Shown piece after piece: positions 1 through 64,000 of a DNA stretch of 64,000 nt; the first letter of the stretch is position 1; the number at the start of each line of letters is the position of its first letter. The translations under genes and the position numbers were made by a program. Location of the stretch: contig VGFQ01000004.1 in the NCBI GenBank assembly GCA_016868815.1, positions 124,001-188,000 of the forward strand. Direction: 5' to 3'. The notes under the pieces are model-generated. The model saw nothing but the letters and a program-made list of their open reading frames with translations. It searched no databases and was not told the origin of the DNA. This DNA comes from Bacteroidota bacterium. Lineage in GTDB: Bacteria; Bacteroidota; Bacteroidia; Chitinophagales; Chitinophagaceae.

Positions 1-211
1 CACCGATGAGTTCGGCTGCCTGCAGGTCTACTTCCCGCTGTAGGTTCTCTCCCAGGGAGTAGATGGATACGAGGGCGGCGATGCCTAGGATGATGGAGGA
101 TACGAACAGAAAAAGCCGAGAACGGTTGCGACGGCTTTCGCGCCAGGCCATTTTGAACAGCCAGGCGACAGGTGCACCCGGGCGGGGGTGGGAGGGGCTG
201 TCAGAGTTCAT
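1..211 (-). CDS. ABC transporter permease, N-terminal part (YbbP/FtsX-like), cut by window edge
   Basis: Only the first 70 codons lie in the window. The reverse-strand ATG at 211-209 opens a frame with a basic, Pro-rich N-terminus, a conserved-looking segment AWRESRRNRSRLFLFV and a first membrane helix (LFLFVSSIILGIAALVS) followed by a periplasmic start. This matches the N-terminus of FtsX/MacB-type permeases of the YbbP group. The start overlaps the stop of the ATPase gene by four bases (ATGA), so the two are translationally coupled and should form one exporter. The C-terminal bulk and the substrate cannot be judged here. Confidence 0.75.
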   Translation of the reverse strand, partial: MNSDSPSHPRPGAPVAWLFKMAWRESRRNRSRLFLFVSSIILGIAALVSIYSLGENLQREVDLQAAELIG

Positions 212-924
212 GTCCTTGGGGGGATAGGCTGTTGGCAGTCTGGGGTGGTGCGTTCATCGGATAGGATCCTTCCGCCTTTAAGGCGAATGATCCGACCGGT
301 GCGTGCCGCCAGCTCTACGTTGTGGGTAACGACGATCAGCGTCGTGCCAGCCTCTTGGTTCAGGGAGAACAGCAGTGCTTCGATGCGTGCGCTTGTCTCG
401 GTGTCCAAGTTGCCTGTCGGCTCGTCCGCGAAGAGGATCCGAGGTTTGTTGGAGAAGGCCCTTGCCAGAGATACCCGTTGCTGTTCGCCGCCGCTGAGTT
501 GGCTGGGGTAATGATGCACCCGTTCGGACAGCCCCACCTTGTCGAGCAGCTCCAGCGCCCGGTTCCATACCTGCCTCTCCCCTCGGAGCTCCATGGGTAC
601 CATGACGTTTTCCAGCGCCGTGAGGGTCGGCAGCAGTTGGAAGTTCTGGAAGATGAACCCTATGTAGAGATTGCGCACTCGGGCGCGGGCGTCTTCATCG
701 AGCGTGTCGAGGCGCACGCCATTGAGTTCGATGCGGCCTTCCGTGGCGTTGTCGAGCCCAGCGCAGAGACCCAGCAGGGTCGTCTTGCCACTGCCGCTGG
801 GGCCAACGACGGCCAGGGTCGAGCCTTCTTCGACGGTGAGGCTGACAGCATCTAATACGGTGAGGCGGTGGCCGGCGCTTTGATAGGTCTTGCTGACATG
901 GTCTAGGGAAAGGATAGGGGGCAT
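208..924 (-). CDS. ybbA: ABC transporter ATP-binding protein, YbbA/LolD type
   Basis: A 238-aa cytoplasmic ATPase that should power the adjacent YbbP-like permease. It has a complete nucleotide-binding domain: Walker A GPSGSGKTT at residues 41-49, Q-loop region FQNFQLLP near 92-99, signature LSGGEQQR at 143-150, Walker B ILFADE at 163-168 and a downstream switch His in VVTHN. The length is usual for LolD/MacB-type ATPases. It lies head-to-head with the TesA-like esterase gene, the same arrangement as tesA/ybbA/ybbP in Escherichia coli, which supports the YbbA assignment over LolD. The substrate is unknown. The C-terminal tail (about 15 residues after the core) is not conserved in the family. 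Confidence 0.85.
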   Translation of the reverse strand: MPPILSLDHVSKTYQSAGHRLTVLDAVSLTVEEGSTLAVVGPSGSGKTTLLGLCAGLDNATEGRIELNGVRLDTLDEDARARVRNLYIGFIFQNFQLLPTLTALENVMVPMELRGERQVWNRALELLDKVGLSERVHHYPSQLSGGEQQRVSLARAFSNKPRILFADEPTGNLDTETSARIEALLFSLNQEAGTTLIVVTHNVELAARTGRIIRLKGGRILSDERTTPDCQQPIPPRT

Positions 925-986
925 GGGAAGGCGCTTGTTGCAAGAATGCGCTGCGCGAAATTACCCGGAAAAGCGCCAATTTCGTT

Positions 987-1703
987 GTGGTGGTCAGGCT
1001 CAACTGCATTTCTCGTAAGGTTTGGACGGCCAGACTGGTCCTATTGCTGGCCTGCCTGCTGCCCCAGTGCACGCCTGCCTCTGACCGTGGAAACCGGGAC
1101 AACGAAGGGTCAAAGCGGGAGGCTCACACCAGGGCCCCTTCCAAGCGACGCATCCTTTTCTTTGGCGACAGCCTGACGGCTGGCTATGGGCTGGAGAACC
1201 CTGCCGATGGGTTTGTCGCTCGGATTGCACAGCGGCTTGACTCATTGGGATGGGATTGGGAGGTGGTAAATGCCGGCCTCAGTGGAGAGACCAGTGCCGG
1301 AGGCGATGGCCGCATCGACTGGGTCCTGCAACAGCCAGTGGACCTGTTCATCCTCGAGCTGGGTGCCAACGACGGACTGCGGGGCATCCCGGTGGAAGAG
1401 ACCGCCCAAAACCTGCAGTCGATCCTCGAAAAAGTCAGAAAAGCCTATCCACAGGCAACCTGTGTGATGGCAGGCATGGAAGCCCCGCCCAACATGGGGG
1501 CCGACTTCACCGGGCGCTTCCGGGCTCTCTTCCCCACGCTTGCCCGCAAGAACAACATGCCCCTGATCCCATTTCTGCTCGCAGGCGTGGCGGGCGAGCC
1601 AGCCCTCAACCAGCCGGATGGCATCCATCCGACAGCGGAAGGCCACCGCCTCGTGGCAGAGAACGTATGGCGAGTGCTGCGTCGGCTCCTGGCGCCTGCA
1701 TAG
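987..1703 (+). CDS. tesA: TesA-like SGNH/GDSL arylesterase, probable lipoprotein
   Basis: A 238-aa hydrolase of the SGNH family, expected to cleave acyl esters or thioesters in the periplasm. Block I is GDSL at 60-63 (nucleophile Ser62), the oxyanion-hole Gly is in the LSGETS region, block III is GAND at 126-129, and block V supplies Asp211 and His214 in DGIHPT. The N-terminus is a signal peptide ending in a lipobox-like LLPQC, so Cys28 may be lipidated. That differs from the soluble periplasmic E. coli TesA. The start is GTG at 987; no ATG occurs in frame before the catalytic core. It is divergent from the ybbA-like gene. Confidence 0.85.
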   Translation: MVVRLNCISRKVWTARLVLLLACLLPQCTPASDRGNRDNEGSKREAHTRAPSKRRILFFGDSLTAGYGLENPADGFVARIAQRLDSLGWDWEVVNAGLSGETSAGGDGRIDWVLQQPVDLFILELGANDGLRGIPVEETAQNLQSILEKVRKAYPQATCVMAGMEAPPNMGADFTGRFRALFPTLARKNNMPLIPFLLAGVAGEPALNQPDGIHPTAEGHRLVAENVWRVLRRLLAPA

Positions 1704-1706
1704 GAA

Positions 1707-1721
1707 GGGCCAGCCAGGCCC
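1707..1721. terminator. Short GC-rich hairpin between convergent genes
   Basis: GGGCC (1707-1711) and GGCCC (1717-1721) form a perfect 5-bp stem with a 5-nt loop between the esterase stop and the convergent dipeptidase stop. There is no T-tract on either side, so a role as bidirectional terminator is only suggested by position. Confidence 0.3.
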
Positions 1722-1722
1722 C

Positions 1723-2895
1723 TCAGCGATGCTCGTTCGCTTTTAGCACCCGGAGGAAGTTACCGCCCAGTATTTTCCGTATCTCTTTGACGGAATAGCC
1801 GCGCTCCAGCAGGGCAGCTGTGATCTTGGGGAAGGCTTCCACCCCGTCAAGCCCCAAGGGCCCTGCCTCAATACCGTCAAAGTCAGATCCCAGCCCGACA
1901 TGGTCGACGCCCACCAGTCGCACGATGTGGTCTAGATGATCCAGCAGCAGGCTAAGGGGAGGTCGGATGGCGTTGTAGTCCTCTCGGTGCTTTTCCGCCA
2001 CCATCATCTGAGCGTAATCGGGCTGCATGCCTGCCCGGACGAGGCTGTCTGTCTCAGCCTTATAGCGCTGCGCCAGGGCCGCTGCCTTTTGATCGTAGGT
2101 GCTGTCGAGGAAGCCTGCATAGAAGTTTAGGTGAACGACCCCCTGGTTGCGGGCGATTGCGCGTATCTGGTCGTCTTTGAGGTTGCGGCGGTGTGGGCAG
2201 AGGGCATAGGCGGAACTATGCGAGGCGATGAGGGGCTTTCGCGTGATGGCCATCACATCCCAGAACGTACGTTCGCCATTGTGCGACACGTCTATCAGCA
2301 TCCCCAGGTCGTTCATTCGCCGCACTATCTCACGGCCCAGAGGCGTTAGCCCCGCCTTTGCAGGTGGTATCCTGCCGGTGGTCTCATCGAGGGCTGAGCT
2401 GGCCCAGGAGGTAGAGTTGTTCCAGGTTAGCGTCAGGTAGCGGACGCCGCGGTCAAAAAGGGCTTGCAGGTTTTCAAGCCGGTCTTCGATCATATGCCCC
2501 CCTTCGACGCCTAGCATCGTCCCCAGCCGGCCGGACCGGAGGGCAGCGTGCAGTTCCCGGCTTGTGCGTACCCATTGCATCCGATCTGGGTTTCGCTGCA
2601 CCCAGGCACGGACGGAGTCGATTTCTCGGTTGGCCCATGCAAAGGGCTTTGCCTGCTCCGGCCCGCAGAAGATGGAGAAAATCTGCACGTCGATACCCCC
2701 TGACTGCATGCGGGCCAGGTCAGAGTGGGTACTACCTAGCAGGTTGCCGTCAAATGGAAGGTTCTTGGCGATGCCGGCGCTGGGGAAGTCGTTGTGCGTA
2801 TCTACCAGCACGGCCCGTTGATGGATGCGTGTGGGGGTTTGCCCGAGGCTGGTGACAGCGAGGAGGAGGAATGTCCAACAGCAGAGGTGTTTCAT
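1723..2895 (-). CDS. Membrane dipeptidase, peptidase family M19, secreted
   Basis: A 390-aa zinc dipeptidase of the renal dipeptidase (M19) family. The metal-binding motif HND (His34, Asp36) lies in DTHND, the bridging Glu is in VEGGH, further His ligands are in IDVSH and ASHSS, and the conserved GLGSDFDG segment near the C-terminus carries the acidic residue. The start was set at 2895 because the frame there begins with a clear signal peptide (MKHLCCWTFLLLAVTSLGQ); the longer frame adds 23 residues without a signal character. The enzyme should hydrolyse dipeptides in the periplasm or at the cell surface. It is the last gene of a minus-strand group with purN. Confidence 0.92.
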   Translation of the reverse strand: MKHLCCWTFLLLAVTSLGQTPTRIHQRAVLVDTHNDFPSAGIAKNLPFDGNLLGSTHSDLARMQSGGIDVQIFSIFCGPEQAKPFAWANREIDSVRAWVQRNPDRMQWVRTSRELHAALRSGRLGTMLGVEGGHMIEDRLENLQALFDRGVRYLTLTWNNSTSWASSALDETTGRIPPAKAGLTPLGREIVRRMNDLGMLIDVSHNGERTFWDVMAITRKPLIASHSSAYALCPHRRNLKDDQIRAIARNQGVVHLNFYAGFLDSTYDQKAAALAQRYKAETDSLVRAGMQPDYAQMMVAEKHREDYNAIRPPLSLLLDHLDHIVRLVGVDHVGLGSDFDGIEAGPLGLDGVEAFPKITAALLERGYSVKEIRKILGGNFLRVLKANEHR

Positions 2896-2945
2896 GCGTG
2901 CGGGTTGGGTATGTGTATTGTGTTCTATGGCCGCCAAGGTGAGCC

Positions 2946-3716
2946 TCAGAAGCGTTCTTTCCAAAAGTCAGGACCCGGCAATACTCCTTTCCGATACAGG
3001 CGAGACGCATCAAGGATGTACTGGTAGAACTGATATTCGGTGGTAAGGGCGGTGAACTCATAGGAGGGCCTGTAGACAAGCATGAAATGGTCCAGGTCTT
3101 CTCCTTCCAGGCCTGTGAGGTTTTTCACCAATTCCTTGTGGAAGCGGTGGCCTACGAATTTTTCGGCTTCTTCTGCAAGCAGGCGGTTTTGAAGGCTCGT
3201 CATGCTCTTCCGCCATCGGAAGCGGAATAGGTTGATGAGGCTGTTGGGGTCGATCCCAGCGCCGGCAATGCCTCCGCTGTTGATGCTGATGCCTTTCTCG
3301 AAGTTGAAGATCTTCTGGTAGCGGGCCCGGTTCTCGATCGAATCCTGGCGATAAGTTTTTTTGATGACGATGACTTCTTTGAGGGTCTTGTACTGGTCGG
3401 CGATCGTGACCTGCAGGGATATGTCAAAGCCTTCTGGATAGCGGATGTCCCGGACAGGGAAGCGGTTGGTGGAGCGTCCCCGAAAGGAGAAGGAGACGGA
3501 GTCGTGGCTGGAAACCGATATCCGGTACCGGCCCACCGAGTCGGTATAGGTGATCTGGCCCCCTGTGCTGGTCACGCGGACGGAGGAGATGACGATCATC
3601 CGAGTAGAGTCGTAGACGACGCCCTGCAACATCACTGGCTGCTGCGCGGACAGCTTTATGGAGAGGCATAGCAAGGCCAGGATCTGCTCTACGGCCATCC
3701 GTTTCGCCCAGAACAT
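2946..3716 (-). CDS. Secreted protein with carboxypeptidase-regulatory-like domain, unknown function
   Basis: About 256 residues. A signal peptide is followed by a beta-sandwich segment resembling the CarboxypepD_reg-like domain found at the N-terminus of TonB-dependent receptors: QGVVYDSTR, then SVRVTSTGGQ and TDSVGRYRISV, then a stretch ending in LKEVIVIKK. The rest is mixed and charged with no recognised domain. Proteins with this layout are common in Bacteroidota, usually without known function. Starts are possible at 3749, 3716 and 3698; 3716 gives the best signal peptide. The gene sits 50 bp or less after the purN stop, so co-transcription is likely. Confidence 0.75.
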   Translation of the reverse strand: MFWAKRMAVEQILALLCLSIKLSAQQPVMLQGVVYDSTRMIVISSVRVTSTGGQITYTDSVGRYRISVSSHDSVSFSFRGRSTNRFPVRDIRYPEGFDISLQVTIADQYKTLKEVIVIKKTYRQDSIENRARYQKIFNFEKGISINSGGIAGAGIDPNSLINLFRFRWRKSMTSLQNRLLAEEAEKFVGHRFHKELVKNLTGLEGEDLDHFMLVYRPSYEFTALTTEYQFYQYILDASRLYRKGVLPGPDFWKERF

Positions 3717-3767
3717 ATGAGGCAATCTATTCCAACGGGTCCCAGCCATCTAGGGTTTGGTTGGATT

Positions 3768-4352
3768 TTAACAGGGTGTTTTGATTTCTAGATAGGCGTC
3801 GATCACCCGCGCGAAATGCTTATGCTCCAGGTCATGGATGCGGGCGGCAAGGTCCTCGGCGGTATCCCAGGGCTGCACATCCAGCCCCGCTTGGAACAAA
3901 GTCTTACCATGGTCATATTGTTCGTCCACCAGGTGGATGGTGATGCCGCTCTGACGTTCGCCGGCCCGTACGACCGCCGTGTGGACATGCATCCCGTACA
4001 TCCCCTTGCCGCCGTAGGCCGGCAACAAGGCGGGATGGATGTTGAGGATGCGCTCCGGATAGGCATGAATGAGGATATGGGGGAGCTTCCAGAGGAAGCC
4101 TGCCAGCACTACGAGATCTATCCGTAACGGTTCGAAGTCTGGGAAGTGGCCGTCTTCATAAAAGAACCGCTGCCGCTCCAGCGCAATCACTGGGATCCCT
4201 GCCGCTGCAGCCACATCCAGCACCCCGGCCCCGGGACGGTTGCAGGCCACGCAGGCGACCCGTAGATGCACATGGTGCTCCACATAACGGATGATTTCTC
4301 TGGCATTAGAACCGGCCCCGGAGGCGAATATGGCGATGTTTCGGACAGACAT
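3768..4352 (-). CDS. purN: Phosphoribosylglycinamide formyltransferase
   Basis: A 194-aa enzyme of de novo purine synthesis that transfers a formyl group from 10-formyl-THF to GAR. The N-terminal phosphate-binding loop FASGAGSNA matches the family, and the catalytic motif NIHPALLP places Asn104 and His106, with the acidic segment LVDEQYDHG at 141-149. The length is typical. The start at 4352 is chosen because the frame opens there with MSVRNIAIFASG; the upstream extension has no family similarity. It follows the small membrane protein gene by one base, so both should be read from the promoter at 4704-4737. Confidence 0.93.
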   Translation of the reverse strand: MSVRNIAIFASGAGSNAREIIRYVEHHVHLRVACVACNRPGAGVLDVAAAAGIPVIALERQRFFYEDGHFPDFEPLRIDLVVLAGFLWKLPHILIHAYPERILNIHPALLPAYGGKGMYGMHVHTAVVRAGERQSGITIHLVDEQYDHGKTLFQAGLDVQPWDTAEDLAARIHDLEHKHFARVIDAYLEIKTPC

Positions 4353-4353
4353 G

Positions 4354-4692
4354 TCAGACGGGGCGTACCGGCGGCTTGCTGGGAAGGGTGACGTTGCGCT
4401 TGCGACCAGACATCCAGCGGAGGATCTTCTTTTCATAGGCCCAGAAGAAGGAGAGTTGCCCGAACAGCAGGGAGACCGCCAGGATGATGACCTGATAGCC
4501 GAAGACCAGAATCAACGCACGCAGGCCGATTTTCCAGAGCCAGTATGTATGCTCGTCAAACCCCACCCAGGAGGTGATCTGACGGGATATCCAGGCCGTC
4601 AGGGTGCCTGTCACCGCGAATGTGCAAAGGATCAAAAAAAACTGGAGGTTACTTTGCACCTTCCACTTGCGTTTTAGTCGCTCGAACATCAT
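4354..4692 (-). CDS. Small membrane protein, DUF6787-like
   Basis: A 112-aa protein starting with MMFERLKRKWKVQ, two predicted membrane helices (roughly 17-40 and 58-84), and a basic C-terminal tail. The N-terminal motif and two-helix layout match a Bacteroidota-specific family I recognise as DUF6787, of unknown function. An ATG at 4692 or 4689 is preferred over the longer frame at 4749, because the -7 promoter element at 4704-4711 lies just upstream and would fall inside the longer frame. It is the first gene of the unit with purN. Confidence 0.75.
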   Translation of the reverse strand: MMFERLKRKWKVQSNLQFFLILCTFAVTGTLTAWISRQITSWVGFDEHTYWLWKIGLRALILVFGYQVIILAVSLLFGQLSFFWAYEKKILRWMSGRKRNVTLPSKPPVRPV

Positions 4693-4703
4693 ATTGTTAA
4701 TCG

Positions 4704-4737
4704 CAAAAGTAGGTATTGGGCCTTTCTCTTTAGACAA
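4704..4737 (-). promoter_or_regulatory. Bacteroidota-type promoter for the purN unit
   Basis: Reverse strand: TTG (4737-4735), 23 nt, then TACTTTTG (4711-4704), an exact fit to the flavobacterial TTG-N17-23-TANNTTTG consensus. Transcription should start a few bases downstream, giving a very short leader to the ATG at 4692. Confidence 0.65.
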
Positions 4738-4846
4738 TAAACGAACCATCTGCCGCTGGGTTCAGGCACTTCGTCGTTTGTTTATTCGCAAAGTGGGTGA
4801 AGCGGCGGAAATATGTGACTTTCTGCGAATTTTTTTGCCATTCACG

Positions 4847-4879
4847 TTGATAGAATGTGAATTTCATGACATAATTTTG
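4847..4879 (+). promoter_or_regulatory. Bacteroidota-type promoter for the alternative complex III operon
   Basis: TTG (4847-4849), 22 nt, then TAATTTTG (4872-4879), an exact match to TANNTTTG. It lies 45 bp before the actA ATG and divergent from the purN promoter. Confidence 0.65.
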
Positions 4880-4923
4880 CACATCCGAAGCGCAGATTCG
4901 GTGACCTATCAATCGATTTGATT

Positions 4924-6180
4924 ATGATGAGTTCTCGTTCCTTACCCAGGAATCTCTCCCGCCTCCTTTTGGTAACATTTTTTTTACTAACAGTTCCCAC
5001 GGCCCTGAAGGCCCAGGATGGTAAGCAACTTTTTAATGCCAAGTGCGCCTCCTGCCATGCGGTGGACAAAAACCTGGTCGGGCCTGCCCTCAAGGGAGTG
5101 GAGGAGCGGTGGCCTGAGCGAGACAAGCTTTACGCCTGGATCAACAACAGTTCCGCTTTAATCAAGACGGGCTATCCCCGGGCGGTAGAGGTTTATAACC
5201 AGTTCAATAAGATTCAGATGGCGGCCTTCCCCGAGCTAAAGCCGGCCGACATCGACGCCATCCTTGCCTACATCGCCACGGCGGGTACGCCCAAGCCCTC
5301 TGAAAGCAGTACGTCCGGCGGTGCAGCCGTCTCCGAAGAAGACGATTCTGACAGCGGGCTACTTTATGGCATCCTGACGCTCACCTTGGCTGTTATAGCC
5401 CTCATCCTGCTGCAGGTCAACAGCAATCTGCGCAAGATGACCGACGAGAAGGGAAACGCCTCTACCCCAGAGCCCATCCCTTTTTGGAGAAACAAAGCGT
5501 ATATCGCCCTGGCCGCCATCCTGTTGTTCATGGGCGGGGGCTACATCACCTTCCAGTCGGCTCAAGGCCTGGGACGGTCCAAGAACTACCAGCCGGAGCA
5601 GCCCATCTACTACTCACATACCGTGCATGCTGGCATCAATCAGATCAACTGCCTCTATTGCCATGGTGGTGCTCAGGAAAGCAAGCATGCAAACATCCCC
5701 TCGGTGAACGTCTGCATGAACTGTCATATGGCTATCAACGAATATGCCAAGGGTCCCAAGCTGTACCGTGAAGATGGTAAGGAGGTTGATGGTACGGCCG
5801 AAATCCGTAAGCTATATCAGTATGCCGGTTGGGATCCCGACGCCAAGATGTATACCGGCCAGGGCAAGCCCATCGAGTGGATTCGAATCCATAACCTGCC
5901 TGACCATGTCTACTTCAACCACGCCCAGCACGTGAAGGCCGGTAAGGTGCAGTGCCAGACCTGCCACGGGGAGATCCAGAAGATGGGTGAGGTCTACCAG
6001 GCCTCCGACCTCAGCATGGGATGGTGCATCAACTGCCACCGCGAGTCCAAGGTGCAGTTCACAGATAATAAATATTATAGCATCTACGAGAAATTCCACG
6101 AAGACATCAAGAACAAACGGATGGACAGCGTCACCGTCGAGAAGATCGGTGGGACCGAGTGCCAGAAATGCCATTATTAA
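4924..6180 (+). CDS. actA: Alternative complex III subunit A, multiheme cytochrome c
   Basis: A 418-aa membrane-anchored cytochrome. After a signal sequence (about 1-30) comes a monoheme cytochrome c domain (CASCH, 41-45), a helix at about 147-163, a second at 191-209, then five more CxxCH sites: CLYCH 243, CMNCH 264, CQTCH 344, CINCH 368 and CQKCH 413, the last two residues from the end. That makes six heme c sites, one more than the pentaheme ActA of Rhodothermus; the extra one is in the fused N-terminal domain. It passes electrons within the quinol:cytochrome c/oxidase complex. The ATG at 4924 is used; the frame opens upstream only with TTG. Confidence 0.93.
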   Translation: MMSSRSLPRNLSRLLLVTFFLLTVPTALKAQDGKQLFNAKCASCHAVDKNLVGPALKGVEERWPERDKLYAWINNSSALIKTGYPRAVEVYNQFNKIQMAAFPELKPADIDAILAYIATAGTPKPSESSTSGGAAVSEEDDSDSGLLYGILTLTLAVIALILLQVNSNLRKMTDEKGNASTPEPIPFWRNKAYIALAAILLFMGGGYITFQSAQGLGRSKNYQPEQPIYYSHTVHAGINQINCLYCHGGAQESKHANIPSVNVCMNCHMAINEYAKGPKLYREDGKEVDGTAEIRKLYQYAGWDPDAKMYTGQGKPIEWIRIHNLPDHVYFNHAQHVKAGKVQCQTCHGEIQKMGEVYQASDLSMGWCINCHRESKVQFTDNKYYSIYEKFHEDIKNKRMDSVTVEKIGGTECQKCHY

Positions 6181-6251
6181 AACACCTACCCCCGCCGGGC
6201 TCCCCTTGAGCCTAGCCCTGGAACATCCCCATCGAACATCACTTTTGATCT

Positions 6252-9200
6252 ATGCAGCAAAAAAAGTACTGGCAGAACCTTGGTGAGTTGAAAGACAGCG
6301 AGGCCTACCAAGCCAGTCTGAACGACGAGTTTGCAGAGGAACTGCCCTATGAGGCCGGCACGGGCATGGCCGCCGCTACCGCCCCCCGCCGCGACTTCCT
6401 TAAATACCTCGGCTTCAGCACGGCAGCTGCCATGGCAGCTGCCAGCTGCGAGATGCCTGTCAAAAAGAGCATTCCCTATCTTAATAAGCCAGAGAATTTC
6501 ATCCCTGGCGTACCCGACTATTATGCCAGCACCTGGGTGCAAGATGGTCTGGCCGTGCCCGTAGTGGTAAAAGTCCGCGATGGTCGCCCCATCAAAATAG
6601 AAGGCAATGAGCTCTCCTCCCTCACGGGTGGCGGGACCTCCGCGCCAGTACAGGCTTCGGTGCTCGACCTCTACGACATGGCCCGTCTGCGCTTTCCCCT
6701 GGCCGATGCCAAGGAAGTCACCAGCTTCGAAGCATTCGACAAGATGGTAGCAGGAGCCATGGCAGGACTGGGAAGTGCAAAGAAAGTGCTGCTGACGGCT
6801 ACCATCCATTCACAGACGACGCTGGCCGTCATCTCTAAATTCCTGGCCAAGCATCCGGGCAGTGAGCATATTACCTACGACGTCCTCTCTGCCAGTGGCA
6901 TCCTACTGGCCAACGAAGCCTGCTACGGCAAGCGGGCCATCCCTGCCTATCGCTTCGACCAGGCCCGTGTCATTGTCAGCCTAGGGGCCGACTTCCTCGG
7001 CACCTGGCTGAACCCAGTGGAATTCTCCCGGCAGTATGCTGCCGGCCGCCAGCTGGTGCCTTCGAAGCCTGCCATGAGCAAGCACATACAGTTTGAAGGC
7101 ATGCTCAGCCTGACAGGTGCCAATGCCGACGACCGATATGTGCACCGACCCTCTGAGACAGGTGCAGTGGCCCTCTCCCTCTTTAATGCTCTCTCCGGCG
7201 CCCAGGAATCCAACCCACCAGCAGATGCCCGCCTTCGGAAAGGCATTGCGGTGGCGGCTGCTGCCCTGAAAGCAGCCCCGGGTGCCGCCCTGGTCGTCTG
7301 CGGAAGCAACGACCCCGACGTGCAGGTGCTGGTCAATGCCATCAACGAAGTGCTCGGAGCCAATGGTACAACGATCGACTGGTCGGCCCCACTGAACGTC
7401 CGGAAAGGCATGGATGCCGAAATGGCCCGCCTCATCCAGGAGATGAAGGAAGGTAACGTAGGCGCCCTCCTCGTCCATGGCGTGAACCCCGCCTACGACT
7501 GCTTTGATGCCAAAGGCTTCACCGACGGACTCCAAAAAGTCCCCCTCACCCTGTCGTTCAACGACCGGGTTGATGAGACGACGAAACACTGCAAATACGT
7601 CATCCCCGACCATCATTACCTCGAGAGCTGGGGAGATGCTGAAGCCCGGACGGGATACATCAGCTTCCAGCAGCCGACCATCGCCCCCCTCTTCAAGACC
7701 CGTGCCTTCCAGACCTCCCTGCTCCAATGGAGTGGAGAGAACGTGGAATATGGGGCTTTCGTACAATCCTATTGGAAGGAGAAGCTGGGTAGCCAGGAAG
7801 CATGGGATAAGGCCTTACAGGACGGGCTGATTGAGCCGGTCAGCCCTGCCGCCGGCAAGGCCTCCTTCAGTTCCTCCGAAGTGGTGCCCGCCGCCAACCG
7901 CATCGAATCAGCTAAGAAAGGCGGGAAGACAGAGCTAGTCCTATATGCTAAAGTATCTATTGGCAGCGGCAAGAGCGCCAACAACCCTTGGCTGCAGGAG
8001 ATGCCCGACCCGATCACCAAGGCAACCTGGGATAATTATGCCATCATTTCATATGCTAAGGCCAAAGAACTGGGCATCTCGGTAGATGACAACTACGAAG
8101 TCGAAGTACAGAAGCCGATGATCCGCATCAAAGCATCCGGCCGCGAGCTCACCCTGCCAGTGCTGGCCATCCCCGGCATGCACCCCGATGTAATCGCGGT
8201 GGCTGTCGGTTATGGCAGAAGCGAACAGACAGGTAAGGCGGCTGCCGGCGTAGGTCAGAACGCGTATCCCTTGGTATCCTTTAATGGCAGAACATTCGAC
8301 TACCAGGTCACCGACGTGGCCTGCGAAAAAACTGGTGACCAGTACCCGATCGCATATACGCAGACCCATAATCAGTACGAAGGGCGTAAAGACGTGGTCC
8401 GCGAATATGCACTCAGCGAGTTCAAGAGCCATCCTAAGTTGCTTCTGGAGCAACGGGAAAAGCTGGCAGAAGACTATGCCAAGAATAGCGGTGACTACCG
8501 CGCCGAAGGTACCCTATACCCCAACTACCCCTACCCGGGGCCCAAATGGGGGATGAGCATCGACCTCAACAGCTGTACCGGCTGTGGGGCCTGCACGGTG
8601 GCCTGTACGGCAGAGAACAACGTGGCCGTCGTCGGGAAGAGTGAGGTGCTGCGCAACCATGAGATGCACTGGCTGAGAATCGACCGTTATTTCGCCACCT
8701 ACCGGGATGACTCGGGCAAGGACGATCTCGACAGCCTGAACGTCGTCTTCATGCCGATGATGTGCCAGCACTGCGACAATGCTCCTTGCGAGAACGTCTG
8801 CCCGGTGAATGCCACCAACCACAGCAGCGAAGGCTTCAACCAGATGACCTACAACCGCTGCATCGGCACCCGCTACTGCGCCAACAACTGCCCCTTCAAA
8901 GTCCGTCGCTTCAACTGGGCCGACTATACCGGGGCCGACAGCTTCCCCGACAACCAATCAGACGCCAAGCTAGACCCTGCCGTCTTCCAGATGAACGACG
9001 ACCTGACGCGGATGGTCCTGAACCCCGACGTGACAGTCCGCTCTCGTGGGGTGATCGAAAAATGCTCCTTCTGCGTGCAGCGCCTGCAGGAAGGCAAGCT
9101 CAAAGCTAAAAAAGAGAACCGCCCGCTTGAGACCGGCCACGAGGGCAAATGGGATGTGCGGACCGCTTGTCAGCAGGCCTGTCCGACTCATGCCATTGTC

Positions 9201-9407
9201 TTCGGCAATGTCAACGACCCAAAGAGCCCGGTCTCCAAAGTGCGCGACGAAGATCAGACGACCCGTGTCTTCTATGCACTCGAGCAGCTGCATGTGCTGC
9301 CCAACGTGAGCTATCTGGCGAAAGTCCGCAACACCGACCGGCCCGTCGGCTTGTCAGTTGCCCATCCCGAAGGCGTCGGCGGCAACCATGCCGAAACCGC
9401 CCACTAA
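6252..9407 (+). CDS. actB: Alternative complex III subunit B, iron-sulfur/molybdopterin-like fusion
   Basis: A 1051-aa periplasmic subunit. Residues 45-60 hold a Tat-type signal (RRDFLKYLGF) followed by an ASC lipobox-like site. The N-terminal two thirds resemble molybdopterin oxidoreductases but in ActB proteins bind no cofactor. The C-terminal third is a ferredoxin-like module with four Cys groups: CTGCGACTVAC near 774, CQHCDNAPCENVC near 837, CIGTRYCANNC near 870, and CSFC near 938 with CQQAC near 973, enough for three 4Fe-4S and one 3Fe-4S or four cubane clusters. It relays electrons from quinol to the heme subunits. Lies 71 bp after actA. Confidence 0.95.
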   Translation: MQQKKYWQNLGELKDSEAYQASLNDEFAEELPYEAGTGMAAATAPRRDFLKYLGFSTAAAMAAASCEMPVKKSIPYLNKPENFIPGVPDYYASTWVQDGLAVPVVVKVRDGRPIKIEGNELSSLTGGGTSAPVQASVLDLYDMARLRFPLADAKEVTSFEAFDKMVAGAMAGLGSAKKVLLTATIHSQTTLAVISKFLAKHPGSEHITYDVLSASGILLANEACYGKRAIPAYRFDQARVIVSLGADFLGTWLNPVEFSRQYAAGRQLVPSKPAMSKHIQFEGMLSLTGANADDRYVHRPSETGAVALSLFNALSGAQESNPPADARLRKGIAVAAAALKAAPGAALVVCGSNDPDVQVLVNAINEVLGANGTTIDWSAPLNVRKGMDAEMARLIQEMKEGNVGALLVHGVNPAYDCFDAKGFTDGLQKVPLTLSFNDRVDETTKHCKYVIPDHHYLESWGDAEARTGYISFQQPTIAPLFKTRAFQTSLLQWSGENVEYGAFVQSYWKEKLGSQEAWDKALQDGLIEPVSPAAGKASFSSSEVVPAANRIESAKKGGKTELVLYAKVSIGSGKSANNPWLQEMPDPITKATWDNYAIISYAKAKELGISVDDNYEVEVQKPMIRIKASGRELTLPVLAIPGMHPDVIAVAVGYGRSEQTGKAAAGVGQNAYPLVSFNGRTFDYQVTDVACEKTGDQYPIAYTQTHNQYEGRKDVVREYALSEFKSHPKLLLEQREKLAEDYAKNSGDYRAEGTLYPNYPYPGPKWGMSIDLNSCTGCGACTVACTAENNVAVVGKSEVLRNHEMHWLRIDRYFATYRDDSGKDDLDSLNVVFMPMMCQHCDNAPCENVCPVNATNHSSEGFNQMTYNRCIGTRYCANNCPFKVRRFNWADYTGADSFPDNQSDAKLDPAVFQMNDDLTRMVLNPDVTVRSRGVIEKCSFCVQRLQEGKLKAKKENRPLETGHEGKWDVRTACQQACPTHAIVFGNVNDPKSPVSKVRDEDQTTRVFYALEQLHVLPNVSYLAKVRNTDRPVGLSVAHPEGVGGNHAETAH

Positions 9408-9446
9408 CCCGATAAAGAACAAGCACGTCCTATAAACAACTGATAC

Positions 9447-10925
9447 ATGAGCTTGATCAAATATGAATCGCAGGTACGGGAGCCACTTATCGATGGGCAC
9501 AAGACCTACCATGATGTCACCGAAGACATCTGTCATACCATCGAGGCAAAGCCCACCCGGCTGTGGTACATCGGATTCTATATTTCCGTCGCACTCTTGT
9601 TGTTCGGGGTTTATGCCGTATACCGCGAGGTTACCTATGGCATCGGCCAGTGGAACTTGGGGCGTACTGTGGGATGGGGATGGGACATCACCAACTTCGT
9701 ATGGTGGGTCGGTATCGGCCATGCCGGCACCCTGATCTCAGCGATCCTGCTGCTGTTCCGCCAGCGCTGGCGGACGGGCGTAAACCGGGCGGCAGAAGCC
9801 ATGACGATCTTCGCGGTGATGTGTGCTGGACAGTTTCCCATCTTCCATATGGGCCGCGTCTGGATGGCGTTCTTTACCCTCCCCTATCCTAACACCCGCG
9901 GACCCCTCTGGCCAAACTTCAACTCGCCATTGATGTGGGATGTGTTTGCGATTTCCACGTATTTCATCGTCTCGCTGTTGTTCTGGTACTCAGGACTGAT
10001 CCCGGACCTGGCCACCATCCGCGACCGTGCCCGCACCAAGCTGCGCAAGCATCTCTACGGCATCGCCTCCTTTGGCTGGACAGGCAGTACCAAACATTGG
10101 CAGCGGCATGAAAGTCTCTCCCTCGTCCTGGCAGGCCTGTCGACTCCGCTAGTCTTGTCGGTCCACACCATTGTATCCTTCGACTTCGCCACTTCCATCG
10201 TTCCCGGCTGGCATACGACCATCTTCCCACCCTATTTCGTGGCCGGCGCCATCTTCTCCGGCTTTGCCATGGTACAGACCCTGATGCTGGTCATGCGGAA
10301 GGTGATGCGTCTGGAAGCCTATATCACGGTTAACCACATCGAGGTAATGAACAAGGTCATCGTTCTCACCGGTTCCATCGTCGGATGTGCCTACCTCACT
10401 GAACTCTTCATGGCCTGGTATAGCATGGTGCCCTATGAGCAGGATCATTTCTTCAAATATCGCATAGCAGGCCCCTATGGCTGGAGCTACTGGCTGATGA
10501 TGACCTGCAACGTTATCTCTCCACAACTTTTCTGGTTTAAGAAACTACGGCGTAACATAGCCTTCACCTTTGTGATGAGCATTGTAGTGAACATAGGTAT
10601 GTGGTTTGAGCGCTTCGTGATCATCGTTACGTCCGTGTACCGCGACTACCTCCCGTCGGCCTGGTCGATTTACTACCGTCCTTCCATCTGGGAGATTGGC
10701 TTCTACCTGGGTACCTTCGGCCTGTTCTTTACCTGCTTCTTTTTGTTCGCCAAATACTTCCCTGTCATAGCCATCGCCGAGATCAAGCATGTGCTCAAGA
10801 CCTCGGGCCAGAGCTATAAAGAAAAGATGGGTGGTATGGAAAAGCTTTCGGCCCGGGCATTCCACGATAATGTCCACCATGGCGACGAGGAGCACGAAAC
10901 CCACGTGAAAGTGGCCCACCATTGA
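9447..10925 (+). CDS. actC: Alternative complex III subunit C, NrfD/PsrC-like quinol-binding membrane subunit
   Basis: A 492-aa integral membrane protein with about ten helices and the NrfD-like repeat. It should hold the menaquinol oxidation site on the periplasmic side. Family features include HAGTLISAILLLFRQRWR in the first four-helix bundle and the long interhelix loop with MGRVWMAFFTLPYPN. The C-terminal tail is His/Glu-rich (VHHGDEEHETHVKVAHH). It follows actB by 39 bp in the same operon and pairs with ActF, which is a related but shorter NrfD-type fold. Confidence 0.94.
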   Translation: MSLIKYESQVREPLIDGHKTYHDVTEDICHTIEAKPTRLWYIGFYISVALLLFGVYAVYREVTYGIGQWNLGRTVGWGWDITNFVWWVGIGHAGTLISAILLLFRQRWRTGVNRAAEAMTIFAVMCAGQFPIFHMGRVWMAFFTLPYPNTRGPLWPNFNSPLMWDVFAISTYFIVSLLFWYSGLIPDLATIRDRARTKLRKHLYGIASFGWTGSTKHWQRHESLSLVLAGLSTPLVLSVHTIVSFDFATSIVPGWHTTIFPPYFVAGAIFSGFAMVQTLMLVMRKVMRLEAYITVNHIEVMNKVIVLTGSIVGCAYLTELFMAWYSMVPYEQDHFFKYRIAGPYGWSYWLMMTCNVISPQLFWFKKLRRNIAFTFVMSIVVNIGMWFERFVIIVTSVYRDYLPSAWSIYYRPSIWEIGFYLGTFGLFFTCFFLFAKYFPVIAIAEIKHVLKTSGQSYKEKMGGMEKLSARAFHDNVHHGDEEHETHVKVAHH

Positions 10926-10960
10926 CAGTACTGTGAACAGAAAACTGAAACAACGACCGG

Positions 10961-11545
10961 ATGGCACTTAAAAAATTTGCAGTAGGCTGCTTCGACGAGG
11001 AGGGTACTTTGTTCCATGCGGTGGCCCGCGTACGCGAAGCAGGCTATAAGATCCACGACGTCTACACACCCTTCCCCGTCCACGGGCTTGACAAGGCCAT
11101 GGGTTTGCGGGACACCAGCCTGCACACGGCCGGTTTTATCTATGGCCTGACTGGCACGACGACGGCGGTGACCTTCATGAGTTGGGTGTTCACTAAAGAC
11201 TGGCCCGTTAACATCGGCGGAAAGCCTCATTTTGCCCTGCCCGCCTGGATTCCGATCACCTTTGAGCTCACCGTCCTAATGGCCGCTGTGGGTATGGTGC
11301 TCACCTTCTGCTACATCTGTCAGCTGGCGCCTTTTGTCAAAAAACACCATTTCCACCCTCGCGCTACAGACGACCTGTTCGTGATGGTCATCGAATGCGG
11401 GGAGAAGACCGACAAGGTGGCTGTCAAAGCCCTGCTCACCGATCTGCATGCGACAGAGGTCAACACCCAGGTCGCGGAAGACGGCTGGTGGATCGGCCGG
11501 TACGACAAGGAGCAGAAGCTATATCATGAACCTATCGTAGCCTGA
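10961..11545 (+). CDS. actD: Alternative complex III subunit D, DUF3341 family
   Basis: A 194-aa subunit of the DUF3341 family. It has a cytoplasmic N-terminal ferredoxin-like part (residues 1-60, with DVYTPFPVHGLD, a family hallmark), two helices at about 60-80 and 98-125, and a soluble C-terminus. No cofactor site is visible, as expected: ActD is a structural membrane subunit that helps anchor the complex. It sits in the fixed act order between actC and actE. Confidence 0.92.
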   Translation: MALKKFAVGCFDEEGTLFHAVARVREAGYKIHDVYTPFPVHGLDKAMGLRDTSLHTAGFIYGLTGTTTAVTFMSWVFTKDWPVNIGGKPHFALPAWIPITFELTVLMAAVGMVLTFCYICQLAPFVKKHHFHPRATDDLFVMVIECGEKTDKVAVKALLTDLHATEVNTQVAEDGWWIGRYDKEQKLYHEPIVA

Positions 11546-11556
11546 AACGAACTGAA

Positions 11557-12180
11557 ATGCAGATGATGAACAGACGTATGATATACCCTTTCGCCCTCTT
11601 GCTGATCGCCGCAACCTTCGGCTGCAGCAGCGAAGTGAAGCGCAAGCCCGGAAGGGTCTATATGCCTGACATGGCCTACAGCCGTGCCTATGAGACCTAT
11701 TCCAGCAACCCCGTCTTCGTCGATGGGCAGACCAACCGCCAGCCGGTGGCCGGCACGGTGAAGCGCGGCGCTGACTGGGTGTACCACCTGGCTAAAGATG
11801 CTGAAGGCGACACCTCTCATTACTTCGCCTCTCAGATGACGAAAAATCCCTTTCCCGCCCTGGACGACGGGCAGATGAAAGAGGCAGAACGCCTCTATCT
11901 CATCAACTGCGGTATTTGTCATGGGACCAAGCTGGATGGCAACGGACCGCTCTGGAAAGACGGAGACGGTCCCTATCCCGCCAAGCCCGCCGCCCTGGTC
12001 GGAGACGCCAAATACGAGTCTATGCCAGAAGGGCAGATGTTCTATTCCGTCACCTATGGCAAGAATCTCATGGGACCCTATGCCTCCCAGCTCGACACCA
12101 AGCAGCGCTGGATGGTGATAGCATATATCAAGGCCAAGCAGGGTAAAACAGCGCCTGCCGCAGCCACCGCCAACCCCTGA
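11557..12180 (+). CDS. actE: Alternative complex III subunit E, monoheme cytochrome c lipoprotein
   Basis: A protein of about 205 aa. A signal peptide ends in a lipobox (ATFGCSS), so the protein is probably lipid-anchored on the periplasmic face. A single heme site CGICH lies near residue 118 and a likely distal Met is in the segment YGKNLMGPYASQ. It is the exit cytochrome for electrons to cytochrome c oxidase. Several Met codons (11557, 11566, 11578) compete for the start; all give the same mature protein. It lies 11 bp after actD. Confidence 0.92.
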   Translation: MQMMNRRMIYPFALLLIAATFGCSSEVKRKPGRVYMPDMAYSRAYETYSSNPVFVDGQTNRQPVAGTVKRGADWVYHLAKDAEGDTSHYFASQMTKNPFPALDDGQMKEAERLYLINCGICHGTKLDGNGPLWKDGDGPYPAKPAALVGDAKYESMPEGQMFYSVTYGKNLMGPYASQLDTKQRWMVIAYIKAKQGKTAPAAATANP

Positions 12181-12212
12181 CCTGAGATCGACATGCATGA
12201 ACTGATTCAACT

Positions 12213-13442
12213 ATGAGTGCGATGACCAATCAATATTTTGAGACGACGGCCGGCTACCGGAAATGGACCTTGTACCTCTTGGGCATAGGGACATTGGCGC
12301 TAGCACTGGGTTTCATATTCCTGGGGGTGAGCAGCGATGAGCATGCGCGGACCCGCTTCTGGGCCGTACTCCTACAGAACAGCACCTTCTTCTTGCTGGT
12401 CGTCAATGCCAGCATGTTCTTCATCTGCGTAACCACCTTGGCCATGGGAGGCTGGCAGATGAGTTTCCGGCGCGTGCCCGAAGCCATCTCGACCATAGTG
12501 CCTATCTTCTCAGTGCTGGCCCTACTCGTCTTCGTCGGCATCATCTTCGGACATCAACATCATATCTATCATTGGATCGACAAAGAGCACGTCGAGCACG
12601 ACCCAGTGCTTAAGGGCAAGAGCGGCTTTCTGAACCCCACCTTCTTTTTGGGCTGGACCATCCTCACCCTGGTTGTATGGACCTGGGTAGGCCGAAAGAT
12701 GCGACAGCTCTCACAACGCGCTGACAGTCCCTTCACGGATGAAGAAGCCAAAGGCTACATGTGGACCAATTCCGTTTGGGCTTCGGTCTTCACAGTATTC
12801 TTCGGCCTGACAGTGGCCTCTACGATCCCCTGGTTCTGGCTGATGAGCATCGATGCTCATTGGTACTCGACCATGTATAGCTGGTATACATTTGCTAGCA
12901 CTTTCGTCTCAGGGATGGCCCTCATCGCGCTGTTCGTCATCTACCTCAAAAACCAGGATCGCCTAGAATATGTGACGGAAGAACATCTCCACGACCTAGG
13001 CAAATTCATGTTCGCCTTCAGTGTTTTCTGGACTTACCTCTGGTATTCTCAGTTCATGCTGATCTGGTATGCGAACATACCCGAGGAAACTATCTACTTC
13101 AAAGTCCGCTCGCAAGGGCCTTACCGCTTTATCTTCTATCTCAACCTAGTGATGAATTTCGTACTTCCCTTTCTGCTGCTGATCCGCCGCGGGGCGAAGC
13201 GCAACTACACCACAGTGGCATACCTCGCCGTATTGATCATCCTTGGCCATTGGATTGACTTCTACCAGATGGTCATGCCGGGCCCCCTTGGAGCAAATTA
13301 CAGCCTGGGATGGTATGAGTTTGGTATCCTGGCTTTTTATGCCGGCCTGATCATGCATTTCGCTGGAAAGGCGCTCGCCAAGAGCCCTTTGCTGCCAGAG
13401 CATCACCCACTTGTGAAAGAGAGCCTCATTCACCATACATGA
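12213..13442 (+). CDS. actF: Alternative complex III subunit F
   Basis: A 409-aa membrane protein with about ten helices, homologous to the NrfD-type ActC but shorter. It is the last act gene and is typical in length. A long stretch at 105-130 between helices contains several His (HQHHIYHWIDKEHVEHD). It likely contributes to the membrane domain and possibly to proton translocation, which is inferred from published ActF structures rather than seen here. It is followed directly by the oxidase genes, consistent with an ACIII-oxidase supercomplex. Confidence 0.92.
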   Translation: MSAMTNQYFETTAGYRKWTLYLLGIGTLALALGFIFLGVSSDEHARTRFWAVLLQNSTFFLLVVNASMFFICVTTLAMGGWQMSFRRVPEAISTIVPIFSVLALLVFVGIIFGHQHHIYHWIDKEHVEHDPVLKGKSGFLNPTFFLGWTILTLVVWTWVGRKMRQLSQRADSPFTDEEAKGYMWTNSVWASVFTVFFGLTVASTIPWFWLMSIDAHWYSTMYSWYTFASTFVSGMALIALFVIYLKNQDRLEYVTEEHLHDLGKFMFAFSVFWTYLWYSQFMLIWYANIPEETIYFKVRSQGPYRFIFYLNLVMNFVLPFLLLIRRGAKRNYTTVAYLAVLIILGHWIDFYQMVMPGPLGANYSLGWYEFGILAFYAGLIMHFAGKALAKSPLLPEHHPLVKESLIHHT

Positions 13443-13497
13443 GACGGATGATTCAAAGCCCGGAAAACAATTTAGAAAACCAACTATAAGATAAACT

Positions 13498-14559
13498 ATG
13501 ACGCTAACGTTGATCGTAACAATAATGGCACTAGCATTCGTCGTGATTTTTCAGATTGCGAAGGCGAGTGAATATGTGATGGTGCTGAAGGGCGAGGAGA
13601 AGGGCTTCCAGCAGAGCAACCGCATCAATGCTTTTCTCTTCTTATCCTTCCTGGTTTTAGGCCTTGTCGCTGCCTGGTGGTGCAACGAACTCTTCTACCA
13701 TAAGACGCTGTTCACGCAGCCCGCTGCCTCCGATCATGGCGAGAAGATCGACAAAATGATGTGGCTGACGCTGGCCGTAACAGGACTGGTGTTCTTCATT
13801 ACCCAGATTCTGCTGTTCTGGTTTGCCTATAAATATCAGTACTCCGAGAAGCGCCGCGCCTATTTCTTTGCCCATAGCAACAAACTGGAGTTGATATGGA
13901 CGGTAGTGCCCGCCATCTTCCTGACCATCCTCGTGGGCATGGGACTGTATTACTGGTTCGGCATCACTGGCCCAGCTCCAAAAGATGCCCAGCTGGTAGA
14001 GATCACCGGTAAGCAGTTCAACTGGATGATGCGCTACCCGGGCAAAGACGGAGTGCTTGGTCGTAAAAACTACCGCCTCACAGATGCCTCCAACGGCAAT
14101 GCCCTAGGGGTCGACTGGGAGGATGGCAGCAGCCACGATGACATTGAGTCTACCGAGATGCACCTTGTCGTCGGCAATCCGGTTCAGCTGGTTATCAACG
14201 CACAGGATGTCATCCACGACGTTGGCCTGGTCCATTTCAGAATGAAGATGGATGCTGTGCCTGGCATTCCCACCACCATGTGGTTCACTCCAAAGTATAC
14301 GACGGCACAGATGAAGGAGATTACCGGTAACAAAGACTTTGTCTACGAGATCTCCTGTGATCAAATCTGCGGAAGTGGCCATTACTCTATGCGGGGCATC
14401 ATCATCGTCGAGACGCAGGCAGAATATGACCAGTGGATTTCTGGCATTAAGCCGCAGTACCGTACGGTCATGGAGTCGAAGGCCGCCCCCACTGCAGACT
14501 CCTTGCAGAATGCCAGCGCAGCCCTCCAACCGATGGCACAGGACCTCGCAAAAAAATAA
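13498..14559 (+). CDS. coxB: Cytochrome c oxidase subunit II
   Basis: A 353-aa subunit with three N-terminal helices (an extra one compared with the two-helix classical type) and a periplasmic cupredoxin domain. The CuA site is complete: an upstream His in VIHDVGLVHFR, then CDQICGSGHYSM near residues 282-297 with the two Cys, His and Met ligands and the bridging Glu position replaced by Gln (CDQIC rather than CSEIC/CSELC-type). It accepts electrons from the act cytochromes. The C-terminal tail after residue 325 is Ala/Gln-rich and poorly conserved. Lies 56 bp after actF. Confidence 0.94.
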   Translation: MTLTLIVTIMALAFVVIFQIAKASEYVMVLKGEEKGFQQSNRINAFLFLSFLVLGLVAAWWCNELFYHKTLFTQPAASDHGEKIDKMMWLTLAVTGLVFFITQILLFWFAYKYQYSEKRRAYFFAHSNKLELIWTVVPAIFLTILVGMGLYYWFGITGPAPKDAQLVEITGKQFNWMMRYPGKDGVLGRKNYRLTDASNGNALGVDWEDGSSHDDIESTEMHLVVGNPVQLVINAQDVIHDVGLVHFRMKMDAVPGIPTTMWFTPKYTTAQMKEITGNKDFVYEISCDQICGSGHYSMRGIIIVETQAEYDQWISGIKPQYRTVMESKAAPTADSLQNASAALQPMAQDLAKK

Positions 14560-14607
14560 ATCTAACAGTCACAAGATACGGGATCCAAATACCCTAAACG
14601 AAGAGAT

Positions 14608-16428
14608 ATGAGTACCGAAATCACGCAACAAGCCCATGCAGCGACCATCCAGACGGATGTGCATGGCCATCATGAGGGAGACCATGGCCATCACCATGAG
14701 GAGTCCTTCATCTCGAAATACGTCTTCAGCCAGGACCATAAGATGATTGCTAAGCAGTTCCTGATCACAGGGATGATCTGGGGTATCATCGGCGGTCTCT
14801 TCTCTGTCCTCTTCCGATTGCAGCTGGGCTATCCTGACATGTCCTTCCCCTTCCTGGAGGATATGTTCGGAAAATGGGCTGCCGGGGGACGCATCTCCAA
14901 TGAGTTCTACTATTCGCTCGTCACGATGCACGGCACTATCCTGGTGTTCTTCGTGCTCACGGCGGGCCTCAGCGGCACCTTCGCCAACTTTCTCATCCCC
15001 CTACAGGTGGGTGCGCGAGACATGGCCTCCCCCTTCCTGAACATGCTGAGCTACTGGTTTTTCTTCTTGGCCAGTTGCATCATGTTTGCCTCCCTGTTTC
15101 TGCAGACAGGCCCTGCCAGCGGTGGTTGGACTATCTACCCGCCCCTCAGTGCCCTGGGGCAGGCTTCTGAAGGTTCGAAGCTGGGCATGGACTTCTGGCT
15201 GATTTCGATGGCCATGTTCATTGTGTCTTCCCTCCTCGGCGGCCTCAACTACATCACGACCATTCTCAACATGCGCACCAAGGGTATGTCGATGACGAGG
15301 ATGCCGCTGACCATCTGGGCGATCTTTTTCACGGCCGTTCTCGGAGTGCTCTCCTTCCCTGTGCTGTTGTCGGGCGCCATCCTGCTGCTGTTCGACCGAA
15401 ACCTTGGTACGAGCTTCTACCTGTCGGAAATCGTTGTCAAGGGTGAGATTCTCCCAAATGAAGGCGGTAGCGCTATCCTCTTCCAGCATCTGTTCTGGTT
15501 CCTGGGGCATCCGGAAGTGTATATCATCTTGATGCCGGCTCTGGGGATGGTCTCTGAGATCCTCAGCGTAAACTCTCGCAAGCCCATCTTCGGCTACTTG
15601 GCCATGGTGGGTTCGCTGTTCGCGATTGCGATCTTGGCCTTCCTGGTATGGGCGCACCACATGTTTGTGACTGGCTTGAACCCATTTCTGGGCGCCTTCT
15701 TCGTCTTGTTGACGCTGCTCATCGCCGTGCCATCTGCCATCAAAGTCTTCAACTGGCTGACGACCATCTGGAGGGGGAACCTGCGCTTCACACCCGCCAT
15801 GCTCTTCGCCATCGGCTTTGTGAGCCTTTTCATCTCTGGTGGCCTGACGGGCATCTTCCTGGGGAATTCCACCCTCGATATTCACCTGCATGATACCTAC
15901 TTTGTCGTGGCGCATTTCCACATCGTGATGGGCGTGGCATCTATGTTTGGCATGTTTGCCGGCGTCTATCACTGGTATCCGAAGATGTACGGCCGCTATA
16001 TGAACAATACACTGGCATATATCCATTTCTGGGTATCCCTAGCCGGGGCCTATCTGATCTTCTGGCCGATGCACTACTTCGGGTTGGCGGGTATGCCCCG
16101 TCGGTATACCGACTGGAGCAACTGGCAGTCGTTCAATATGTTTACCGATGCCAACCGCGTCATCAGCACGGTGGCCATGGTGGTCTTCGCCGTGCAGCTG
16201 CTGTTCATCTTCAACTTCTTCTATTCTATCTGGAAAGGCCGGAAGGTGACGACGCAGAACCCCTGGGGTGCCAATACGCTGGAGTGGACCGCCCCCATCC
16301 GTCCAGGCCACGGCAACTGGCCGGGAGAGATTCCGGAGGTACACCGCTGGGCCTACGACTACGGAAAGGATGGACGGGAGTTCGTCTCTCAGGTCGAGCC
16401 CGTGTCTGACAGTGAGTCCAAGCATTGA
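14608..16428 (+). CDS. coxA: Cytochrome c oxidase subunit I
   Basis: A 606-aa catalytic subunit with twelve or more helices. Ligands are all present: low-spin heme His in MHGTILVFF, CuB ligands in HPEVY (with the cross-linking Tyr and the Glu of an A-type oxidase) and WAHHMF, and the heme a3/heme a pair in HDTYFVVAHFH. It reduces O2 to water and pumps protons. The first 30 residues are unusually His-rich (HGHHEGDHGHHHEE). The C-terminal end carries NTLEWTAPIRPGHGN, a family-typical tail. It is in one operon with coxB and ctaB. Confidence 0.96.
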   Translation: MSTEITQQAHAATIQTDVHGHHEGDHGHHHEESFISKYVFSQDHKMIAKQFLITGMIWGIIGGLFSVLFRLQLGYPDMSFPFLEDMFGKWAAGGRISNEFYYSLVTMHGTILVFFVLTAGLSGTFANFLIPLQVGARDMASPFLNMLSYWFFFLASCIMFASLFLQTGPASGGWTIYPPLSALGQASEGSKLGMDFWLISMAMFIVSSLLGGLNYITTILNMRTKGMSMTRMPLTIWAIFFTAVLGVLSFPVLLSGAILLLFDRNLGTSFYLSEIVVKGEILPNEGGSAILFQHLFWFLGHPEVYIILMPALGMVSEILSVNSRKPIFGYLAMVGSLFAIAILAFLVWAHHMFVTGLNPFLGAFFVLLTLLIAVPSAIKVFNWLTTIWRGNLRFTPAMLFAIGFVSLFISGGLTGIFLGNSTLDIHLHDTYFVVAHFHIVMGVASMFGMFAGVYHWYPKMYGRYMNNTLAYIHFWVSLAGAYLIFWPMHYFGLAGMPRRYTDWSNWQSFNMFTDANRVISTVAMVVFAVQLLFIFNFFYSIWKGRKVTTQNPWGANTLEWTAPIRPGHGNWPGEIPEVHRWAYDYGKDGREFVSQVEPVSDSESKH

Positions 16429-16491
16429 TGCAACCCTCCTGCTGTCTGTCGACGGTGGAGCGGGGGCCCTATATGGATATTTGACATAAGG

Positions 16492-17391
16492 ATGGAGAAT
16501 GAAAGCGAAGGGCGGAAGCCCCGTACCGGCCTGTCGGCCAAGCTGAGGGATCTGGGTCAACTGATGAAGTTCACCCTCAGCTTCACGGTGGTTTTCTCAT
16601 CAGTCGTCAGCTACCTGCTGGTGCCTTCGGTGACCTTTGACATCTCATCAGTTCTTTTACTTTTTGTAGCGGGCATGTTGGTGACGGGATCTGCCAACGC
16701 GATCAACCAGGTCGTGGAGAAGGATACTGATGCCATCATGAAGCGTACAGCGAATCGGCCGGTGGCATCGGGCCGCATGGGCGTCGATGAGGCCTGGACC
16801 TATGCCGCAGTGGCGGGGGTGCTGGGCATCTTTCTGATGGCAGTGCAATTCAACGGCCTATCGGCGGTCTTGTCAGCCCTCAGCCTGTTCCTGTACGCCT
16901 TTGTCTATACACCGCTGAAGAAGGTGCACTCCATCGCCGTGCTGGTCGGTGCTGTGCCCGGGGCGCTGCCCTGCCTGATCGGCTGGGTAGCCGGTGAAGA
17001 CGGATTTTCCCTCGGAGGTTGGATCCTGTTCGCCCTTCAGTTCGTATGGCAGTTCCCGCATTTCTGGGCCATCGCGTGGGTGGTATATTCGGACTATGGC
17101 AGGGCAGGCTTCCGCCTCCTTCCATCGGCCGAAGGGCCCACCAAATACGCAGCTGTCCAGGCCGTGCTATACACCGTCCTCCTGATCCCCATCGGGGCCC
17201 TACCCTATGTCTTTGGGATGAGTGGAATGGTCAGTATGGTGGTAGTGGCCATGGCCAACTTCCTGTTGCTGGCACAATGCATCCGACTCTTCCGGCGGAT
17301 GGATGTGGGTTCTGCACGGAGGGTGATGTTCGGCTCGTATCTCTACCTGCCGATCGTGCTGCTGGCCCTGTTGGCAGACAAGGCATCTTGA
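16492..17391 (+). CDS. ctaB: Protoheme IX farnesyltransferase (heme O synthase)
   Basis: A 299-aa UbiA-superfamily prenyltransferase that farnesylates heme B to heme O, the first step to the heme A needed by the oxidase. The first Asp-rich motif is NAINQVVEKDTDAIMKRT (about 65-82), followed by RPVASG, and the second conserved loop is around YTPLKKVHS. It has eight or nine helices. Its place between coxA and the subunit III genes links cofactor synthesis with oxidase expression. No ctaA (heme A synthase) is seen in the window. Confidence 0.95.
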   Translation: MENESEGRKPRTGLSAKLRDLGQLMKFTLSFTVVFSSVVSYLLVPSVTFDISSVLLLFVAGMLVTGSANAINQVVEKDTDAIMKRTANRPVASGRMGVDEAWTYAAVAGVLGIFLMAVQFNGLSAVLSALSLFLYAFVYTPLKKVHSIAVLVGAVPGALPCLIGWVAGEDGFSLGGWILFALQFVWQFPHFWAIAWVVYSDYGRAGFRLLPSAEGPTKYAAVQAVLYTVLLIPIGALPYVFGMSGMVSMVVVAMANFLLLAQCIRLFRRMDVGSARRVMFGSYLYLPIVLLALLADKAS

Positions 17392-17417
17392 CATCGATAT
17401 AATATATTTGAAAAGAC

Positions 17418-17993
17418 ATGGCGAAAACGCTGGACGTACAGAGAGAAAGAATCCATCCTTACAAATTCACCATGTGGGTGGCCATCGGCAGCATCATCAT
17501 GATGTTTGCGGGCCTCACCAGTGCCTATATCGTCAAGCGCAGCCAAGCCGGCTGGGTGATGATCGACATCCCCCCCGTATTCTGGTTCTCCACCGTCGTG
17601 ATCCTTGCCTCCAGTGCAACGATACAAATGGCGGTGCGTGCTTCCAGGCAACGCGACATGCCTCATTACCGGCAGTGGATGGTGGTGACCGCTATTTTGG
17701 GTACGTTATTCATTCTCCTTCAGGTGAAGGGATTTATGGATTTACGCGCCGAAGACATCCGCCTCGTTGGTGCCGGTTCGAATGCATCGCATTCTTTCCT
17801 GCTGGCCATTGCAGGCTTGCACGGCCTGCATGTACTAGGCGGTGTTACAGCCTTGCTGATCATCGCCTGGAGGGTTGTGCGCAGTCGCACCCGTACCTAT
17901 AGCAGCGTGCCTGCAGAAGTGGTATCAACCTACTGGCATTTCGTGGATGTGCTCTGGATATATCTGATCTTATTCTTCAATTGGATGAGGTAG
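17418..17993 (+). CDS. Cytochrome c oxidase subunit III, short form
   Basis: A 191-aa membrane protein with five helices and the subunit III signature near the C-terminus: HSFLLAIAGLHGLHVLGG followed by STYWHFVDVLWIYL. It is about 70 residues shorter than classical subunit III, as in other Bacteroidota oxidase operons. It is the first of two consecutive subunit III genes; both should sit in the oxidase but the share of work between them is not known. Lies 26 bp after ctaB. Confidence 0.9.
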   Translation: MAKTLDVQRERIHPYKFTMWVAIGSIIMMFAGLTSAYIVKRSQAGWVMIDIPPVFWFSTVVILASSATIQMAVRASRQRDMPHYRQWMVVTAILGTLFILLQVKGFMDLRAEDIRLVGAGSNASHSFLLAIAGLHGLHVLGGVTALLIIAWRVVRSRTRTYSSVPAEVVSTYWHFVDVLWIYLILFFNWMR

Positions 17994-18033
17994 CATCTTT
18001 GACCCGAATACAACATTAACCAAGACGATCGAC

Positions 18034-18783
18034 ATGTCAACAGCCTCAGTAGCACAGGTGGAAACCAAATGGTGGACCGGTGGGAAGAGCCCCTTCAACG
18101 TGGAATACGGCAAGCTCATGATGTGGTATTTCCTTATGAGCGACGCCTTCACCTTCGGTGCATTCCTGATCTCCTATGGCACGATACGGTTCAGCCAGAA
18201 CTACTGGCCAGACCCCAACGAGGTTTTCAACGCATTCCCTTTTGCCGGGCATGCCAACCTGCCGCTGGCCTTCGTGAGTCTCATGACCTTCATCCTGATT
18301 GTGAGCTCCGTGACCATGGTGCTGGCCGTACATGCCGGGCACCACAACGATCGTAAGGGAGTCATCAAATGGATGATCTGGACGATCGTTGGGGGTGCCG
18401 CCTTTCTCGGCTGCCAGGCCTGGGAGTGGACGCACCTCATTACAGGCGACCATGCCGTGCTGCTCAATGGCAAGCTCGAGCATATCGGCACTACCGTTTC
18501 GCGTAATCCTTGGGGGGCGGCCATGCCCGGCATGATGCACGACGGGCATCCGGTCTCCACGACGGGCCCCGTAGCCTTTGGTGGGTATTTCTTCGGCATC
18601 ACCGGCTTCCACGGCTTCCATGTCTTCTCAGGTGTCATCATCAACATCATCATGCTCATCATGACCATGAACGGCACCTTTGACCGTCGTGGTCACTACC
18701 TCATGATTGAGAAGGCTGGACTCTACTGGCATTTCGTAGATCTGGTCTGGGTCTTCGTATTTCTCTGCTTCTACCTCATCTGA
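18034..18783 (+). CDS. Cytochrome c oxidase subunit III, long form
   Basis: A 249-aa membrane protein with the seven-helix subunit III fold. It carries FGITGFHGFHVFSG and the C-terminal GLYWHFVDLVWVFVF motif typical of the family, and a loop insertion (ITGDHAVLLNGKLEHIG) between the helices. It differs clearly in sequence from the short form just upstream, so this is an old paralogue pair rather than a recent duplication. Lies 40 bp after the first subunit III gene. Confidence 0.92.
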   Translation: MSTASVAQVETKWWTGGKSPFNVEYGKLMMWYFLMSDAFTFGAFLISYGTIRFSQNYWPDPNEVFNAFPFAGHANLPLAFVSLMTFILIVSSVTMVLAVHAGHHNDRKGVIKWMIWTIVGGAAFLGCQAWEWTHLITGDHAVLLNGKLEHIGTTVSRNPWGAAMPGMMHDGHPVSTTGPVAFGGYFFGITGFHGFHVFSGVIINIIMLIMTMNGTFDRRGHYLMIEKAGLYWHFVDLVWVFVFLCFYLI

Positions 18784-18819
18784 CCACTCCAATTCTGAAA
18801 CAAAGTAATACCCTTCCCC

Positions 18820-19251
18820 ATGGAGCATCAAAATCCTTCAGAAGTCACCTTTCACCACGAGCCCGGCGGCAAAGAGGTGGTGCAGAAGATCATAAAGACG
18901 ACCGTCATCCTCTCCGTCATCACCCTCATAGAGCTGGCCCTTGGCTTCGGCATATATTTTCTCCATAAAACACCCGATCCCAGCGCAGCATTGATCTTGT
19001 TTATGAAAGGTGTGATCGTCATTCTCTCTCTGTTGAAAGCCTTTTATATCGTAGGGGTTTTCATGCACCTGGGCGATGAAATCCGCAACCTCATCATGAC
19101 CATTGTAGTGCCTTTGCTGTTGTTCATCTGGTTTATCGCCGCCTTCCTCTGGGACGGCGACTCCTGGAAGATGCTGCGCAATACAGAAGGTCTTTCCAAG
19201 CCAGCTACTGAACAGTCCAAGCCACACCTCCCCGCCACCCAAGGCCATTGA
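18820..19251 (+). CDS. Cytochrome c oxidase subunit IV-like protein
   Basis: A 143-aa protein with three helices (about 28-48, 62-82 and 88-110), matching the prokaryotic cytochrome c oxidase subunit IV / CyoD-like layout: SLLKAFYIVGVFMHLGDE is the family-like core. Its N- and C-termini are soluble and variable. It is the last gene before a strong terminator, closing the act-cox operon. Confidence 0.85.
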   Translation: MEHQNPSEVTFHHEPGGKEVVQKIIKTTVILSVITLIELALGFGIYFLHKTPDPSAALILFMKGVIVILSLLKAFYIVGVFMHLGDEIRNLIMTIVVPLLLFIWFIAAFLWDGDSWKMLRNTEGLSKPATEQSKPHLPATQGH

Positions 19252-19270
19252 GTGGACATATGATGTACGG

Positions 19271-19308
19271 AATGCACCATCGCAATGAACCGCGGTGGTG
19301 CATTTTTG
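19271..19308 (+). terminator. Factor-independent terminator closing the act-cox operon
   Basis: AATGCACCATCGC (19271-19283) pairs with GCGGTGGTGCATT (19292-19304): 13 bp with one T-G pair and an 8-nt loop, followed by a run of T. It lies 20 bp after the subunit IV stop and just before the SCO gene, so the SCO/DUF420 pair may be expressed at a lower level by read-through or from its own promoter. Confidence 0.8.
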
Positions 19309-19324
19309 TTTCTATCCTCAGCAG

Positions 19325-20023
19325 ATGTCGTTACGCAAAGTCATAGCCATAGGCGTTGTGCTGGTCCTCCCGGTCACCAGCTATTGGATCGTAAACAGCC
19401 TCAGTAAGGGTGCTGTGCGGATGCCTCGCCGGTATTTCTATGACAGTGTCATGATGGCCACAACCGATGGCAAGACCCGGCCGGATACTCTATGGCATAC
19501 AGTACGCCCTTTCCGGCTTACCAATCAGTTCGGCCGCGAGGTGTCGTTAGACGAATGGAAGGGAAGGATCATCATCGCTGATTTCATCTTCACCTCCTGC
19601 CCCACCGTCTGCCCCACCCTCACCCGCAACATGAAGCGGCTGCAGGATGCGTTCAAGAAGACGGACTCGCTGGTCCGATTCATCTCTTTCACGGTAGACC
19701 CGCTGCGTGACTCCTCACCCCGTATGAAAGCCTATGGCGACCGGTTTCGCGTCGACCACGACACCTGGTGGATGTTGACTGGTGAAAAGTCAGAGATCTA
19801 CGACCTTGCACTCCATGAGTTCAAAGCCAATATAGCCCAGGTAGAAGGCGTTGACACCAATTTTATCCATACCGACAAGTTCTTCCTGCTGGATCGTGAC
19901 CGCGTCGTGAGGGGTTGGTATAACGGTCTCGACAGTGTCCGGCTCGATGAGGTCATCCGCGACGTCGTGCTGCTGAATATGGAGCGGGACAAGAAAAAGA
20001 AACGGAATCTTTTCAGAAAATAG
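19325..20023 (+). CDS. SCO family copper chaperone
   Basis: A 232-aa membrane-anchored protein with a thioredoxin-like fold that delivers copper to the CuA site of subunit II. An N-terminal helix (residues 5-25) is followed by the CxxxC motif in SCPTVCP and the conserved downstream His in NFIHTDKFFLLD. The start at 19325 (ATG) is preferred; the frame extends up to a GTG at 19295 that lies inside the terminator hairpin. The basic C-terminal tail (RDKKKKRNLFRK) is unusual but not informative. Confidence 0.9.
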   Translation: MSLRKVIAIGVVLVLPVTSYWIVNSLSKGAVRMPRRYFYDSVMMATTDGKTRPDTLWHTVRPFRLTNQFGREVSLDEWKGRIIIADFIFTSCPTVCPTLTRNMKRLQDAFKKTDSLVRFISFTVDPLRDSSPRMKAYGDRFRVDHDTWWMLTGEKSEIYDLALHEFKANIAQVEGVDTNFIHTDKFFLLDRDRVVRGWYNGLDSVRLDEVIRDVVLLNMERDKKKKRNLFRK

Positions 20024-20046
20024 GCACTCACCCGAAATCTCGAAAC

Positions 20047-20589
20047 ATGCTCCCTCCCTCCATCCAGAAAAATGACCGGCTCGCACGTGCTGCCATCATA
20101 GCGGTCTCTGCCATCGTATTCATCGCTGTCGTATTATTGAAACAGGTGCAGGTGCCCGTAGACCCCTCTTTTGATGTGCACTTGTTTGCCCGCATCAATG
20201 CAGGAATCAACAGTCTAGTGTCGTTATTGCTGGTAGCCGGGCTGGTAGCTGTGAAGAGCGGCCGTTACCAGTTGCATAAGCGGCTGATGATCAGTGCTAT
20301 TTTCTTGTCCGTACTCTTCCTGCTCTCTTATATCGCTCATCACCTCCTGGCAGGGGATACCCGCTATGGCGGGGAAGGAATGATTCGCTATCTCTATTTC
20401 TTCATCCTCGTCAGCCATATTTTTCTCGCGGCTGTCATCCTTCCCTTCATCCTATTTACCTCCTATAGGGCTCTGGTGGCAGAATGGCCTGCCCACCGCA
20501 AGATGGCGAAGGTCACCTGGCCAGTCTGGTTCTATGTGTCTGTGACGGGTGTACTGGTGTATTGGATGATCCGCCCTTACTATGCATAG
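20047..20589 (+). CDS. DUF420 membrane protein
   Basis: A 180-aa protein with five helices, matching DUF420. A His-containing helix pattern (YQLHKRLM, YIAHHLL, VSHIFLA) is characteristic. In Bacillus and Staphylococcus a DUF420 relative (CtaM/YozB) is needed for heme-copper oxidase maturation, so its place next to the SCO gene fits an assembly role here. That role is inference. It starts 23 bp after the SCO stop. Confidence 0.88.
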   Translation: MLPPSIQKNDRLARAAIIAVSAIVFIAVVLLKQVQVPVDPSFDVHLFARINAGINSLVSLLLVAGLVAVKSGRYQLHKRLMISAIFLSVLFLLSYIAHHLLAGDTRYGGEGMIRYLYFFILVSHIFLAAVILPFILFTSYRALVAEWPAHRKMAKVTWPVWFYVSVTGVLVYWMIRPYYA

Positions 20590-20594
20590 GCCAC

Positions 20595-20993
20595 TCAGAG
20601 CCCAAGCGCGATGGTTGGGTCCCAGAAATGCCGGGCAAAGTCAACCACCTGGTCTTCCCTGACTTCCACTCCTTCTGCCCGCAGCTGGACTTCCATGGGC
20701 TTGTCGGACGGGAAATGATGTTTGCCGCTGAGTAAACCCTGTCGGTTCACGACGCGCTGCGCAGGTACAGCAGGAAAGGCGTGGTGGCTGGCGTTCATGG
20801 CCCAGCCGACCATGCGGGCCGAGCGTCTGCTGCCAAGGTAAGCAGCGATGGCCCCGTAGGTAGTGACCCGACCGGCAGGCACTTGCCGGACGACATCGAA
20901 GACATCCTCGAAAAAGTCGGACGGTGCAGCATTGGCCAATGGCATCACCTGATTACCCTTCCCTTCGCTAGTTGTTTTTTTCTTGCGTGGCAT
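20595..20993 (-). CDS. Alkyltransferase-like protein (MGMT fold without the acceptor Cys)
   Basis: A 132-aa protein with the DNA-binding half of O6-alkylguanine-DNA alkyltransferase: VPAGRVTTYGAIAAYLG is the helix-turn-helix, followed by RMVGWAMNAS with the arginine finger. The active-site motif PCHRV reads PAQRV, so the alkyl-acceptor Cys is replaced by Ala and the next His by Gln. That makes it an ATL protein, which binds alkylated guanines and hands the site to nucleotide excision repair rather than repairing it directly. The start overlaps the upstream DUF5522 gene by 26 bp. A later Met at residue 17 would remove the overlap. Confidence 0.85.
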   Translation of the reverse strand: MPRKKKTTSEGKGNQVMPLANAAPSDFFEDVFDVVRQVPAGRVTTYGAIAAYLGSRRSARMVGWAMNASHHAFPAVPAQRVVNRQGLLSGKHHFPSDKPMEVQLRAEGVEVREDQVVDFARHFWDPTIALGL

Positions 20994-21189
20994 TCTTTTT
21001 TTGACTTGCCTGGACGGCGGCCCGGACTTCCGCCAGTCGTGCTACCGGAACGTTGACATGGTCGTAGGGGCAGTTGAGGCATCCATTGCCACAGCATACT
21101 CCGTTTTCCAGGTGGTATTGGGCGGTGAGTACCATATATCCCATTTCATTGTAATAGAAATGCGTCCCTTCAATCAGTTTCCTCTTCAT
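20968..21189 (-). CDS. DUF5522-like small Cys-rich protein
   Basis: A 73-aa protein with the motif NGVCCGNGCLNCPYDH, a four-to-five Cys cluster that could bind zinc or an iron-sulfur centre, preceded by EGTHFYYNEMGYMVLT. This is the small DUF5522 family, widespread in Bacteroidota with no assigned function. The C-terminal end is Lys/Asn-rich and overlaps the start of the ATL gene. It lies 7 bp after trmB, so the three genes probably form one transcript. Confidence 0.82.
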   Translation of the reverse strand: MKRKLIEGTHFYYNEMGYMVLTAQYHLENGVCCGNGCLNCPYDHVNVPVARLAEVRAAVQASQKKNATQEKNN

Positions 21190-21196
21190 GGGAAGG

Positions 21197-21955
21197 TTAT
21201 GATTTAGGTTTTTCAGGATGAACGGCTTGTCTGTGTCGCGGAGTGGTCTGGGCTTTGATGGGTTCAGCGAGCACCCATTCGTGCAGGTCGTCGTCCAGGG
21301 ATGTCGGCAGGGCTCCCTGAAGTCGGAAACAGAGATAGTGGATGCGGTTACTACCGGAGATGTTGAGGCCCTCGTAATGGGTTCGGATCAGCAGTTCTTG
21401 CGAGGGTGCTGGCTCCGCGGCTAGGTCTGGGATGTCTATGAGGGTCTCGAGGCCATAGAGCCAGATGACGGTGCGGGTGAAGTCGTAGAGGTCGGGAGAG
21501 TCAGTCTTCACATGGATGAGGCCTGCGGAACGTAAGCACTGGGCATAGCGCCTCAGGAATGCCGGATGGGTGAGGCGTTTCCGATCGCGCGAGGCCCTAA
21601 GCTGTGGATCGGGGAAGGTGATCCATATCTCTGAGATTTCTCCCGGGGAGAAGTACGAATGTATCTGGTCGATCTGTGTCCGCAGGAAGGCCACATTGGG
21701 GAGACTTTCTTTCAGTGCCTGTCTGGCACCCACCCAGATGCGGTTTCCTTTGACGTCTGCTCCGATGAAGTTCCGCTCCGGGTACATCCTGGCCATCCCG
21801 ACGGTGTACTCGCCTTTTCCGCAGGCCAGCTCGAGTGTGATGGGGTGGTTATGGCTGAAATGTCGGGCCCATTGCCCGGCCATGTCAGGCGGGTATTGAA
21901 GCACGTTGGGGAACGTGGCGACTTCAGCGAAGCGGACGAGTTTTTTTTGTCCCAT
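21197..21955 (-). CDS. trmB: tRNA (guanine-N7-)-methyltransferase
   Basis: A 252-aa SAM-dependent enzyme that methylates G46 of tRNA. The SAM loop is LELACGKGEYT, the next acidic residue is in FIGADVKGNRIW, and the catalytic segment is ITFPDPQLRASRDRKRL, with the conserved Asp and Arg residues and H-K-R cluster of TrmB (the usual Pro-Trp-x-K-x-R-H is altered). It has a C-terminal extension with basic residues. ATG at 21955 is chosen over 21973 since MGQKKLVRFAEV is the usual family start. Confidence 0.9.
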   Translation of the reverse strand: MGQKKLVRFAEVATFPNVLQYPPDMAGQWARHFSHNHPITLELACGKGEYTVGMARMYPERNFIGADVKGNRIWVGARQALKESLPNVAFLRTQIDQIHSYFSPGEISEIWITFPDPQLRASRDRKRLTHPAFLRRYAQCLRSAGLIHVKTDSPDLYDFTRTVIWLYGLETLIDIPDLAAEPAPSQELLIRTHYEGLNISGSNRIHYLCFRLQGALPTSLDDDLHEWVLAEPIKAQTTPRHRQAVHPEKPKS

Positions 21956-22338
21956 GCGGGCAGCCTGTCTCACAGGCTAACATACAATAACAACATTAGG
22001 CGGTAGATGTTTCGTCCATTCGAAGAATGAGGCTTTGGCCTCTAATTGCCGATACTGCTTCAACAATCCTTTACAGCAATCGGCATTTCATCGGCCGCAT
22101 TTCGTCTGGCAAGGGTCCTGACCCTCTATTCGGGATTTACAAGCCAGGCCTTTGAGTCATCGGCCCATGCGGTGGATTCCCACTGGTTCAAAGGTTCATT
22201 TTCCCTTACACAACCGTTGTCTCCACTTTATGCCGGCCTCAGCTGGCGTATACATTTGACGGGTAAGCGCCTGTAAGTGCTTACAGGGGGTGACACCCGT
22301 AGTCAACTTGTATTTATTAACCTTTTCAAACATTGCGT
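21956..22338. other. Intergenic region with two tandem hairpins, no convincing gene
   Basis: A 383-bp gap between divergent trmB and the small secreted protein gene. An open frame at 22046-22276 starts only with TTG and shows no domain or signal, so it is not called. Near the right end are two adjacent perfect hairpins: CCTGTAAG/CTTACAGG (22270-22277 with 22280-22287) and GGGT/ACCC (22288-22291 with 22295-22298). They lie 40-70 bp before the downstream start and could be a terminator for a lost gene or a leader structure. Confidence 0.45.
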
Positions 22339-22650
22339 ATGAGGACAGTGATCATGATGGCGGCATGGATGGCGATGGGATTCGTTGTCAACGCCGAAGA
22401 GCGGCAATCTCCCAATGAGAGGACTGCCTCCGTGGAGATGGTACGTGGGATTGAGCTTGAGGGGCCCTTGGAGGGTCGGGATGGGCAGGGCCACTGCTCC
22501 TTCACGGCCAGGGGTTCGGTGTCTGCGCCCGGCATCAACCTTGACTTTGCCTGTACGGCAACGGAAGAGACATGCAAGGAGGCTATTCAGAAGGCGATGG
22601 AATGTGCAAAGCTGACCGTGAGTATGATGAAGAGCCAATTTCGACATTAA
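22339..22650 (+). CDS. Small secreted protein of unknown function
   Basis: A 103-aa protein. The first 20 residues (MRTVIMMAAWMAMGFVVNAE) form a signal peptide. The mature part is acidic, with three Cys (in HCSF, DFACTA, ETCKE and a fourth in AMECAK) and no recognised domain. ATG at 22339 is used; the frame opens upstream with TTG at 22333. Its distance to the GLPGLI gene is 45-57 bp on the same strand, so it may belong to that unit. It could be a small periplasmic partner, but nothing in the sequence proves that. Confidence 0.55.
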   Translation: MRTVIMMAAWMAMGFVVNAEERQSPNERTASVEMVRGIELEGPLEGRDGQGHCSFTARGSVSAPGINLDFACTATEETCKEAIQKAMECAKLTVSMMKSQFRH

Positions 22651-22694
22651 CAGCAACGGGCCATTGTCACCCCCCCTTTTCCTTCAACTTCTAA

Positions 22695-23474
22695 ATGCTG
22701 CCCGAGATGTTCAAATGGTGGATCTTGGTCTTGGCTCCTGTCTGTCTCATTGGACAGGGAAAAGCCTCTCTACGATGGGAGGAAAGCCTGCAGGTGAGAT
22801 ATGAAACACGATACAATGCGTGGTTTGGTCGGGGGCGACATGACAGGGCTTATCAAGGACTGCTTTCCATTGCGGGATCTTGTTCTTATTTCTGTCTTGT
22901 GCCGATGCCGGATACTGCGCGCGAGGGAGCTTATGGCGAGCACGACGTCTTTATCGGAGCGGATACAGTCTGGCAGGTGTGGAAGAATCTGCAGACGGAC
23001 AGCCTGGTGTTTGTTGACCTTTCCTTGTCCGGGGCGCCGACATCCTATGCGGACAGTGTACATCCGATGACCTGGAGGCTGTTGCCCGCACGAAAATGGC
23101 TCGAAGGGATGGAATGTTATCAGGCGGAGACATTTTTCCGGGGGCGCCACTATGTTGCGTGGTATGTCCCTGCGATTCCCTTGCCACAGGGGCCTTGGAA
23201 GCTCGGAGGGCTTCCTGGGTTGATTGTAGAAGCCTATGATGTCGAGCGAAACCTCGTCTTTCAACTCTTGTCGATACAAGGTGGGCTTTCGAATCCTCGC
23301 CATTGTGTGGGTGCTGGCCAGGGCATAGGCAGCTATGTCGACTATCAGCGGTATTGGCAGAATATGATCCGCCGGCTGAGGCGCTCGATGGCGGCACAGT
23401 CGGAAGCCGGATGCCTGAGTTGCCGGACAACATCAACGATGAAAGTCCACACCTGGGAAAGCATACCGGAATGA
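22695..23474 (+). CDS. GLPGLI family secreted protein
   Basis: A 259-aa protein of the Bacteroidota GLPGLI family, with the name-giving motif at KLGGLPGLIVEA (about residues 175-186) and a signal peptide in the first 20 residues. A later Met (22707) gives a tidier signal. Upstream of the motif is the typical WYVPAIPLPQGPWKL. The family is of unknown function and is usually found next to a TonB-receptor-like barrel, as here. The C-terminus is shorter and more Cys-containing (CLSCRT) than usual. The stop overlaps the next start by four bases. Confidence 0.88.
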   Translation: MLPEMFKWWILVLAPVCLIGQGKASLRWEESLQVRYETRYNAWFGRGRHDRAYQGLLSIAGSCSYFCLVPMPDTAREGAYGEHDVFIGADTVWQVWKNLQTDSLVFVDLSLSGAPTSYADSVHPMTWRLLPARKWLEGMECYQAETFFRGRHYVAWYVPAIPLPQGPWKLGGLPGLIVEAYDVERNLVFQLLSIQGGLSNPRHCVGAGQGIGSYVDYQRYWQNMIRRLRRSMAAQSEAGCLSCRTTSTMKVHTWESIPE

Positions 23475-26179
23475 GGCATGGCCGCGTTCAAATGCGGTCT
23501 TGGCCTTCCTGCCTGATATGCCTGTTTTTGGGTCTAAGGTTTGGCCTGGCACAAGGAGCCGGAGGCGCCATATTGCACGGCTTCGTGCAGGACAGTACCG
23601 GCCGGCCAGTGGCTTTTGCCTCAGCCACCCTTTGGGACTGTGTCGGCGGCAAGGCGCTTGCCTTTTCACTCACAGGTCCCGATGGGCGATTTCAGATCCG
23701 TGGGATGGATACGATGCCCAGCGTCTTTCGGATGGTGCTCGAGCACCTGCAGATGCAGCGAGTCGACAGCCTCTGTCTTTGGCAGGGGAAAGAAAATCCA
23801 CATACGGTTTTCATCTTCCGGATGCAGTATGCCCCGCGCATGCTGGAAGAGATTATCGTTCGTGCGAGGCCCCCTGCCATGATACAACATGGTGATACGT
23901 TGGTCTACGATGCAGCGCGCTTTGCTGACGGGCATAGTCGTAAGGTGGAGGACCTGCTGCGGCGCCTGCCGGGCTTTCAGGTGTCTTCGGATGGACGCAT
24001 CCATGTCAACGGCAGGGAGGTAGATCGGATCCTGATTGATGGTGACGACCTGACGGAACGAAACTATCGGCTGCTCTCGCAACATCTGCAGGCAGCCATG
24101 GTGGACAAAGTAGAGGTCATCTCCGCTTATCAGCCGGACAGGCTGCTGGCACAGGTGGAGCGCTCCGACAACGTTGGCATCAACTTGCGCACCGACCATC
24201 GTGGAAGGGATCGTCTCACGCTGGACCTCTCCTCTTCGCTTGGCACATCGGGGCGGCATCGCTACGAAGCCCAGTCTGCCTGGTTGTCGGCAAAGGTGAA
24301 GTGGCTGAGCAGCTGGCAGGCTAATAATATCTCCAGCCAGTCAGGCATCCTGCCTACGGCAACGCTCAAAGCCACATCCGACGACATAGAAGAGGCTACC
24401 TCCTTTTCCTTCCCGCTGCAGACAGGCCGCATAGTCCTACCCTCGCTTGAGCGTGCCTATGTCCGAGACAGCCGGGATGCCTCTATGTTACAGGTGCTGT
24501 CGACCCGGGTGGGGAGATATGCCCGCCTTAGAGGGATGACTGCCCTTGGAGGCAGTAGCTGGCAAGCATTGTCTGTGGAGAGGGGTGAGTACAAGACGCC
24601 GGATGCGGGGGCATGGATGTTGCAGGCTGACCGGTCATTCCAAGAATCTCTCGCCAGGCAATCTGCGACCCTGGTATGGATACAGGACAGGGGAGCTAAG
24701 CACATCGGCTATTGGGCTTTGCAGGCAGGTAAGAACCAGGGTCAGGCCTCTATGTTCAACCGGCTGTCGGGTGCGGTGCATGACAGCGCCTTGGAGCGGA
24801 TAGACAACCACGCCACCACTGTCCAATGGAAGACAGCACACACCTTCTCGTGGCGTAAAAACCAAGTCGCAAAGCTGCAGTATGTCTTCACGCAGCAACA
24901 GTCCTCACAAGCTTTTGCCGTGCTGACAGGCCGCTGGGGCCAAGCTTTCACCGGCAGCCCGCTGGGGTCCTTTTTTCAGCAGGGACTTGCCGGAGTCTTG
25001 CGCAGCCAAGAGGCAGACATCACGATTCATCGACGGGGCAGGAGGATGGATGGGAAATTGCGCTGGGATCTGCAGGCATTGACACATCGCTATACGGATC
25101 GGTTAGAGGGCGGCCTGCCGGTGCCGATGATGGCCCCTTTTATCCGAGCGGGGTCTACCCTGATTCGGCAGCAGCAGGCAGGCGTTTCGTATTGTTTTGA
25201 GGGGCCTCTCCGCCCCGGATGGGCGTTGGAGGGGGCTCTGGGCCTCGGCCCGGGGTTGATGATGATACAGCGGGCTGGCGATGAACTGCATGCAGCAGGC
25301 AGTCTATACCGCGCGCAATGCACAGTGCGTAAGGGATCGGCAGGAGGCCCTCAGCTATCGCTGCGGCTCGGCAGTTGGAAGGAGCTGCCGGCGCCGGAGC
25401 TTTTTCTGCCAGCATACCTCGACGGAGATGCTACGCTGCGGTCGCCGGCAGCAGCCATCGCCTTGGCAAACAGAAACAAGCTGGAGTTCGCATGTGCCCA
25501 TCATGATTTGCCACGGGTAAGGTCGCTGGTTGGAACGATGACGGCAGGCTATGACCGGGGACTTTATGTGCCCTATGTCGAACGAAGGAAAGAGTATCTG
25601 CGTGTGACGCGGGTGCCAGCAGCACGGCAGTATGCTGCCCGCTTCCACCTGCATGCAGAGCGGTATGTGGATGCCATACGGATCAAATGGGTCAGCGACT
25701 GGTCTTGGATGGGCAGCCAAGCCGACGGGTGGCTCAATGGCATTGCTACGCGCCTGCGTTCCGCTCAGACTGCAGTGGACCAGAAGGCAGTGACAGCCTT
25801 AGAGGGATGGTTCCAGGTCGAAGGCGGCGGGAGGACTGCCAGGATGTGGAATGAGAGCCTCCCTGTCCGGGGCCAAGCAGTGCGCTACCAGCTATGGCAG
25901 CATCATGCGTATCTGAGGGTAAAAGCGGATTGGAAGGAGAAGGCCTTCCTTGCGGTTCGGTATGCCCGATGGCACTTGGCGCAAGGGGCATCTGTCGGGA
26001 CGCTGGATCTTTTCGGGAGTGTAGTCTTTGGCAAGTCGTTGCGGTTAAGCCTTACCGGCCACAACCTGACGAACGTTTCCAAGATCTCGTTGCGGTCGAT
26101 CGCCACCAATGAACAACAGGAAGTACAAAACAGCCTGGTCGGCAGATATCTTCTGCTCGGGGTTGTCTGGAGCCTCTAG
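23471..26179 (+). CDS. Outer-membrane beta-barrel protein, TonB-receptor-like, GLPGLI partner
   Basis: About 902 aa. After a signal peptide (SCLICLFLGLRFGLAQG) comes a carboxypeptidase-regulatory-like domain (GFVQDSTGRPVAFASATLWD), then a plug-like domain (VEDLLRRLPGFQVSSDGRIHV... with VNGREVDRILIDGDD and VEVISAY), then a long barrel. The final residues are GVVWSL rather than a terminal aromatic. This is the OMP_b-brl_3 type that accompanies GLPGLI proteins. The start ATG at 23471 overlaps the GLPGLI stop (ATGA); the frame itself is open further upstream but without signal character. Substrate unknown. Confidence 0.85.
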   Translation: MRHGRVQMRSWPSCLICLFLGLRFGLAQGAGGAILHGFVQDSTGRPVAFASATLWDCVGGKALAFSLTGPDGRFQIRGMDTMPSVFRMVLEHLQMQRVDSLCLWQGKENPHTVFIFRMQYAPRMLEEIIVRARPPAMIQHGDTLVYDAARFADGHSRKVEDLLRRLPGFQVSSDGRIHVNGREVDRILIDGDDLTERNYRLLSQHLQAAMVDKVEVISAYQPDRLLAQVERSDNVGINLRTDHRGRDRLTLDLSSSLGTSGRHRYEAQSAWLSAKVKWLSSWQANNISSQSGILPTATLKATSDDIEEATSFSFPLQTGRIVLPSLERAYVRDSRDASMLQVLSTRVGRYARLRGMTALGGSSWQALSVERGEYKTPDAGAWMLQADRSFQESLARQSATLVWIQDRGAKHIGYWALQAGKNQGQASMFNRLSGAVHDSALERIDNHATTVQWKTAHTFSWRKNQVAKLQYVFTQQQSSQAFAVLTGRWGQAFTGSPLGSFFQQGLAGVLRSQEADITIHRRGRRMDGKLRWDLQALTHRYTDRLEGGLPVPMMAPFIRAGSTLIRQQQAGVSYCFEGPLRPGWALEGALGLGPGLMMIQRAGDELHAAGSLYRAQCTVRKGSAGGPQLSLRLGSWKELPAPELFLPAYLDGDATLRSPAAAIALANRNKLEFACAHHDLPRVRSLVGTMTAGYDRGLYVPYVERRKEYLRVTRVPAARQYAARFHLHAERYVDAIRIKWVSDWSWMGSQADGWLNGIATRLRSAQTAVDQKAVTALEGWFQVEGGGRTARMWNESLPVRGQAVRYQLWQHHAYLRVKADWKEKAFLAVRYARWHLAQGASVGTLDLFGSVVFGKSLRLSLTGHNLTNVSKISLRSIATNEQQEVQNSLVGRYLLLGVVWSL

Positions 26180-26188
26180 TCCGCTATA

Positions 26189-27871
26189 CTACCAGAAGCG
26201 GATGTACAGGGCTGCCAGCACCATCAGCACAGCCACCACCATCACCAGCACGCGGTTGCTGACGGCGAACATGCCTTTTTCGAATAAGAAGGCCTTTGGG
26301 TTCACTGCCGGCCCGGTAAGGCTGATGCCTACCATCAGGACGACCGTGAAGAAGAAGGACCAGCCCATGTTGATTAGGAAGGGAATCTCATAGGCGCCGC
26401 TTGCATTACGAAAGGCCGTGTAAAGGATGGTCTCATGCCCCAGCAGTGACACGGCGAAGCTGTTGAAGAAGAAGACGATGAGGAAGCCGGCGATGACGCC
26501 TGTCACGGCCGCGGCTCCGGTAGTACGCTTCCAGAACATGCCCAGGATGAAGGCGGCAAAGACGCCCGGGCTGATGAAGCCCGTGTATTTCTGGATGAAG
26601 GTGAAGCCACCCGCACCTCCGATGCCTAGGGTGTCGTTCCAGGTGAATACCACGGCCACCGCCATCGCCACGAGGATGACGATGCGGCCGATGCGGACGA
26701 GCTGGCGCTCATCGGCGTCGGGACTCACGTATTTTTTGAAGATGTCCAGGGTGAAGATGGTGGAGATGCTGTTGACTTTTCCGGCAAGGGATGCCACGAT
26801 GGCGGCGGTGAGGGCTGCAATTGACAGGCCCTTGAGTCCGCTCGGCAGGAAGCTGAGGATGGCGGAGTAGGCCCCATCCTTTCCTCCAGCGAGCTGCGGC
26901 AGGTGCCCGTTCTGGTACAGCACGTAGGCTGCGATGCCGGGTACCATGACGATGAGGGGCATGACCAGCTTGATCATGGCGGCAAAGAGGATGCCGGTGC
27001 GGGCGGTCTGCAGGTCGGCGCCCAGGGCGCGTTGGGTGATGTATTGGTTGCAGCCCCAGTAGTTGATGTTGAGGATCCACTGTCCGGCGAAATACATGGT
27101 GATGCCGGGGAGGATGAGGTACTTGTCGACCTCGAGTTGCGGGGCGTCGGGGCCTGGCTTGTCGAGGATGAGATGGAAATGGTCTGGGGCTTGCTGCAGC
27201 AGGGTGCGGAAACCGTCGAGCACACCCGAGCCGGCACCGTATTTTTCGCTGACCAAGGACAGGGCCATGAAGGTCGTCGCCAGTCCGCCTACAATGAGCA
27301 CGGCCACCTGGATGACATCGGTATAGCCGATCACCTTCATCCCTCCCAAGGTGATGATGAGTGCGAAGGCGGCCAGGGCGAGCATGAGGGTATGGAGATA
27401 CTGGCCACCCATTAGTCCGTTGATGGCGACGGCGCCTAGGTACAGGATGGATGTCAGGTTCACAAATACGTAGAGGAAGAGCCAGAAGACGGCCATGATG
27501 AGCGCCACCGTCTCGTTATAGCGTCGGGTGAGGAACTGTGGCATGGTGAGGATGCCGTTCTTCAGGTAGATCGGCATGAACCAGATGGCGATGATGACAA
27601 GTCCGAAGGCCGCGATCCATTCATAGGCAGCCACTGCTGTGCCGACGAAGAACCCGTCGCCGCTCATCCCTATGAACTGTTCGGCCGAGATATTGGAGGC
27701 GATGAGCGAGGCGCCGATGGCCCACCAAGTGAGGGAGCCTTCGGCGAGGAAGAAGTCTTTGGTGTCGGTGATGGCCTTTCGCTTGCGGAGGTAGATCCAA
27801 TAGCCGTAGCCGGCGACGAGGAGGAAGTAGAGGAGGAAGACGAGGATGTCGGTGGTGGAGAGGGCGTTCAT
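26189..27871 (-). CDS. Sodium/sugar symporter, SGLT family (SSS)
   Basis: A 560-aa LeuT-fold transporter, very close in layout to Vibrio vSGLT, importing a sugar such as galactose or glucose with Na+. Conserved elements are ISAEQFIGMSGDGF (sugar-contact Gln), AAYEWIAAFGLV (Glu), WILNINYWGCNQYITQR (Asn and gate Tyr), and GKVNSISTIF with the Na2-site Ser residues. Fourteen helices are predicted. The start at 27871 (MNALSTTDILVF) is taken because the longer frame adds a hydrophilic 15-residue extension. It ends 10 bp from the convergent barrel gene. Confidence 0.93.
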   Translation of the reverse strand: MNALSTTDILVFLLYFLLVAGYGYWIYLRKRKAITDTKDFFLAEGSLTWWAIGASLIASNISAEQFIGMSGDGFFVGTAVAAYEWIAAFGLVIIAIWFMPIYLKNGILTMPQFLTRRYNETVALIMAVFWLFLYVFVNLTSILYLGAVAINGLMGGQYLHTLMLALAAFALIITLGGMKVIGYTDVIQVAVLIVGGLATTFMALSLVSEKYGAGSGVLDGFRTLLQQAPDHFHLILDKPGPDAPQLEVDKYLILPGITMYFAGQWILNINYWGCNQYITQRALGADLQTARTGILFAAMIKLVMPLIVMVPGIAAYVLYQNGHLPQLAGGKDGAYSAILSFLPSGLKGLSIAALTAAIVASLAGKVNSISTIFTLDIFKKYVSPDADERQLVRIGRIVILVAMAVAVVFTWNDTLGIGGAGGFTFIQKYTGFISPGVFAAFILGMFWKRTTGAAAVTGVIAGFLIVFFFNSFAVSLLGHETILYTAFRNASGAYEIPFLINMGWSFFFTVVLMVGISLTGPAVNPKAFLFEKGMFAVSNRVLVMVVAVLMVLAALYIRFW

Positions 27872-28031
27872 GTATAGCAGTTGTGGGTTATCACCCGGTC
27901 TCCACGCCTTTTCCAAGGCCGGTCCGTTGAGACTTCAAAATAATAAAAACACACTACAGCTTACCTCCTTCCCTTTGCTCATACCAATCCCCTCAGTGGG
28001 TAAGGTGAAAACGTTTATCTGTCTGCAGCTA

Positions 28032-29132
28032 TCATTTGCCGAGGTATTTCGCCAGGGTCTCTTCCAGTTCGCGCCCGTGGACGCCTTTTGCGACGATGAC
28101 ACCTTTCGGATCGATGAGGAAGTTGTCGGGGATGGGTTGCACGCCGAAAAGGTTTGCGAGGCTGCTCTCCCGCTTCAGGTCTGAGACATGCCGCCAGGGC
28201 AGGGCGTCCTCCCGGATGGCCTTCTTCCATCGAAGGCCGTCTTCATCGACAGAGATGCCGATGATTTCTAAACCCTTGTCTTTGTAGCTGGCATAGAGGG
28301 CCTTAAGTCCGGGGTTCTCCTGTCGGCAGGGCACGCACCAGCTGGCCCAGAAGTCGAGCAGCACGAATCGTCCGCGGAAGTCAGTGAGTCGGACGTCACG
28401 ACCGGAAGTATCAGGGGCGTGGAAGTCGGCCGCTGGCTTTCCTACGAGGCTGCGGCGCTTGCCTTCGACCTTGACGCCGAGCCGTTGCATCAGCGCAGTG
28501 CCGCGTACTTCGGGGGAGAGGGCGGCATACAGCCGGTCGAGCCGTTCGAAGGGGATCCTGTCGGCCAACACCCAGAGGCAGGATGCTGAGGCGAAGGATC
28601 CGGGGTTTTCCCTGGCCCATGTCTCTCTGACCTGCAGGACAGAGGCTTGCAGCGAGTCCATACGGCGTGGAAGGTCTCGGTAGCTGTCAGTACCACTATC
28701 GGCTCGTGCCTTGAGTTCGTTCCTGAGCGACATGATCTGGTCGTACAATGGCTGCTCCAGGCTGCGGAGTCGTGTTTGCTCTTCATTGGCCCGGGTTCCA
28801 CCGATGCGGACCCGGGCAGCGTCGGAGATATCGGCTGATACTTGAATGACGCCGGGTTCGACAAAAAGAGAGACATCGCCCATCCTCCGTTTGCCGGGCA
28901 TGGACAGATAAGCCATGTCGATGTATGACGCATGACCACGAAATTGGAAGCTATCGGCTTTCACGAGGATGGCAAACCGCTGGAGTGAGCCTGCTCCATC
29001 CTGAAGGCTGAGCTGGAGGGTGTCGTCCCCCAGCCCTCGGATGGCGCCTTTGATCTCGAAGTTGAAGGGTTGCTGCGCCGACGCAGTGCATAGGCATGCG
29101 ATGAGCCCAATGGACAGAAGAAATAATTTCAT
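28032..29132 (-). CDS. TlpA-like thiol-disulfide oxidoreductase with DUF4369-like N-terminus
   Basis: A 366-aa periplasmic protein. A signal peptide (1-19) is followed by an N-terminal beta-rich domain of the DUF4369 type (about 25-110), a helical linker, and a C-terminal thioredoxin-like domain with the redox motif WCVPC near residue 262 and the cis-Pro in GVQPIPDNF. It probably reduces or isomerizes disulfides in exported proteins; such genes often sit beside PULs in Bacteroidota. It lies downstream of the broken two-component remnant. Confidence 0.9.
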   Translation of the reverse strand: MKLFLLSIGLIACLCTASAQQPFNFEIKGAIRGLGDDTLQLSLQDGAGSLQRFAILVKADSFQFRGHASYIDMAYLSMPGKRRMGDVSLFVEPGVIQVSADISDAARVRIGGTRANEEQTRLRSLEQPLYDQIMSLRNELKARADSGTDSYRDLPRRMDSLQASVLQVRETWARENPGSFASASCLWVLADRIPFERLDRLYAALSPEVRGTALMQRLGVKVEGKRRSLVGKPAADFHAPDTSGRDVRLTDFRGRFVLLDFWASWCVPCRQENPGLKALYASYKDKGLEIIGISVDEDGLRWKKAIREDALPWRHVSDLKRESSLANLFGVQPIPDNFLIDPKGVIVAKGVHGRELEETLAKYLGK

Positions 29133-29146
29133 ATTTATTTATATAT

Positions 29147-29790
29147 TTAAATGAGCCTGTACCGATTTCCAATGTGCTCCATGAAAAGCTCTCGATATGA
29201 GTCTCCTCTGGGTAGCTCTTCTCCGGCGATGACGACGCTCTTGCGGGTCACCGTCTCTAAATGTCGCACGGCTACGATAAAGGAACGATATATCCTGAAG
29301 AAGCCGGCATCTTTCAGCATTTGTTCGAGGCTACGCATATTCTGGAGGGATAGTATCCTAGATGTGGGCAGGTGTATGCTCACATAGTTTCCGGTGCCTT
29401 CGAGGTAATGGATGTCATGTACTCTCACTTTCGTGATTCGGTATTCTGTCCGCACGAAAATAAATTCTTCTTCGAAGGGGTCACTGCTGTTGGCATCCAT
29501 GCTGGCCGGCAGGTATTTGTTACGCAGTTTTTCAATCGCTTGACAAAAACGTACTCTGGAAAATAGTTTCAGCAGATAATCTGCCACGTTGAGATCGAAA
29601 CCTTGAAGGGCATAGTCTGGATATGCGTTGGTGAGGATGACGTCTGTCTTCGCGTTGGCGTTCCGTCGAAGGAATTCGAGGCCATTCATCTGAGCCATCT
29701 GGATATCTAAGAATATCAGGCTGGTATGCTGGTGGCGGAGAAGCTATGCTTCGACTTGCAGGGGGTTGGTAAAGGTTCCCTGCAGGTCGA
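29147..29790 (-). pseudogene. Remnant of a LytTR response regulator (N-terminus lost, in-frame stop)
   Basis: Reading the reverse strand, the frame of the intact 3' part can be followed upstream as DLQGTFTNPLQVEA-stop-LLRHQHTSLIFLDIQM and then on into MAQMNGLEFL. This is the second half of a receiver domain with the phospho-accepting Asp in FLDIQM, interrupted by a TAG near 29746-29748. The first 30 or so residues of the receiver, with the acidic pocket, are missing. The LytTR DNA-binding domain downstream is whole (FVRTEYRITKVRVHDIHYLEG to RGDSYRELF). An ATG at 29698 could still give a 183-aa product with a DNA-binding domain but half a receiver. Confidence 0.8.
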
Positions 29791-30271
29791 GGTCGGCCCT
29801 TAGTTTTCTCTTTCCAAATCAGAAATCTTGCGTTACGTCACGACTCTGTCCAAGATGAAACGGTATGCCATAGACAGGAGAGTGAACTGCAGACCTTTCA
29901 GTACCTCTGACCGCGCGATTTCACCAACCTTGAGTGATAGTATCACAAGCTCACTGCCGGAACGAGTGAAATATGTGTACATGTCTGGACTCTGCAGAAC
30001 GTGGTTGTAATACCGAATGATCACATAGGCTGCCAGCGTGATACTGGTCATACCGATGTAGGCGGCCATCCTTTTTTGGTGCAGGTACGCAGGAATCAGC
30101 CATATGACATTCACATAGGAGAGCAGAAAATTTGACCAGCTGTCACGGGGGTAGAATGCATAAAGTTCTATCACTGATCTGGAAGAAGACCCCATGCTCA
30201 TGTAGAGGGAGACCAGCCCGTACCAGACGCCCGCCCAGGCTGAAGAGCAGGCTCCTTCATCAGGATCTCAT
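29790..30271 (-). pseudogene. Remnant of a LytS/YehU-type sensor histidine kinase (membrane part only)
   Basis: The reverse strand from 30271 reads SSAWAGVWYGLVSLYMSMG, then several helices (NVIWLIPAYLHQKRMAAYIG, ITLAAYVIIRYYNHV) and FTLLSMAYRFILDRVVT-stop-RKISDLEREN. The last part is the linker that normally leads to the His-containing segment of LytS-type kinases. The TAA at 29835-29833 replaces what should be a Gln codon (CAA). A further 1-nt loss after GAAAAC shifts the frame, beyond which LRADL can be read; then the sequence passes straight into the response regulator receiver. The whole catalytic ATPase half is gone. Confidence 0.75.
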
Positions 30272-30488
30272 GAGGTCTTCCATGGCGATGCGGCGGGTGA
30301 AAGCCATGTCCGAATATATCCGTTTCTGGGTGAATCGCTTCCAGCCAAGGGTGTCTCCTCCCGCCAAAATCATTGATTCATGGGTCTTTGTACCTAATTC
30401 GCCAGGATAAATAGGCAATAATGTTTTATTTTTCGATATCCAATGACTTGGTGTGTATTTTATCGATTGAAACCAAAACTCTACGGGT

Positions 30489-33400
30489 ATGAAAAAAGGA
30501 CTTGGCCGTGCAATGTCATGGCTCATGGCGGCCTGCCTCGCGCTGCCGGCGACGGCCCAGCCGTCAAGGGTCATCACGGGGCGCGTGACCGATGAGGTAC
30601 AGTCACCCCTCTCGAACGTGACGGTACAGGTCAAAGGCGGCGGCCAGACGGTCCGCACCGGTGCGGATGGCCGATTCTCGGTACAAGCCGGTGCCGGCGC
30701 ACAGACCCTAGTATTCAGCTTTGTGGGCATGGAGACGGCCGAGCAGGCAGTCGCCGCCGGAGCCAATGCGGTGAATCTCGTCATGAAGCGTTCCGACGGA
30801 TCGCTGCAGGAAGTGGTGGTCGTCTCCACTGGCTATCAGACGCTTCCCAAAGAGCGGGCCACAGGTTCCTTCGGGACCGTCAGCCGGGAGCAGCTCGACA
30901 AGCCCGCGACCAACATCGCCTCCCGCATCATCGGCACCAACGCCGGCGTGCAGGCGTTGCGCATGGATGAGGAGGGCAACCCCTTCTTCCAGATCCGCGG
31001 CCTCTCCACCCTCTATGCCAACCAGGAGCCGCTGGTGGTCGTCGACGGCTTCCCCATCCAGGGCACGTACAACGCCATCAACCCCAACGACGTCGAGTCG
31101 GTCACCATCCTCAAAGATGCCGCCGCCGCCTCCATCTGGGGCGCGCGCGCCGTCAACGGCGTCATCGTCGTGACCACCAAGAACGCCGGCAAGGGAACGC
31201 CCCTCAAGGTCGAGTTCTCGGCCTTCACGCGTGTTGGCTCGAAGATCGACCTCGACTACGCAAGGCCTCACGCCACGTCGGCAGAGACCGTCGACTATGA
31301 GCGACTGGCCTACAACAAATGGGGCGCACAACTCAATACCGGCATCCTCGCCAACCATGTAGCCTGGAACTGGACGCCCGCACAGCTGGCCCTCAACGAG
31401 GCCAACCTGGGCTTCATCTCCGCCTCGCAGCGCGACAAGACGCTCGACAGCCTCAAAGGACTCGACAACCGCGCCCAGATATCGGACCTGCTCCTGGCAA
31501 AGCCCGTCACCCAACAGTACAACCTCTCCCTCTTCAGCGCTACCCAGCGCATGAGTCAGTCACTCTCGCTGCTGATGGAGAAGAACCAGTCGAACTTCCG
31601 CGAAACCTTCAACGACCGGCAGATGATGAACTACCGGACCACGGCCTCCCTGGCGCGCTGGCTCGACCTGTCGCTGAATACGATGCTCCAGTACAACCGC
31701 TTCACCACGAACGGCAGCAGCCTCTCTGAGGTCACCAGCCTCTCTCCGTATGAGATGCTGGCCAATCCAGACGGATTGCTTACACAGACAACCCTGCGGT
31801 ATTACCTTCCCCTCATCCGCCGTCAGGTGCCTGTCAACCTCTTCCCTTACAGCGACTGGAGCTACAACCCCGCCCGCGAGATCTACAGCCGCTCGCTCGT
31901 CAACACTGAACTCAACGGCCGCGTGCAGGCAGGCCTCACCCTCAAGCCGATGAAAGGACTCAACATCGAGTCACGCATCCAATACGAGAACTTCAACACC
32001 TTCACCCGGAACCTCTACAGGGAGAACAGCTTCATGGTGCGGCAGACCGTCAATCAGGCAGCGTTCTGGACGCCGGGCCTCCCGACCTCATTTACCACCA
32101 CACCCATTGCCAACCTGCCCAAGGGATCCATCCTCGACCAAAGCCGTACCAACCTCACGGCCTGGAACTTCCGCAACCTCGTCAGCTTCAACCGCTCCTT
32201 TGGGAAGGACCATGACATCAGCGCCGTGGCAGGCACCGAACTGCAGAGCTCCGTCCTCCAGAGCTTCGGACAGCCGCGCACCTTCGGCTACAACGATGCC
32301 ACCCTGCAGCTGGGCATCTTCCCCAACGGTCCGGGCGGCACCCCCTCCAACGGCAACCAGAACGGAACGGGTACACCCACCACCCTCACCATCCGGAACT
32401 GGCTAAACCAGACACAGACCTTCGGCTATACCAACTCCTTCGGCTACTCGACAGACCGCTTCTTCTCGGGCTTCGCCAACGCCGCCTATACGTATCGCGA
32501 CAAATACACCCTCTCCGGCAGCTTCCGCTCCGATGCCTCCAACCTCATCACCGATGACCCGGCCTACCGCTACGCCCCCTTCTGGTCGGCCGGCGCCTCC
32601 TGGCAGGTATGGAAGGAGGACTTTATGAAAGGCGTTGACTTCGTCGACCGGCTCGCGCTCCGTGCCACCTACGGCTATAACGGCAACATCGACAAGAGCA
32701 CCGCCTTCATGCCGCTCATCTCCCTCGGCGCCACGCCCAACGTACTCACTGGCGCCTTCACAGCCACCTTCTCCAGCCTCGGCAACCCGACGCTCCGCTG
32801 GGAGAAGACAGGCACCTCCAACATCGGCATCGACTACCGACTGTTCCGCGGGAAACTCTTCGGGAAGCTCGACCTCTACGACCGGAGGGGCCGCGACCTC
32901 ATCGCGGTGATATCCATCCCCAACGTCAACGGCTCCTCCTCGCAGCGCCTCAACAACGCCGCCATGTCGAACCGCGGCATCGAGCTGGAAGTCGGTACCG
33001 AGGCGAGGATCGGCAAGAAGCTGCGCTGGAGCGGGAACCTCAACTTCTCATACAACCGCAACCGTATCACCGACCTGTTCATCGCGCAGTACGCATCCTC
33101 GAGCCTCGTGGCACGCAGCACCTCCTCCTATGTCGAGGGCTATAATGCCAACACGATGTGGATGTTCAAGTACACGGGCTTCAACGCGGCCGGACAGCCC
33201 ACCGTGCTGGGGCCCCGCGCCACCAACTACGACTTGCAGACCTTCGTCCCGGGGGATGGCCGCGAATACCTGGAGAACAAGGGCACCCTGGTGGCGCCCA
33301 TGACCTTCGGATTCCTCAACAGCTTCAGCTTCGGACAGCTCACCGTGTCTACCATCATCACGGGCAACCTCGGGCATGTCTTCCAGCGTCGCGGTTTCAA

Positions 33401-33779
33401 CTATCCCGTCCAGTGGACCACCCTCCGCATGCTGCCCAACCGGTACGTGTCTGATGTCGTCTCCGGAAAGTCGGCCGACATCCTGACCCTGCCCACCAAC
33501 CCCAATGAGCCCCGCTACTTCTTCTGGGACCGTTTCTACAACAACCTCTCCTATCTCTCCCAGAGCGCATCCTGGCTGCGTCTGCAGGAGGTCAACCTCA
33601 ACTGGAGGCTGCCTGCCGCCTGGCTGGGCAAGGCAGGCTTCCGCAACGGATCTGTGTATGTACAGGGCAACGACCTCTTCATCCTACTGGCCAACCGCTA
33701 CGGAGAAGACCCCATGTATCCGCTCGGCACCTTGAACCCGATGCCCAAGTTCACCTTCGGCTTCAAATGCGAACTCTAA
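30489..33779 (+). CDS. SusC/RagA family TonB-linked outer-membrane receptor
   Basis: A 1096-aa TonB-dependent transporter for glycan import. A signal peptide (about 1-23) is followed by a carboxypeptidase-regulatory-like domain (ITGRVTDEVQSPLSNVTVQV), a TonB-box-like segment before LQEVVVVSTGYQ (the SusC hallmark), a plug domain (QIRGLSTL, PLVVVDGFPI, IEVT-type VESVTILKDAAAASIWGA) and a long barrel ending with an FGFKCEL C-terminus. It works with the SusD lipoprotein encoded 20 bp downstream as a lidded pore. The gene is evenly GC-rich with strong codon bias, like the SusD and TlpA genes after it. Confidence 0.95.
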   Translation: MKKGLGRAMSWLMAACLALPATAQPSRVITGRVTDEVQSPLSNVTVQVKGGGQTVRTGADGRFSVQAGAGAQTLVFSFVGMETAEQAVAAGANAVNLVMKRSDGSLQEVVVVSTGYQTLPKERATGSFGTVSREQLDKPATNIASRIIGTNAGVQALRMDEEGNPFFQIRGLSTLYANQEPLVVVDGFPIQGTYNAINPNDVESVTILKDAAAASIWGARAVNGVIVVTTKNAGKGTPLKVEFSAFTRVGSKIDLDYARPHATSAETVDYERLAYNKWGAQLNTGILANHVAWNWTPAQLALNEANLGFISASQRDKTLDSLKGLDNRAQISDLLLAKPVTQQYNLSLFSATQRMSQSLSLLMEKNQSNFRETFNDRQMMNYRTTASLARWLDLSLNTMLQYNRFTTNGSSLSEVTSLSPYEMLANPDGLLTQTTLRYYLPLIRRQVPVNLFPYSDWSYNPAREIYSRSLVNTELNGRVQAGLTLKPMKGLNIESRIQYENFNTFTRNLYRENSFMVRQTVNQAAFWTPGLPTSFTTTPIANLPKGSILDQSRTNLTAWNFRNLVSFNRSFGKDHDISAVAGTELQSSVLQSFGQPRTFGYNDATLQLGIFPNGPGGTPSNGNQNGTGTPTTLTIRNWLNQTQTFGYTNSFGYSTDRFFSGFANAAYTYRDKYTLSGSFRSDASNLITDDPAYRYAPFWSAGASWQVWKEDFMKGVDFVDRLALRATYGYNGNIDKSTAFMPLISLGATPNVLTGAFTATFSSLGNPTLRWEKTGTSNIGIDYRLFRGKLFGKLDLYDRRGRDLIAVISIPNVNGSSSQRLNNAAMSNRGIELEVGTEARIGKKLRWSGNLNFSYNRNRITDLFIAQYASSSLVARSTSSYVEGYNANTMWMFKYTGFNAAGQPTVLGPRATNYDLQTFVPGDGREYLENKGTLVAPMTFGFLNSFSFGQLTVSTIITGNLGHVFQRRGFNYPVQWTTLRMLPNRYVSDVVSGKSADILTLPTNPNEPRYFFWDRFYNNLSYLSQSASWLRLQEVNLNWRLPAAWLGKAGFRNGSVYVQGNDLFILLANRYGEDPMYPLGTLNPMPKFTFGFKCEL

Positions 33780-33807
33780 CCCCCAACTCCGAGAAACTAT
33801 GTCACAT

Positions 33808-35358
33808 ATGAAACACATAACCATCACACGCCTGCTCGCCCTGCTGCTCGTGATGGCAGGCGCGACCTCCTGCGAGAAGTTCCTTGATGAGCGGCCCAGC
33901 AAGAACTCCTCCCTCCCCGTGGAGACGGTCGCACAACTCAACGCGCTGCTGGAGAACTTCAACATCTACTACGCCGACCAGAACCCGGGCTTCCTGCATA
34001 CCGACGACTATGGACTGACAAAGGCGCTCTACGATGCCCGCCCCGCCGTCAACAACTTCGTCGCCAACCTCCTCCACGCGTTCTGGGACACCGAGAATAT
34101 CCCCACTGCGACTTCGGGTGACCTCCTCTGGGGGAGTACCTCCGGCGAGTGGCGCGACGTCTTCTACGCGAATGCCGTGCTAGCAAACGTCGACAAGGTC
34201 GACGGAACCCCCGAGGAGAAGACCCGCATCAAGGCAGATGCACATCTCATCCGCGCCTACGCCTATTGGCAGATGGTCGAGACCTACTGCCTCCCCTACA
34301 CCGACGCCCGCAAGGGCGAGCCCGGCTTGCCCATCAAACGCTCGCCCAGCTTCCAGGAGGATCTGAAGCGCGCCACCCTCGACGAGACCTTTCAGTTCCT
34401 TGAGGCCGACCTCAAAGAAGCCCTCAAGATCAACAAGCCCCTCGTCGTGGTCGGAAGGCCCCAGCACTGGCGCTCCAGCACCGCCGCTGCCAACGGATTC
34501 GCGGCACGGTACTACCTCAGCAGACATAATTATGCCGAGGCCCTCAAGTACGCAGACCTGGCCCTCTCTGAGTACAGTGTGCTGCAGGACTACAACGTCT
34601 CGACTGATATGCGCTACGGCAACAACCAGACCGTGGCCCTCAACGCAGGTACGCCCAACGCCTCTACCTTCACCATCCGCTATCCCTATACCCACAACAA
34701 CCAGATCAACCTGGTCGATATGGTCAGCTGGAAGGAGTTTCTCTACTTCCGCATGCTTAACTACGGCTCCTGGTGGTACATCCCCAGCCAGGAGTTACTT
34801 GACTTGTACGACAAGACCAACGACCTCCGCTATGAGTACCACGTCGTGGAAGGATACTCTTACGACCGCGGCATGAACACTTCTCCCGCATACAACTATC
34901 CGGGTTATATCCATTTCTTCAAGGACCGCTTGCCCTCAGGTCCCACCACCGCCGAGATGTACCTCATCCGCGCCGAATGCCTCGCCCGCACCGGCAATGC
35001 CGCCGGCGCCATGACAGCCATCAACACCCTGCGCGCCAGGCGCATGAAGCCGGGTGCCTGGGTGAACCTCACCGCCAACTCCCCCGCCAACGCAGTGACC
35101 AAAGTGCTGCAGGAGCGCAGGCGGGAGATGCCCTTCGGCATGCGCTGGTACGACATCCGCCGGCTCAACCACAACAGCGACCCTTCCGATGACGTCATCA
35201 TCACCAAGACCTTCTATCCGGTCAACCTGACGGGCGCCGTCACCAGCCAGCCCCCCGTGATCATCACCATCCCGAAGGACTCGCGTAAGTACGCCCTGCC
35301 GCTGCCTTTCGCCGACATCCTCTCCAGCCAGGGACAGCTGGAGCAGAACAAATACTGA
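33808..35358 (+). CDS. SusD/RagB family glycan-binding lipoprotein
   Basis: A 516-aa surface lipoprotein that captures glycan and forms the lid of the SusC pore. A signal peptide ends in a lipobox (AGATSCEKF), followed by the typical FLDERPSKN start. The TPR-rich helical part includes ADAHLIRAYAYWQMVETYC and the C-terminal ERRREMPFGMRWYDIRRLN, a family hallmark. ATG 33808 is preferred to 33799. It is in one unit with SusC and is followed by a strong hairpin. Confidence 0.94.
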   Translation: MKHITITRLLALLLVMAGATSCEKFLDERPSKNSSLPVETVAQLNALLENFNIYYADQNPGFLHTDDYGLTKALYDARPAVNNFVANLLHAFWDTENIPTATSGDLLWGSTSGEWRDVFYANAVLANVDKVDGTPEEKTRIKADAHLIRAYAYWQMVETYCLPYTDARKGEPGLPIKRSPSFQEDLKRATLDETFQFLEADLKEALKINKPLVVVGRPQHWRSSTAAANGFAARYYLSRHNYAEALKYADLALSEYSVLQDYNVSTDMRYGNNQTVALNAGTPNASTFTIRYPYTHNNQINLVDMVSWKEFLYFRMLNYGSWWYIPSQELLDLYDKTNDLRYEYHVVEGYSYDRGMNTSPAYNYPGYIHFFKDRLPSGPTTAEMYLIRAECLARTGNAAGAMTAINTLRARRMKPGAWVNLTANSPANAVTKVLQERRREMPFGMRWYDIRRLNHNSDPSDDVIITKTFYPVNLTGAVTSQPPVIITIPKDSRKYALPLPFADILSSQGQLEQNKY

Positions 35359-35380
35359 TCCCACCCTTTCCACTAGCATA

Positions 35381-35416
35381 CCCGCATCCCTCCCCCCATG
35401 GAGGGAGGGATGCGGG
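35381..35416 (+). promoter_or_regulatory. Strong GC-rich hairpin after the SusCD pair
   Basis: CCCGCATCCCTCCC (35381-35394) pairs perfectly with GGGAGGGATGCGGG (35403-35416), 14 bp with an 8-nt loop. No T-tract follows and the next gene starts 15 bp later, so it is more likely to stabilise the 3' end of susCD mRNA or to attenuate read-through than to be a full terminator. Confidence 0.6.
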
Positions 35417-35430
35417 ACCAATGACCCGAC

Positions 35431-36969
35431 ATGAAACGATTGCCTGTCTTTCTCCTCCTCCTGTCCGCCCTCCGCCTCGACGCTCAATCGACACGTCCGA
35501 CCCTGCGGACTGTCAATCCCGACAGCGTCGCCCACTGGGTCCGCCGCGTCGAGTCCTCTCCCGACAGCATTCAGTACCATACGGCCTACCTGCGTTCCAT
35601 CGGCTGGGAGTCGGCGCTCTTCTGGCAGGCTGAACGCTACAAGTCGAAATTCGACAGCACCGAGGCGGCCATCCGCAGCCAGTACGAGACCTGGTCGCGC
35701 CGCTTTCCCAACAGCGCCACCGTGGCCCATGCCATCGGCACCGCCTACTATGAATGCGAGAGCCCCAAGGCCACGGCCTACCTCAAGCGCACTGTGGAAC
35801 TCGACCCGCGCAACGCAGAGGCCTACCTGCAACTCGCCATCGATGCCGAACGCTGGGGCAACCGCAACGACGCCAAGGAATACATGCGCCTCGCCTCCGT
35901 GGCCGACACGAAGAATCCCGCCTATTCCTTCTACTACGCCATGTACTTCGACGAGGAGGACATGAACGTCTTCCAAACCCTCATCTACCAGCTCGCCGAC
36001 CGATTCCCCGCCCACGAACGCGGTGCCCAGGGCCTCTACTGGCTGGGCTATAACATACGCGACAATGCCGGCAAGATCAACGTATGGGAGGACCTACGGA
36101 AACGCTACGACCCGCAGGCCTTCAGCTGGTCAGCCGGTGGCATGAGCCTGCTCTATCAGGCATACCTCGACGCCGACCGCTATGCAGACGCTGCTGCCCT
36201 CGCCAAGGCGATGTCCGTCAAGCCCGGATGGGACGACCGCATCGACCTCGCCCATCGCCTCTCCGAGGCCGACAGGCTACTGAAGGCGGGCAGCCATCGC
36301 GAAGCCTATCAGGCCATCACCGGCATCAAGAAGACCCGCAACACCGAGGCGGCCACCAAGGTGCCCATCCTGGAGGCCCGACTGGCCGACCTGTCCGGAC
36401 ATACCGACAGCGCTTACGCCAAACTCCTCCGCCTCCAGGCCAAGGCACCCACCGACGCGAGGCAGACGGCCATCGAAGCCTATGCCGCCAAACTCGGCAA
36501 AGCGGCCGGACAGGTCCAGTTCGACCTGAAAGCCATCCGCGCCGTGACCACCAAGCCCGCCTTTCCCTTCGACCTGCATACCTATTCCCGCAGTGCCAAG
36601 GGGCGCCTGGCCGACTACAAGGGCAAACCTGTCCTCCTCACCTTCTGGTTCCCGGGCTGCGGCCCCTGCCGAGCCGAATTCCCGCATTTCGAGAACGTCG
36701 TCAAGAAATTCCGCAAGTCCGAACTGGCCTACGTTGGCATCAACGTGCTGCCGATACAGGACGACTACGTGCTGCCGTTCATGAAGGGGACGGGCTACAG
36801 CTTCATACCCCTCCGCGCCACCAACGACTGGGCACAGGAGAAGTACGGCGTCCGAGGCCAACCCACCAACTTCCTGATTGACAAGGAGGGCAACATCGTC
36901 TTCGCCAACTTCCGGACGACGGCCGAGAACGAACGCACCCTCGAACTCATGATCCGCTCCCTGCTCTGA
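35431..36969 (+). CDS. TPR-containing TlpA-like thioredoxin protein
   Basis: A 512-aa secreted protein. After a signal peptide (about 1-19) come tetratricopeptide-like helices (for example AHAIGTAYYECESPKATAYL and NAEAYLQLAIDAERWGN), and from about 375 a thioredoxin-like domain with redox motif GCGPC near residue 410 and cis-Pro in GVRGQPTNFLID. It probably reduces disulfides of exported enzymes or of SusCD. It lies directly after SusD, separated by the hairpin. Two TlpA-like genes in a row follow the SusCD pair. Confidence 0.9.
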   Translation: MKRLPVFLLLLSALRLDAQSTRPTLRTVNPDSVAHWVRRVESSPDSIQYHTAYLRSIGWESALFWQAERYKSKFDSTEAAIRSQYETWSRRFPNSATVAHAIGTAYYECESPKATAYLKRTVELDPRNAEAYLQLAIDAERWGNRNDAKEYMRLASVADTKNPAYSFYYAMYFDEEDMNVFQTLIYQLADRFPAHERGAQGLYWLGYNIRDNAGKINVWEDLRKRYDPQAFSWSAGGMSLLYQAYLDADRYADAAALAKAMSVKPGWDDRIDLAHRLSEADRLLKAGSHREAYQAITGIKKTRNTEAATKVPILEARLADLSGHTDSAYAKLLRLQAKAPTDARQTAIEAYAAKLGKAAGQVQFDLKAIRAVTTKPAFPFDLHTYSRSAKGRLADYKGKPVLLTFWFPGCGPCRAEFPHFENVVKKFRKSELAYVGINVLPIQDDYVLPFMKGTGYSFIPLRATNDWAQEKYGVRGQPTNFLIDKEGNIVFANFRTTAENERTLELMIRSLL

Positions 36970-36991
36970 ACCCTAGCGTATTCATTCCATA

Positions 36992-38149
36992 ACGAACATC
37001 CTCCGTGTAGCCACCCTCGGCTGCCTCCTGCTTTCCGGGATCTTATGCCGCGCACAGCAAGGGATCTACCGCATCCGCGGCACTGTCGAAGGTCTCGACA
37101 GCCGCATGATGTACCTCATCATCCAGGACCCTGAAGCATCCGGCGGATACCGCCGCGACAGCATCCCCGTTCAGGATGGCCGCTTTCATCATACCGGCAG
37201 CATCAAGGCCTTCACCTATGTGACGCTCTCACCCAACATGGAACGCGTCGTCAAGCGCGTCGGTCGTGGCTATTATCCCGTTAAGTCATCCCTCTTCCAA
37301 TTCTTCCTCTTCCCCGGGGCAGACGTCACCTTGTCCGGACGGATTACCGACAGGGTCGACGCCTATCCCTCCGGCAATCCCGCCAACCAGGACCTCGCTA
37401 CCCTGTGTCGAAGCATCAATCCCTTGGTGAACCAATCTGTCAACTTCAGCGTCCGCATCGACAACCAGGAAGTGACCGACACCACGCTGATCACCCGGAT
37501 GAAAGATACCATTGCGTCGCTGGATGCGCAGGTGATCGAGATGAAAAAGAACTTTCTCCAGGCAAACGCCAACTCCCCTGCCGCTGCCTGGCTGCTCTCC
37601 GATATGATGATCCGCACGCAGGTACAGCCCGAAGAAGCCATCACCGCCTTCCGGCAACTCGGCGGCAAACTGTCCGACAATCCCTACTACCGGGAAGTCG
37701 CCGGCCGTGTCGCCGGCATCGAGCAGACGCGTCCCGGCAAGACGGCGCCCGACATTGTCTCCCGCAACACACCCGACAGTTCTCTGTTCTCGTTGGCAGC
37801 CCTTAGAGGAAAGTTTGTCATCCTCGACTTCTGGGGCACCTGGTGCGGTCCCTGCATCGCCGGCATGTCCCGCATGAAGGAGATCCTCGACAAGCACCGG
37901 AGTCGGATGGAGATCGTAGGCATTGCGCAGGAGTCGGACGGCGGCGGCCGCTGGCGGAAATACCTCCATGACAAGCCCGAATATGGGTGGCACCATGTGC
38001 TGAATGTGAAGTCGGACGATATCATCGTGAAGTACAGCGTGGCGGGCTATCCCACCAAGATCATCCTGAGTCCGGAAGGAAAGATCCTCAGTAGATTTGT
38101 CGGGGAAGACGAAAACTTCTACACAAAGCTGGAGGCAGTACTGCAGTAA
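36992..38149 (+). CDS. TlpA-like thiol-disulfide oxidoreductase with unusual start
   Basis: The ATG-initiated frame starts at 37106 and gives 347 aa, but it lacks a signal peptide. In the same frame upstream the DNA encodes a good one: NILRVATLGCLLLSGILCRAQ, with no stop back to 36977. The codon where Met is expected is ACG (36992-36994). Either ACG (or a nearby ATT/ATA) is used as start, or an ATG has mutated or been misread. The protein has a DUF4369-like N-terminal part and a C-terminal thioredoxin fold with WCGPC near the position after LDFWGT, and cis-Pro in AGYPTKI. Confidence 0.8.
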   Translation, partial: TNILRVATLGCLLLSGILCRAQQGIYRIRGTVEGLDSRMMYLIIQDPEASGGYRRDSIPVQDGRFHHTGSIKAFTYVTLSPNMERVVKRVGRGYYPVKSSLFQFFLFPGADVTLSGRITDRVDAYPSGNPANQDLATLCRSINPLVNQSVNFSVRIDNQEVTDTTLITRMKDTIASLDAQVIEMKKNFLQANANSPAAAWLLSDMMIRTQVQPEEAITAFRQLGGKLSDNPYYREVAGRVAGIEQTRPGKTAPDIVSRNTPDSSLFSLAALRGKFVILDFWGTWCGPCIAGMSRMKEILDKHRSRMEIVGIAQESDGGGRWRKYLHDKPEYGWHHVLNVKSDDIIVKYSVAGYPTKIILSPEGKILSRFVGEDENFYTKLEAVLQ

Positions 38150-38151
38150 AG

Positions 38152-38185
38152 CATCCATGGGTGGTATGGATGAGGTCGTGTTTTT
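38152..38185 (+). terminator. Possible terminator after the TlpA genes
   Basis: CATCCAT (38152-38158) pairs with ATGGATG (38166-38172), 7 bp with a 7-nt loop; a T5 run follows at 38181-38185 after a short spacer. The spacer makes this weaker than the other terminators in the window. Confidence 0.4.
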
Positions 38186-38221
38186 GACATAATACTATCG
38201 AAGACTCACAATATCTCCCAC

Positions 38222-39028
38222 ATGAGACCTCCACGTGCCCCCTATCTGCTATCGTCGGTACTTGTATCTTTTTTTCTATCTGTGTCCGTATTTGCCCAGC
38301 AAGCAAACAGAAACCCAGAAGCCAAGCCTCCCAGCCGCAACATTTTTCGGACCAACCTCACTTCCATGGCCTTCCGGAACTACGAGTTCCAATATGAGCG
38401 CATGATTGCCTGGCGTACTTCCCTGGGTCTGGCCTACCGAAGCATGCCTTCCGGTCCCATCCTCTTTAAGGATATGATCCTAAACTCGATGGACGATACC
38501 GGCAATCCCGGGGATGTCGACGCCCGCCAGGAGGTGGAGTCTATCCGGATGAAGAACTATGCCATCACCCCTGAGATCCGCTTCTATGCAGGCAAGAAGG
38601 GCTATGGCCATGGCTTCTACCTCTCGCTGTTCTTCCGACATGCCAGCTATACCATCAATAACATCTCCATAGACTATACGGACAATGCCGGTGCCAGCCA
38701 GACCGTCTCCCTTACCGGCATGCTCACCTCCAATACCGGTGGGTTGATGATCGGATCCCAGTGGATGATCGCCAGGCGGGTGGCATTTGACTGGTGGATC
38801 CTAGGACCGCATGTTGGTACCGCCAAAGGCACGCTGGCAGGCCGCAGCACCCAGGCTATGAACACCAACGACCAAAACAGCCTCCGGTCAGAACTTACAG
38901 AAGCTTTGAGCGGCCTCCCCTTCTTCGTCAACAACACCATCCATGTTAGCTCCAACAGTGCCAGCATATCCCTCCGCGGTCCCTGGGCGGGGCTTCGGGC
39001 AGGCTTCTCACTGGGCTTCCGGCTCTGA
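38222..39028 (+). CDS. Secreted beta-barrel-like protein of unknown function
   Basis: A 268-aa protein with a signal peptide (LLSSVLVSFFLSVSVFAQ, about 8-26). The mature part alternates polar and hydrophobic residues in short strands, with aromatic girdle patterns (YEFQYERMI, GFYLSLFFRHASYTI, AFDWWILGPHVG) and ends ...AGFSLGFRL, as expected for a small outer-membrane barrel; it is reminiscent of DUF3575-type proteins. It lies between the TlpA genes and the sugar isomerase gene. Function unknown; a membrane location is inference from the strand pattern. Confidence 0.75.
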   Translation: MRPPRAPYLLSSVLVSFFLSVSVFAQQANRNPEAKPPSRNIFRTNLTSMAFRNYEFQYERMIAWRTSLGLAYRSMPSGPILFKDMILNSMDDTGNPGDVDARQEVESIRMKNYAITPEIRFYAGKKGYGHGFYLSLFFRHASYTINNISIDYTDNAGASQTVSLTGMLTSNTGGLMIGSQWMIARRVAFDWWILGPHVGTAKGTLAGRSTQAMNTNDQNSLRSELTEALSGLPFFVNNTIHVSSNSASISLRGPWAGLRAGFSLGFRL

Positions 39029-39080
39029 GGCGTCGACTACCGCAGGGGATGATCGATCGCCTTTCAACCCAACCACCAAG

Positions 39081-40034
39081 ATGACCATGAGGAAATTTAT
39101 TGTGCAGATTCTGAGCCTGCTGGCAGCTGGGATGTTGCTGCTGTCGCCTGGTGTCCGGTCACAGTCGCCGGCCATACACAGAGGCCGCGCCTCCCATGCC
39201 ACCCCCATCCGCTTCTCGCTGAACGCTTTCTCGTTCAACGACCTCTTGCTGGCACGCAACAGCCGCGACAGTTTTCCTGTGTATACCATATCCAACCTGC
39301 TCGACTGGTGCGCGGGGCAGGACCTGGAGGCCATCGACATCACCGGCTATTACTTTCCCGGCTATCCGGCCGTACCCTCCGACGCATTCATTGAGCGCGT
39401 CCGGGAGAAGGCGAAAGCCTTGGGTCTCGCCATCAGCGGCACCGGCATCCGCAACAACTTCGCCTCGCCCGACCCGGCCGTCAGGAAGGCCGACGTGGAG
39501 TTGGCCAAACGCTGGATCGACGTCGCTGCAAAACTTGGCGCCCCCGTCCTGCGCCTCTTCACCGGCACCGTGCCCAAGGGCTACGAGGACCGCTGGCAGG
39601 AGGTCGCAGACTGGATGGTGCCCTGCTTCCGCGAATGTGCCGAATACGCCGCCACAAGAGGCGTAAGGATCGGCATCCAGAACCATGCCGACATGCTCTC
39701 GACGGCAGACCAGTGCCTGCGGCTCCTCAAGGCCGTCGACCATTCAGCGGTGGGACTGATCATTGACACGGGCAGCTTCACCACGGCCGACCCCTACGAC
39801 GACATCGCCCGCACGGCGCACCTGGCCATCAACTGGCAGGTGAAGGTCTCCCTCCACGGCAAGCCACCCCGGAAGACGGACTATACAAAAGTGATGCGGA
39901 TCCTCAAGGTCGCTGGCTACAAAGGATTTCTGCCGGTCGAGACGCTGGCGACGAAGGGCCTGCCCTACGATCCCTTCGCACTCGTGCCCGCAATGCTGCA
40001 GGAGATGGCAGCAGCGCGTAAGGTGGTATTTTAG
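39081..40034 (+). CDS. Secreted sugar phosphate isomerase/epimerase-like protein (AP endonuclease 2 TIM barrel)
   Basis: A 317-aa protein of the xylose isomerase-like TIM barrel family. A signal peptide (FIVQILSLLAAGMLLLSPG) points to export, as in many PUL-associated members. Metal-binding residues are plausible in IGIQNHADM (His), GLIIDTGSF (Asp) and VSLHGKPP (His) and the C-terminal Glu in FLPVETLA. It may isomerize or epimerize a free sugar or act on a keto-sugar. The start at 39081 or 39087 is chosen; the frame is open into the preceding gene. Confidence 0.85.
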   Translation: MTMRKFIVQILSLLAAGMLLLSPGVRSQSPAIHRGRASHATPIRFSLNAFSFNDLLLARNSRDSFPVYTISNLLDWCAGQDLEAIDITGYYFPGYPAVPSDAFIERVREKAKALGLAISGTGIRNNFASPDPAVRKADVELAKRWIDVAAKLGAPVLRLFTGTVPKGYEDRWQEVADWMVPCFRECAEYAATRGVRIGIQNHADMLSTADQCLRLLKAVDHSAVGLIIDTGSFTTADPYDDIARTAHLAINWQVKVSLHGKPPRKTDYTKVMRILKVAGYKGFLPVETLATKGLPYDPFALVPAMLQEMAAARKVVF

Positions 40035-40127
40035 TCACCCCGCAACCTGCAGCAGACGGACCCTCCTACTGCCATTCCGTAAGCTGGAAAGCGCTAACTT
40101 CCTCCTTTCCTCTTATGATCTCGATGT

Positions 40128-42059
40128 ATGATGTACATGCGTAAATCCCTTCTGAGTATTGCCGTCGTATGGATGGCTGTCTTCTGCGCTACGCCGGCTA
40201 CGTCTCAGACCGCATGGCTCGTGTCGGCCCTCGACGGACGCGATGTCTCGAAACTGCTCCTCCCCAAAGAACGCTGGGTGCGATACCCGGCCTATGCCGA
40301 CAGGGCCGCATGGGACCGCCTCACCGCCACCCGCAAAGCGGACATCGTCAAAGCCGGAGAAGCTTACCTGAAGTATGAATGGAAGGTGGTCCGCGCCACC
40401 GACTATCTCGCCTTTGAACGCACAGGCAATCGTGTGCTGATGCAGGACCCCTTCGGTGCCAACAACAAGGCCGTCATGGCCCTGTTCCTCGCCGAACTCG
40501 CCGAGGGGAAGGGCCGTTTCCTCGACGCGCTCGTCGATGGCGTATGGCACACCTGCGAGATGAGCACCTGGGTGCTCTCGGCCCACCTGCCTGTACAGCG
40601 CAGCAAGCGCTCGCTGCCCGAGTTGGACGAGACGATCATTGATCTCACTTCCGGTGATCTCGGATCGATGATGTCGTGGGTACACCACTTTCTCGCCCCC
40701 GAGTTTGACCGCATCAACCCGGTGATCTCCAAACGCATCCGCAAGGAGGTGAAAGAACGCATCCTCGACCCGTACCTCGTTCGCAGCGACTACTGGTGGA
40801 TGGCGCTGCAGGGAAGTCCCGACCAGATGGTCAACAACTGGAACCCCTGGTGCAACTTCAATGTGCTGGCCTGCTTCCTGCTGATGGAGCCGGACCCGGT
40901 ACGCCGGGCAGAAGGCGTCCAAAAAACGATCGCCTCCACCGATCGCTTCATCCGCTACACCAAAGATGATGGCGCCTGCGAGGAAGGGCCTTCCTACTGG
41001 GGGAATGCCGCCGGCAAGCTCTACGACTACCTGCAGCTGCTGTCGTATGCCACCGGTGGCAGCATCGACATCTTTCAGCAACCCAAGATCCGACACATGG
41101 GCGAGTACATCGCCCGTTCCTATATCGGGGATGGCTGGGTGGTGAACTTCGCCGACGCCTCTGCCAAGGGAGGTGGCAACCCCGGTGTCATTCACCGATA
41201 CGGCAAGGCCGTCGGCAGCGCTGAGATGATGGGATTCGCGGCCTGGCTTGAACGCCGAAAACCTTCGCGCGGGCATGAAGAGCGGGATGCCTTCCGTGCC
41301 CTGGAGTCCTTACAGTCGTACCACGATCTGGCTGCTACCAGCCCCGCCCTGCCCGCCATCAGATCTTCCTGGTACCCCCAGACGGAGTTCTGCTACATAC
41401 GGGCCGGCGAGGCCTTCTTCGGCGCCAAGGGTGGCTACAACGCCGAGAGCCATAACCACAACGACGTCGGCACCTTCATCTACTACTTGAGGCAGAAGCC
41501 CCTCCTCGTCGATGCAGGCGTTGGAACCTACACACGCTTCACCTTCGGCCCCCAGCGCTACACCATCTGGACGATGCAGAGCGACTACCACAACCTGCCG
41601 CGCATCAACGGTGTCCCACAGAAAGATGGACGCACGTTCCGCTCCCGCGGCGCATCCTTCGATTCCGCGGCACAAAGCTTCAGCCTCGACATTGCCGGCG
41701 CCTATCCCTCGGAGGCCTCCATCCAGCAGTGGCAACGCCACTACAGCCTTTCCGAGGACGGGAGACTCGATATCCTGGAACGCTTCGAGCTGGATGCCGT
41801 CAAGGAGGCCAACCGACTGCAATTCCTTTCAGCCGTGCCGCCGGTAGAGGCATCACCGGGACGGATCGATCTGCATAACGGAGACGCTCACGCGAACATG
41901 GAGTACAATCCCAAACTCCTTTCCTTCACCTATGAGAAGGTCGACATCGACGACCCCCGCCTGTCGGACGCATGGGGCAAAGCCCTGTACCGCCTTATAT
42001 TCACCGACAAGAAGCCAGCCAAAAAAGGCTCCTACCGAATCGCCATCCGCCCATCCTGA
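40128..42059 (+). CDS. Heparinase II/III-like polysaccharide lyase
   Basis: A 643-aa secreted protein with signal peptide (about 4-26). An N-terminal (alpha/alpha)-toroid part runs to about 370 (DQMVNNWNPWCNFNVLACFLL, DGACEEGPSYWGNAAGKLYDY contain the Asn, Glu and Tyr/His type residues of the family), followed by the heparinase II/III C-terminal beta-sandwich with AESHNHNDVGTFIYY, its hallmark. It should cleave a uronic-acid-containing polysaccharide by beta-elimination, leaving an unsaturated uronyl end. The GH88-type gene 21 bp downstream would then remove that residue. Confidence 0.9.
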   Translation: MMYMRKSLLSIAVVWMAVFCATPATSQTAWLVSALDGRDVSKLLLPKERWVRYPAYADRAAWDRLTATRKADIVKAGEAYLKYEWKVVRATDYLAFERTGNRVLMQDPFGANNKAVMALFLAELAEGKGRFLDALVDGVWHTCEMSTWVLSAHLPVQRSKRSLPELDETIIDLTSGDLGSMMSWVHHFLAPEFDRINPVISKRIRKEVKERILDPYLVRSDYWWMALQGSPDQMVNNWNPWCNFNVLACFLLMEPDPVRRAEGVQKTIASTDRFIRYTKDDGACEEGPSYWGNAAGKLYDYLQLLSYATGGSIDIFQQPKIRHMGEYIARSYIGDGWVVNFADASAKGGGNPGVIHRYGKAVGSAEMMGFAAWLERRKPSRGHEERDAFRALESLQSYHDLAATSPALPAIRSSWYPQTEFCYIRAGEAFFGAKGGYNAESHNHNDVGTFIYYLRQKPLLVDAGVGTYTRFTFGPQRYTIWTMQSDYHNLPRINGVPQKDGRTFRSRGASFDSAAQSFSLDIAGAYPSEASIQQWQRHYSLSEDGRLDILERFELDAVKEANRLQFLSAVPPVEASPGRIDLHNGDAHANMEYNPKLLSFTYEKVDIDDPRLSDAWGKALYRLIFTDKKPAKKGSYRIAIRPS

Positions 42060-42080
42060 AAAAATTCAAATCTAAGCCTC

Positions 42081-43271
42081 ATGATAAAAACGACCTGCAT
42101 AGTCATCGCATCCCTCCTCTCCTTCCTTGCCCTGCAGGCACAGCCCCTCTCGGGAGAAGCCCTCAAGGCCAAACTCCGCAGCAACCTCGACCTGGCCGTG
42201 GGGCAGTACAAGCTGCTGCAGCGCAACGTGCCTGCTGACCGCATGCCGCAGAACTTCGACATCACCACGGGTACACTCAAGACCAGTGACATCACCTGGT
42301 GGTGCAGTGGCTTCTTCCCCGGCACCCTTTGGTATCTGTTCGAGTACAGCAAAGACAGGGAACTCCGCGGGATCGCCGAGGCACGCCTCCGGCAGATGGA
42401 GCCGATGAAGCACTACACCGGCAACCACGACCTCGGCTTCATGATGTACTGCTCCTTCGGCAACGCCTACCGCATCACGGGCAACCTCGCTTATAAGACG
42501 ACCATCGACACATCCGCCCAATCGCTCGCCACGCGCTTCCGGCCGCAGATACAATCGATACAGTCGTGGGACTCCAGCAAGAACTTCCGCTGCGCCGTGA
42601 TCGTCGACAACATGATGAATCTGGAGTTGCTGTTGTGGGCCGCCGCCAACGGCGGAAGCCCGCGTCTGCGAGAGATCGCCGTCACGCATGCCAACACCAC
42701 CATTGAACGACATTTCCGTCCCGATAACGCCGCCTTCCATGTGCTCGACTATACCCTTGGAGAGGGTGGCCGACTGCTGCGCAAGACCACCTGGCAGGGC
42801 TTCTCCGACAGTTCCGCCTGGTCGCGCGGACAGGCATGGGCGTTGTACGGGTTCAGCAGTATGCACCGTCTGACAAAGGATGTTCGCTACCTCAACCAGG
42901 CTCGTAAGCTGGCTGCCTTCATCCTCAACCATCCCAGGCTCCCAAAGGATGGCATCCCCTATTGGGATTTCGATGCGCCCAACATTCCCAACACGCTCCG
43001 CGATGCATCTGCCGGTTCCATTCTGGCTTCGGCCTTCCTTGAGATGTCCGGACAGGTCAAGGGCAGCGAAGGCAACCGCTATCTGCATGCCGCCGAGAAC
43101 ATTCTTACCACTCTCTCCACCGACACCTATCTGGCAGCACCCGGCAGCAACGGAGGCTTCCTCCTCAAACATAGCGTCGGCGCCTTGCCCCTCAAAGGCG
43201 AGGTAGACGTAGCTCTTACGTACGCCGACTACTACTTCGTAGAGGCAATGATGCGCTATCTCGCACGATAG
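42081..43271 (+). CDS. GH88-type unsaturated glucuronyl hydrolase
   Basis: A 396-aa secreted enzyme (signal peptide about 1-20) of the (alpha/alpha)6 barrel type. The catalytic Asp pair is expected in HDLGFMMYCSFG and in the RDASAGSILASAF region, and the substrate-binding motif SRGQAWALYGF is present. The family hydrates the vinyl ether of 4,5-unsaturated uronic acid made by lyases, which fits the lyase gene just upstream. Length is usual. GH105 is a close alternative, but the WWCSGFFPGTLWYL start is GH88-like. Confidence 0.9.
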   Translation: MIKTTCIVIASLLSFLALQAQPLSGEALKAKLRSNLDLAVGQYKLLQRNVPADRMPQNFDITTGTLKTSDITWWCSGFFPGTLWYLFEYSKDRELRGIAEARLRQMEPMKHYTGNHDLGFMMYCSFGNAYRITGNLAYKTTIDTSAQSLATRFRPQIQSIQSWDSSKNFRCAVIVDNMMNLELLLWAAANGGSPRLREIAVTHANTTIERHFRPDNAAFHVLDYTLGEGGRLLRKTTWQGFSDSSAWSRGQAWALYGFSSMHRLTKDVRYLNQARKLAAFILNHPRLPKDGIPYWDFDAPNIPNTLRDASAGSILASAFLEMSGQVKGSEGNRYLHAAENILTTLSTDTYLAAPGSNGGFLLKHSVGALPLKGEVDVALTYADYYFVEAMMRYLAR

Positions 43272-43293
43272 TGGATACCCATATCCACTATCG
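43266..43293 (+). terminator. Perfect hairpin at the end of the lyase/GH88 unit
   Basis: CGATAGTGGATA (43266-43277) and TATCCACTATCG (43282-43293) form a perfect 12-bp stem with loop CCCA. The stop codon of the GH88 gene lies inside the left arm. There is no T-tract; it probably marks the 3' end of the transcript. Confidence 0.6.
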
Positions 43294-43407
43294 GCACCCA
43301 AGATCTTTGATCAACGGGTTCGAACAAGGGTGGTGTAAAGACAGGCCATCCCGGTTTCCTCGTGCCTCCGGGACTTCGTGCCAAGTGCGTCGGCCTACAT
43401 AGTCAAG

Positions 43408-43435
43408 AAGCCCACAGGAACGATCCCATGGGCTT
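43408..43435 (-). terminator. Hairpin downstream of the small orphan gene
   Basis: AAGCCCA (43408-43414) pairs with TGGGCTT (43429-43435), loop 14 nt. It lies 30 bp past the stop of the minus-strand orphan gene. No T-tract, so the call is weak. Confidence 0.35.
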
Positions 43436-43464
43436 GTTGGTTGTTGGTAAAAACGGTTCGAATA

Positions 43465-43812
43465 TCAGCCCGCTGCCAATGCCCGTACCTTCCCCAGGGC
43501 AGCACTGAGCTTGCGTGTCCAGTAGGCCATGCGCAAACGTTGCATGAAGCCAAGGCCTCGCAGCTTGAGGGTGGTGGCTCTTGCCGTCCGCACTACATCC
43601 TGCAGACTAACCTCATCACGCAGATAAGCAGTCAGCAGGTCAGGTTCGGGCCATAATACAAAGCGGGCACCATAGCAGTTCACCAGCAGCACTTTGGTCC
43701 CGTCCTTGCGGTAGTCATACAGGGCAAACCCACTCGTAATCGCACTGCGTGGCAGGCTGTTGGAGTAATGACTGGCAGGGCTGAAGTATACATAGTCTTT
43801 TAAGATGGCCAT
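43465..43812 (-). CDS. Hypothetical 115-aa protein
   Basis: The frame starts with ATG and encodes MAILKDYVYFSPASHYSN, a central beta-like segment (KVLLVNCYGARFVLWPEPDLL) and a basic Arg-rich C-terminal half (RTARATTLKLRGLGFMQRLRMAYWTRKLS). No signal peptide, helix or known domain is seen. It is the only frame over the stretch and has an AT-rich leader (43813-44078) shared with the divergent ceramidase-like gene, which supports a real gene. It is not recognisable and could be a lineage-specific protein. Confidence 0.5.
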   Translation of the reverse strand: MAILKDYVYFSPASHYSNSLPRSAITSGFALYDYRKDGTKVLLVNCYGARFVLWPEPDLLTAYLRDEVSLQDVVRTARATTLKLRGLGFMQRLRMAYWTRKLSAALGKVRALAAG

Positions 43813-44078
43813 AGTTTGTGTTTTTTAGGTAATCGGATACGGGCGGATGCACCCATATTAAGAGACTACAAGGCTAAGAAATGGCTGCATCAAATTGTTT
43901 AATCTTTCTGATTGTTTTTCCACATTCCTCCAAAAAAATTGTGACACAAGGTTTCTCTGGCAGATTGAATAAAAAGCATGGCATAGCCGATAAAGAATAA
44001 AAATGATAAATCGATTTTCCCGATGGGATATGCCATAGAATGCCTATTTTAAATGTCGCAAGCAGCTAATTCTATAGT
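43813..44078. promoter_or_regulatory. AT-rich divergent promoter region with an inverted repeat
   Basis: 266 bp between two divergent genes, clearly more AT-rich than its surroundings. ATGGCATA (43978-43985) and TATGCCAT (44029-44036) form an 8-bp inverted repeat with 43 bp between them, just before the ceramidase-like gene. No exact TANNTTTG was found. It could be a regulator site or a leader hairpin. Confidence 0.4.
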
Positions 44079-45431
44079 ATGAGGTGCTGGTTTCATGGTC
44101 TTTGCACTTTCTTGCTCTTGCTGTGCTGGCGCACTGGCATAGCGGGCGACTTGCTTGGTGGCGTGGGCCGCGCCTCAATCGTTCCTTCCACGCCCATTTT
44201 TCTGTCCGGCTATGCCGTCCGGGAAAAGGTTTCGCAAGGGGTGGCTCATCCGATACAGGCGAAGGCCATGGTTATCCGTGCTGATGATGGCCAGCAGGTT
44301 GTCATCCTCACCACCGACCTCTTAGGGATCCCGCATCATCTGTCGGAGCGCGTAGCAGAACGGCTGATGGAGAAGCATGGCGTCCTCCGATCGCAGCTGA
44401 TGCTCAACGCCTCGCACACGCATGCGGCACCGATGATATGGCCTTCGCTCAGCATCATCGCAGAATACAGCGGCGATGACCAACGGTTGGTGGTGCAGTA
44501 CGGACTGCAGCTGGCAGAACGGATGGTGGAGGCCGTCGATGCAGCCTTTTCCAGCCTGCAGCCGGTGCGGCTCTCCATCGGTACTGACAGTGCCGGTTTT
44601 GCCTACAACCGCCGCCTGCCCAGTCCCGCAGGATTCATCAACAGCCAGAACACTGCGGGGCCGGTCGACCGCCAGGTGCCTGTATTGCGTATGGAGAGCC
44701 TGCAGGGACAGGTACTCGCTCTGCTGTTCGGATATGCCTGCCATAATACAACCTTGGGTGGCGACAATTACCAGATCTGTGGTGACTATGCCGGCTTCGC
44801 GCAGTCGTATATCGAAGAAGAACTGCACGGCAGTATAGCCTTGTTCATGACGGGTTGTGCGGGAGACCAGAATCCCTATCCACGTGGAACCATGGCCTTG
44901 GCCCGTCAGCACGGTCGATCTCTTGCCGATGCAGTGATGCGTGTTGTCAATCGTCCCATGACCCCCGTGGGCGCTGAAATACGCACGGCGCGGGAGGAGA
45001 CAGCCCTGGCGTTGAGGCCTTATCCGACGGAGCGTTATTTGTCTGACCTGACGGGTGAGAATAAATATCTCCAGCGCCGTGCACGCCTCTACATGGAAGC
45101 ATATAACAAAGGATGGGATATCGACACCTACCACTATCCTGTACAAGCCATCCGTCTTGGTCGCGAGTTCACCATCCTGGCGCTGGCGGGCGAGGTCGTA
45201 GTCGACTACTCTCTTCGCGCGAAGCGAGAATTCCCCGACGCAGGACTCTTCGTGGCCGGCTATTCGGGAGAAGTTATGTGCTATATCCCTTCTAAGCGCG
45301 TGCTGCTCGAAGGCGGCTATGAGGCCGAGGACAGCATGATCTACTACGGCATGCCCGGACCCTTCGACGAGCGCATCGAGGAGCAGGTCTTTGAGGCCAT
45401 CAGAAAGGTGATGCGCCGCGTACGCCGTTGA
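44079..45431 (+). CDS. Neutral ceramidase-like secreted hydrolase
   Basis: A 450-aa protein matching the N-terminal catalytic domain of neutral/alkaline non-lysosomal ceramidases. A signal peptide (about 1-22) is followed by ASIVPSTPIFLSGYA, the zinc-binding NASHTHAAPM, GYACHNTTLGG (further His), the GCAGDQNPY loop and AGYSGEVMCYIP near the C-terminus with the expected Glu/Tyr. It lacks the about 150-residue C-terminal immunoglobulin-like domain of true ceramidases. Members of this short type are often found near sugar-use genes in Bacteroidota and their substrate is not known. It lies 24 bp before the sugar importer gene. Confidence 0.85.
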   Translation: MRCWFHGLCTFLLLLCWRTGIAGDLLGGVGRASIVPSTPIFLSGYAVREKVSQGVAHPIQAKAMVIRADDGQQVVILTTDLLGIPHHLSERVAERLMEKHGVLRSQLMLNASHTHAAPMIWPSLSIIAEYSGDDQRLVVQYGLQLAERMVEAVDAAFSSLQPVRLSIGTDSAGFAYNRRLPSPAGFINSQNTAGPVDRQVPVLRMESLQGQVLALLFGYACHNTTLGGDNYQICGDYAGFAQSYIEEELHGSIALFMTGCAGDQNPYPRGTMALARQHGRSLADAVMRVVNRPMTPVGAEIRTAREETALALRPYPTERYLSDLTGENKYLQRRARLYMEAYNKGWDIDTYHYPVQAIRLGREFTILALAGEVVVDYSLRAKREFPDAGLFVAGYSGEVMCYIPSKRVLLEGGYEAEDSMIYYGMPGPFDERIEEQVFEAIRKVMRRVRR

Positions 45432-45455
45432 CGAAGGCCGGGGAAATTGAAAAGC

Positions 45456-46781
45456 ATGGGAAAACATGACAATGCGTCCTTGAGTGCCGCAGCGCTCAGT
45501 CCCTGGCAGACGGCGGTGTCCATCGGCATCATCGGGCTGATGTTCTTCATCTTCGGCTTCGTCTCCTGGGCGAACGCAATCCTCATTCCTTATTTCAAGA
45601 TCGCCTGCGAGCTGAACAACTTTCAGGCCTACCTGGTCACCTTCGCCTTCTACATTTCGTACTTCGTAATGTCGGTTCCATCCTCTTATATGCTTAAACG
45701 GATAGGCTTTCGGATGGGGATTATGACAGGCTTCTGGATCATGTCGGTCGGAGCGCTCATCTTCGTGCCGGCAGCCATGACGCGCACCTATGGCGTCTTT
45801 CTGATGGGACTTTTTACACTTGGGACGGGCCTCGCCATCTTACAGTCGGCAGCCAATCCCTACATCACAGTGTTGGGACCGAAAGACCGCGCCGCCCAGC
45901 GCATCAGCATCATGGGCATCTGTAACAAGGGGGCTGGTATCCTCGCCCCGTTGGCATTCGCCGCCGTCATCCTTCGGGCGACCGATACCGATCTCTTCAA
46001 ACAATTGCCCTCCATGACGGGCGTTGCCCGTGCTGCTGCGCTCGACGCGTTCATCCGCCGCGTCATCACGCCCTACCTCTGCGTCAGCACCGTGCTCTTC
46101 GCCCTCGGACTCTTCATCCGCTTCTCTCCTCTGCCTGAGATCGATACTGAGCAGGAGACGGGCGAGATCGCTGCCGCTAACTCTGCCAAGACCAATATCT
46201 TCCAATTTCCGCACCTCATCCTCGGTGCCATTGCCATCTTCTTGCATGTCGGCAGCCAGGTCATCTCCATCGATACGGTCATCGGCTATGCCGGCTCCAT
46301 GGGTATCGACTTGCTGGAGGCCAAGGTCTTCCCCTCCTACACGCTTACAGCCACCATCGTGGGATACGTCATGGGTATCCTGCTGATCCCGAGGTTTGTC
46401 AGCCAGACCCATGCCCTGCGATTCTGCACCCTGCTCGGGACGACGCTTACGCTGCTGATCGTAGGGACGGGTGGGACGGTCCGCATCCTGGGGCATACGG
46501 CTGACGTGTCGATCTGGTTCGTCGTGCTGCTCGGCCTTGCCAACTCGCTTATCTGGGCCGGCATTTGGCCGCTGGCACTCGACGGCCTAGGCCGCTTCAC
46601 CAAGCTCGGAGCCTCTGTGATGATCATGGGCCTTTGTGGCAATGCTATCATGCCGCTGGTCTACGGCCATTATGCGGACTTGTACAATCTGAAGTCCGCC
46701 TACTGGGTGCTGCTGCCCTGCTACCTGTACCTCGTGTACTACGCGGTCCACGGGCACAGGGTGCGCAGTTGGCGGCGCTAG
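45456..46781 (+). CDS. FucP-like MFS sugar importer
   Basis: A 441-aa inner-membrane transporter with twelve helices, related to the L-fucose/proton and glucose/galactose permeases. Signature pieces are FFIFGFVSWANAILIPYFK with the substrate-linked acidic/aromatic residues, AFYISYFVMSVPSS, and LQSAANPYITVLGP. It would import the monosaccharide produced by the periplasmic enzymes. ATG 45456 is used since the frame starts upstream only with TTG at 45447. Operon-like spacing to the ceramidase-like gene and the oxidoreductase. Confidence 0.9.
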   Translation: MGKHDNASLSAAALSPWQTAVSIGIIGLMFFIFGFVSWANAILIPYFKIACELNNFQAYLVTFAFYISYFVMSVPSSYMLKRIGFRMGIMTGFWIMSVGALIFVPAAMTRTYGVFLMGLFTLGTGLAILQSAANPYITVLGPKDRAAQRISIMGICNKGAGILAPLAFAAVILRATDTDLFKQLPSMTGVARAAALDAFIRRVITPYLCVSTVLFALGLFIRFSPLPEIDTEQETGEIAAANSAKTNIFQFPHLILGAIAIFLHVGSQVISIDTVIGYAGSMGIDLLEAKVFPSYTLTATIVGYVMGILLIPRFVSQTHALRFCTLLGTTLTLLIVGTGGTVRILGHTADVSIWFVVLLGLANSLIWAGIWPLALDGLGRFTKLGASVMIMGLCGNAIMPLVYGHYADLYNLKSAYWVLLPCYLYLVYYAVHGHRVRSWRR

Positions 46782-46825
46782 CTGGACCGACAGGAAAACG
46801 CTTATCCAATCAAAAAATACAACAC

Positions 46826-47872
46826 ATGTCGATGCGATACGACCGCAGGAAGTTCATCCAATCAGCCGCAGTGGTCGGCGCCGGCCTCGGGATGGGTGGA
46901 CGACTCACTGCCTCTCCGAATACTGTCGGTTACACAAGAACTTTGACGGTCGAAGCCGGCCGTCGTATTGGGATCATCGGTCTAGATACCTCGCATGCGA
47001 CGGCCTTCACGCAGGTGCTCAATGGACCTAAGGCCAGTGATGAGTACGCCGGCTACCGCGTGGTGGCCGCCTATCCGCAGGGGAGTTTAGACATCGTTTC
47101 CAGCGTCGAGCGCATTCCCGCCTACACCGAGCAAGTACGGAAGCAGGGTGTGGAGATCGTCGGTTCCGTGGCTGAGCTGCTGCAGCGTGTGGATGTCGTG
47201 CTCCTAGAGACGAATGACGGACGGAGGCATCTTGAGCAGGCGCTGCAGGTCTTCGAGACTGGCAAGCCTGTGTTCATCGACAAGCCTGTGGCGGCCTCGC
47301 TCCGGGATGCCGTGGCGATCTATGCCGCTGCAGAGAAGCGGGCAGTGCCTGTCTTTTCCTCCTCCTCGCTGCGCTATACGCCCAACGTGCAGGAGGCTGT
47401 TGCTGGCAAGGCAGGGAAAATCCTGGGGGTCGACGCCTGGAGTCCCATGAAGATCGAGAAGACCCATCCCGACCTCTTCTGGTATGGCATCCATGGGGTG
47501 GAGACGCTGTTTACACTGATGGGGATGGGCTGCCGCTCGGTGCGTCGTACCCGCACAGAGGAGGCAGAAGTCGTCACTGGCATCTGGGCCGACGGACGCA
47601 TCGGCACGTTCCGCGGACTCTTGAAAGGGAAGCAGGATTACGGTGGTACCGTCTTCGGTGAGCACTCGATCCTGACCGTTGGCCCGCATGTCGGCTACGA
47701 GCCATTGTTGCGGCAGATTATCAGATTCTTCCAAAGCGGTAGGTCACCTGTTTCGGCCGTTGAGACAACGGAGATCTTCGCCTTTATGGAGGCGGCTGAA
47801 GAGAGCAAGCGCAGCGGTGGTAAAATGGTTGAACTCGAAAAGGTGCTTCGTAAGGCGGGAGGAAGAGGGTGA
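46826..47872 (+). CDS. Gfo/Idh/MocA family oxidoreductase with Tat signal
   Basis: A 348-aa NAD(P)-dependent sugar oxidoreductase. A twin-arginine signal (DRRKFIQSAAVVGAGLG) suggests export with bound cofactor. The Rossmann loop is modified (IGIIGLDTSHATAF in place of GxGxxG), and the conserved EKP motif reads IDKP (GKPVFIDKPVA). The C-terminal domain covers KILGVDAW and EHSILTVGPHVGYEPL. The atypical loop suggests altered cofactor binding. It follows the sugar importer by 45 bp. The long open frame from 46565 is only the overlap with the transporter gene. Confidence 0.87.
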   Translation: MSMRYDRRKFIQSAAVVGAGLGMGGRLTASPNTVGYTRTLTVEAGRRIGIIGLDTSHATAFTQVLNGPKASDEYAGYRVVAAYPQGSLDIVSSVERIPAYTEQVRKQGVEIVGSVAELLQRVDVVLLETNDGRRHLEQALQVFETGKPVFIDKPVAASLRDAVAIYAAAEKRAVPVFSSSSLRYTPNVQEAVAGKAGKILGVDAWSPMKIEKTHPDLFWYGIHGVETLFTLMGMGCRSVRRTRTEEAEVVTGIWADGRIGTFRGLLKGKQDYGGTVFGEHSILTVGPHVGYEPLLRQIIRFFQSGRSPVSAVETTEIFAFMEAAEESKRSGGKMVELEKVLRKAGGRG

Positions 47873-48111
47873 AAAGAACTTTTCGGAATGTATTGCTCGT
47901 TCTGAAGTCACTATCCGGCAGTGACTGTGGTTGTGGCCGGAGATACTGCCACATTGTAGACGGCAGTAGATGTTTTCTGTCGCGAAATTTGCTTTCGTCT
48001 CATCGAAGATTTCATCAAGTAAAGTACTGCTCCTGCAAGCCGAGACAAGTTTGCTAACAGATGGCTGCTCGTGGCTGGGGGTCGATATGGAGGGCTGCCG
48101 CCATCCGGCCC
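47873..48111. other. Intergenic stretch between convergent genes with a terminator-like hairpin
   Basis: 239 bp with no gene called. GTCACT (47907-47912) pairs with AGTGAC (47920-47925) across a 7-nt loop, 35-53 bp past the oxidoreductase stop. No T-tract. Nothing else was recognised. Confidence 0.4.
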
Positions 48112-50145
48112 TTACCGGCCGTCCGTCGACAGGCGCAGGAAGTCATCCATCTGCAACGGGTCGACGGCGGGGTTGAATGGCCAATTCGCCTCGCTGCGAA
48201 GCAGATCCCGCCATCGCCGTCCGAGTGCTGTAGCGGAAGAGGCGTTGGGTAGTAGCACATAGATGGCGACCTCTGTGATGCGGTCGTTCAGCATCAGCCC
48301 GCCACCCGACGCAAGGGTGTAGGCCATTCGTCGAAGGCCGTCCACTTCCAACTTCCAGAGTTGCCAGGAATCGCTTACCCAATCGGGCACTTGGAAGCGG
48401 AGGGCTGCTGTTCGGTCGGGGGTAAAGACGAATGTCTTGCTGTCCAGATCGGCGCGGTAACGGAGGTCGAGGGCGAAGAGTAGGATACCATCAGGGGCAA
48501 CGAAGGTCGACACATCCCAGTCGGGCCCTTCGGACGTCGCTAGACGCTTGTAATACCATTGAGCGCCTTGCAGGTAGAACGGTTCTAGGAGACGCACCTC
48601 CCGGCCGATGCGCTGCATGGGGGCGAGCAGTTCGGGGAACATCCTGAGGGATTTGTAGGATAGATTGAACCAGTAGAGGCTGGTGATGCCGCTGGCGAGG
48701 GCGTGGTAGGCCTGGCTACGGAGTTCGGATGCCGTTGGCGACCTGCGTCTTCGGCCGCCGTAGACCTCCCAACCTTCATGCGGCCCTTGCGACCAATATG
48801 CGATCGGCAAGGGCCTGTTGAGGGCTTTGAGCGATCGGGTCATCGTACCGATGGTTTCTAGGGGCGCCCCCCATCCGATGCGTTGCCCGTTCCATCTGTC
48901 GTAGGCCCGCCAGTCATCGGCAGAAGGGGCGCTGACACGATAGGCATCAAAGTGGGGGTAGTCGGACAGGCCGGCGTAGAACCGCCATATCCGCTCTTCG
49001 CTGTGGGTGAGGGTGGTGGGGATGCGGGCGGCCGCGTAGGGCAGTAGTTGCCGGCTGACAAGCTGCGGGTCGACGGGCCTTCCACCTCCGTACTGCGGTT
49101 CACCGAGGAATTCGATACCGTGAATGCGGGGCAGGAGGCTATCGCGGTCAAAGCGTTGCCAGGGCGTGAGGTGCCCGAAGTATTTGATGGGCCATTTTCG
49201 GAAGAGGCTGTCAACATCGCTGTAGCCGGGCTGGCCGGTGTAATGTGCGGTGTTGACGTAGAGGGATTGCAGGGTCTGTCGGAAGTGGGTGTTGATCAGG
49301 GCAGGCCGATTCTGAATGGCACCATTAGCCCAGCCGCCGCTGATATCAAAGGCTTCCTTGCGGAGCTTCATATAAGCCCATAATTCGATCCTTGCACCTT
49401 TGGCATCTGAGAGTCGCAGCTGGATGGCGGTGTTTACGGACCTGAAACGGTCTGACTGGAATTGCAGCAAACATCTACCCCGGGCGCGCAGCCGCCTATG
49501 AGATGGCAGCGTAAGGCTGGGTCGCAACGGCTGCCCGGGGAAAAGGAATTGCCAATCCCCTTCGGACTGTGGCTGCCAAAGGATCATGTCATCAACCTGC
49601 CATTCTGTATCTGAGTCATTCACTAGGTGCAGGGTGGCTTTCGAGGGCAGGAGGGCGTCCGCCGGACCGGTACAGGTTAGGGAGGCGATCCATGTGGATG
49701 GTGTCGTGTCGGCAAGGGTCGTGTCAAGGTCGGCTGTCTGCAGGTGAAAGCGCCCACCCCGCAGCCAGCAGGTATCCTTTCCGTTGAACTGCCAGACCAT
49801 AAGCGCTCCGGTAGGGATGACGGACGGGAAGGATGTGTCCTGTTCGGGGAACCGGTACCAGGAGAGCCGGCCTTCGGCATGCCACTGGTCGGGTGAGATG
49901 CCATTGATGCGGGCGGAGCGGTTCCCGGCCATGGTCAAGGGATGGGTAGCTCGGTTCCGTATGAACAGCTGGTAGCGGGCCGACAGTTCCGCTCCGTGCG
50001 GGACTCGGTAACGCATCTCAGATTCGATGCTGTGTCCGACCCGGTGGAGCCCTTCTACGCGGAGGTTGGATTGTGTGTTTCCCTTGCTTGCCGTGGCCAG
50101 CATGATGGCCCATATCAGCAGGATTCGGCAGGGGTAGAGGCTCAT
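48112..50145 (-). CDS. Secreted 677-aa protein, possible glycoside hydrolase (TIM-barrel-like), not assigned
   Basis: A signal peptide (about 5-25) is followed by a beta-rich N-terminal half (carbohydrate-binding-like, with LTLPSHRRLRARGRCLLQFQ) and, from about 270, a segment with barrel-like strands: HGIEFLGEPQYGGG, HFDAYRVSAPSADDW, LPIAYWSQGPHEGWEV, and SGITSLYWFNLSY, the last two typical of strands 6-8 in clan GH-A-like proteins. A C-terminal beta domain ends the protein. Acidic residues at FLGEP and GPHEGWE are candidate catalytic Glu, but I cannot name the family. It is convergent with the oxidoreductase gene and probably part of the sugar-use region. Confidence 0.8.
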   Translation of the reverse strand: MSLYPCRILLIWAIMLATASKGNTQSNLRVEGLHRVGHSIESEMRYRVPHGAELSARYQLFIRNRATHPLTMAGNRSARINGISPDQWHAEGRLSWYRFPEQDTSFPSVIPTGALMVWQFNGKDTCWLRGGRFHLQTADLDTTLADTTPSTWIASLTCTGPADALLPSKATLHLVNDSDTEWQVDDMILWQPQSEGDWQFLFPGQPLRPSLTLPSHRRLRARGRCLLQFQSDRFRSVNTAIQLRLSDAKGARIELWAYMKLRKEAFDISGGWANGAIQNRPALINTHFRQTLQSLYVNTAHYTGQPGYSDVDSLFRKWPIKYFGHLTPWQRFDRDSLLPRIHGIEFLGEPQYGGGRPVDPQLVSRQLLPYAAARIPTTLTHSEERIWRFYAGLSDYPHFDAYRVSAPSADDWRAYDRWNGQRIGWGAPLETIGTMTRSLKALNRPLPIAYWSQGPHEGWEVYGGRRRRSPTASELRSQAYHALASGITSLYWFNLSYKSLRMFPELLAPMQRIGREVRLLEPFYLQGAQWYYKRLATSEGPDWDVSTFVAPDGILLFALDLRYRADLDSKTFVFTPDRTAALRFQVPDWVSDSWQLWKLEVDGLRRMAYTLASGGGLMLNDRITEVAIYVLLPNASSATALGRRWRDLLRSEANWPFNPAVDPLQMDDFLRLSTDGR

Positions 50146-50223
50146 ATGTTAGAGAGAGAGATCAACGTACGAAATATACAGTTAATAAAATCTTCTATTT
50201 ATTTCAATTGAAACTTTATAAAA

Positions 50224-50264
50224 AAAAGCTCATAAAAATTGTTTATCAATTTTTATGAGCTTTT
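50224..50264 (-). terminator. 18-bp terminator hairpin for the tRNA-like RNA
   Basis: AAAAGCTCATAAAAATTG (50224-50241) and CAATTTTTATGAGCTTTT (50247-50264) form a perfect 18-bp stem with a 5-nt loop. On the minus strand it is followed by a T8 run, an excellent factor-independent terminator 8 nt past the tRNA-like 3' end. T4 on the plus side makes it possibly bidirectional. Confidence 0.85.
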
Positions 50265-50271
50265 CTATGTG

Positions 50272-50465
50272 CTGTAGGGGGAGGAGTCGAACCTCCACGA
50301 GGACGTTAGCCGCTGCACAAGATTGTAGAGGGTGCTACCCTCAACCTACTGGTGGTCAACCCCAGTCGGTCCGCACGTCTGCGGATCGGCGTTATGCAGT
50401 GTTTATCCGGGAATCCCCACCCTCGAGACAAGAGGGCATGTCTGCCAAGATTTCATCACCCCACA
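50272..50465 (-). ncRNA. tRNA-like RNA with an inserted four-way-junction domain (194 nt)
   Basis: Minus-strand fold, read directly. Acceptor stem TGTGGGG (50465-50459) with CCCTACA (50279-50273), 7 bp including one G-T, then G73 and CAC. D arm: ATG/CAT stem with a 13-nt loop containing GG (50456-50438). Anticodon-like arm CCCTC/GAGGG with loop TTGTCTC (50436-50420; triplet GTC). Short variable hairpin GGG-ATT-CCC. T arm GGAGG-TTCGACT-CCTCC (50296-50280). Between variable hairpin and T arm sit 112 nt (50297-50408): helix CTGCATAA/TTGTGCAG (50399-50392 with 50320-50313) enclosing hairpins at 50385-50370, 50366-50348 and 50342-50328. It is too long for a tRNA, and I see no tmRNA tag frame or group I intron core. 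Identity unknown. Confidence 0.7.
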
Positions 50466-50497
50466 ATGTAGAAGAACACGATGGCTTTAAGACATGG

Positions 50498-50529
50498 TAA
50501 AATTAGGCTAACTGCCAGATATCTTGCAA
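50498..50529 (-). promoter_or_regulatory. Promoter of the tRNA-like RNA
   Basis: Reverse strand: TTG (50529-50527), 21 nt, then TAATTTTA (50505-50498), one mismatch to TANNTTTG. Transcription would begin near 50491, about 26 nt before the tRNA-like 5' end. The site lies in an AT-rich gap shared with the divergent Lrp gene. Confidence 0.55.
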
Positions 50530-50614
50530 ATATTTCAAGAATTATTTTTTAATTATAGAAAAATTATAATAATTTGCACTATATATTGGAATTAATTCAA
50601 AACAGATTTCCACA

Positions 50615-51082
50615 ATGGCCGGAAAATTGAATCTTGACAAACTCGACCTCCAGATCATCCACGAGATGATGGAGGATGCAGGCATCTCCTACGCCGACCT
50701 GGGCAAGAAACTTTTCGTTTCGGGCGGCACCATCCACGTGCGCATCAAGAAACTGCAGGAACAGGGCGTGGTGAAAGGTACGAGACTTCATGTCGACCTC
50801 AAACAGCTGGGCTACGACATCACTGCCTTCGTCGGCATCTACCTCGAGAAGAGCTCGCTCTACGACCAGGTCGCCGAAGACCTCCGCAAGATCCCCGAGA
50901 TCATCCGCATCAACTATACCACCGGCAACTACAGCATGTTCCTCGAAGTGGTGGCCCGCGACATCAACCAGCTCCGCAACGTCCTGCACGACCAGCTGCA
51001 GAAGATCAAAGGCATCGAGCGGACCGAGACGCTCATCTCCCTCTCCGAAAGCCTCAACCGCAACGTGCAGGTAGCCCTTTGA
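50615..51082 (+). CDS. Lrp/AsnC family transcriptional regulator
   Basis: A 155-aa regulator. The N-terminal winged helix-turn-helix (LDKLDLQIIHEMMEDAGISY, then KLFVSGGTIHVRIKKLQEQG) is followed by a RAM/ligand-sensing domain with the beta-alpha-beta-beta-alpha-beta layout (DITAFVGIYLEKSS, INYTTGNYSMFLEVVARD). Lrp members bind amino acids or related small molecules and act as dimers to octamers. It lies divergent from the tRNA-like RNA gene and its stop overlaps the next start (TTGA), so it may control both the RNA and the polysaccharide genes. Confidence 0.93.
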   Translation: MAGKLNLDKLDLQIIHEMMEDAGISYADLGKKLFVSGGTIHVRIKKLQEQGVVKGTRLHVDLKQLGYDITAFVGIYLEKSSLYDQVAEDLRKIPEIIRINYTTGNYSMFLEVVARDINQLRNVLHDQLQKIKGIERTETLISLSESLNRNVQVAL

Positions 51083-52539
51083 ACCCCTGTACGGTGGCGC
51101 CCCTACAGAAGAAATTTCTCGGCTCTCTGCTGCTGCTGATCGTACTCAACGCGCTGGTGAAGCCTGCGTGGATCTTCGGCATTGACCGGAACGTCCAAAA
51201 CATCACCGGCTTTGCAGAGTACGGGCGCTACTTTGCCATGCTGGGCTTCTGCCTGGTCTTTGGCGTACTGCTGGATCCTGGACTGAACATCTACCTCAAC
51301 CGCCAAGCTGCCTTGCAGCCGTCGGACCGGGTGGCGCTGTTCTGGGATGTCCTCTATGCCAAGGGCTTTCTATTTGTATTGTATGGCGTCGTCGTTGGGG
51401 CTTTTGCCTGGGCCATGGGCATAGAAGACTTATCCTATCTTTTCCCCTTCGTCGTCTTGGTGATGTTGCTCTCGCTGCTTGGATTCCTTCGGGCCTATCT
51501 CTCCGCGGCGCAACAGTTTCAGCAGGATTCGGTGCTCTCGGTGATGGACAAGGGTATTGTCATCGTAGGGGTGGGGGCGATGGTCCTCTTTCCAGATCTC
51601 ATCGGGCCGGTCACCATCCATCGATTTGTATGGTTCCAATCCCTTGCGATTTTCTGTTCCATTCTGTTGGCATGGGGCTTCATCCGGCGTGCTGTCCACG
51701 GTTTTGGCTTCCGCCTTTTTCGGGGTTTTCGTGGTGAGTTGTTCCGCTCCAGCCTTCCGTTTGCGCTGAATAATTTTCTCATGACACTCATTCTGCGTTC
51801 GGACGGCTTCCTGCTGGAACGCCTCCATCCCTCCGGCGCCTATGAGGCCGGCGTCTATGCCGCTGGCTTTCGGATTCTTGACGCTTTTAGCATGATCGGC
51901 TCGCTGGTCACCGGCTACCTCTTGTCGTACCTAGCGAGGCACTGGCCCGATAAGCTGCTGGTAGAACCTTCGATTGTCATCGCCCGCCGCGGTTTGATCT
52001 GCATGGCGATCCTTCTAGGGGTGGCCGGCAGCGTCATGCCCTCCTATTTTACAGACCTGCTTTACCATCGGTCTGATTCATCGTTGGTAGCCGTGATGTG
52101 GGCGATTTTACTGGCCCTGCCGGGTCTATCACTGGTGAGCATCTATGGTACGATACTGACGGCTGTCGGACATATTGGTACGTTCATCCGGATCAGCAGC
52201 AGCTTTGCCCTCACGTCGGTCGTACTCAACTACCTCCTCATCCCAACTTTGGGGGCCCTGGGTTGCGCCCTGGTGGCCGTTGGCGTAGAGACTGCCTATG
52301 CGATCGCACTGCTGATTGCATCGCGTCGGCTCACAGGCATCGGCCTGCATCCGGGGGAGGGCCTCGCCTATCTGTTTACAGGGCTGATGGGTTTTGGTGC
52401 CCTACGCATCTTTGTATATCTAGGTGCAAACCCGCTCTTTGCCATCGGGATGACAGGGGCCTGCATGGTCGGACTCTTCTATGCCATCCTGCGGATCCGC
52501 TTCCAATTGCCCGGTTGGGAGGAGGAAGGGAAACACTGA
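51079..52539 (+). CDS. Polysaccharide flippase (Wzx/MATE-like)
   Basis: A 486-aa membrane protein with about fourteen helices, of the oligosaccharidyl-lipid flippase superfamily. Arg/Gly-containing segments RSDGFLLERLHPSGAYEAGVYAAGFRILDA match family positions (split here as RSDGFLLERL and YEAGVYAAGFRILDA). It should move lipid-linked glycan units across the inner membrane. No ATG is near the start: TTG at 51079 overlaps the regulator stop by four bases, and GTG at 51094 is the alternative. It is followed by a Wzz-like and a ligase-like gene. Confidence 0.87.
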   Translation: MNPCTVAPLQKKFLGSLLLLIVLNALVKPAWIFGIDRNVQNITGFAEYGRYFAMLGFCLVFGVLLDPGLNIYLNRQAALQPSDRVALFWDVLYAKGFLFVLYGVVVGAFAWAMGIEDLSYLFPFVVLVMLLSLLGFLRAYLSAAQQFQQDSVLSVMDKGIVIVGVGAMVLFPDLIGPVTIHRFVWFQSLAIFCSILLAWGFIRRAVHGFGFRLFRGFRGELFRSSLPFALNNFLMTLILRSDGFLLERLHPSGAYEAGVYAAGFRILDAFSMIGSLVTGYLLSYLARHWPDKLLVEPSIVIARRGLICMAILLGVAGSVMPSYFTDLLYHRSDSSLVAVMWAILLALPGLSLVSIYGTILTAVGHIGTFIRISSSFALTSVVLNYLLIPTLGALGCALVAVGVETAYAIALLIASRRLTGIGLHPGEGLAYLFTGLMGFGALRIFVYLGANPLFAIGMTGACMVGLFYAILRIRFQLPGWEEEGKH

Positions 52540-52679
52540 GCCGACCGGCGACAGATTGAAATGTCCTTTCTTCATTCGAGCCGCTTGTCCGACGTTCTCA
52601 CCACTGAAACGCAACGCAAAGTCTTACGAGACCCGTAAGGGAGAGACTTGCACCTCTGTTTTTCGATTATCTTGCCCCT

Positions 52680-53504
52680 ATGTCTATCATCCAAGAGCTC
52701 CTTCCTACCCTCCGTAAGCACATGCGTTTCCTTGCCGTGATGGTCGGACTGCCCACCTTTGTGGCCCTGCTGATCTGCCTATTGCTGCCGAAGGAATACC
52801 TTTCTAGGGTCAGCGTGCTCCCGGCAAACTCCCGGTTCAGTGATAAGTCGCGCTATACTGCTGAAGAGATCACCGAGCTGTACTCTGTCTTCAGCTCGGG
52901 CGATGATCTTGACCGGCTGTATGCCACGGCCCGCTCCTGGCCCGTCATGACGAAAATCATCGACAGCTTCGGCCTGGTCAAGCACTACCGCATCCGTAAG
53001 GATGACGAACGAGGCCGGGAGAATGCCCTGAAGATGTTTCGTAAAAACTGTGGCATCTTCAAGACTGAGTATGGAGAAATGCATATCAAAGTTTGGGACC
53101 GCAACCGACAGCTTGCCGCCGACATCGCCAATGCGATGGTTGCACAGACGGAGAAAGCCCACCAGGAGATGTACCGCGCTTATTATGCCACTAGCCTCCA
53201 AAAGCTAGAAAGGGCTTACGCAGCCTTGCAGTCCACTGAAGGTGATGTGCCGGGCGGCGACAGCACCGGCCTCCGCCGGCCGCCCCCCACCCATCAGCTC
53301 GACTATTACCGCCGCGCTATGACTGACCTCCGTATGGCGCTTTTGACGCCCCCCCCTGCGCTCGTCGTATTGGAGAAAGCCATCCCCTCGGTCAAAGCCG
53401 ATAAACCGCAAGTCCTAGTCAACGTGCTGGCAACCTTTCTGATCAGCCTCTTCACCGGCCTTGCCATCGTCTTCCTGCTGCCCGTCTTTCGTAACAAAGC
53501 ATAA
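52680..53504 (+). CDS. Wzz-like chain-length/co-polymerase protein
   Basis: A 274-aa inner-membrane protein with one N-terminal helix (LAVMVGLPTFVALLICLLL, about 19-37), a periplasmic helical part and a C-terminal helix (VNVLATFLISLFTGLAIVFLL) after a Pro-rich stretch. This two-helix layout is that of Wzz/PCP proteins, though it is shorter than most. The motif PSVKADKPQ before the second helix corresponds to the Pro-rich PCP signature. It would set polymer length. Its stop is followed immediately by the TTG start of the next gene. Confidence 0.82.
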   Translation: MSIIQELLPTLRKHMRFLAVMVGLPTFVALLICLLLPKEYLSRVSVLPANSRFSDKSRYTAEEITELYSVFSSGDDLDRLYATARSWPVMTKIIDSFGLVKHYRIRKDDERGRENALKMFRKNCGIFKTEYGEMHIKVWDRNRQLAADIANAMVAQTEKAHQEMYRAYYATSLQKLERAYAALQSTEGDVPGGDSTGLRRPPPTHQLDYYRRAMTDLRMALLTPPPALVVLEKAIPSVKADKPQVLVNVLATFLISLFTGLAIVFLLPVFRNKA

Positions 53505-54965
53505 TTGCAGCCCTTCGTTCAAATACCCTGGTGGGACGACCCGCGGCGGCTAGCACCTGCGGCCATGTTGCTCGGTGCGACCCTGGCCCTGCTTACACAG
53601 CAACAATTCTGGTTGGCTCTAGGGCCAGCGTTTTTACTGGTATGGCTCGGGGTGCACGACATCAGGGCCCTGTATTTCATCTTACTGGCCACCATCCCTT
53701 TTTCAGCCGAGGTGGAGTTGACTGCCTCCCTCGGCACCGATCTGCCAGACGAACCGTTGATGTGGCTCCTGACGCTGCTGCTAGGGGTTCACCTGCTGGT
53801 CTATGGTCGAGCCCAGCTGGCAAGGCCTATCGATCCGGCCATTTGCTTGACCCTGCTCTCCCACCTCGTATGGGTCGGATTCAGCAGCCTACTCTCCACC
53901 CACGTGCTCCTGTCGGCCAAGTTCATGGCCGCCAAGCTTTGGTATGTGGCAGCCTTCACGCTGGGCAGCTGGTATTGCCTGCGCGACCGTGCCGATCTGT
54001 ACCGCGCTGCCAAGGTGCTGGCCACGTCGGTATGTGCCGCCACCCTCCTCGTACTTGCCAGGCATGCATCTATGGGCTTCTCCTTTGCCGATGCTAACCG
54101 AAGTGTAGAGCCGCTGTTTCGAAACCACGTCAACTACGCTGCCTTGTTGGTCTGCCTGTTGCCCATCCCCATCGCTGCCTGGCATGTCTGCCCCCCCATG
54201 CGGGGAAAGCTCCGATGGGTGCTCGGCATTGCAGCTGCCGGACTGCTGTTCAGCTACTCCCGTGGAGCTTGGCTGGCGGTAGGTATCGGTTGGATAACGG
54301 TCATCTCTACTCGAAAAAAAATGCTACACTGGGCTGCGCTTGGGGGTCTGATCGCCCTGCTGGCTGCCGCTGCATGGTTTTGGCAGGGCGACCGGTACCT
54401 GGAGTACAGCCCCAACTATAAGCTTACCATCTGGCACGACAACCTGGGCCAGCACATGAAGGCTACCTATCAGATGACGGATATTTCATCGATGGAGCGC
54501 TTCTACCGATGGATAGCAGCCGTTCGCATGCTCGACCAGCATATGCTCCATGGCTACGGACCCAACACATTCTATCATGAGTACCGGCCGTATACGGTGA
54601 GCAGCTTCCGTACCTATGTGAGCGATAATCCCGAGCGCTCCACTGTCCATAACTATTTCCTGCTCGTACTGGTGGAACAGGGCATCCCCGGACTTATCTT
54701 GTTCTGCCTCTTGCTGGCCGTGATGACACGTAGGGCCTATCAATGGTATCATGCAGCCCGCGACGCGTCGGAGCGGGTCCTGCCGGCCGTGATTCTGGCT
54801 GTGCTGGGGATGGTTTCGACGCTGAATATGCTGAGCGACCTCATCGAGACGGATAAGGTTGGCTCGCTGTTCTTCGTCTGTGCAGGTATTCTCTTACAAC
54901 GGCCCTGGGAAAGCGTTGCTGACGAGTCTCCCCGTCGTGAAGTTGGTTCACCCAGTATCCCTTAA
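53505..54965 (+). CDS. O-antigen ligase/polymerase-like membrane protein (Wzy_C)
   Basis: A 486-aa protein with about twelve helices and a large periplasmic loop between helices 9 and 10, with the family motif LLHGYGPNTFYHEYRP-like region (here MLHGYGPNTFYHEY) and a Ser/Arg-rich loop FSYSRGAWLAVG. It should polymerize or ligate glycan units on the periplasmic face. The start is TTG at 53505, directly after the Wzz-like stop; the next possible ATG would cut into the first helix. It ends the polysaccharide gene set. Confidence 0.86.
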   Translation: MQPFVQIPWWDDPRRLAPAAMLLGATLALLTQQQFWLALGPAFLLVWLGVHDIRALYFILLATIPFSAEVELTASLGTDLPDEPLMWLLTLLLGVHLLVYGRAQLARPIDPAICLTLLSHLVWVGFSSLLSTHVLLSAKFMAAKLWYVAAFTLGSWYCLRDRADLYRAAKVLATSVCAATLLVLARHASMGFSFADANRSVEPLFRNHVNYAALLVCLLPIPIAAWHVCPPMRGKLRWVLGIAAAGLLFSYSRGAWLAVGIGWITVISTRKKMLHWAALGGLIALLAAAAWFWQGDRYLEYSPNYKLTIWHDNLGQHMKATYQMTDISSMERFYRWIAAVRMLDQHMLHGYGPNTFYHEYRPYTVSSFRTYVSDNPERSTVHNYFLLVLVEQGIPGLILFCLLLAVMTRRAYQWYHAARDASERVLPAVILAVLGMVSTLNMLSDLIETDKVGSLFFVCAGILLQRPWESVADESPRREVGSPSIP

Positions 54966-55014
54966 AAAATACCCTGCACCAAGTAGGGTTTTACAGAGCA
55001 AATGTTTGAATATG

Positions 55015-55203
55015 TCAGACTGTGCTACCTGCTCCTACCAGGAGTGCGACTAAGATTGCGACCCACATACCCCAACCGATCCAGGCAGAGCGGATGAAGC
55101 CTTTTTCGCGCTTCATCAGGTAGGCAATGAAAACTCCGTGGAGACCAAAGAGCAGCCCCAAGATGAAGCCGCCAAAATAGAATCCTCTCTCTCCTTTGAC
55201 CAA
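55015..55203 (-). CDS. Small membrane protein of unknown function
   Basis: A 62-aa frame with two helices: FYFGGFILGLLFGLHGVFIAYL and SAWIGWGMWVAILVALLVGAG, separated by the charged MKREKGFIR. The start is TTG at 55203; the frame is open upstream through SDAPVELQQLLVKGERG without an ATG, so the true start may be further up. The pattern looks like a genuine small inner-membrane protein, but the start is uncertain and no family is recognised. Confidence 0.5.
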   Translation of the reverse strand: MVKGERGFYFGGFILGLLFGLHGVFIAYLMKREKGFIRSAWIGWGMWVAILVALLVGAGSTV

Positions 55204-55308
55204 AAGCTGTTGGAGTTCGACCGGTGCATCGCTCTGTAGGCCATTGTCTTGAGAGTCTCGCGTAAACCCCGGCGGGCGATCTGGAAGGAGAGGTGCTCCT
55301 CGATAAAC

Positions 55309-56391
55309 TTAATGGCCCCGCACATCCAGTGCATCCCGTAGCCCGCTGCCGACAAGGTGGAAGGCCAGCACCAGCAACATGATGGCGAAGCCGGGCACCA
55401 AGGCCAGCATCGGCCGGCTGGTGATGATAAAATTATAGTTCTCTTTGATCATCAGGCCCCAGCTGGCCTGCGGCGATTGAACCCCTACACCTAAAAAGCT
55501 GAGTCCTGCCTCCATCACGATGGCGCTGGCAAAGTTGGAAGCCGCCAACACCATCACCGGCCCCATCACATTGGGGAGGATGTGTCGAATGATGATGCGC
55601 ATATGCGAGTATCCCAGCGCCCTGGCAGCTTCGATGTATTCCATTTCCCGTATGGAGAGCACTTGCCCCCGGATGGTCCTGGCCACGTTCACCCAGAGGG
55701 TGAGCCCGACGGCGATGAACACCTGCCAGAACCCTTTTCCCAGCGCGAGGGTGATGCCAAACACCAGCAGCAGGGTAGGGATGCTCCAGACGACGTTGAT
55801 GAACCAGGTCACCCACGCATCGGTACCCCCGCCAAAATAGCCGGCAACAGACCCAAGGGTGATGCCGATCAGTAAAGAGATCAGCACGGCAATGATGCCC
55901 ACGCTGAGGCTCACGCGGGTGCCGATGAGCAGGCGACTCAGGATGTCCCGGCCGTATTTATCGGTCCCCAGCCAGTAACGGACTTCGACGATGCGGTATC
56001 GCGAGGCATCGTAGCGAATGGATTTTCTTTCTGTGACTTGTTCATCGAGGTACTGATCGAACCGGAGGCTGTCGCCCTGCTGCTGCCATGCAGTTATGGG
56101 CGTATAGGTCCAGCCGTCTCTCTCTCCGTCGAGGGTCCGGCGCCATGCATTGGCTTTTTCTGCCGGCTCTTCTTTTTGGATGGCAAGGAACCACTGACGG
56201 TGGCCGGGCGGCTTTCCGTTCAGTTCGATGATCATACGGTTGGCATGAGGGCTATAGTCGGGGGCCAGCCAATAGGCCAGGATGGCAAAGAGTAAGGCGG
56301 CCAGGATCAGGCAGAGGCCTACCAGGGCAGAGGGGTTCTTTCGGAACTGCCGCCAGGCGGTTCGTCGCTGGCTGTTAGCCGCTGGGCTCAT
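55309..56391 (-). CDS. ABC transporter permease, oligopeptide/dipeptide type (DppC/OppC-like)
   Basis: A 360-aa permease with six helices and an N-terminal OppC-type start (RRTAWRQFRKNPSALVG). A long periplasmic loop between helices 1 and 2 (residues 40-135) contains the unusual insertion with YLDEQVTERKSIRYDASRYR, ending in the family motif YWLGTDKYGRDILSRL. The EAA loop is EAARALGYSHMRIIIRHILPN. No ATPase, partner permease or binding protein is adjacent; the neighbours are a glycosyltransferase and a small membrane protein, so the rest of the transporter must be elsewhere. Start 56391 is preferred over 56409 and 56454. Confidence 0.88.
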   Translation of the reverse strand: MSPAANSQRRTAWRQFRKNPSALVGLCLILAALLFAILAYWLAPDYSPHANRMIIELNGKPPGHRQWFLAIQKEEPAEKANAWRRTLDGERDGWTYTPITAWQQQGDSLRFDQYLDEQVTERKSIRYDASRYRIVEVRYWLGTDKYGRDILSRLLIGTRVSLSVGIIAVLISLLIGITLGSVAGYFGGGTDAWVTWFINVVWSIPTLLLVFGITLALGKGFWQVFIAVGLTLWVNVARTIRGQVLSIREMEYIEAARALGYSHMRIIIRHILPNVMGPVMVLAASNFASAIVMEAGLSFLGVGVQSPQASWGLMIKENYNFIITSRPMLALVPGFAIMLLVLAFHLVGSGLRDALDVRGH

Positions 56392-56429
56392 GCTCCGAAA
56401 ATACGTCATGGGTTGTTGGCCTGTCCTGC

Positions 56430-57563
56430 TCATCGGACACGCCGCCCCTTCCATTCATAGCTGCCGTTCTGGCCAAGCAGGCCTGCCAGCACCGTATACA
56501 CGATATGGAAAGGCTGTGCCGGCAGGAACCCGCCCAACAGCGCCCGTCTGCTAAAAAAACCGGCCACTGGCCATAGGAAGGTCAGCTCTACCAAGGTCTT
56601 TCCCAGCAGCAGCCAGGCAGCCATCCTGGCCCATGCGTCGGAGAAGAGGATGCCTGCGATGGTCAGTGCCAGGAGGGCAGCATTCAGCAGCCATACCAGC
56701 AGCAGCACGAAGAAGAGGCCGCGCTCTTGATAGAACCTTGCCTTGCTGGCCCAGCGGATGCGCTGTTGGAGGAATGCCCGCCAAGAGTCGGCTCCGGGGG
56801 TGCTGACGATGGCTTCTGACGAGAGGCAGTAGCCGATCTGCATGCCGGGCTGCCGGGCGATCTTTTGCATGAGGAGCATATCGTCGCCAGAGGCGATACC
56901 GTCGATCCCTTCAAAGCCGCCGACTGCTTCAAATGCGGACTTGCGGTAGGCCAGGTTGGCTCCATTGCACAGGCCGTGGTAGCCGTTGCTGACGGCTGCC
57001 GCCGTGATGCCTTGTAGGGATAGGAAGTCGAGCTGCTGGAAGATGCCGAGGGGGCTGCTGTCTGTCTCGAAGCGGACGGGTGCGGCGATGAAGTCGGCCT
57101 GTTTGTGTTCGTAGAAACTCGCCATCGTCCGCATCCAACGCGTCTCCATGTGGCAGTCGGCATCTGTGACCAAGATCAAGTCGCCGCTTGCAGCGCGGAT
57201 GCCTTCGGTGAGGGCCGCCTTCTTGCCTTGGCGGCCGGGGTCCAATTTGGAGAGTTCCACCAGTCTCACGCCGTTGGGGGCAAAGCCTCGGACTAGGGCG
57301 GCGGTATCGTCTGTCGAGTGGTCGTCGACGATGATGACTTCATAGAGTGCTTTGGGATAGTCTTGCGCCATGATGGCCCGCAGGCAATGGGGGATGGTAG
57401 CACTTTCGTTGCGGGCAGCGATCACCAGCGACAGGCGGGTGGATGGCCGATGGCCGGGGCTTGGCTGGAAAGGGGTGATCTGCTGCCAGGCAGCGCGATA
57501 CCGAAGGATCAGCAGGGCGTAGAGCCCCCATAAAAAGACGGTGGCGGCAGGGAACAGCATCAT
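56430..57563 (-). CDS. Glycosyltransferase family 2 membrane protein
   Basis: A 377-aa inverting glycosyltransferase. An N-terminal helix (about 3-20) is followed by the GT-A domain with VIAARNESATIP, the DDHSTDD loop, the metal-binding motif TDADCHM (DxD type), the acceptor-site ASGDDMLL, and QQRIRW, the QxxRW motif of processive-type enzymes. Two to three C-terminal helices complete it. It probably builds an extracellular or membrane glycan. The stop lies 39 bp before the permease start on the same strand. Confidence 0.9.
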   Translation of the reverse strand: MMLFPAATVFLWGLYALLILRYRAAWQQITPFQPSPGHRPSTRLSLVIAARNESATIPHCLRAIMAQDYPKALYEVIIVDDHSTDDTAALVRGFAPNGVRLVELSKLDPGRQGKKAALTEGIRAASGDLILVTDADCHMETRWMRTMASFYEHKQADFIAAPVRFETDSSPLGIFQQLDFLSLQGITAAAVSNGYHGLCNGANLAYRKSAFEAVGGFEGIDGIASGDDMLLMQKIARQPGMQIGYCLSSEAIVSTPGADSWRAFLQQRIRWASKARFYQERGLFFVLLLVWLLNAALLALTIAGILFSDAWARMAAWLLLGKTLVELTFLWPVAGFFSRRALLGGFLPAQPFHIVYTVLAGLLGQNGSYEWKGRRVR

Positions 57564-57575
57564 AGCGAAGGTCTA

Positions 57576-58394
57576 TCAATTTGTCGGAAGGGCCGGGAAG
57601 GCTTTGGCTAGCTGTTGAGCATGCTTGTCGCGCAATAGCAGGTGACCGGTCTCGAAGACCTGCAGCTCCACTTGTCCAGCGATGGGCTGCAGGAAGCGCT
57701 GACCGAGGGCCACGGGGCAGAGGCGGTCGTAGCGGCCAAAGATCAGTCGGACCGGTATCGGGTATTGTCGGATCAGGGCCTGCACCTGCCGGGGACTGGG
57801 CTGGAAGTATCGCAGCGTTGTCCATATACGGTAGACCCGCTCGCGCATCGGCACGTCTTGCAGATAGGAGAGGACGAAGCGGTGCTGGCTCTCGTTCATC
57901 ATCTTGCACTGTCGGAGCAATGTGAGCAACGGGTACAGCCAGCCCGGGTTTGTCAATGAGCACCAGAGGATGCGGTCGCCTAACCAGGTATGGGTGAAAA
58001 AAAGATGTACCGGACTGGGGCGTAGCCCATCCGGCGCCACCAGCAGCAGGTGCGAGATGCGGTCCGGGATGCGTTGGAAGATGGAGAGTGCCACCTTGCC
58101 GCCCATGCTGTAGCCTAGCAGTCCAAAGGGGCCCTGCTGCAATTCGGGGCACTGCAGGAGCGCGTCGATGAGTGTATCGGGGGAGAGAGGGTTAGCCGTA
58201 CTCCAAGAACTCTGACCATGGAAGGGCATGTCGGGTGCCAGGAGACAATGTCCAGGTAAAGCTTCTGCCAGGGCGGCAAAGCTGTCCCCGTCTTCCAGAA
58301 AGCCATGCAGGCAGAGCGTCACTGTCGGTCCCTCGCCAAACCTTCGGAGGGCAATGCCCCACCCTTCTCCCGGCAGTGTCCGAATCTCATCCAT
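57576..58394 (-). CDS. Alpha/beta hydrolase
   Basis: A 272-aa cytoplasmic hydrolase with the canonical fold. The oxyanion region is LHGFLEDG, the nucleophile elbow is GYSMGG (Ser), the acid is expected in FGRYDRLCP and the His in FETGHLLL. It has no signal peptide. The substrate cannot be assigned; it lies 12 bp before the GT2 gene on the same strand and is divergent from the MarR regulator, so it may be part of either unit. Confidence 0.85.
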   Translation of the reverse strand: MDEIRTLPGEGWGIALRRFGEGPTVTLCLHGFLEDGDSFAALAEALPGHCLLAPDMPFHGQSSWSTANPLSPDTLIDALLQCPELQQGPFGLLGYSMGGKVALSIFQRIPDRISHLLLVAPDGLRPSPVHLFFTHTWLGDRILWCSLTNPGWLYPLLTLLRQCKMMNESQHRFVLSYLQDVPMRERVYRIWTTLRYFQPSPRQVQALIRQYPIPVRLIFGRYDRLCPVALGQRFLQPIAGQVELQVFETGHLLLRDKHAQQLAKAFPALPTN

Positions 58395-58428
58395 CTTTAA
58401 AGACGCTTGTTAAAATGTCTCCAGTCGC

Positions 58429-58460
58429 TTGGATTGTTTCTCAAAATTAGACTAATTTCG
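58429..58460 (+). promoter_or_regulatory. Promoter of the MarR gene, overlapped by a palindrome
   Basis: TTG (58429-58431), 21 nt, then TAATTTCG (58453-58460), one mismatch to TANNTTTG. The perfect palindrome AATTTCGAAATT (58454-58465) covers the -7 element, the usual place for an autorepressor operator. Confidence 0.55.
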
Positions 58461-58461
58461 A

Positions 58462-58500
58462 AATTGGTTGCATAACTAACGATATGCCAAACAACCAATT
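58462..58500 (+). repeat. 9-bp inverted repeat spanning the MarR start codon
   Basis: AATTGGTTG (58462-58470) is repeated inverted as CAACCAATT (58492-58500), with 21 nt between that include the ATG at 58484. It could be a second operator half-site pair or a hairpin that hides the start codon. Confidence 0.55.
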
Positions 58501-58924
58501 TAGGCGAGGGGAGTTATACAGTTTTATCACGGGACTGGCATCGACGGCTCTGGCGCGGCGGCTGCAGAAGAATTTTAAGCAGAACGGGGTAGACATCACC
58601 ATCGAGCAGTGGAGTGTGCTGTACCATCTGTGGAAGCACGATGGCATGAGTCAGCAGGAGCTTTGTGAAGCCTCGTACCGCGACAAGCCCAGCATCACCC
58701 GTTTGTTGGATAACCTGGAGCGGCAGGGGCTCGTGCAGCGAGTGCCTTCGAAAGACGACCGGCGCATGAAGCGTATCTTCCTCACCACGGCAGGCGCAGG
58801 CCTCCGAGACAGCACGATGGACCTGGCCAACAAAACGCTCAATGAGGCGTTGGAAGGGGTTCCTGCGAAGGAAATTGAACTCTGCAAGTCGGTCCTCCAA
58901 CGAGTATATGATAATCTAACCTGA
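58484..58924 (+). CDS. MarR family transcriptional regulator
   Basis: A 146-aa winged helix-turn-helix protein: dimerization helices at both ends, recognition region DGMSQQELCEASYRDKPSIT and the wing with VPSKDDRRMKRIFLT, the DRR motif of MarR wings. MarR proteins are usually repressors released by a small ligand such as an aromatic compound or acyl-CoA. The gene is 27 bp before an acyl-CoA dehydrogenase on the same strand, so the ligand may be an acyl-CoA. The promoter holds a palindrome, suggesting autoregulation. Confidence 0.92.
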   Translation: MPNNQFRRGELYSFITGLASTALARRLQKNFKQNGVDITIEQWSVLYHLWKHDGMSQQELCEASYRDKPSITRLLDNLERQGLVQRVPSKDDRRMKRIFLTTAGAGLRDSTMDLANKTLNEALEGVPAKEIELCKSVLQRVYDNLT

Positions 58925-58950
58925 CATAAATAAATATAAATATCACCCCC

Positions 58951-60744
58951 ATGACAATAGCGATCAAGACGGCCACAACCCTGCGGGGTGCCGAGTGGAT
59001 GATCAAAGAAAGCCAGCCAAAGGATACCTTCATCCCAGAAGATTTCACCGAAGAGCAGCGCATGGTGTTGCAGCTCTGCCACGACTTCCTCCAAGCAGAA
59101 GTGCACCCCATCATCGAGCGCATAGATGCCCTCGAGCCCGGGCTCATGTCTTCGCTGATGGATAAAGCCGGACAGCAGGGACTGCTGGGTGTCTCGATCC
59201 CAGAGGAGTACCAGGGGCTGGGGAAGGATTTCATCACCTCGACCATCGTCAACGAAGGACTGGGTGGTGGACATTCCTTCTCGGTGGCCGTAGCCGCCCA
59301 TACCGGCATCGGCACCTTGCCTATCCTCTATTTCGGCACGGCGGAGCAGAAGGCGAAATATATTCCGAAGCTGGCCACCGGTGAATGGAAGGGGGCTTAT
59401 GGCCTCACGGAGCCCAACAGCGGCAGTGACGCACTGAGTGCCAAGACCTCAGCCCGCCTAAGCGAAGATGGCCAGTATTATCTGCTCAACGGGCAGAAAT
59501 GCTGGATCACCAATGGAGGCTTTGCCGATGTATACACCGTCTTTGCTAAGATCGACGGTATGCAGTTCACTGCATTCATTGTCGAACGCGGCATGGAAGG
59601 CTTCTCGCAGGGGCCGGAAGAAGACAAGATGGGCATCAAAGGGTCTTCCACGGTACAGCTCTATTTCCAGGATTGCAAAGTGCCTGTCTCAAATGTGTTA
59701 GGTGAAGTCGGCAAAGGGCATGTCATCGCATTTAACATCCTCAATATCGGTCGGCTCAAGCTCTGTGCCGCCACCCTCGGAGGTGGCAAGGCCACCTTAG
59801 ACATTACCCTGCAATATGCCAACACGCGCGAACAATTCAAGCAGCGCATTGCCCAGTTCGGGGCGATACAACACAAGCTGGGGGAGATGGCGATCCGCAC
59901 CTGGGTCAGCGAGTCAGCCCTCTACCGGACGGCCAAATGGGTCGAAGATAGAGAGCAGGAGCTCCTCGCCGCAGGCAAGCCTTTCCATGAAGCACTGTTG
60001 GGGGCGGCAGAAGAGTATGCTGTCGAGTGTGCCATCCTGAAAGTATATGGCAGTGAGCTGCTGGACTACCTAGTGGATGAAGGGGTACAAATACATGGCG
60101 GCAACGGCTTCAGCGCTGAATATCCGATTTCACGGGCTTACCGTGACAGCCGCATCAACCGCATCTATGAGGGGACCAATGAGATCAACCGGCTCCTTAC
60201 GGTCGACATGATCCTGAAGCGGGCGATGAAAGGCCGGCTTGACTTGATGGGGCCTGCGATGGCCGTGCAGAAAGAGTTGATGTCGATCCCCGACTTCGGG
60301 GCCCAAGAGGAAGGCACGTTTGCTGCAGATCGGAAGCTGATCCTACATCTGAAGAAGGCCCTTCTCATGGTAGCAGGTGGGGCTGTGCAGAAACTCATGA
60401 TGAAACTGGAGCAGGAGCAGGAGATCCTCCTGTGCCTAGCCGACATGGGCATCGAGATCTTCCATGCAGAAAGCGCCCTGCTGAGGGCTATGCGGCTCTG
60501 CGAAGAGAGAGGGGAGGCGGCCACTGCCCTCCAGATTGACATGGTCCGCTGCTATCTGTATGATGCGGCCGACAGGATCCACAAGTCTGGAAAAGATGCA
60601 ATTAATGCCTTCGCTTCTGGCGATGAGCAGCGGATGATGCTGCTTGGGCTCAAGCGCTTCACCAAGGCGGAGCCTTTCAATACCAAGGATGCAAGGAGGA
60701 GGATTACAGCAAAGGTGACGGCCGATGGTTATGATGCCTTGTAA
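58951..60744 (+). CDS. Acyl-CoA dehydrogenase
   Basis: A 597-aa FAD enzyme of the long VLCAD/ACAD9-like type, oxidizing acyl-CoA to enoyl-CoA. FAD/substrate segments are GAYGLTEPNSGSDALS and CWITNGGFAD, and the C-terminal flavin motif is YEGTNEINRLL. The extra 180-residue C-terminal domain is typical of the long form. Acts in fatty acid degradation in the cytoplasm, perhaps peripheral to the membrane. Likely controlled by the MarR protein upstream. Confidence 0.93.
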   Translation: MTIAIKTATTLRGAEWMIKESQPKDTFIPEDFTEEQRMVLQLCHDFLQAEVHPIIERIDALEPGLMSSLMDKAGQQGLLGVSIPEEYQGLGKDFITSTIVNEGLGGGHSFSVAVAAHTGIGTLPILYFGTAEQKAKYIPKLATGEWKGAYGLTEPNSGSDALSAKTSARLSEDGQYYLLNGQKCWITNGGFADVYTVFAKIDGMQFTAFIVERGMEGFSQGPEEDKMGIKGSSTVQLYFQDCKVPVSNVLGEVGKGHVIAFNILNIGRLKLCAATLGGGKATLDITLQYANTREQFKQRIAQFGAIQHKLGEMAIRTWVSESALYRTAKWVEDREQELLAAGKPFHEALLGAAEEYAVECAILKVYGSELLDYLVDEGVQIHGGNGFSAEYPISRAYRDSRINRIYEGTNEINRLLTVDMILKRAMKGRLDLMGPAMAVQKELMSIPDFGAQEEGTFAADRKLILHLKKALLMVAGGAVQKLMMKLEQEQEILLCLADMGIEIFHAESALLRAMRLCEERGEAATALQIDMVRCYLYDAADRIHKSGKDAINAFASGDEQRMMLLGLKRFTKAEPFNTKDARRRITAKVTADGYDAL

Positions 60745-61167
60745 CAGTTCAACTGTCAGATAAGTGCTGGAGGATCCTGACTGCGTACATCGAATACGGA
60801 GAAAGATCAGCATTACAGGATCAAATATTTTTCCTAGAAGAAGGCTCCTTCGTAGGCTTTGTAGGTTGGCTTGTGACAGGTTTTGTGGCATCCATCTGCA
60901 ATGCCTGGCAGGTGCCATCATCGACCTGCTGATTGTCGGGGTCGTAGCCTTTGTCTAAAGTAAGGCCGATAGCCATGCTGATGGCCCATAGTGTGATCAG
61001 GATTTCAAAATACAAGAAGTTCCACCGGGCGGTGGCACATACACTGACGGAAGGCATCCGCGACTGGCTCAAAAGCCTTTGATAGCCATATGCTGCGGAG
61101 ATCGATACATCCGCAGAAAAGTCTGGTAGCCGTTCTGTACCTTCATCCACCCTTATTTGTAACAACC
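60745..61167. other. Long gap after the acyl-CoA dehydrogenase
   Basis: A 423-bp stretch between two plus-strand genes. On the plus strand nothing is coding. The minus strand holds one doubtful small membrane-protein frame at 60821-61057. No promoter, tRNA or terminator with a clear stem was seen. Confidence 0.4.
60821..61057 (-). CDS. Doubtful 78-aa single-helix protein
   Basis: ATG at 61057 gives MPSVSVCATARWN, one helix (FLYFEILITLWAISMAIGL) and a polar tail rich in Gln, Thr and Lys. The frame extends upstream to 61165 with weaker character. No family is recognised. The clean helix and the lack of a better explanation for this gap are the only support. Confidence 0.3.
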   Translation of the reverse strand: MPSVSVCATARWNFLYFEILITLWAISMAIGLTLDKGYDPDNQQVDDGTCQALQMDATKPVTSQPTKPTKEPSSRKNI

Positions 61168-61470
61168 ATGTTCATCCATCACGTATTTTTTTGGCTGAAG
61201 CATCCGGCCCGCGCGGAAGATCTGCTCCAACTGCAGGAAGGCCTGCAGCGCCTGTCAAGCATTTCGTCTATACGGACCCAACACATCGGCCGACCAGCCT
61301 CTACTCATCGGGATGTGATCGATGCCAGCTACTCGTTGTCCTGGCTGACTACCTTTGACACGGCCGCGGATGAGGCCTCGTACCAGCAAGATCCCTTACA
61401 TCTTGAATTTGTCGCCACCTGTGCCTATCTCTGGGAAAAAGTGGTTGTCTATGATTCCGTTGATGCCTGA
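61168..61470 (+). CDS. Dabb family protein (stress-responsive alpha/beta barrel)
   Basis: A 100-aa dimeric alpha/beta-barrel domain: [13 protein letters not shown] is the hallmark first strand, with the family His residues, followed by a helix and [27 protein letters not shown], which is the conserved second half (Y-x-x-x-P-x-H). Function is unsettled in most bacteria; related plant proteins act as cyclases or stress proteins. ATG at 61168 is used; the frame extends upstream without similarity. Confidence 0.88.
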
Positions 61471-61493
61471 TTGCCTCCAAAAACGCTCGACAG

Positions 61494-62741
61494 ATGGCGA
61501 TCTCTGAAAGTCGCAGCCGGGCTGCGATGGGCTTCATTCTGGTGACTGTTCTGGTGGATGTTATCGGACTGGGCATCATCATTCCCGTCTTGCCGGGATT
61601 GATCAAGGAGCTGGTCCGGGCGGATATCTCTACGGCCTCTTCCTATGGCGGCTGGCTGATGTTCTCTTATGCAGTGATGCAGTTTCTGTGTGCGCCCGTC
61701 TTAGGAAACCTGAGTGACCAGTATGGTCGGCGGCCGATATTACTTTTTTCACTCTTTGGCTTCGGGCTTGACTACATCCTACTCGCCTTCGCACCATCTA
61801 TTGGATGGATTTTTTTGGGACGCATCCTGGCCGGCATCACGGGGGCCAGTTTCACTACGGCTTCGGCTTATGTGGCAGACGTGAGCCTGCCCGACAAGCG
61901 GGCCCAGCACTTCGGGCTTATCGGGGCGATGTTTGGATTGGGCTTTATTATCGGTCCGGTGGCCGGCGGCATGCTGGGCCAGTTTGGTACGCGCGTTCCC
62001 TTCATGGCTTCTGCATTGCTGACGCTCTTGAACTGGATGTATGGGTATTTCGTCCTGCCAGAGTCGCTACCTCCCCAGCGGCGAAGGTTGTTTTCCTGGT
62101 CGAGGGCGAACCCTTTTGGCGCACTTCGACATCTGCGTCGCTATCCGGCGGTGTGGGGCCTTATTTTATCGCTGACGTTTGTCTATATCGGAGCCCATGC
62201 AGTGCAGACGACCTGGAGCTATTACAACATTGGAAAATTCGGTTGGGATGAGCGTATGGTGGGCTATTCGCTGGCCTTTGTCGGGTTGATGATCGCTGCA
62301 GTCCAGGGCGGACTTATACGGCTGGTGATCCCCCGTCTGGGGCAGAAGCGGAGTATGTTCCTGGGGCTCTTGCTATTCACGACGGGTATGGTCCTCTATG
62401 CATTTGCCACGCAAGGGTGGATGATGTTTCTCTTCTCTTTTGTGTATTGCCTGGGCGGCATCGCTGGCCCTTCCATCCAGGGCATCATCTCATCGCAGGT
62501 ACCAGCCGACGAGCAGGGGGAACTACAGGGCTCGCTGACCAGCCTCATGAGTGCGACTACCATCGTGGGCCCGCTGCTGATGACATCCCTCTATGCCTAT
62601 TTCACCCGCCCTTCTGCCCCAATTTTTTTTCCAGGGGCGCCTTTTCTCATGGGGGCCATCTTCTTTCTCACCGGATCGCTGCTGGCCTTGCGCAGCCTCC
62701 GGAAGGTTTGCCTGCCTGGAGGACATCCACAAACAATGTAA
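61494..62741 (+). CDS. MFS transporter, TetA-like
   Basis: A 415-aa twelve-helix exporter. It has the MFS motif A between helices 2 and 3 ([14 protein letters not shown]) and the antiporter-like motif C region in helix 5 ([15 protein letters not shown]). The closest recognisable group is the TCR/Tet (MFS_1) family. Substrate specificity cannot be read; resistance should not be inferred. Lies 23 bp after the Dabb gene. Confidence 0.9.
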
Positions 62742-62784
62742 CAAGGTATTAACGCCAAACGCTGGGAATTACCATTTATTCTCT

Positions 62785-62792
62785 TATCTTTG
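62785..62792 (+). promoter_or_regulatory. -7 element of the RRM protein gene
   Basis: TATCTTTG is an exact TANNTTTG match. No good TTG lies 17-23 nt upstream. Transcription would start near 62799 and leave a leader of about 124 nt before the ATG at 62923, long enough for leader regulation. Confidence 0.5.
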
Positions 62793-62922
62793 TCCCGATC
62801 ATTTGAGCTAAGTACGTGCATTACATGTGTCAGAATTTAACTGCTAAGATTAGCCTGCTAAAATTCAGTCCTCAGTAATCTGTGTTTGGACTCAAGCATT
62901 TATCATCCATCAATTGTTTTTC

Positions 62923-63255
62923 ATGAACATTTATGTGTCCAACCTCAGCTACAATGTGCAGGATGAGGACCTGAGAGGCTTCTTCGAAGAGTACGGTGAA
63001 GTCTCCTCCGCCAAAGTCATCATGGACAAATTCACGAACAAGAGCCGTGGATTCGGCTTCGTGGAGATGTCCGACAATGAGTCAGCCCAGAAAGCCATCC
63101 GTGAGCTCGACGGTGCAACCGTCGAAGGGCGTGCCATCAAAGTAAGTGAAGCCAGGCCCCGCGAAGAGCGCAGTGGTGGCGGCGGCAACTTCGGCGGCGG
63201 TGGCGGCGGCAATCGTCGCCCTTACGGCGGCGGCGGCGGTGGCAACCGTTGGTAG
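62923..63255 (+). CDS. RRM-domain RNA-binding protein with Gly-rich tail
   Basis: A 110-aa protein. Residues 1-80 form one RNA recognition motif: RNP2 is IYVSNL and RNP1 is RGFGFVEM, both complete. The tail is Gly-rich with Arg/Asn (GGGGNFGGGGGGNRRPYGG), like cyanobacterial Rbp and Bacteroidota RRM proteins. It probably binds single-stranded RNA, for example as an RNA chaperone in the cold, which is inference. ATG at 62923 is preferred over 62914. A strong terminator follows. Confidence 0.93.
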   Translation: MNIYVSNLSYNVQDEDLRGFFEEYGEVSSAKVIMDKFTNKSRGFGFVEMSDNESAQKAIRELDGATVEGRAIKVSEARPREERSGGGGNFGGGGGGNRRPYGGGGGGNRW

Positions 63256-63300
63256 TCTGTAGATCAGCACCGAACGTTAAAGCAACCATGCCATTGACAA

Positions 63301-63332
63301 GGGATGAGGGAAGCCTCATCCCTTTTTATTTT
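63301..63332 (+). terminator. Terminator of the RRM protein gene
   Basis: GGGATGAGG (63301-63309) pairs with CCTCATCCC (63314-63322) around loop GAAG, followed by TTTTTATTTT. It is a classic factor-independent terminator 45 bp past the stop. Confidence 0.88.
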
Positions 63333-63386
63333 ATGAGCCCGCCCTCGCGAGGATCGTATTCGATTTCTCAGATGGCTTGGATTGTT

Positions 63387-63394
63387 TACATTTG
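63387..63394 (+). promoter_or_regulatory. -7 element of the korB gene
   Basis: TACATTTG, an exact TANNTTTG match, 20 bp before the korB ATG. The expected upstream TTG is not clear. Confidence 0.5.
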
Positions 63395-63414
63395 GGTACT
63401 GAATTGATTTGTGT

Positions 63415-64000
63415 ATGTCCGAACAAGCTCTTGCCCCCACCCCTTTGACTGCTAAAGATTTCCAGACCGACCAGGAAGTGCGCTGGTGCCCTGGTTGTGG
63501 GGATTACTCTATCCTTGCACAGGTCCAGAAGGTGATGCCCACGCTAGGCATTCCCCGTGAGAACATCGTCATTGTTTCCGGGATCGGCTGTTCGAGCCGT
63601 TTTCCTTACTACATGGAGACGTATGGGATGCACTCCATCCATGGGCGTGCCACCGCCATCGCTAGCGGCCTCAAGGCCAGTAGGCCAGAGCTCAGCGTGT
63701 GGATTGTCACAGGCGACGGGGATGGGCTCAGCATTGGTGGCAACCATACAATCCATCTGTTGCGCCGGAATTTCGACGTCAACATCATGCTCTTCAACAA
63801 CCAAATCTATGGTTTGACGAAGGGGCAGTATTCCCCGACCTCGGAGACCAATAAAGTCACCAAGTCCACACCCTTCGGAAGCATCGACCATCCCTTCAAC
63901 CCTCTGGCACTGGCCATGGGGGCCGATGCGACGTTCATTGCCCGGAGCATGGACAGGGATCCCAAGCACCTGCAGGAGATGCTTCTCCGCAGCTATCGTC
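63415..64000 (+). CDS. korB: 2-oxoglutarate ferredoxin oxidoreductase subunit beta, N-terminal part, cut by window edge
   Basis: ATG at 63415 opens a frame that runs to the window edge (195 codons). It has the early Cys pair for the 4Fe-4S cluster ([12 protein letters not shown]), a further Cys in GIGCSSR, the [10 protein letters not shown] segment and the thiamine-diphosphate-binding motif [12 protein letters not shown], then [11 protein letters not shown]. This is the beta subunit of 2-oxoacid:ferredoxin oxidoreductases of the 2-oxoglutarate type. In Bacteroidota the alpha subunit gene is often next to it; here nothing alpha-like lies upstream in the window. Confidence 0.88.

Follow-up and report, generated by a model that had tools for sequence, protein, structure and literature searches.

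A tRNA-like RNA with an aspartate anticodon is encoded divergently from a regulator gene in a Bacteroidota genome, and the question that this locus raises is what such an RNA would do beside such a regulator. We analyzed a 64,000-nt stretch of contig VGFQ01000004.1, called the window below. A preliminary description of the locus had proposed a new structured RNA or tRNA mimic, divergent from an Lrp regulator. The first proposal is supported, since the RNA lies outside Rfam, is conserved and covarying, and is carried by phages as well. The divergent gene does belong to the Lrp/AsnC family; it is closest to AsnC, and this is a key functional clue.

Structure of the RNA and of its family

The features of the locus are given in Table 1. 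The body had been described as 194 nt with a 7-bp acceptor stem; the stem holds, and the covariance-model match sets the length at 195 nt. The minus strand indeed shows the D arm with GG, the loop TTGTCTC with the triplet GTC, the T arm with TTCGA, and the discriminator G. The sequence GGG-ATT-CCC, which had been drawn next to them as a small variable hairpin, is not conserved. Instead, GGGG pairs with CCTC, and this stem covaries in homologues (GAAG/CTTC, GAGG/CCTC, and GGAG/CTCC). The insert, which had been placed between that hairpin and the T arm, actually belongs to the loop of a long variable arm of the class II type.

Table 1. Features of the locus, in positions of the window
Feature	Position	Strand	Remark
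tRNA-like RNA, whole body from the acceptor 5′ end to C74	50271..50465	−	195 nt; covariance model R1, 128.5 bits, E 1e-34
Acceptor stem 5′ strand TGTGGGG	50459..50465	−	7 bp with 50279-50273; family comparison
D arm, tRNA-Leu-like, GG present (ATG AAATCTTGGCAGA CAT)	50438..50456	−	Compared with host tRNA-Leu sequences
Anticodon-like arm CCCTC-TTGTCTC-GAGGG	50420..50436	−	Loop TTGTCTC, triplet GTC
G34-U35-C36, aspartate anticodon	50427..50429	−	C38 at 50425; identity set from PMC9976931
Variable-arm stem 5′ strand GGGG	50415..50418	−	Pairs with 50299-50302; compensatory changes
Conserved internal-loop strand GGATAAAC	50401..50408	−	Alignment
Inner helix 5′ strand CTGCATAA	50392..50399	−	8 bp with 50313-50320; compensatory changes
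Conserved motif GGGTTGACCAC within the variable-arm extension	50352..50362	−	Exact in 94/216 distinct copies, relaxed in 132
Inner helix 3′ strand TTGTGCAG	50313..50320	−	Pairs with 50399-50392
Conserved internal-loop strand (G)CTAAC	50304..50312	−	Alignment
Variable-arm stem 3′ strand CCTC	50299..50302	−	Pairs with GGGG, 50418-50415
T arm GGAGG-TTCGACT-CCTCC	50280..50296	−	TTCGA present
Acceptor 3′ strand CCCTACA, discriminator G73 (50272), and encoded C74 (50271)	50271..50279	−	Family comparison
Terminator-like A+T-rich hairpin, then T8	50226..50262	−	16 bp, -18.3 kcal/mol, z -9.5
AsnC-like regulator	50615..51082	+	Divergent from the RNA; PF01037; top PDB hit E. coli AsnC (2cg4)

Within this loop, the 8-bp helix is real and covaries, whereas the three hairpins that it encloses in the window are lineage-specific; relatives have them in reduced form or lack them. 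As first described, a second cloverleaf would precede the T arm. This is not the general anatomy of the family, since the extension varies and is almost missing from the short members (109-125 nt), which keep approximately 25-40 nt in it. Across the family, the internal loop of the extension (GGATAAAC/CTAAC) is conserved, and the motif GGGTTGACCAC is often present as well.

At the 3′ end, CAC does stand in place of CCA. However, this is not unusual: host tRNA genes likewise encode N73-C74 and mostly not CCA, and thus the ending of the RNA is normal for this genome. The terminator-like hairpin and T8 are also present, but the hairpin has 16 bp and not 18 bp, and a consensus promoter/terminator scan of the region listed nothing, this hairpin included. 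The long ORFs flanking the locus, 48112-50145 (−) and 51079-52539 (+) of the window (677 and 486 aa), had no Pfam match at E 0.001.

The single-sequence folding energy of the window RNA was ordinary (z -0.99, not significant). The proof of the structure therefore rests on comparison. When 32 pairs were scored across 50 diverse sequences, 97.3% of the cells were paired versus 87.1% in shuffles, and 185 cells were changed on both sides versus 49 in shuffles. Sixteen of the 32 pairs had changed on both sides, and slid versions of the structure dropped to 49-62% paired. The strongest covariation was observed in the variable-arm stem and the inner helix. The check for homologues and covariation that had been suggested thus revealed a large family, in which the outer and inner helices show compensatory changes. 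In the acceptor stem, U1-A72, G2-C71, and U3-A70 are near-invariant. The family is a class II cloverleaf derived from tRNA-Leu, whose long variable arm holds an insert in its loop.

Known RNA classes and distribution

An Rfam search had also been suggested, and no family reached its gathering score; the best sub-threshold matches were irrelevant. The RNA had been said to match neither tmRNA nor tRNA-Sec, and this was borne out by the lack of hits for either. With the RNA copies, neither RF00023 nor the tmRNA search of ARAGORN gave a hit, no tag frame is present, and the anticodon arm is kept. tRNA-Sec and other known Rfam classes were rejected in the same way. ARAGORN and RF00005 did not recognize the copies as tRNA. 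No described family corresponding to this RNA was found in Rfam or in the searched literature, made up of open papers other than bioRxiv preprints.

The covariance model R1 separates the true members (85-152 bits) from tRNA-Leu (67 bits or less). It matches host tRNA-Leu genes at 47-53 bits (E 6e-10 to 1e-11), with a homologous class II fold and D arm. The discriminator A73 of tRNA-Leu is absent from the family, in which G73 and C74 were found in 216/216 distinct copies. In tRNAs, U33 and a purine at position 37 are near-universal. The family copies have any of T, C, G, or A at position 33 and usually T at position 37. With these rules broken at both positions, the RNA is, as far as its bases tell, not a normal decoding tRNA. 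A substrate for queuosine modification was also considered and is unlikely because U33 varies. An ordinary or relic tRNA with an insertion, whether a decoding tRNA or a pseudogene, would account for the homology to tRNA-Leu. This explanation is barely credible: U33 and R37 are lost, the tRNA searches gave no hits, and the deep conservation with covariation, the invariant loop, and the tandem copies stand against it. Covariation and distribution contradict it.

When 299 genomes belonging to the same order were searched by BLAST, 163 gave matches, often 2-6 in tandem, and the weakest matches include partial ones. Relatives at 78-85% identity were among them. A short exact pattern was found at 120 or more loci, in genera including Chitinophaga, Dyadobacter, Cyclobacterium, Algoriphagus, Fulvivirga, and Niabella, and matched 32 IMG/VR contigs. 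The RNA was thus found in more than 100 Bacteroidota genomes and 32 viral contigs. With R1, 42 carriers were counted among 392 genomes of the phylum by reading the match list. Under our working labels for families, carriers were 13/15 in f1, 5/5 in f19, 8/8 in f28, 8/11 in f23, 3/3 in f30, and 2/3 in f29, and 3/3 in f68, which belongs to another class; none in f25 or f24 was among the matches listed. A 77-nt possible degenerate member with the loop CTATCTC (66 bits) lies at L263:4338-4414 (−) in genome G365.

On several viral contigs, the RNA gene is located inside tRNA arrays that also hold tmRNA, and many phage copies are solitary. The large contigs L178, L182, L187, L194, L197, and L199 of IMG/VR have such arrays, in which tmRNA genes (tags, for example, DVELSTMTFEDAMAFVGADYAVAA) stand beside the tRNA-like RNA. 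No match was detected in INPHARED phages queried with one viral copy or in PLSDB plasmids queried with the window copy, and no asnB was present in the RNA-carrying viral loci. The phage copies in tRNA clusters beside tmRNA genes would suit a new translation factor, for example in ribosome rescue or hibernation, that resembles tmRNA in its tRNA likeness and its place in phage tRNA arrays. We consider such a factor very unlikely, as the tag frame is absent, the full anticodon arm is retained, many phage copies are solitary, and the association with GatB and AsnC described below would have no reason.

Identity bases and genomic associations

The strong aspartate identity set consists of G73, G34, U35, C36, and C38, and bacterial tRNA-Asp carries G1-C72 as an aid to AspRS (PMC9976931). 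Bacterial GatCAB reads U1-A72 (PMC4206432). In 83 copies found by BLAST or the model and parsed by script, U35, C36, C38, and G73 were present in 83/83 and G34 in 79/83. In 11 unparsed copies from the same searches, GTC with C at position 38 was read by eye. The 157 distinct bacterial and viral copies selected by pattern are biased at positions 34-38 and were left out of these counts. The pair 1-72 of the RNA is U-A, unlike the G1-C72 of tRNA-Asp; U1-A72 was present in 214/216 distinct copies and in 83/83 of the parsed set. The minor AspRS determinant G10 is absent, position 10 being mostly A or T. Thus, the RNA appears to combine aspartate identity with an amidation signal.

In 4/83 parsed copies, position 34 was C, C, U, or A, and three of these four are still linked to an AsnC-like gene. 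The CUC, UUC, or AUC triplets of these four copies speak for a rival reading, in which the RNA carries another amino acid or serves another pathway, being charged by SerRS, or by GluRS with amidation to Gln in the C34/U34 lineages, and feeding a non-ribosomal product. G73 and the long variable arm also fit SerRS. The SerRS determinants C72 and C11-G24 are absent, however (table in PMC9976931), and GluRS wants G1-C72 and U2-A71. Since either enzyme leaves the invariant U35, C36, and C38 and the AsnC-like neighbor unexplained, a carrier of this kind is quite improbable.

The regulator encoded in the window matched E. coli AsnC (2cg4) at 113 bits and Lrp at 50 bits in PDB. With the NCBIfam AsnC model (NF008384) it scored 161 bits, under the cut-off of 227, versus 59 bits for Lrp. 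Lrp proper was therefore rejected as the neighbor, AsnC fitting far better on both scales. A divergent AsnC-like gene adjoins the RNA in the window and in 119/184 bacterial loci across two classes, at a spacing of 99 to approximately 200 nt, and no other neighbor family occurs in more than 21 of these loci, of which some are redundant and some are on contigs that stop near the gene. An AsnC-like protein was present in all RNA carriers tested. Two non-carriers of the same family (G035 and G082) are without it, and the f23 non-carriers G300, G413, and G628 retain it. The AT-rich word AAATATTTG was found in 29 of the 39 intergenic regions that separate the AsnC-like gene from the RNA gene, versus 0.7 expected, the regions being related, and AAATATTTG/CAAATATTT is a candidate AsnC operator.

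Two further observations concern these neighborhoods. In 21 loci (L010, L013, L019, and 18 others), the next gene downstream in the same orientation encodes a TrmB-like tRNA methyltransferase, as judged by eye from its sequence; plain synteny is a possible reason. In the RNA-negative genome G347, an AsnC-like gene is divergent from an E. coli-type asnB (L269:2054-4187). As a general rule for RNA-negative relatives, the AsnC-asnB pairing was rejected, because only G347 showed it among the inspected neighborhoods.

We surveyed 48 genomes for co-occurrence. All 24 RNA carriers contained GatB. For the class alone, the counts were 21/21 carriers versus 0/18 non-carriers (Fisher 1.6e-11, phylogeny ignored), and both states occurred within one genus, G071 having both RNA and GatB and G214 neither. 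In other classes, the non-carriers G301, G307, G310, G316, and G322 have GatB. Genome G365, in which the only copy is the degenerate one, has GatB and asnA without GlnRS and was excluded from the count. AsnRS was present in all genomes of the class, and GlnRS in all but G000, G453, G648, and G365. For ordinary charging, these genomes thus do not need GatCAB. AsnA or E. coli-type AsnB was found in 2/24 carriers versus 11/18 non-carriers, where AsnB typing is a reading of match patterns. Longer AsnB-family genes (approximately 600-670 aa) occur in most RNA-positive genomes. G310 possesses GatB, AsnRS, and GlnRS, and no AsnA, AsnB, or detectable RNA.

The AspRS and GatCAB features, the AsnC linkage, and the co-occurrence with GatB would also fit if the RNA were a regulator or scaffold. 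In that case, it would bind AspRS, GatCAB, or both and act as a decoy, a sensor, or a platform for assembly, and GatCAB would produce Asn on ordinary tRNA-Asn through a relaxed AspRS. Host tRNA-Asn also has U1-A72, and regulators might be bound by tandem copies whose extensions differ. Nevertheless, a scaffold need not retain G73-C74 in every copy. Furthermore, AspRS in those RNA-positive genomes in which it was inspected lacks His at the position where this residue presumably marks one relaxed AspRS, which we take as a lead only. We regard a regulator or scaffold as unlikely.

A predicted carrier for asparagine synthesis

On balance, we favor the reading that the RNA serves asparagine synthesis as a dedicated carrier, tRNA-like but non-decoding, with charging by AspRS, amidation by GatCAB, and control by AsnC. 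The transcript would be matured in the fashion of tRNA, its 3′ end being completed to CCA. AspRS would read G34, U35, C36, C38, and G73, and load aspartate. Since the dedicated RNA itself carries the aspartate anticodon, a discriminating AspRS would suffice. GatCAB would then read U1-A72, which true tRNA-Asp lacks, and convert the RNA-bound Asp to Asn, as this pair and the co-occurrence with GatB suggest. Because the anticodon would read Asp codons, the RNA has to stay out of decoding once it is charged with Asn; its exclusion from translation is in keeping with the bulky variable arm and with the rule-breaking bases at positions 33 and 37. A putative releasing step would free Asn for use by AsnRS. 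Expression of the RNA gene would start in a promoter region that also serves the divergent AsnC-like regulator, and thus Asn supply probably controls the RNA gene. The phage copies, in tRNA arrays or alone, presumably raise the Asn supply of the host, and this is the weakest step.

Several points weigh against the carrier reading. The variants at position 34, the absent G10, and U1-A72 where tRNA-Asp has G1-C72 may weaken recognition as an AspRS substrate. Given the long AsnB-family genes, RNA-positive genomes may have other Asn sources. AsnC-like genes occur without the RNA (G300, G413, and G628), and G310 has GatB without the RNA. GatCAB could act on host tRNA-Asn instead.

Why bacteria with both AsnRS and GlnRS keep GatCAB has been raised as a question, with the suggestion that the enzyme is possibly vestigial (PMC4206432). 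Our judgment is evenly divided on the wider proposal, namely that a non-decoding tRNA mimic has amino-acid biosynthesis as its sole job, replaces asparagine synthetase under an AsnC-type regulator, explains GatCAB beside AsnRS and GlnRS, and serves phages as an auxiliary metabolic RNA. If this is true, the retention question is answered for Bacteroidota, an RNA is dedicated to making an amino acid, and annotation has missed a widespread RNA gene that is a metabolic carrier instead of a decoder. Phage auxiliary genes would also gain a metabolic RNA. The carrier prediction is sharp: one RNA, two known enzymes, and one base pair.

The RNA resembles tRNA-Leu in the D arm, the long variable arm, and the T arm, and differs from it in the Asp-type loop, G73 for A73, the unusual bases at positions 33 and 37, and the large variable-arm extension. 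With tRNA-Asp it shares G34, U35, C36, C38, G73, and G2-C71, but it has a class II body and U1-A72 and is predicted to be non-decoding. Like tmRNA, it is tRNA-like and occurs in phage tRNA arrays; unlike tmRNA, it has no tag reading frame and retains the anticodon arm. In E. coli, the AsnC-type regulator asnC is divergent from asnA, a gene of asparagine supply. The arrangement here is alike, but the partner gene is an RNA. In Staphylococcus, non-decoding tRNA-Gly isoacceptors serve cell-wall synthesis; there, too, a tRNA is reserved for a non-ribosomal task, although the amino acid, structure, and pathway differ. Another close system is tRNA-dependent Asn synthesis by AspRS and GatCAB on tRNA-Asn (Thermus, Deinococcus, and Staphylococcus; proposed for Bdellovibrio), for which the same two enzymes and U1-A72 recognition are predicted here, and which presents the same puzzle of GatCAB beside AsnRS and GlnRS (PMC4206432). 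In contrast to that system, the RNA described here is dedicated, non-decoding by prediction, equipped with an Asp anticodon, and linked to an AsnC-like gene. The predicted pathway would count as a variant of tRNA-dependent Asn synthesis, and its novelty would be the dedicated non-decoding carrier.
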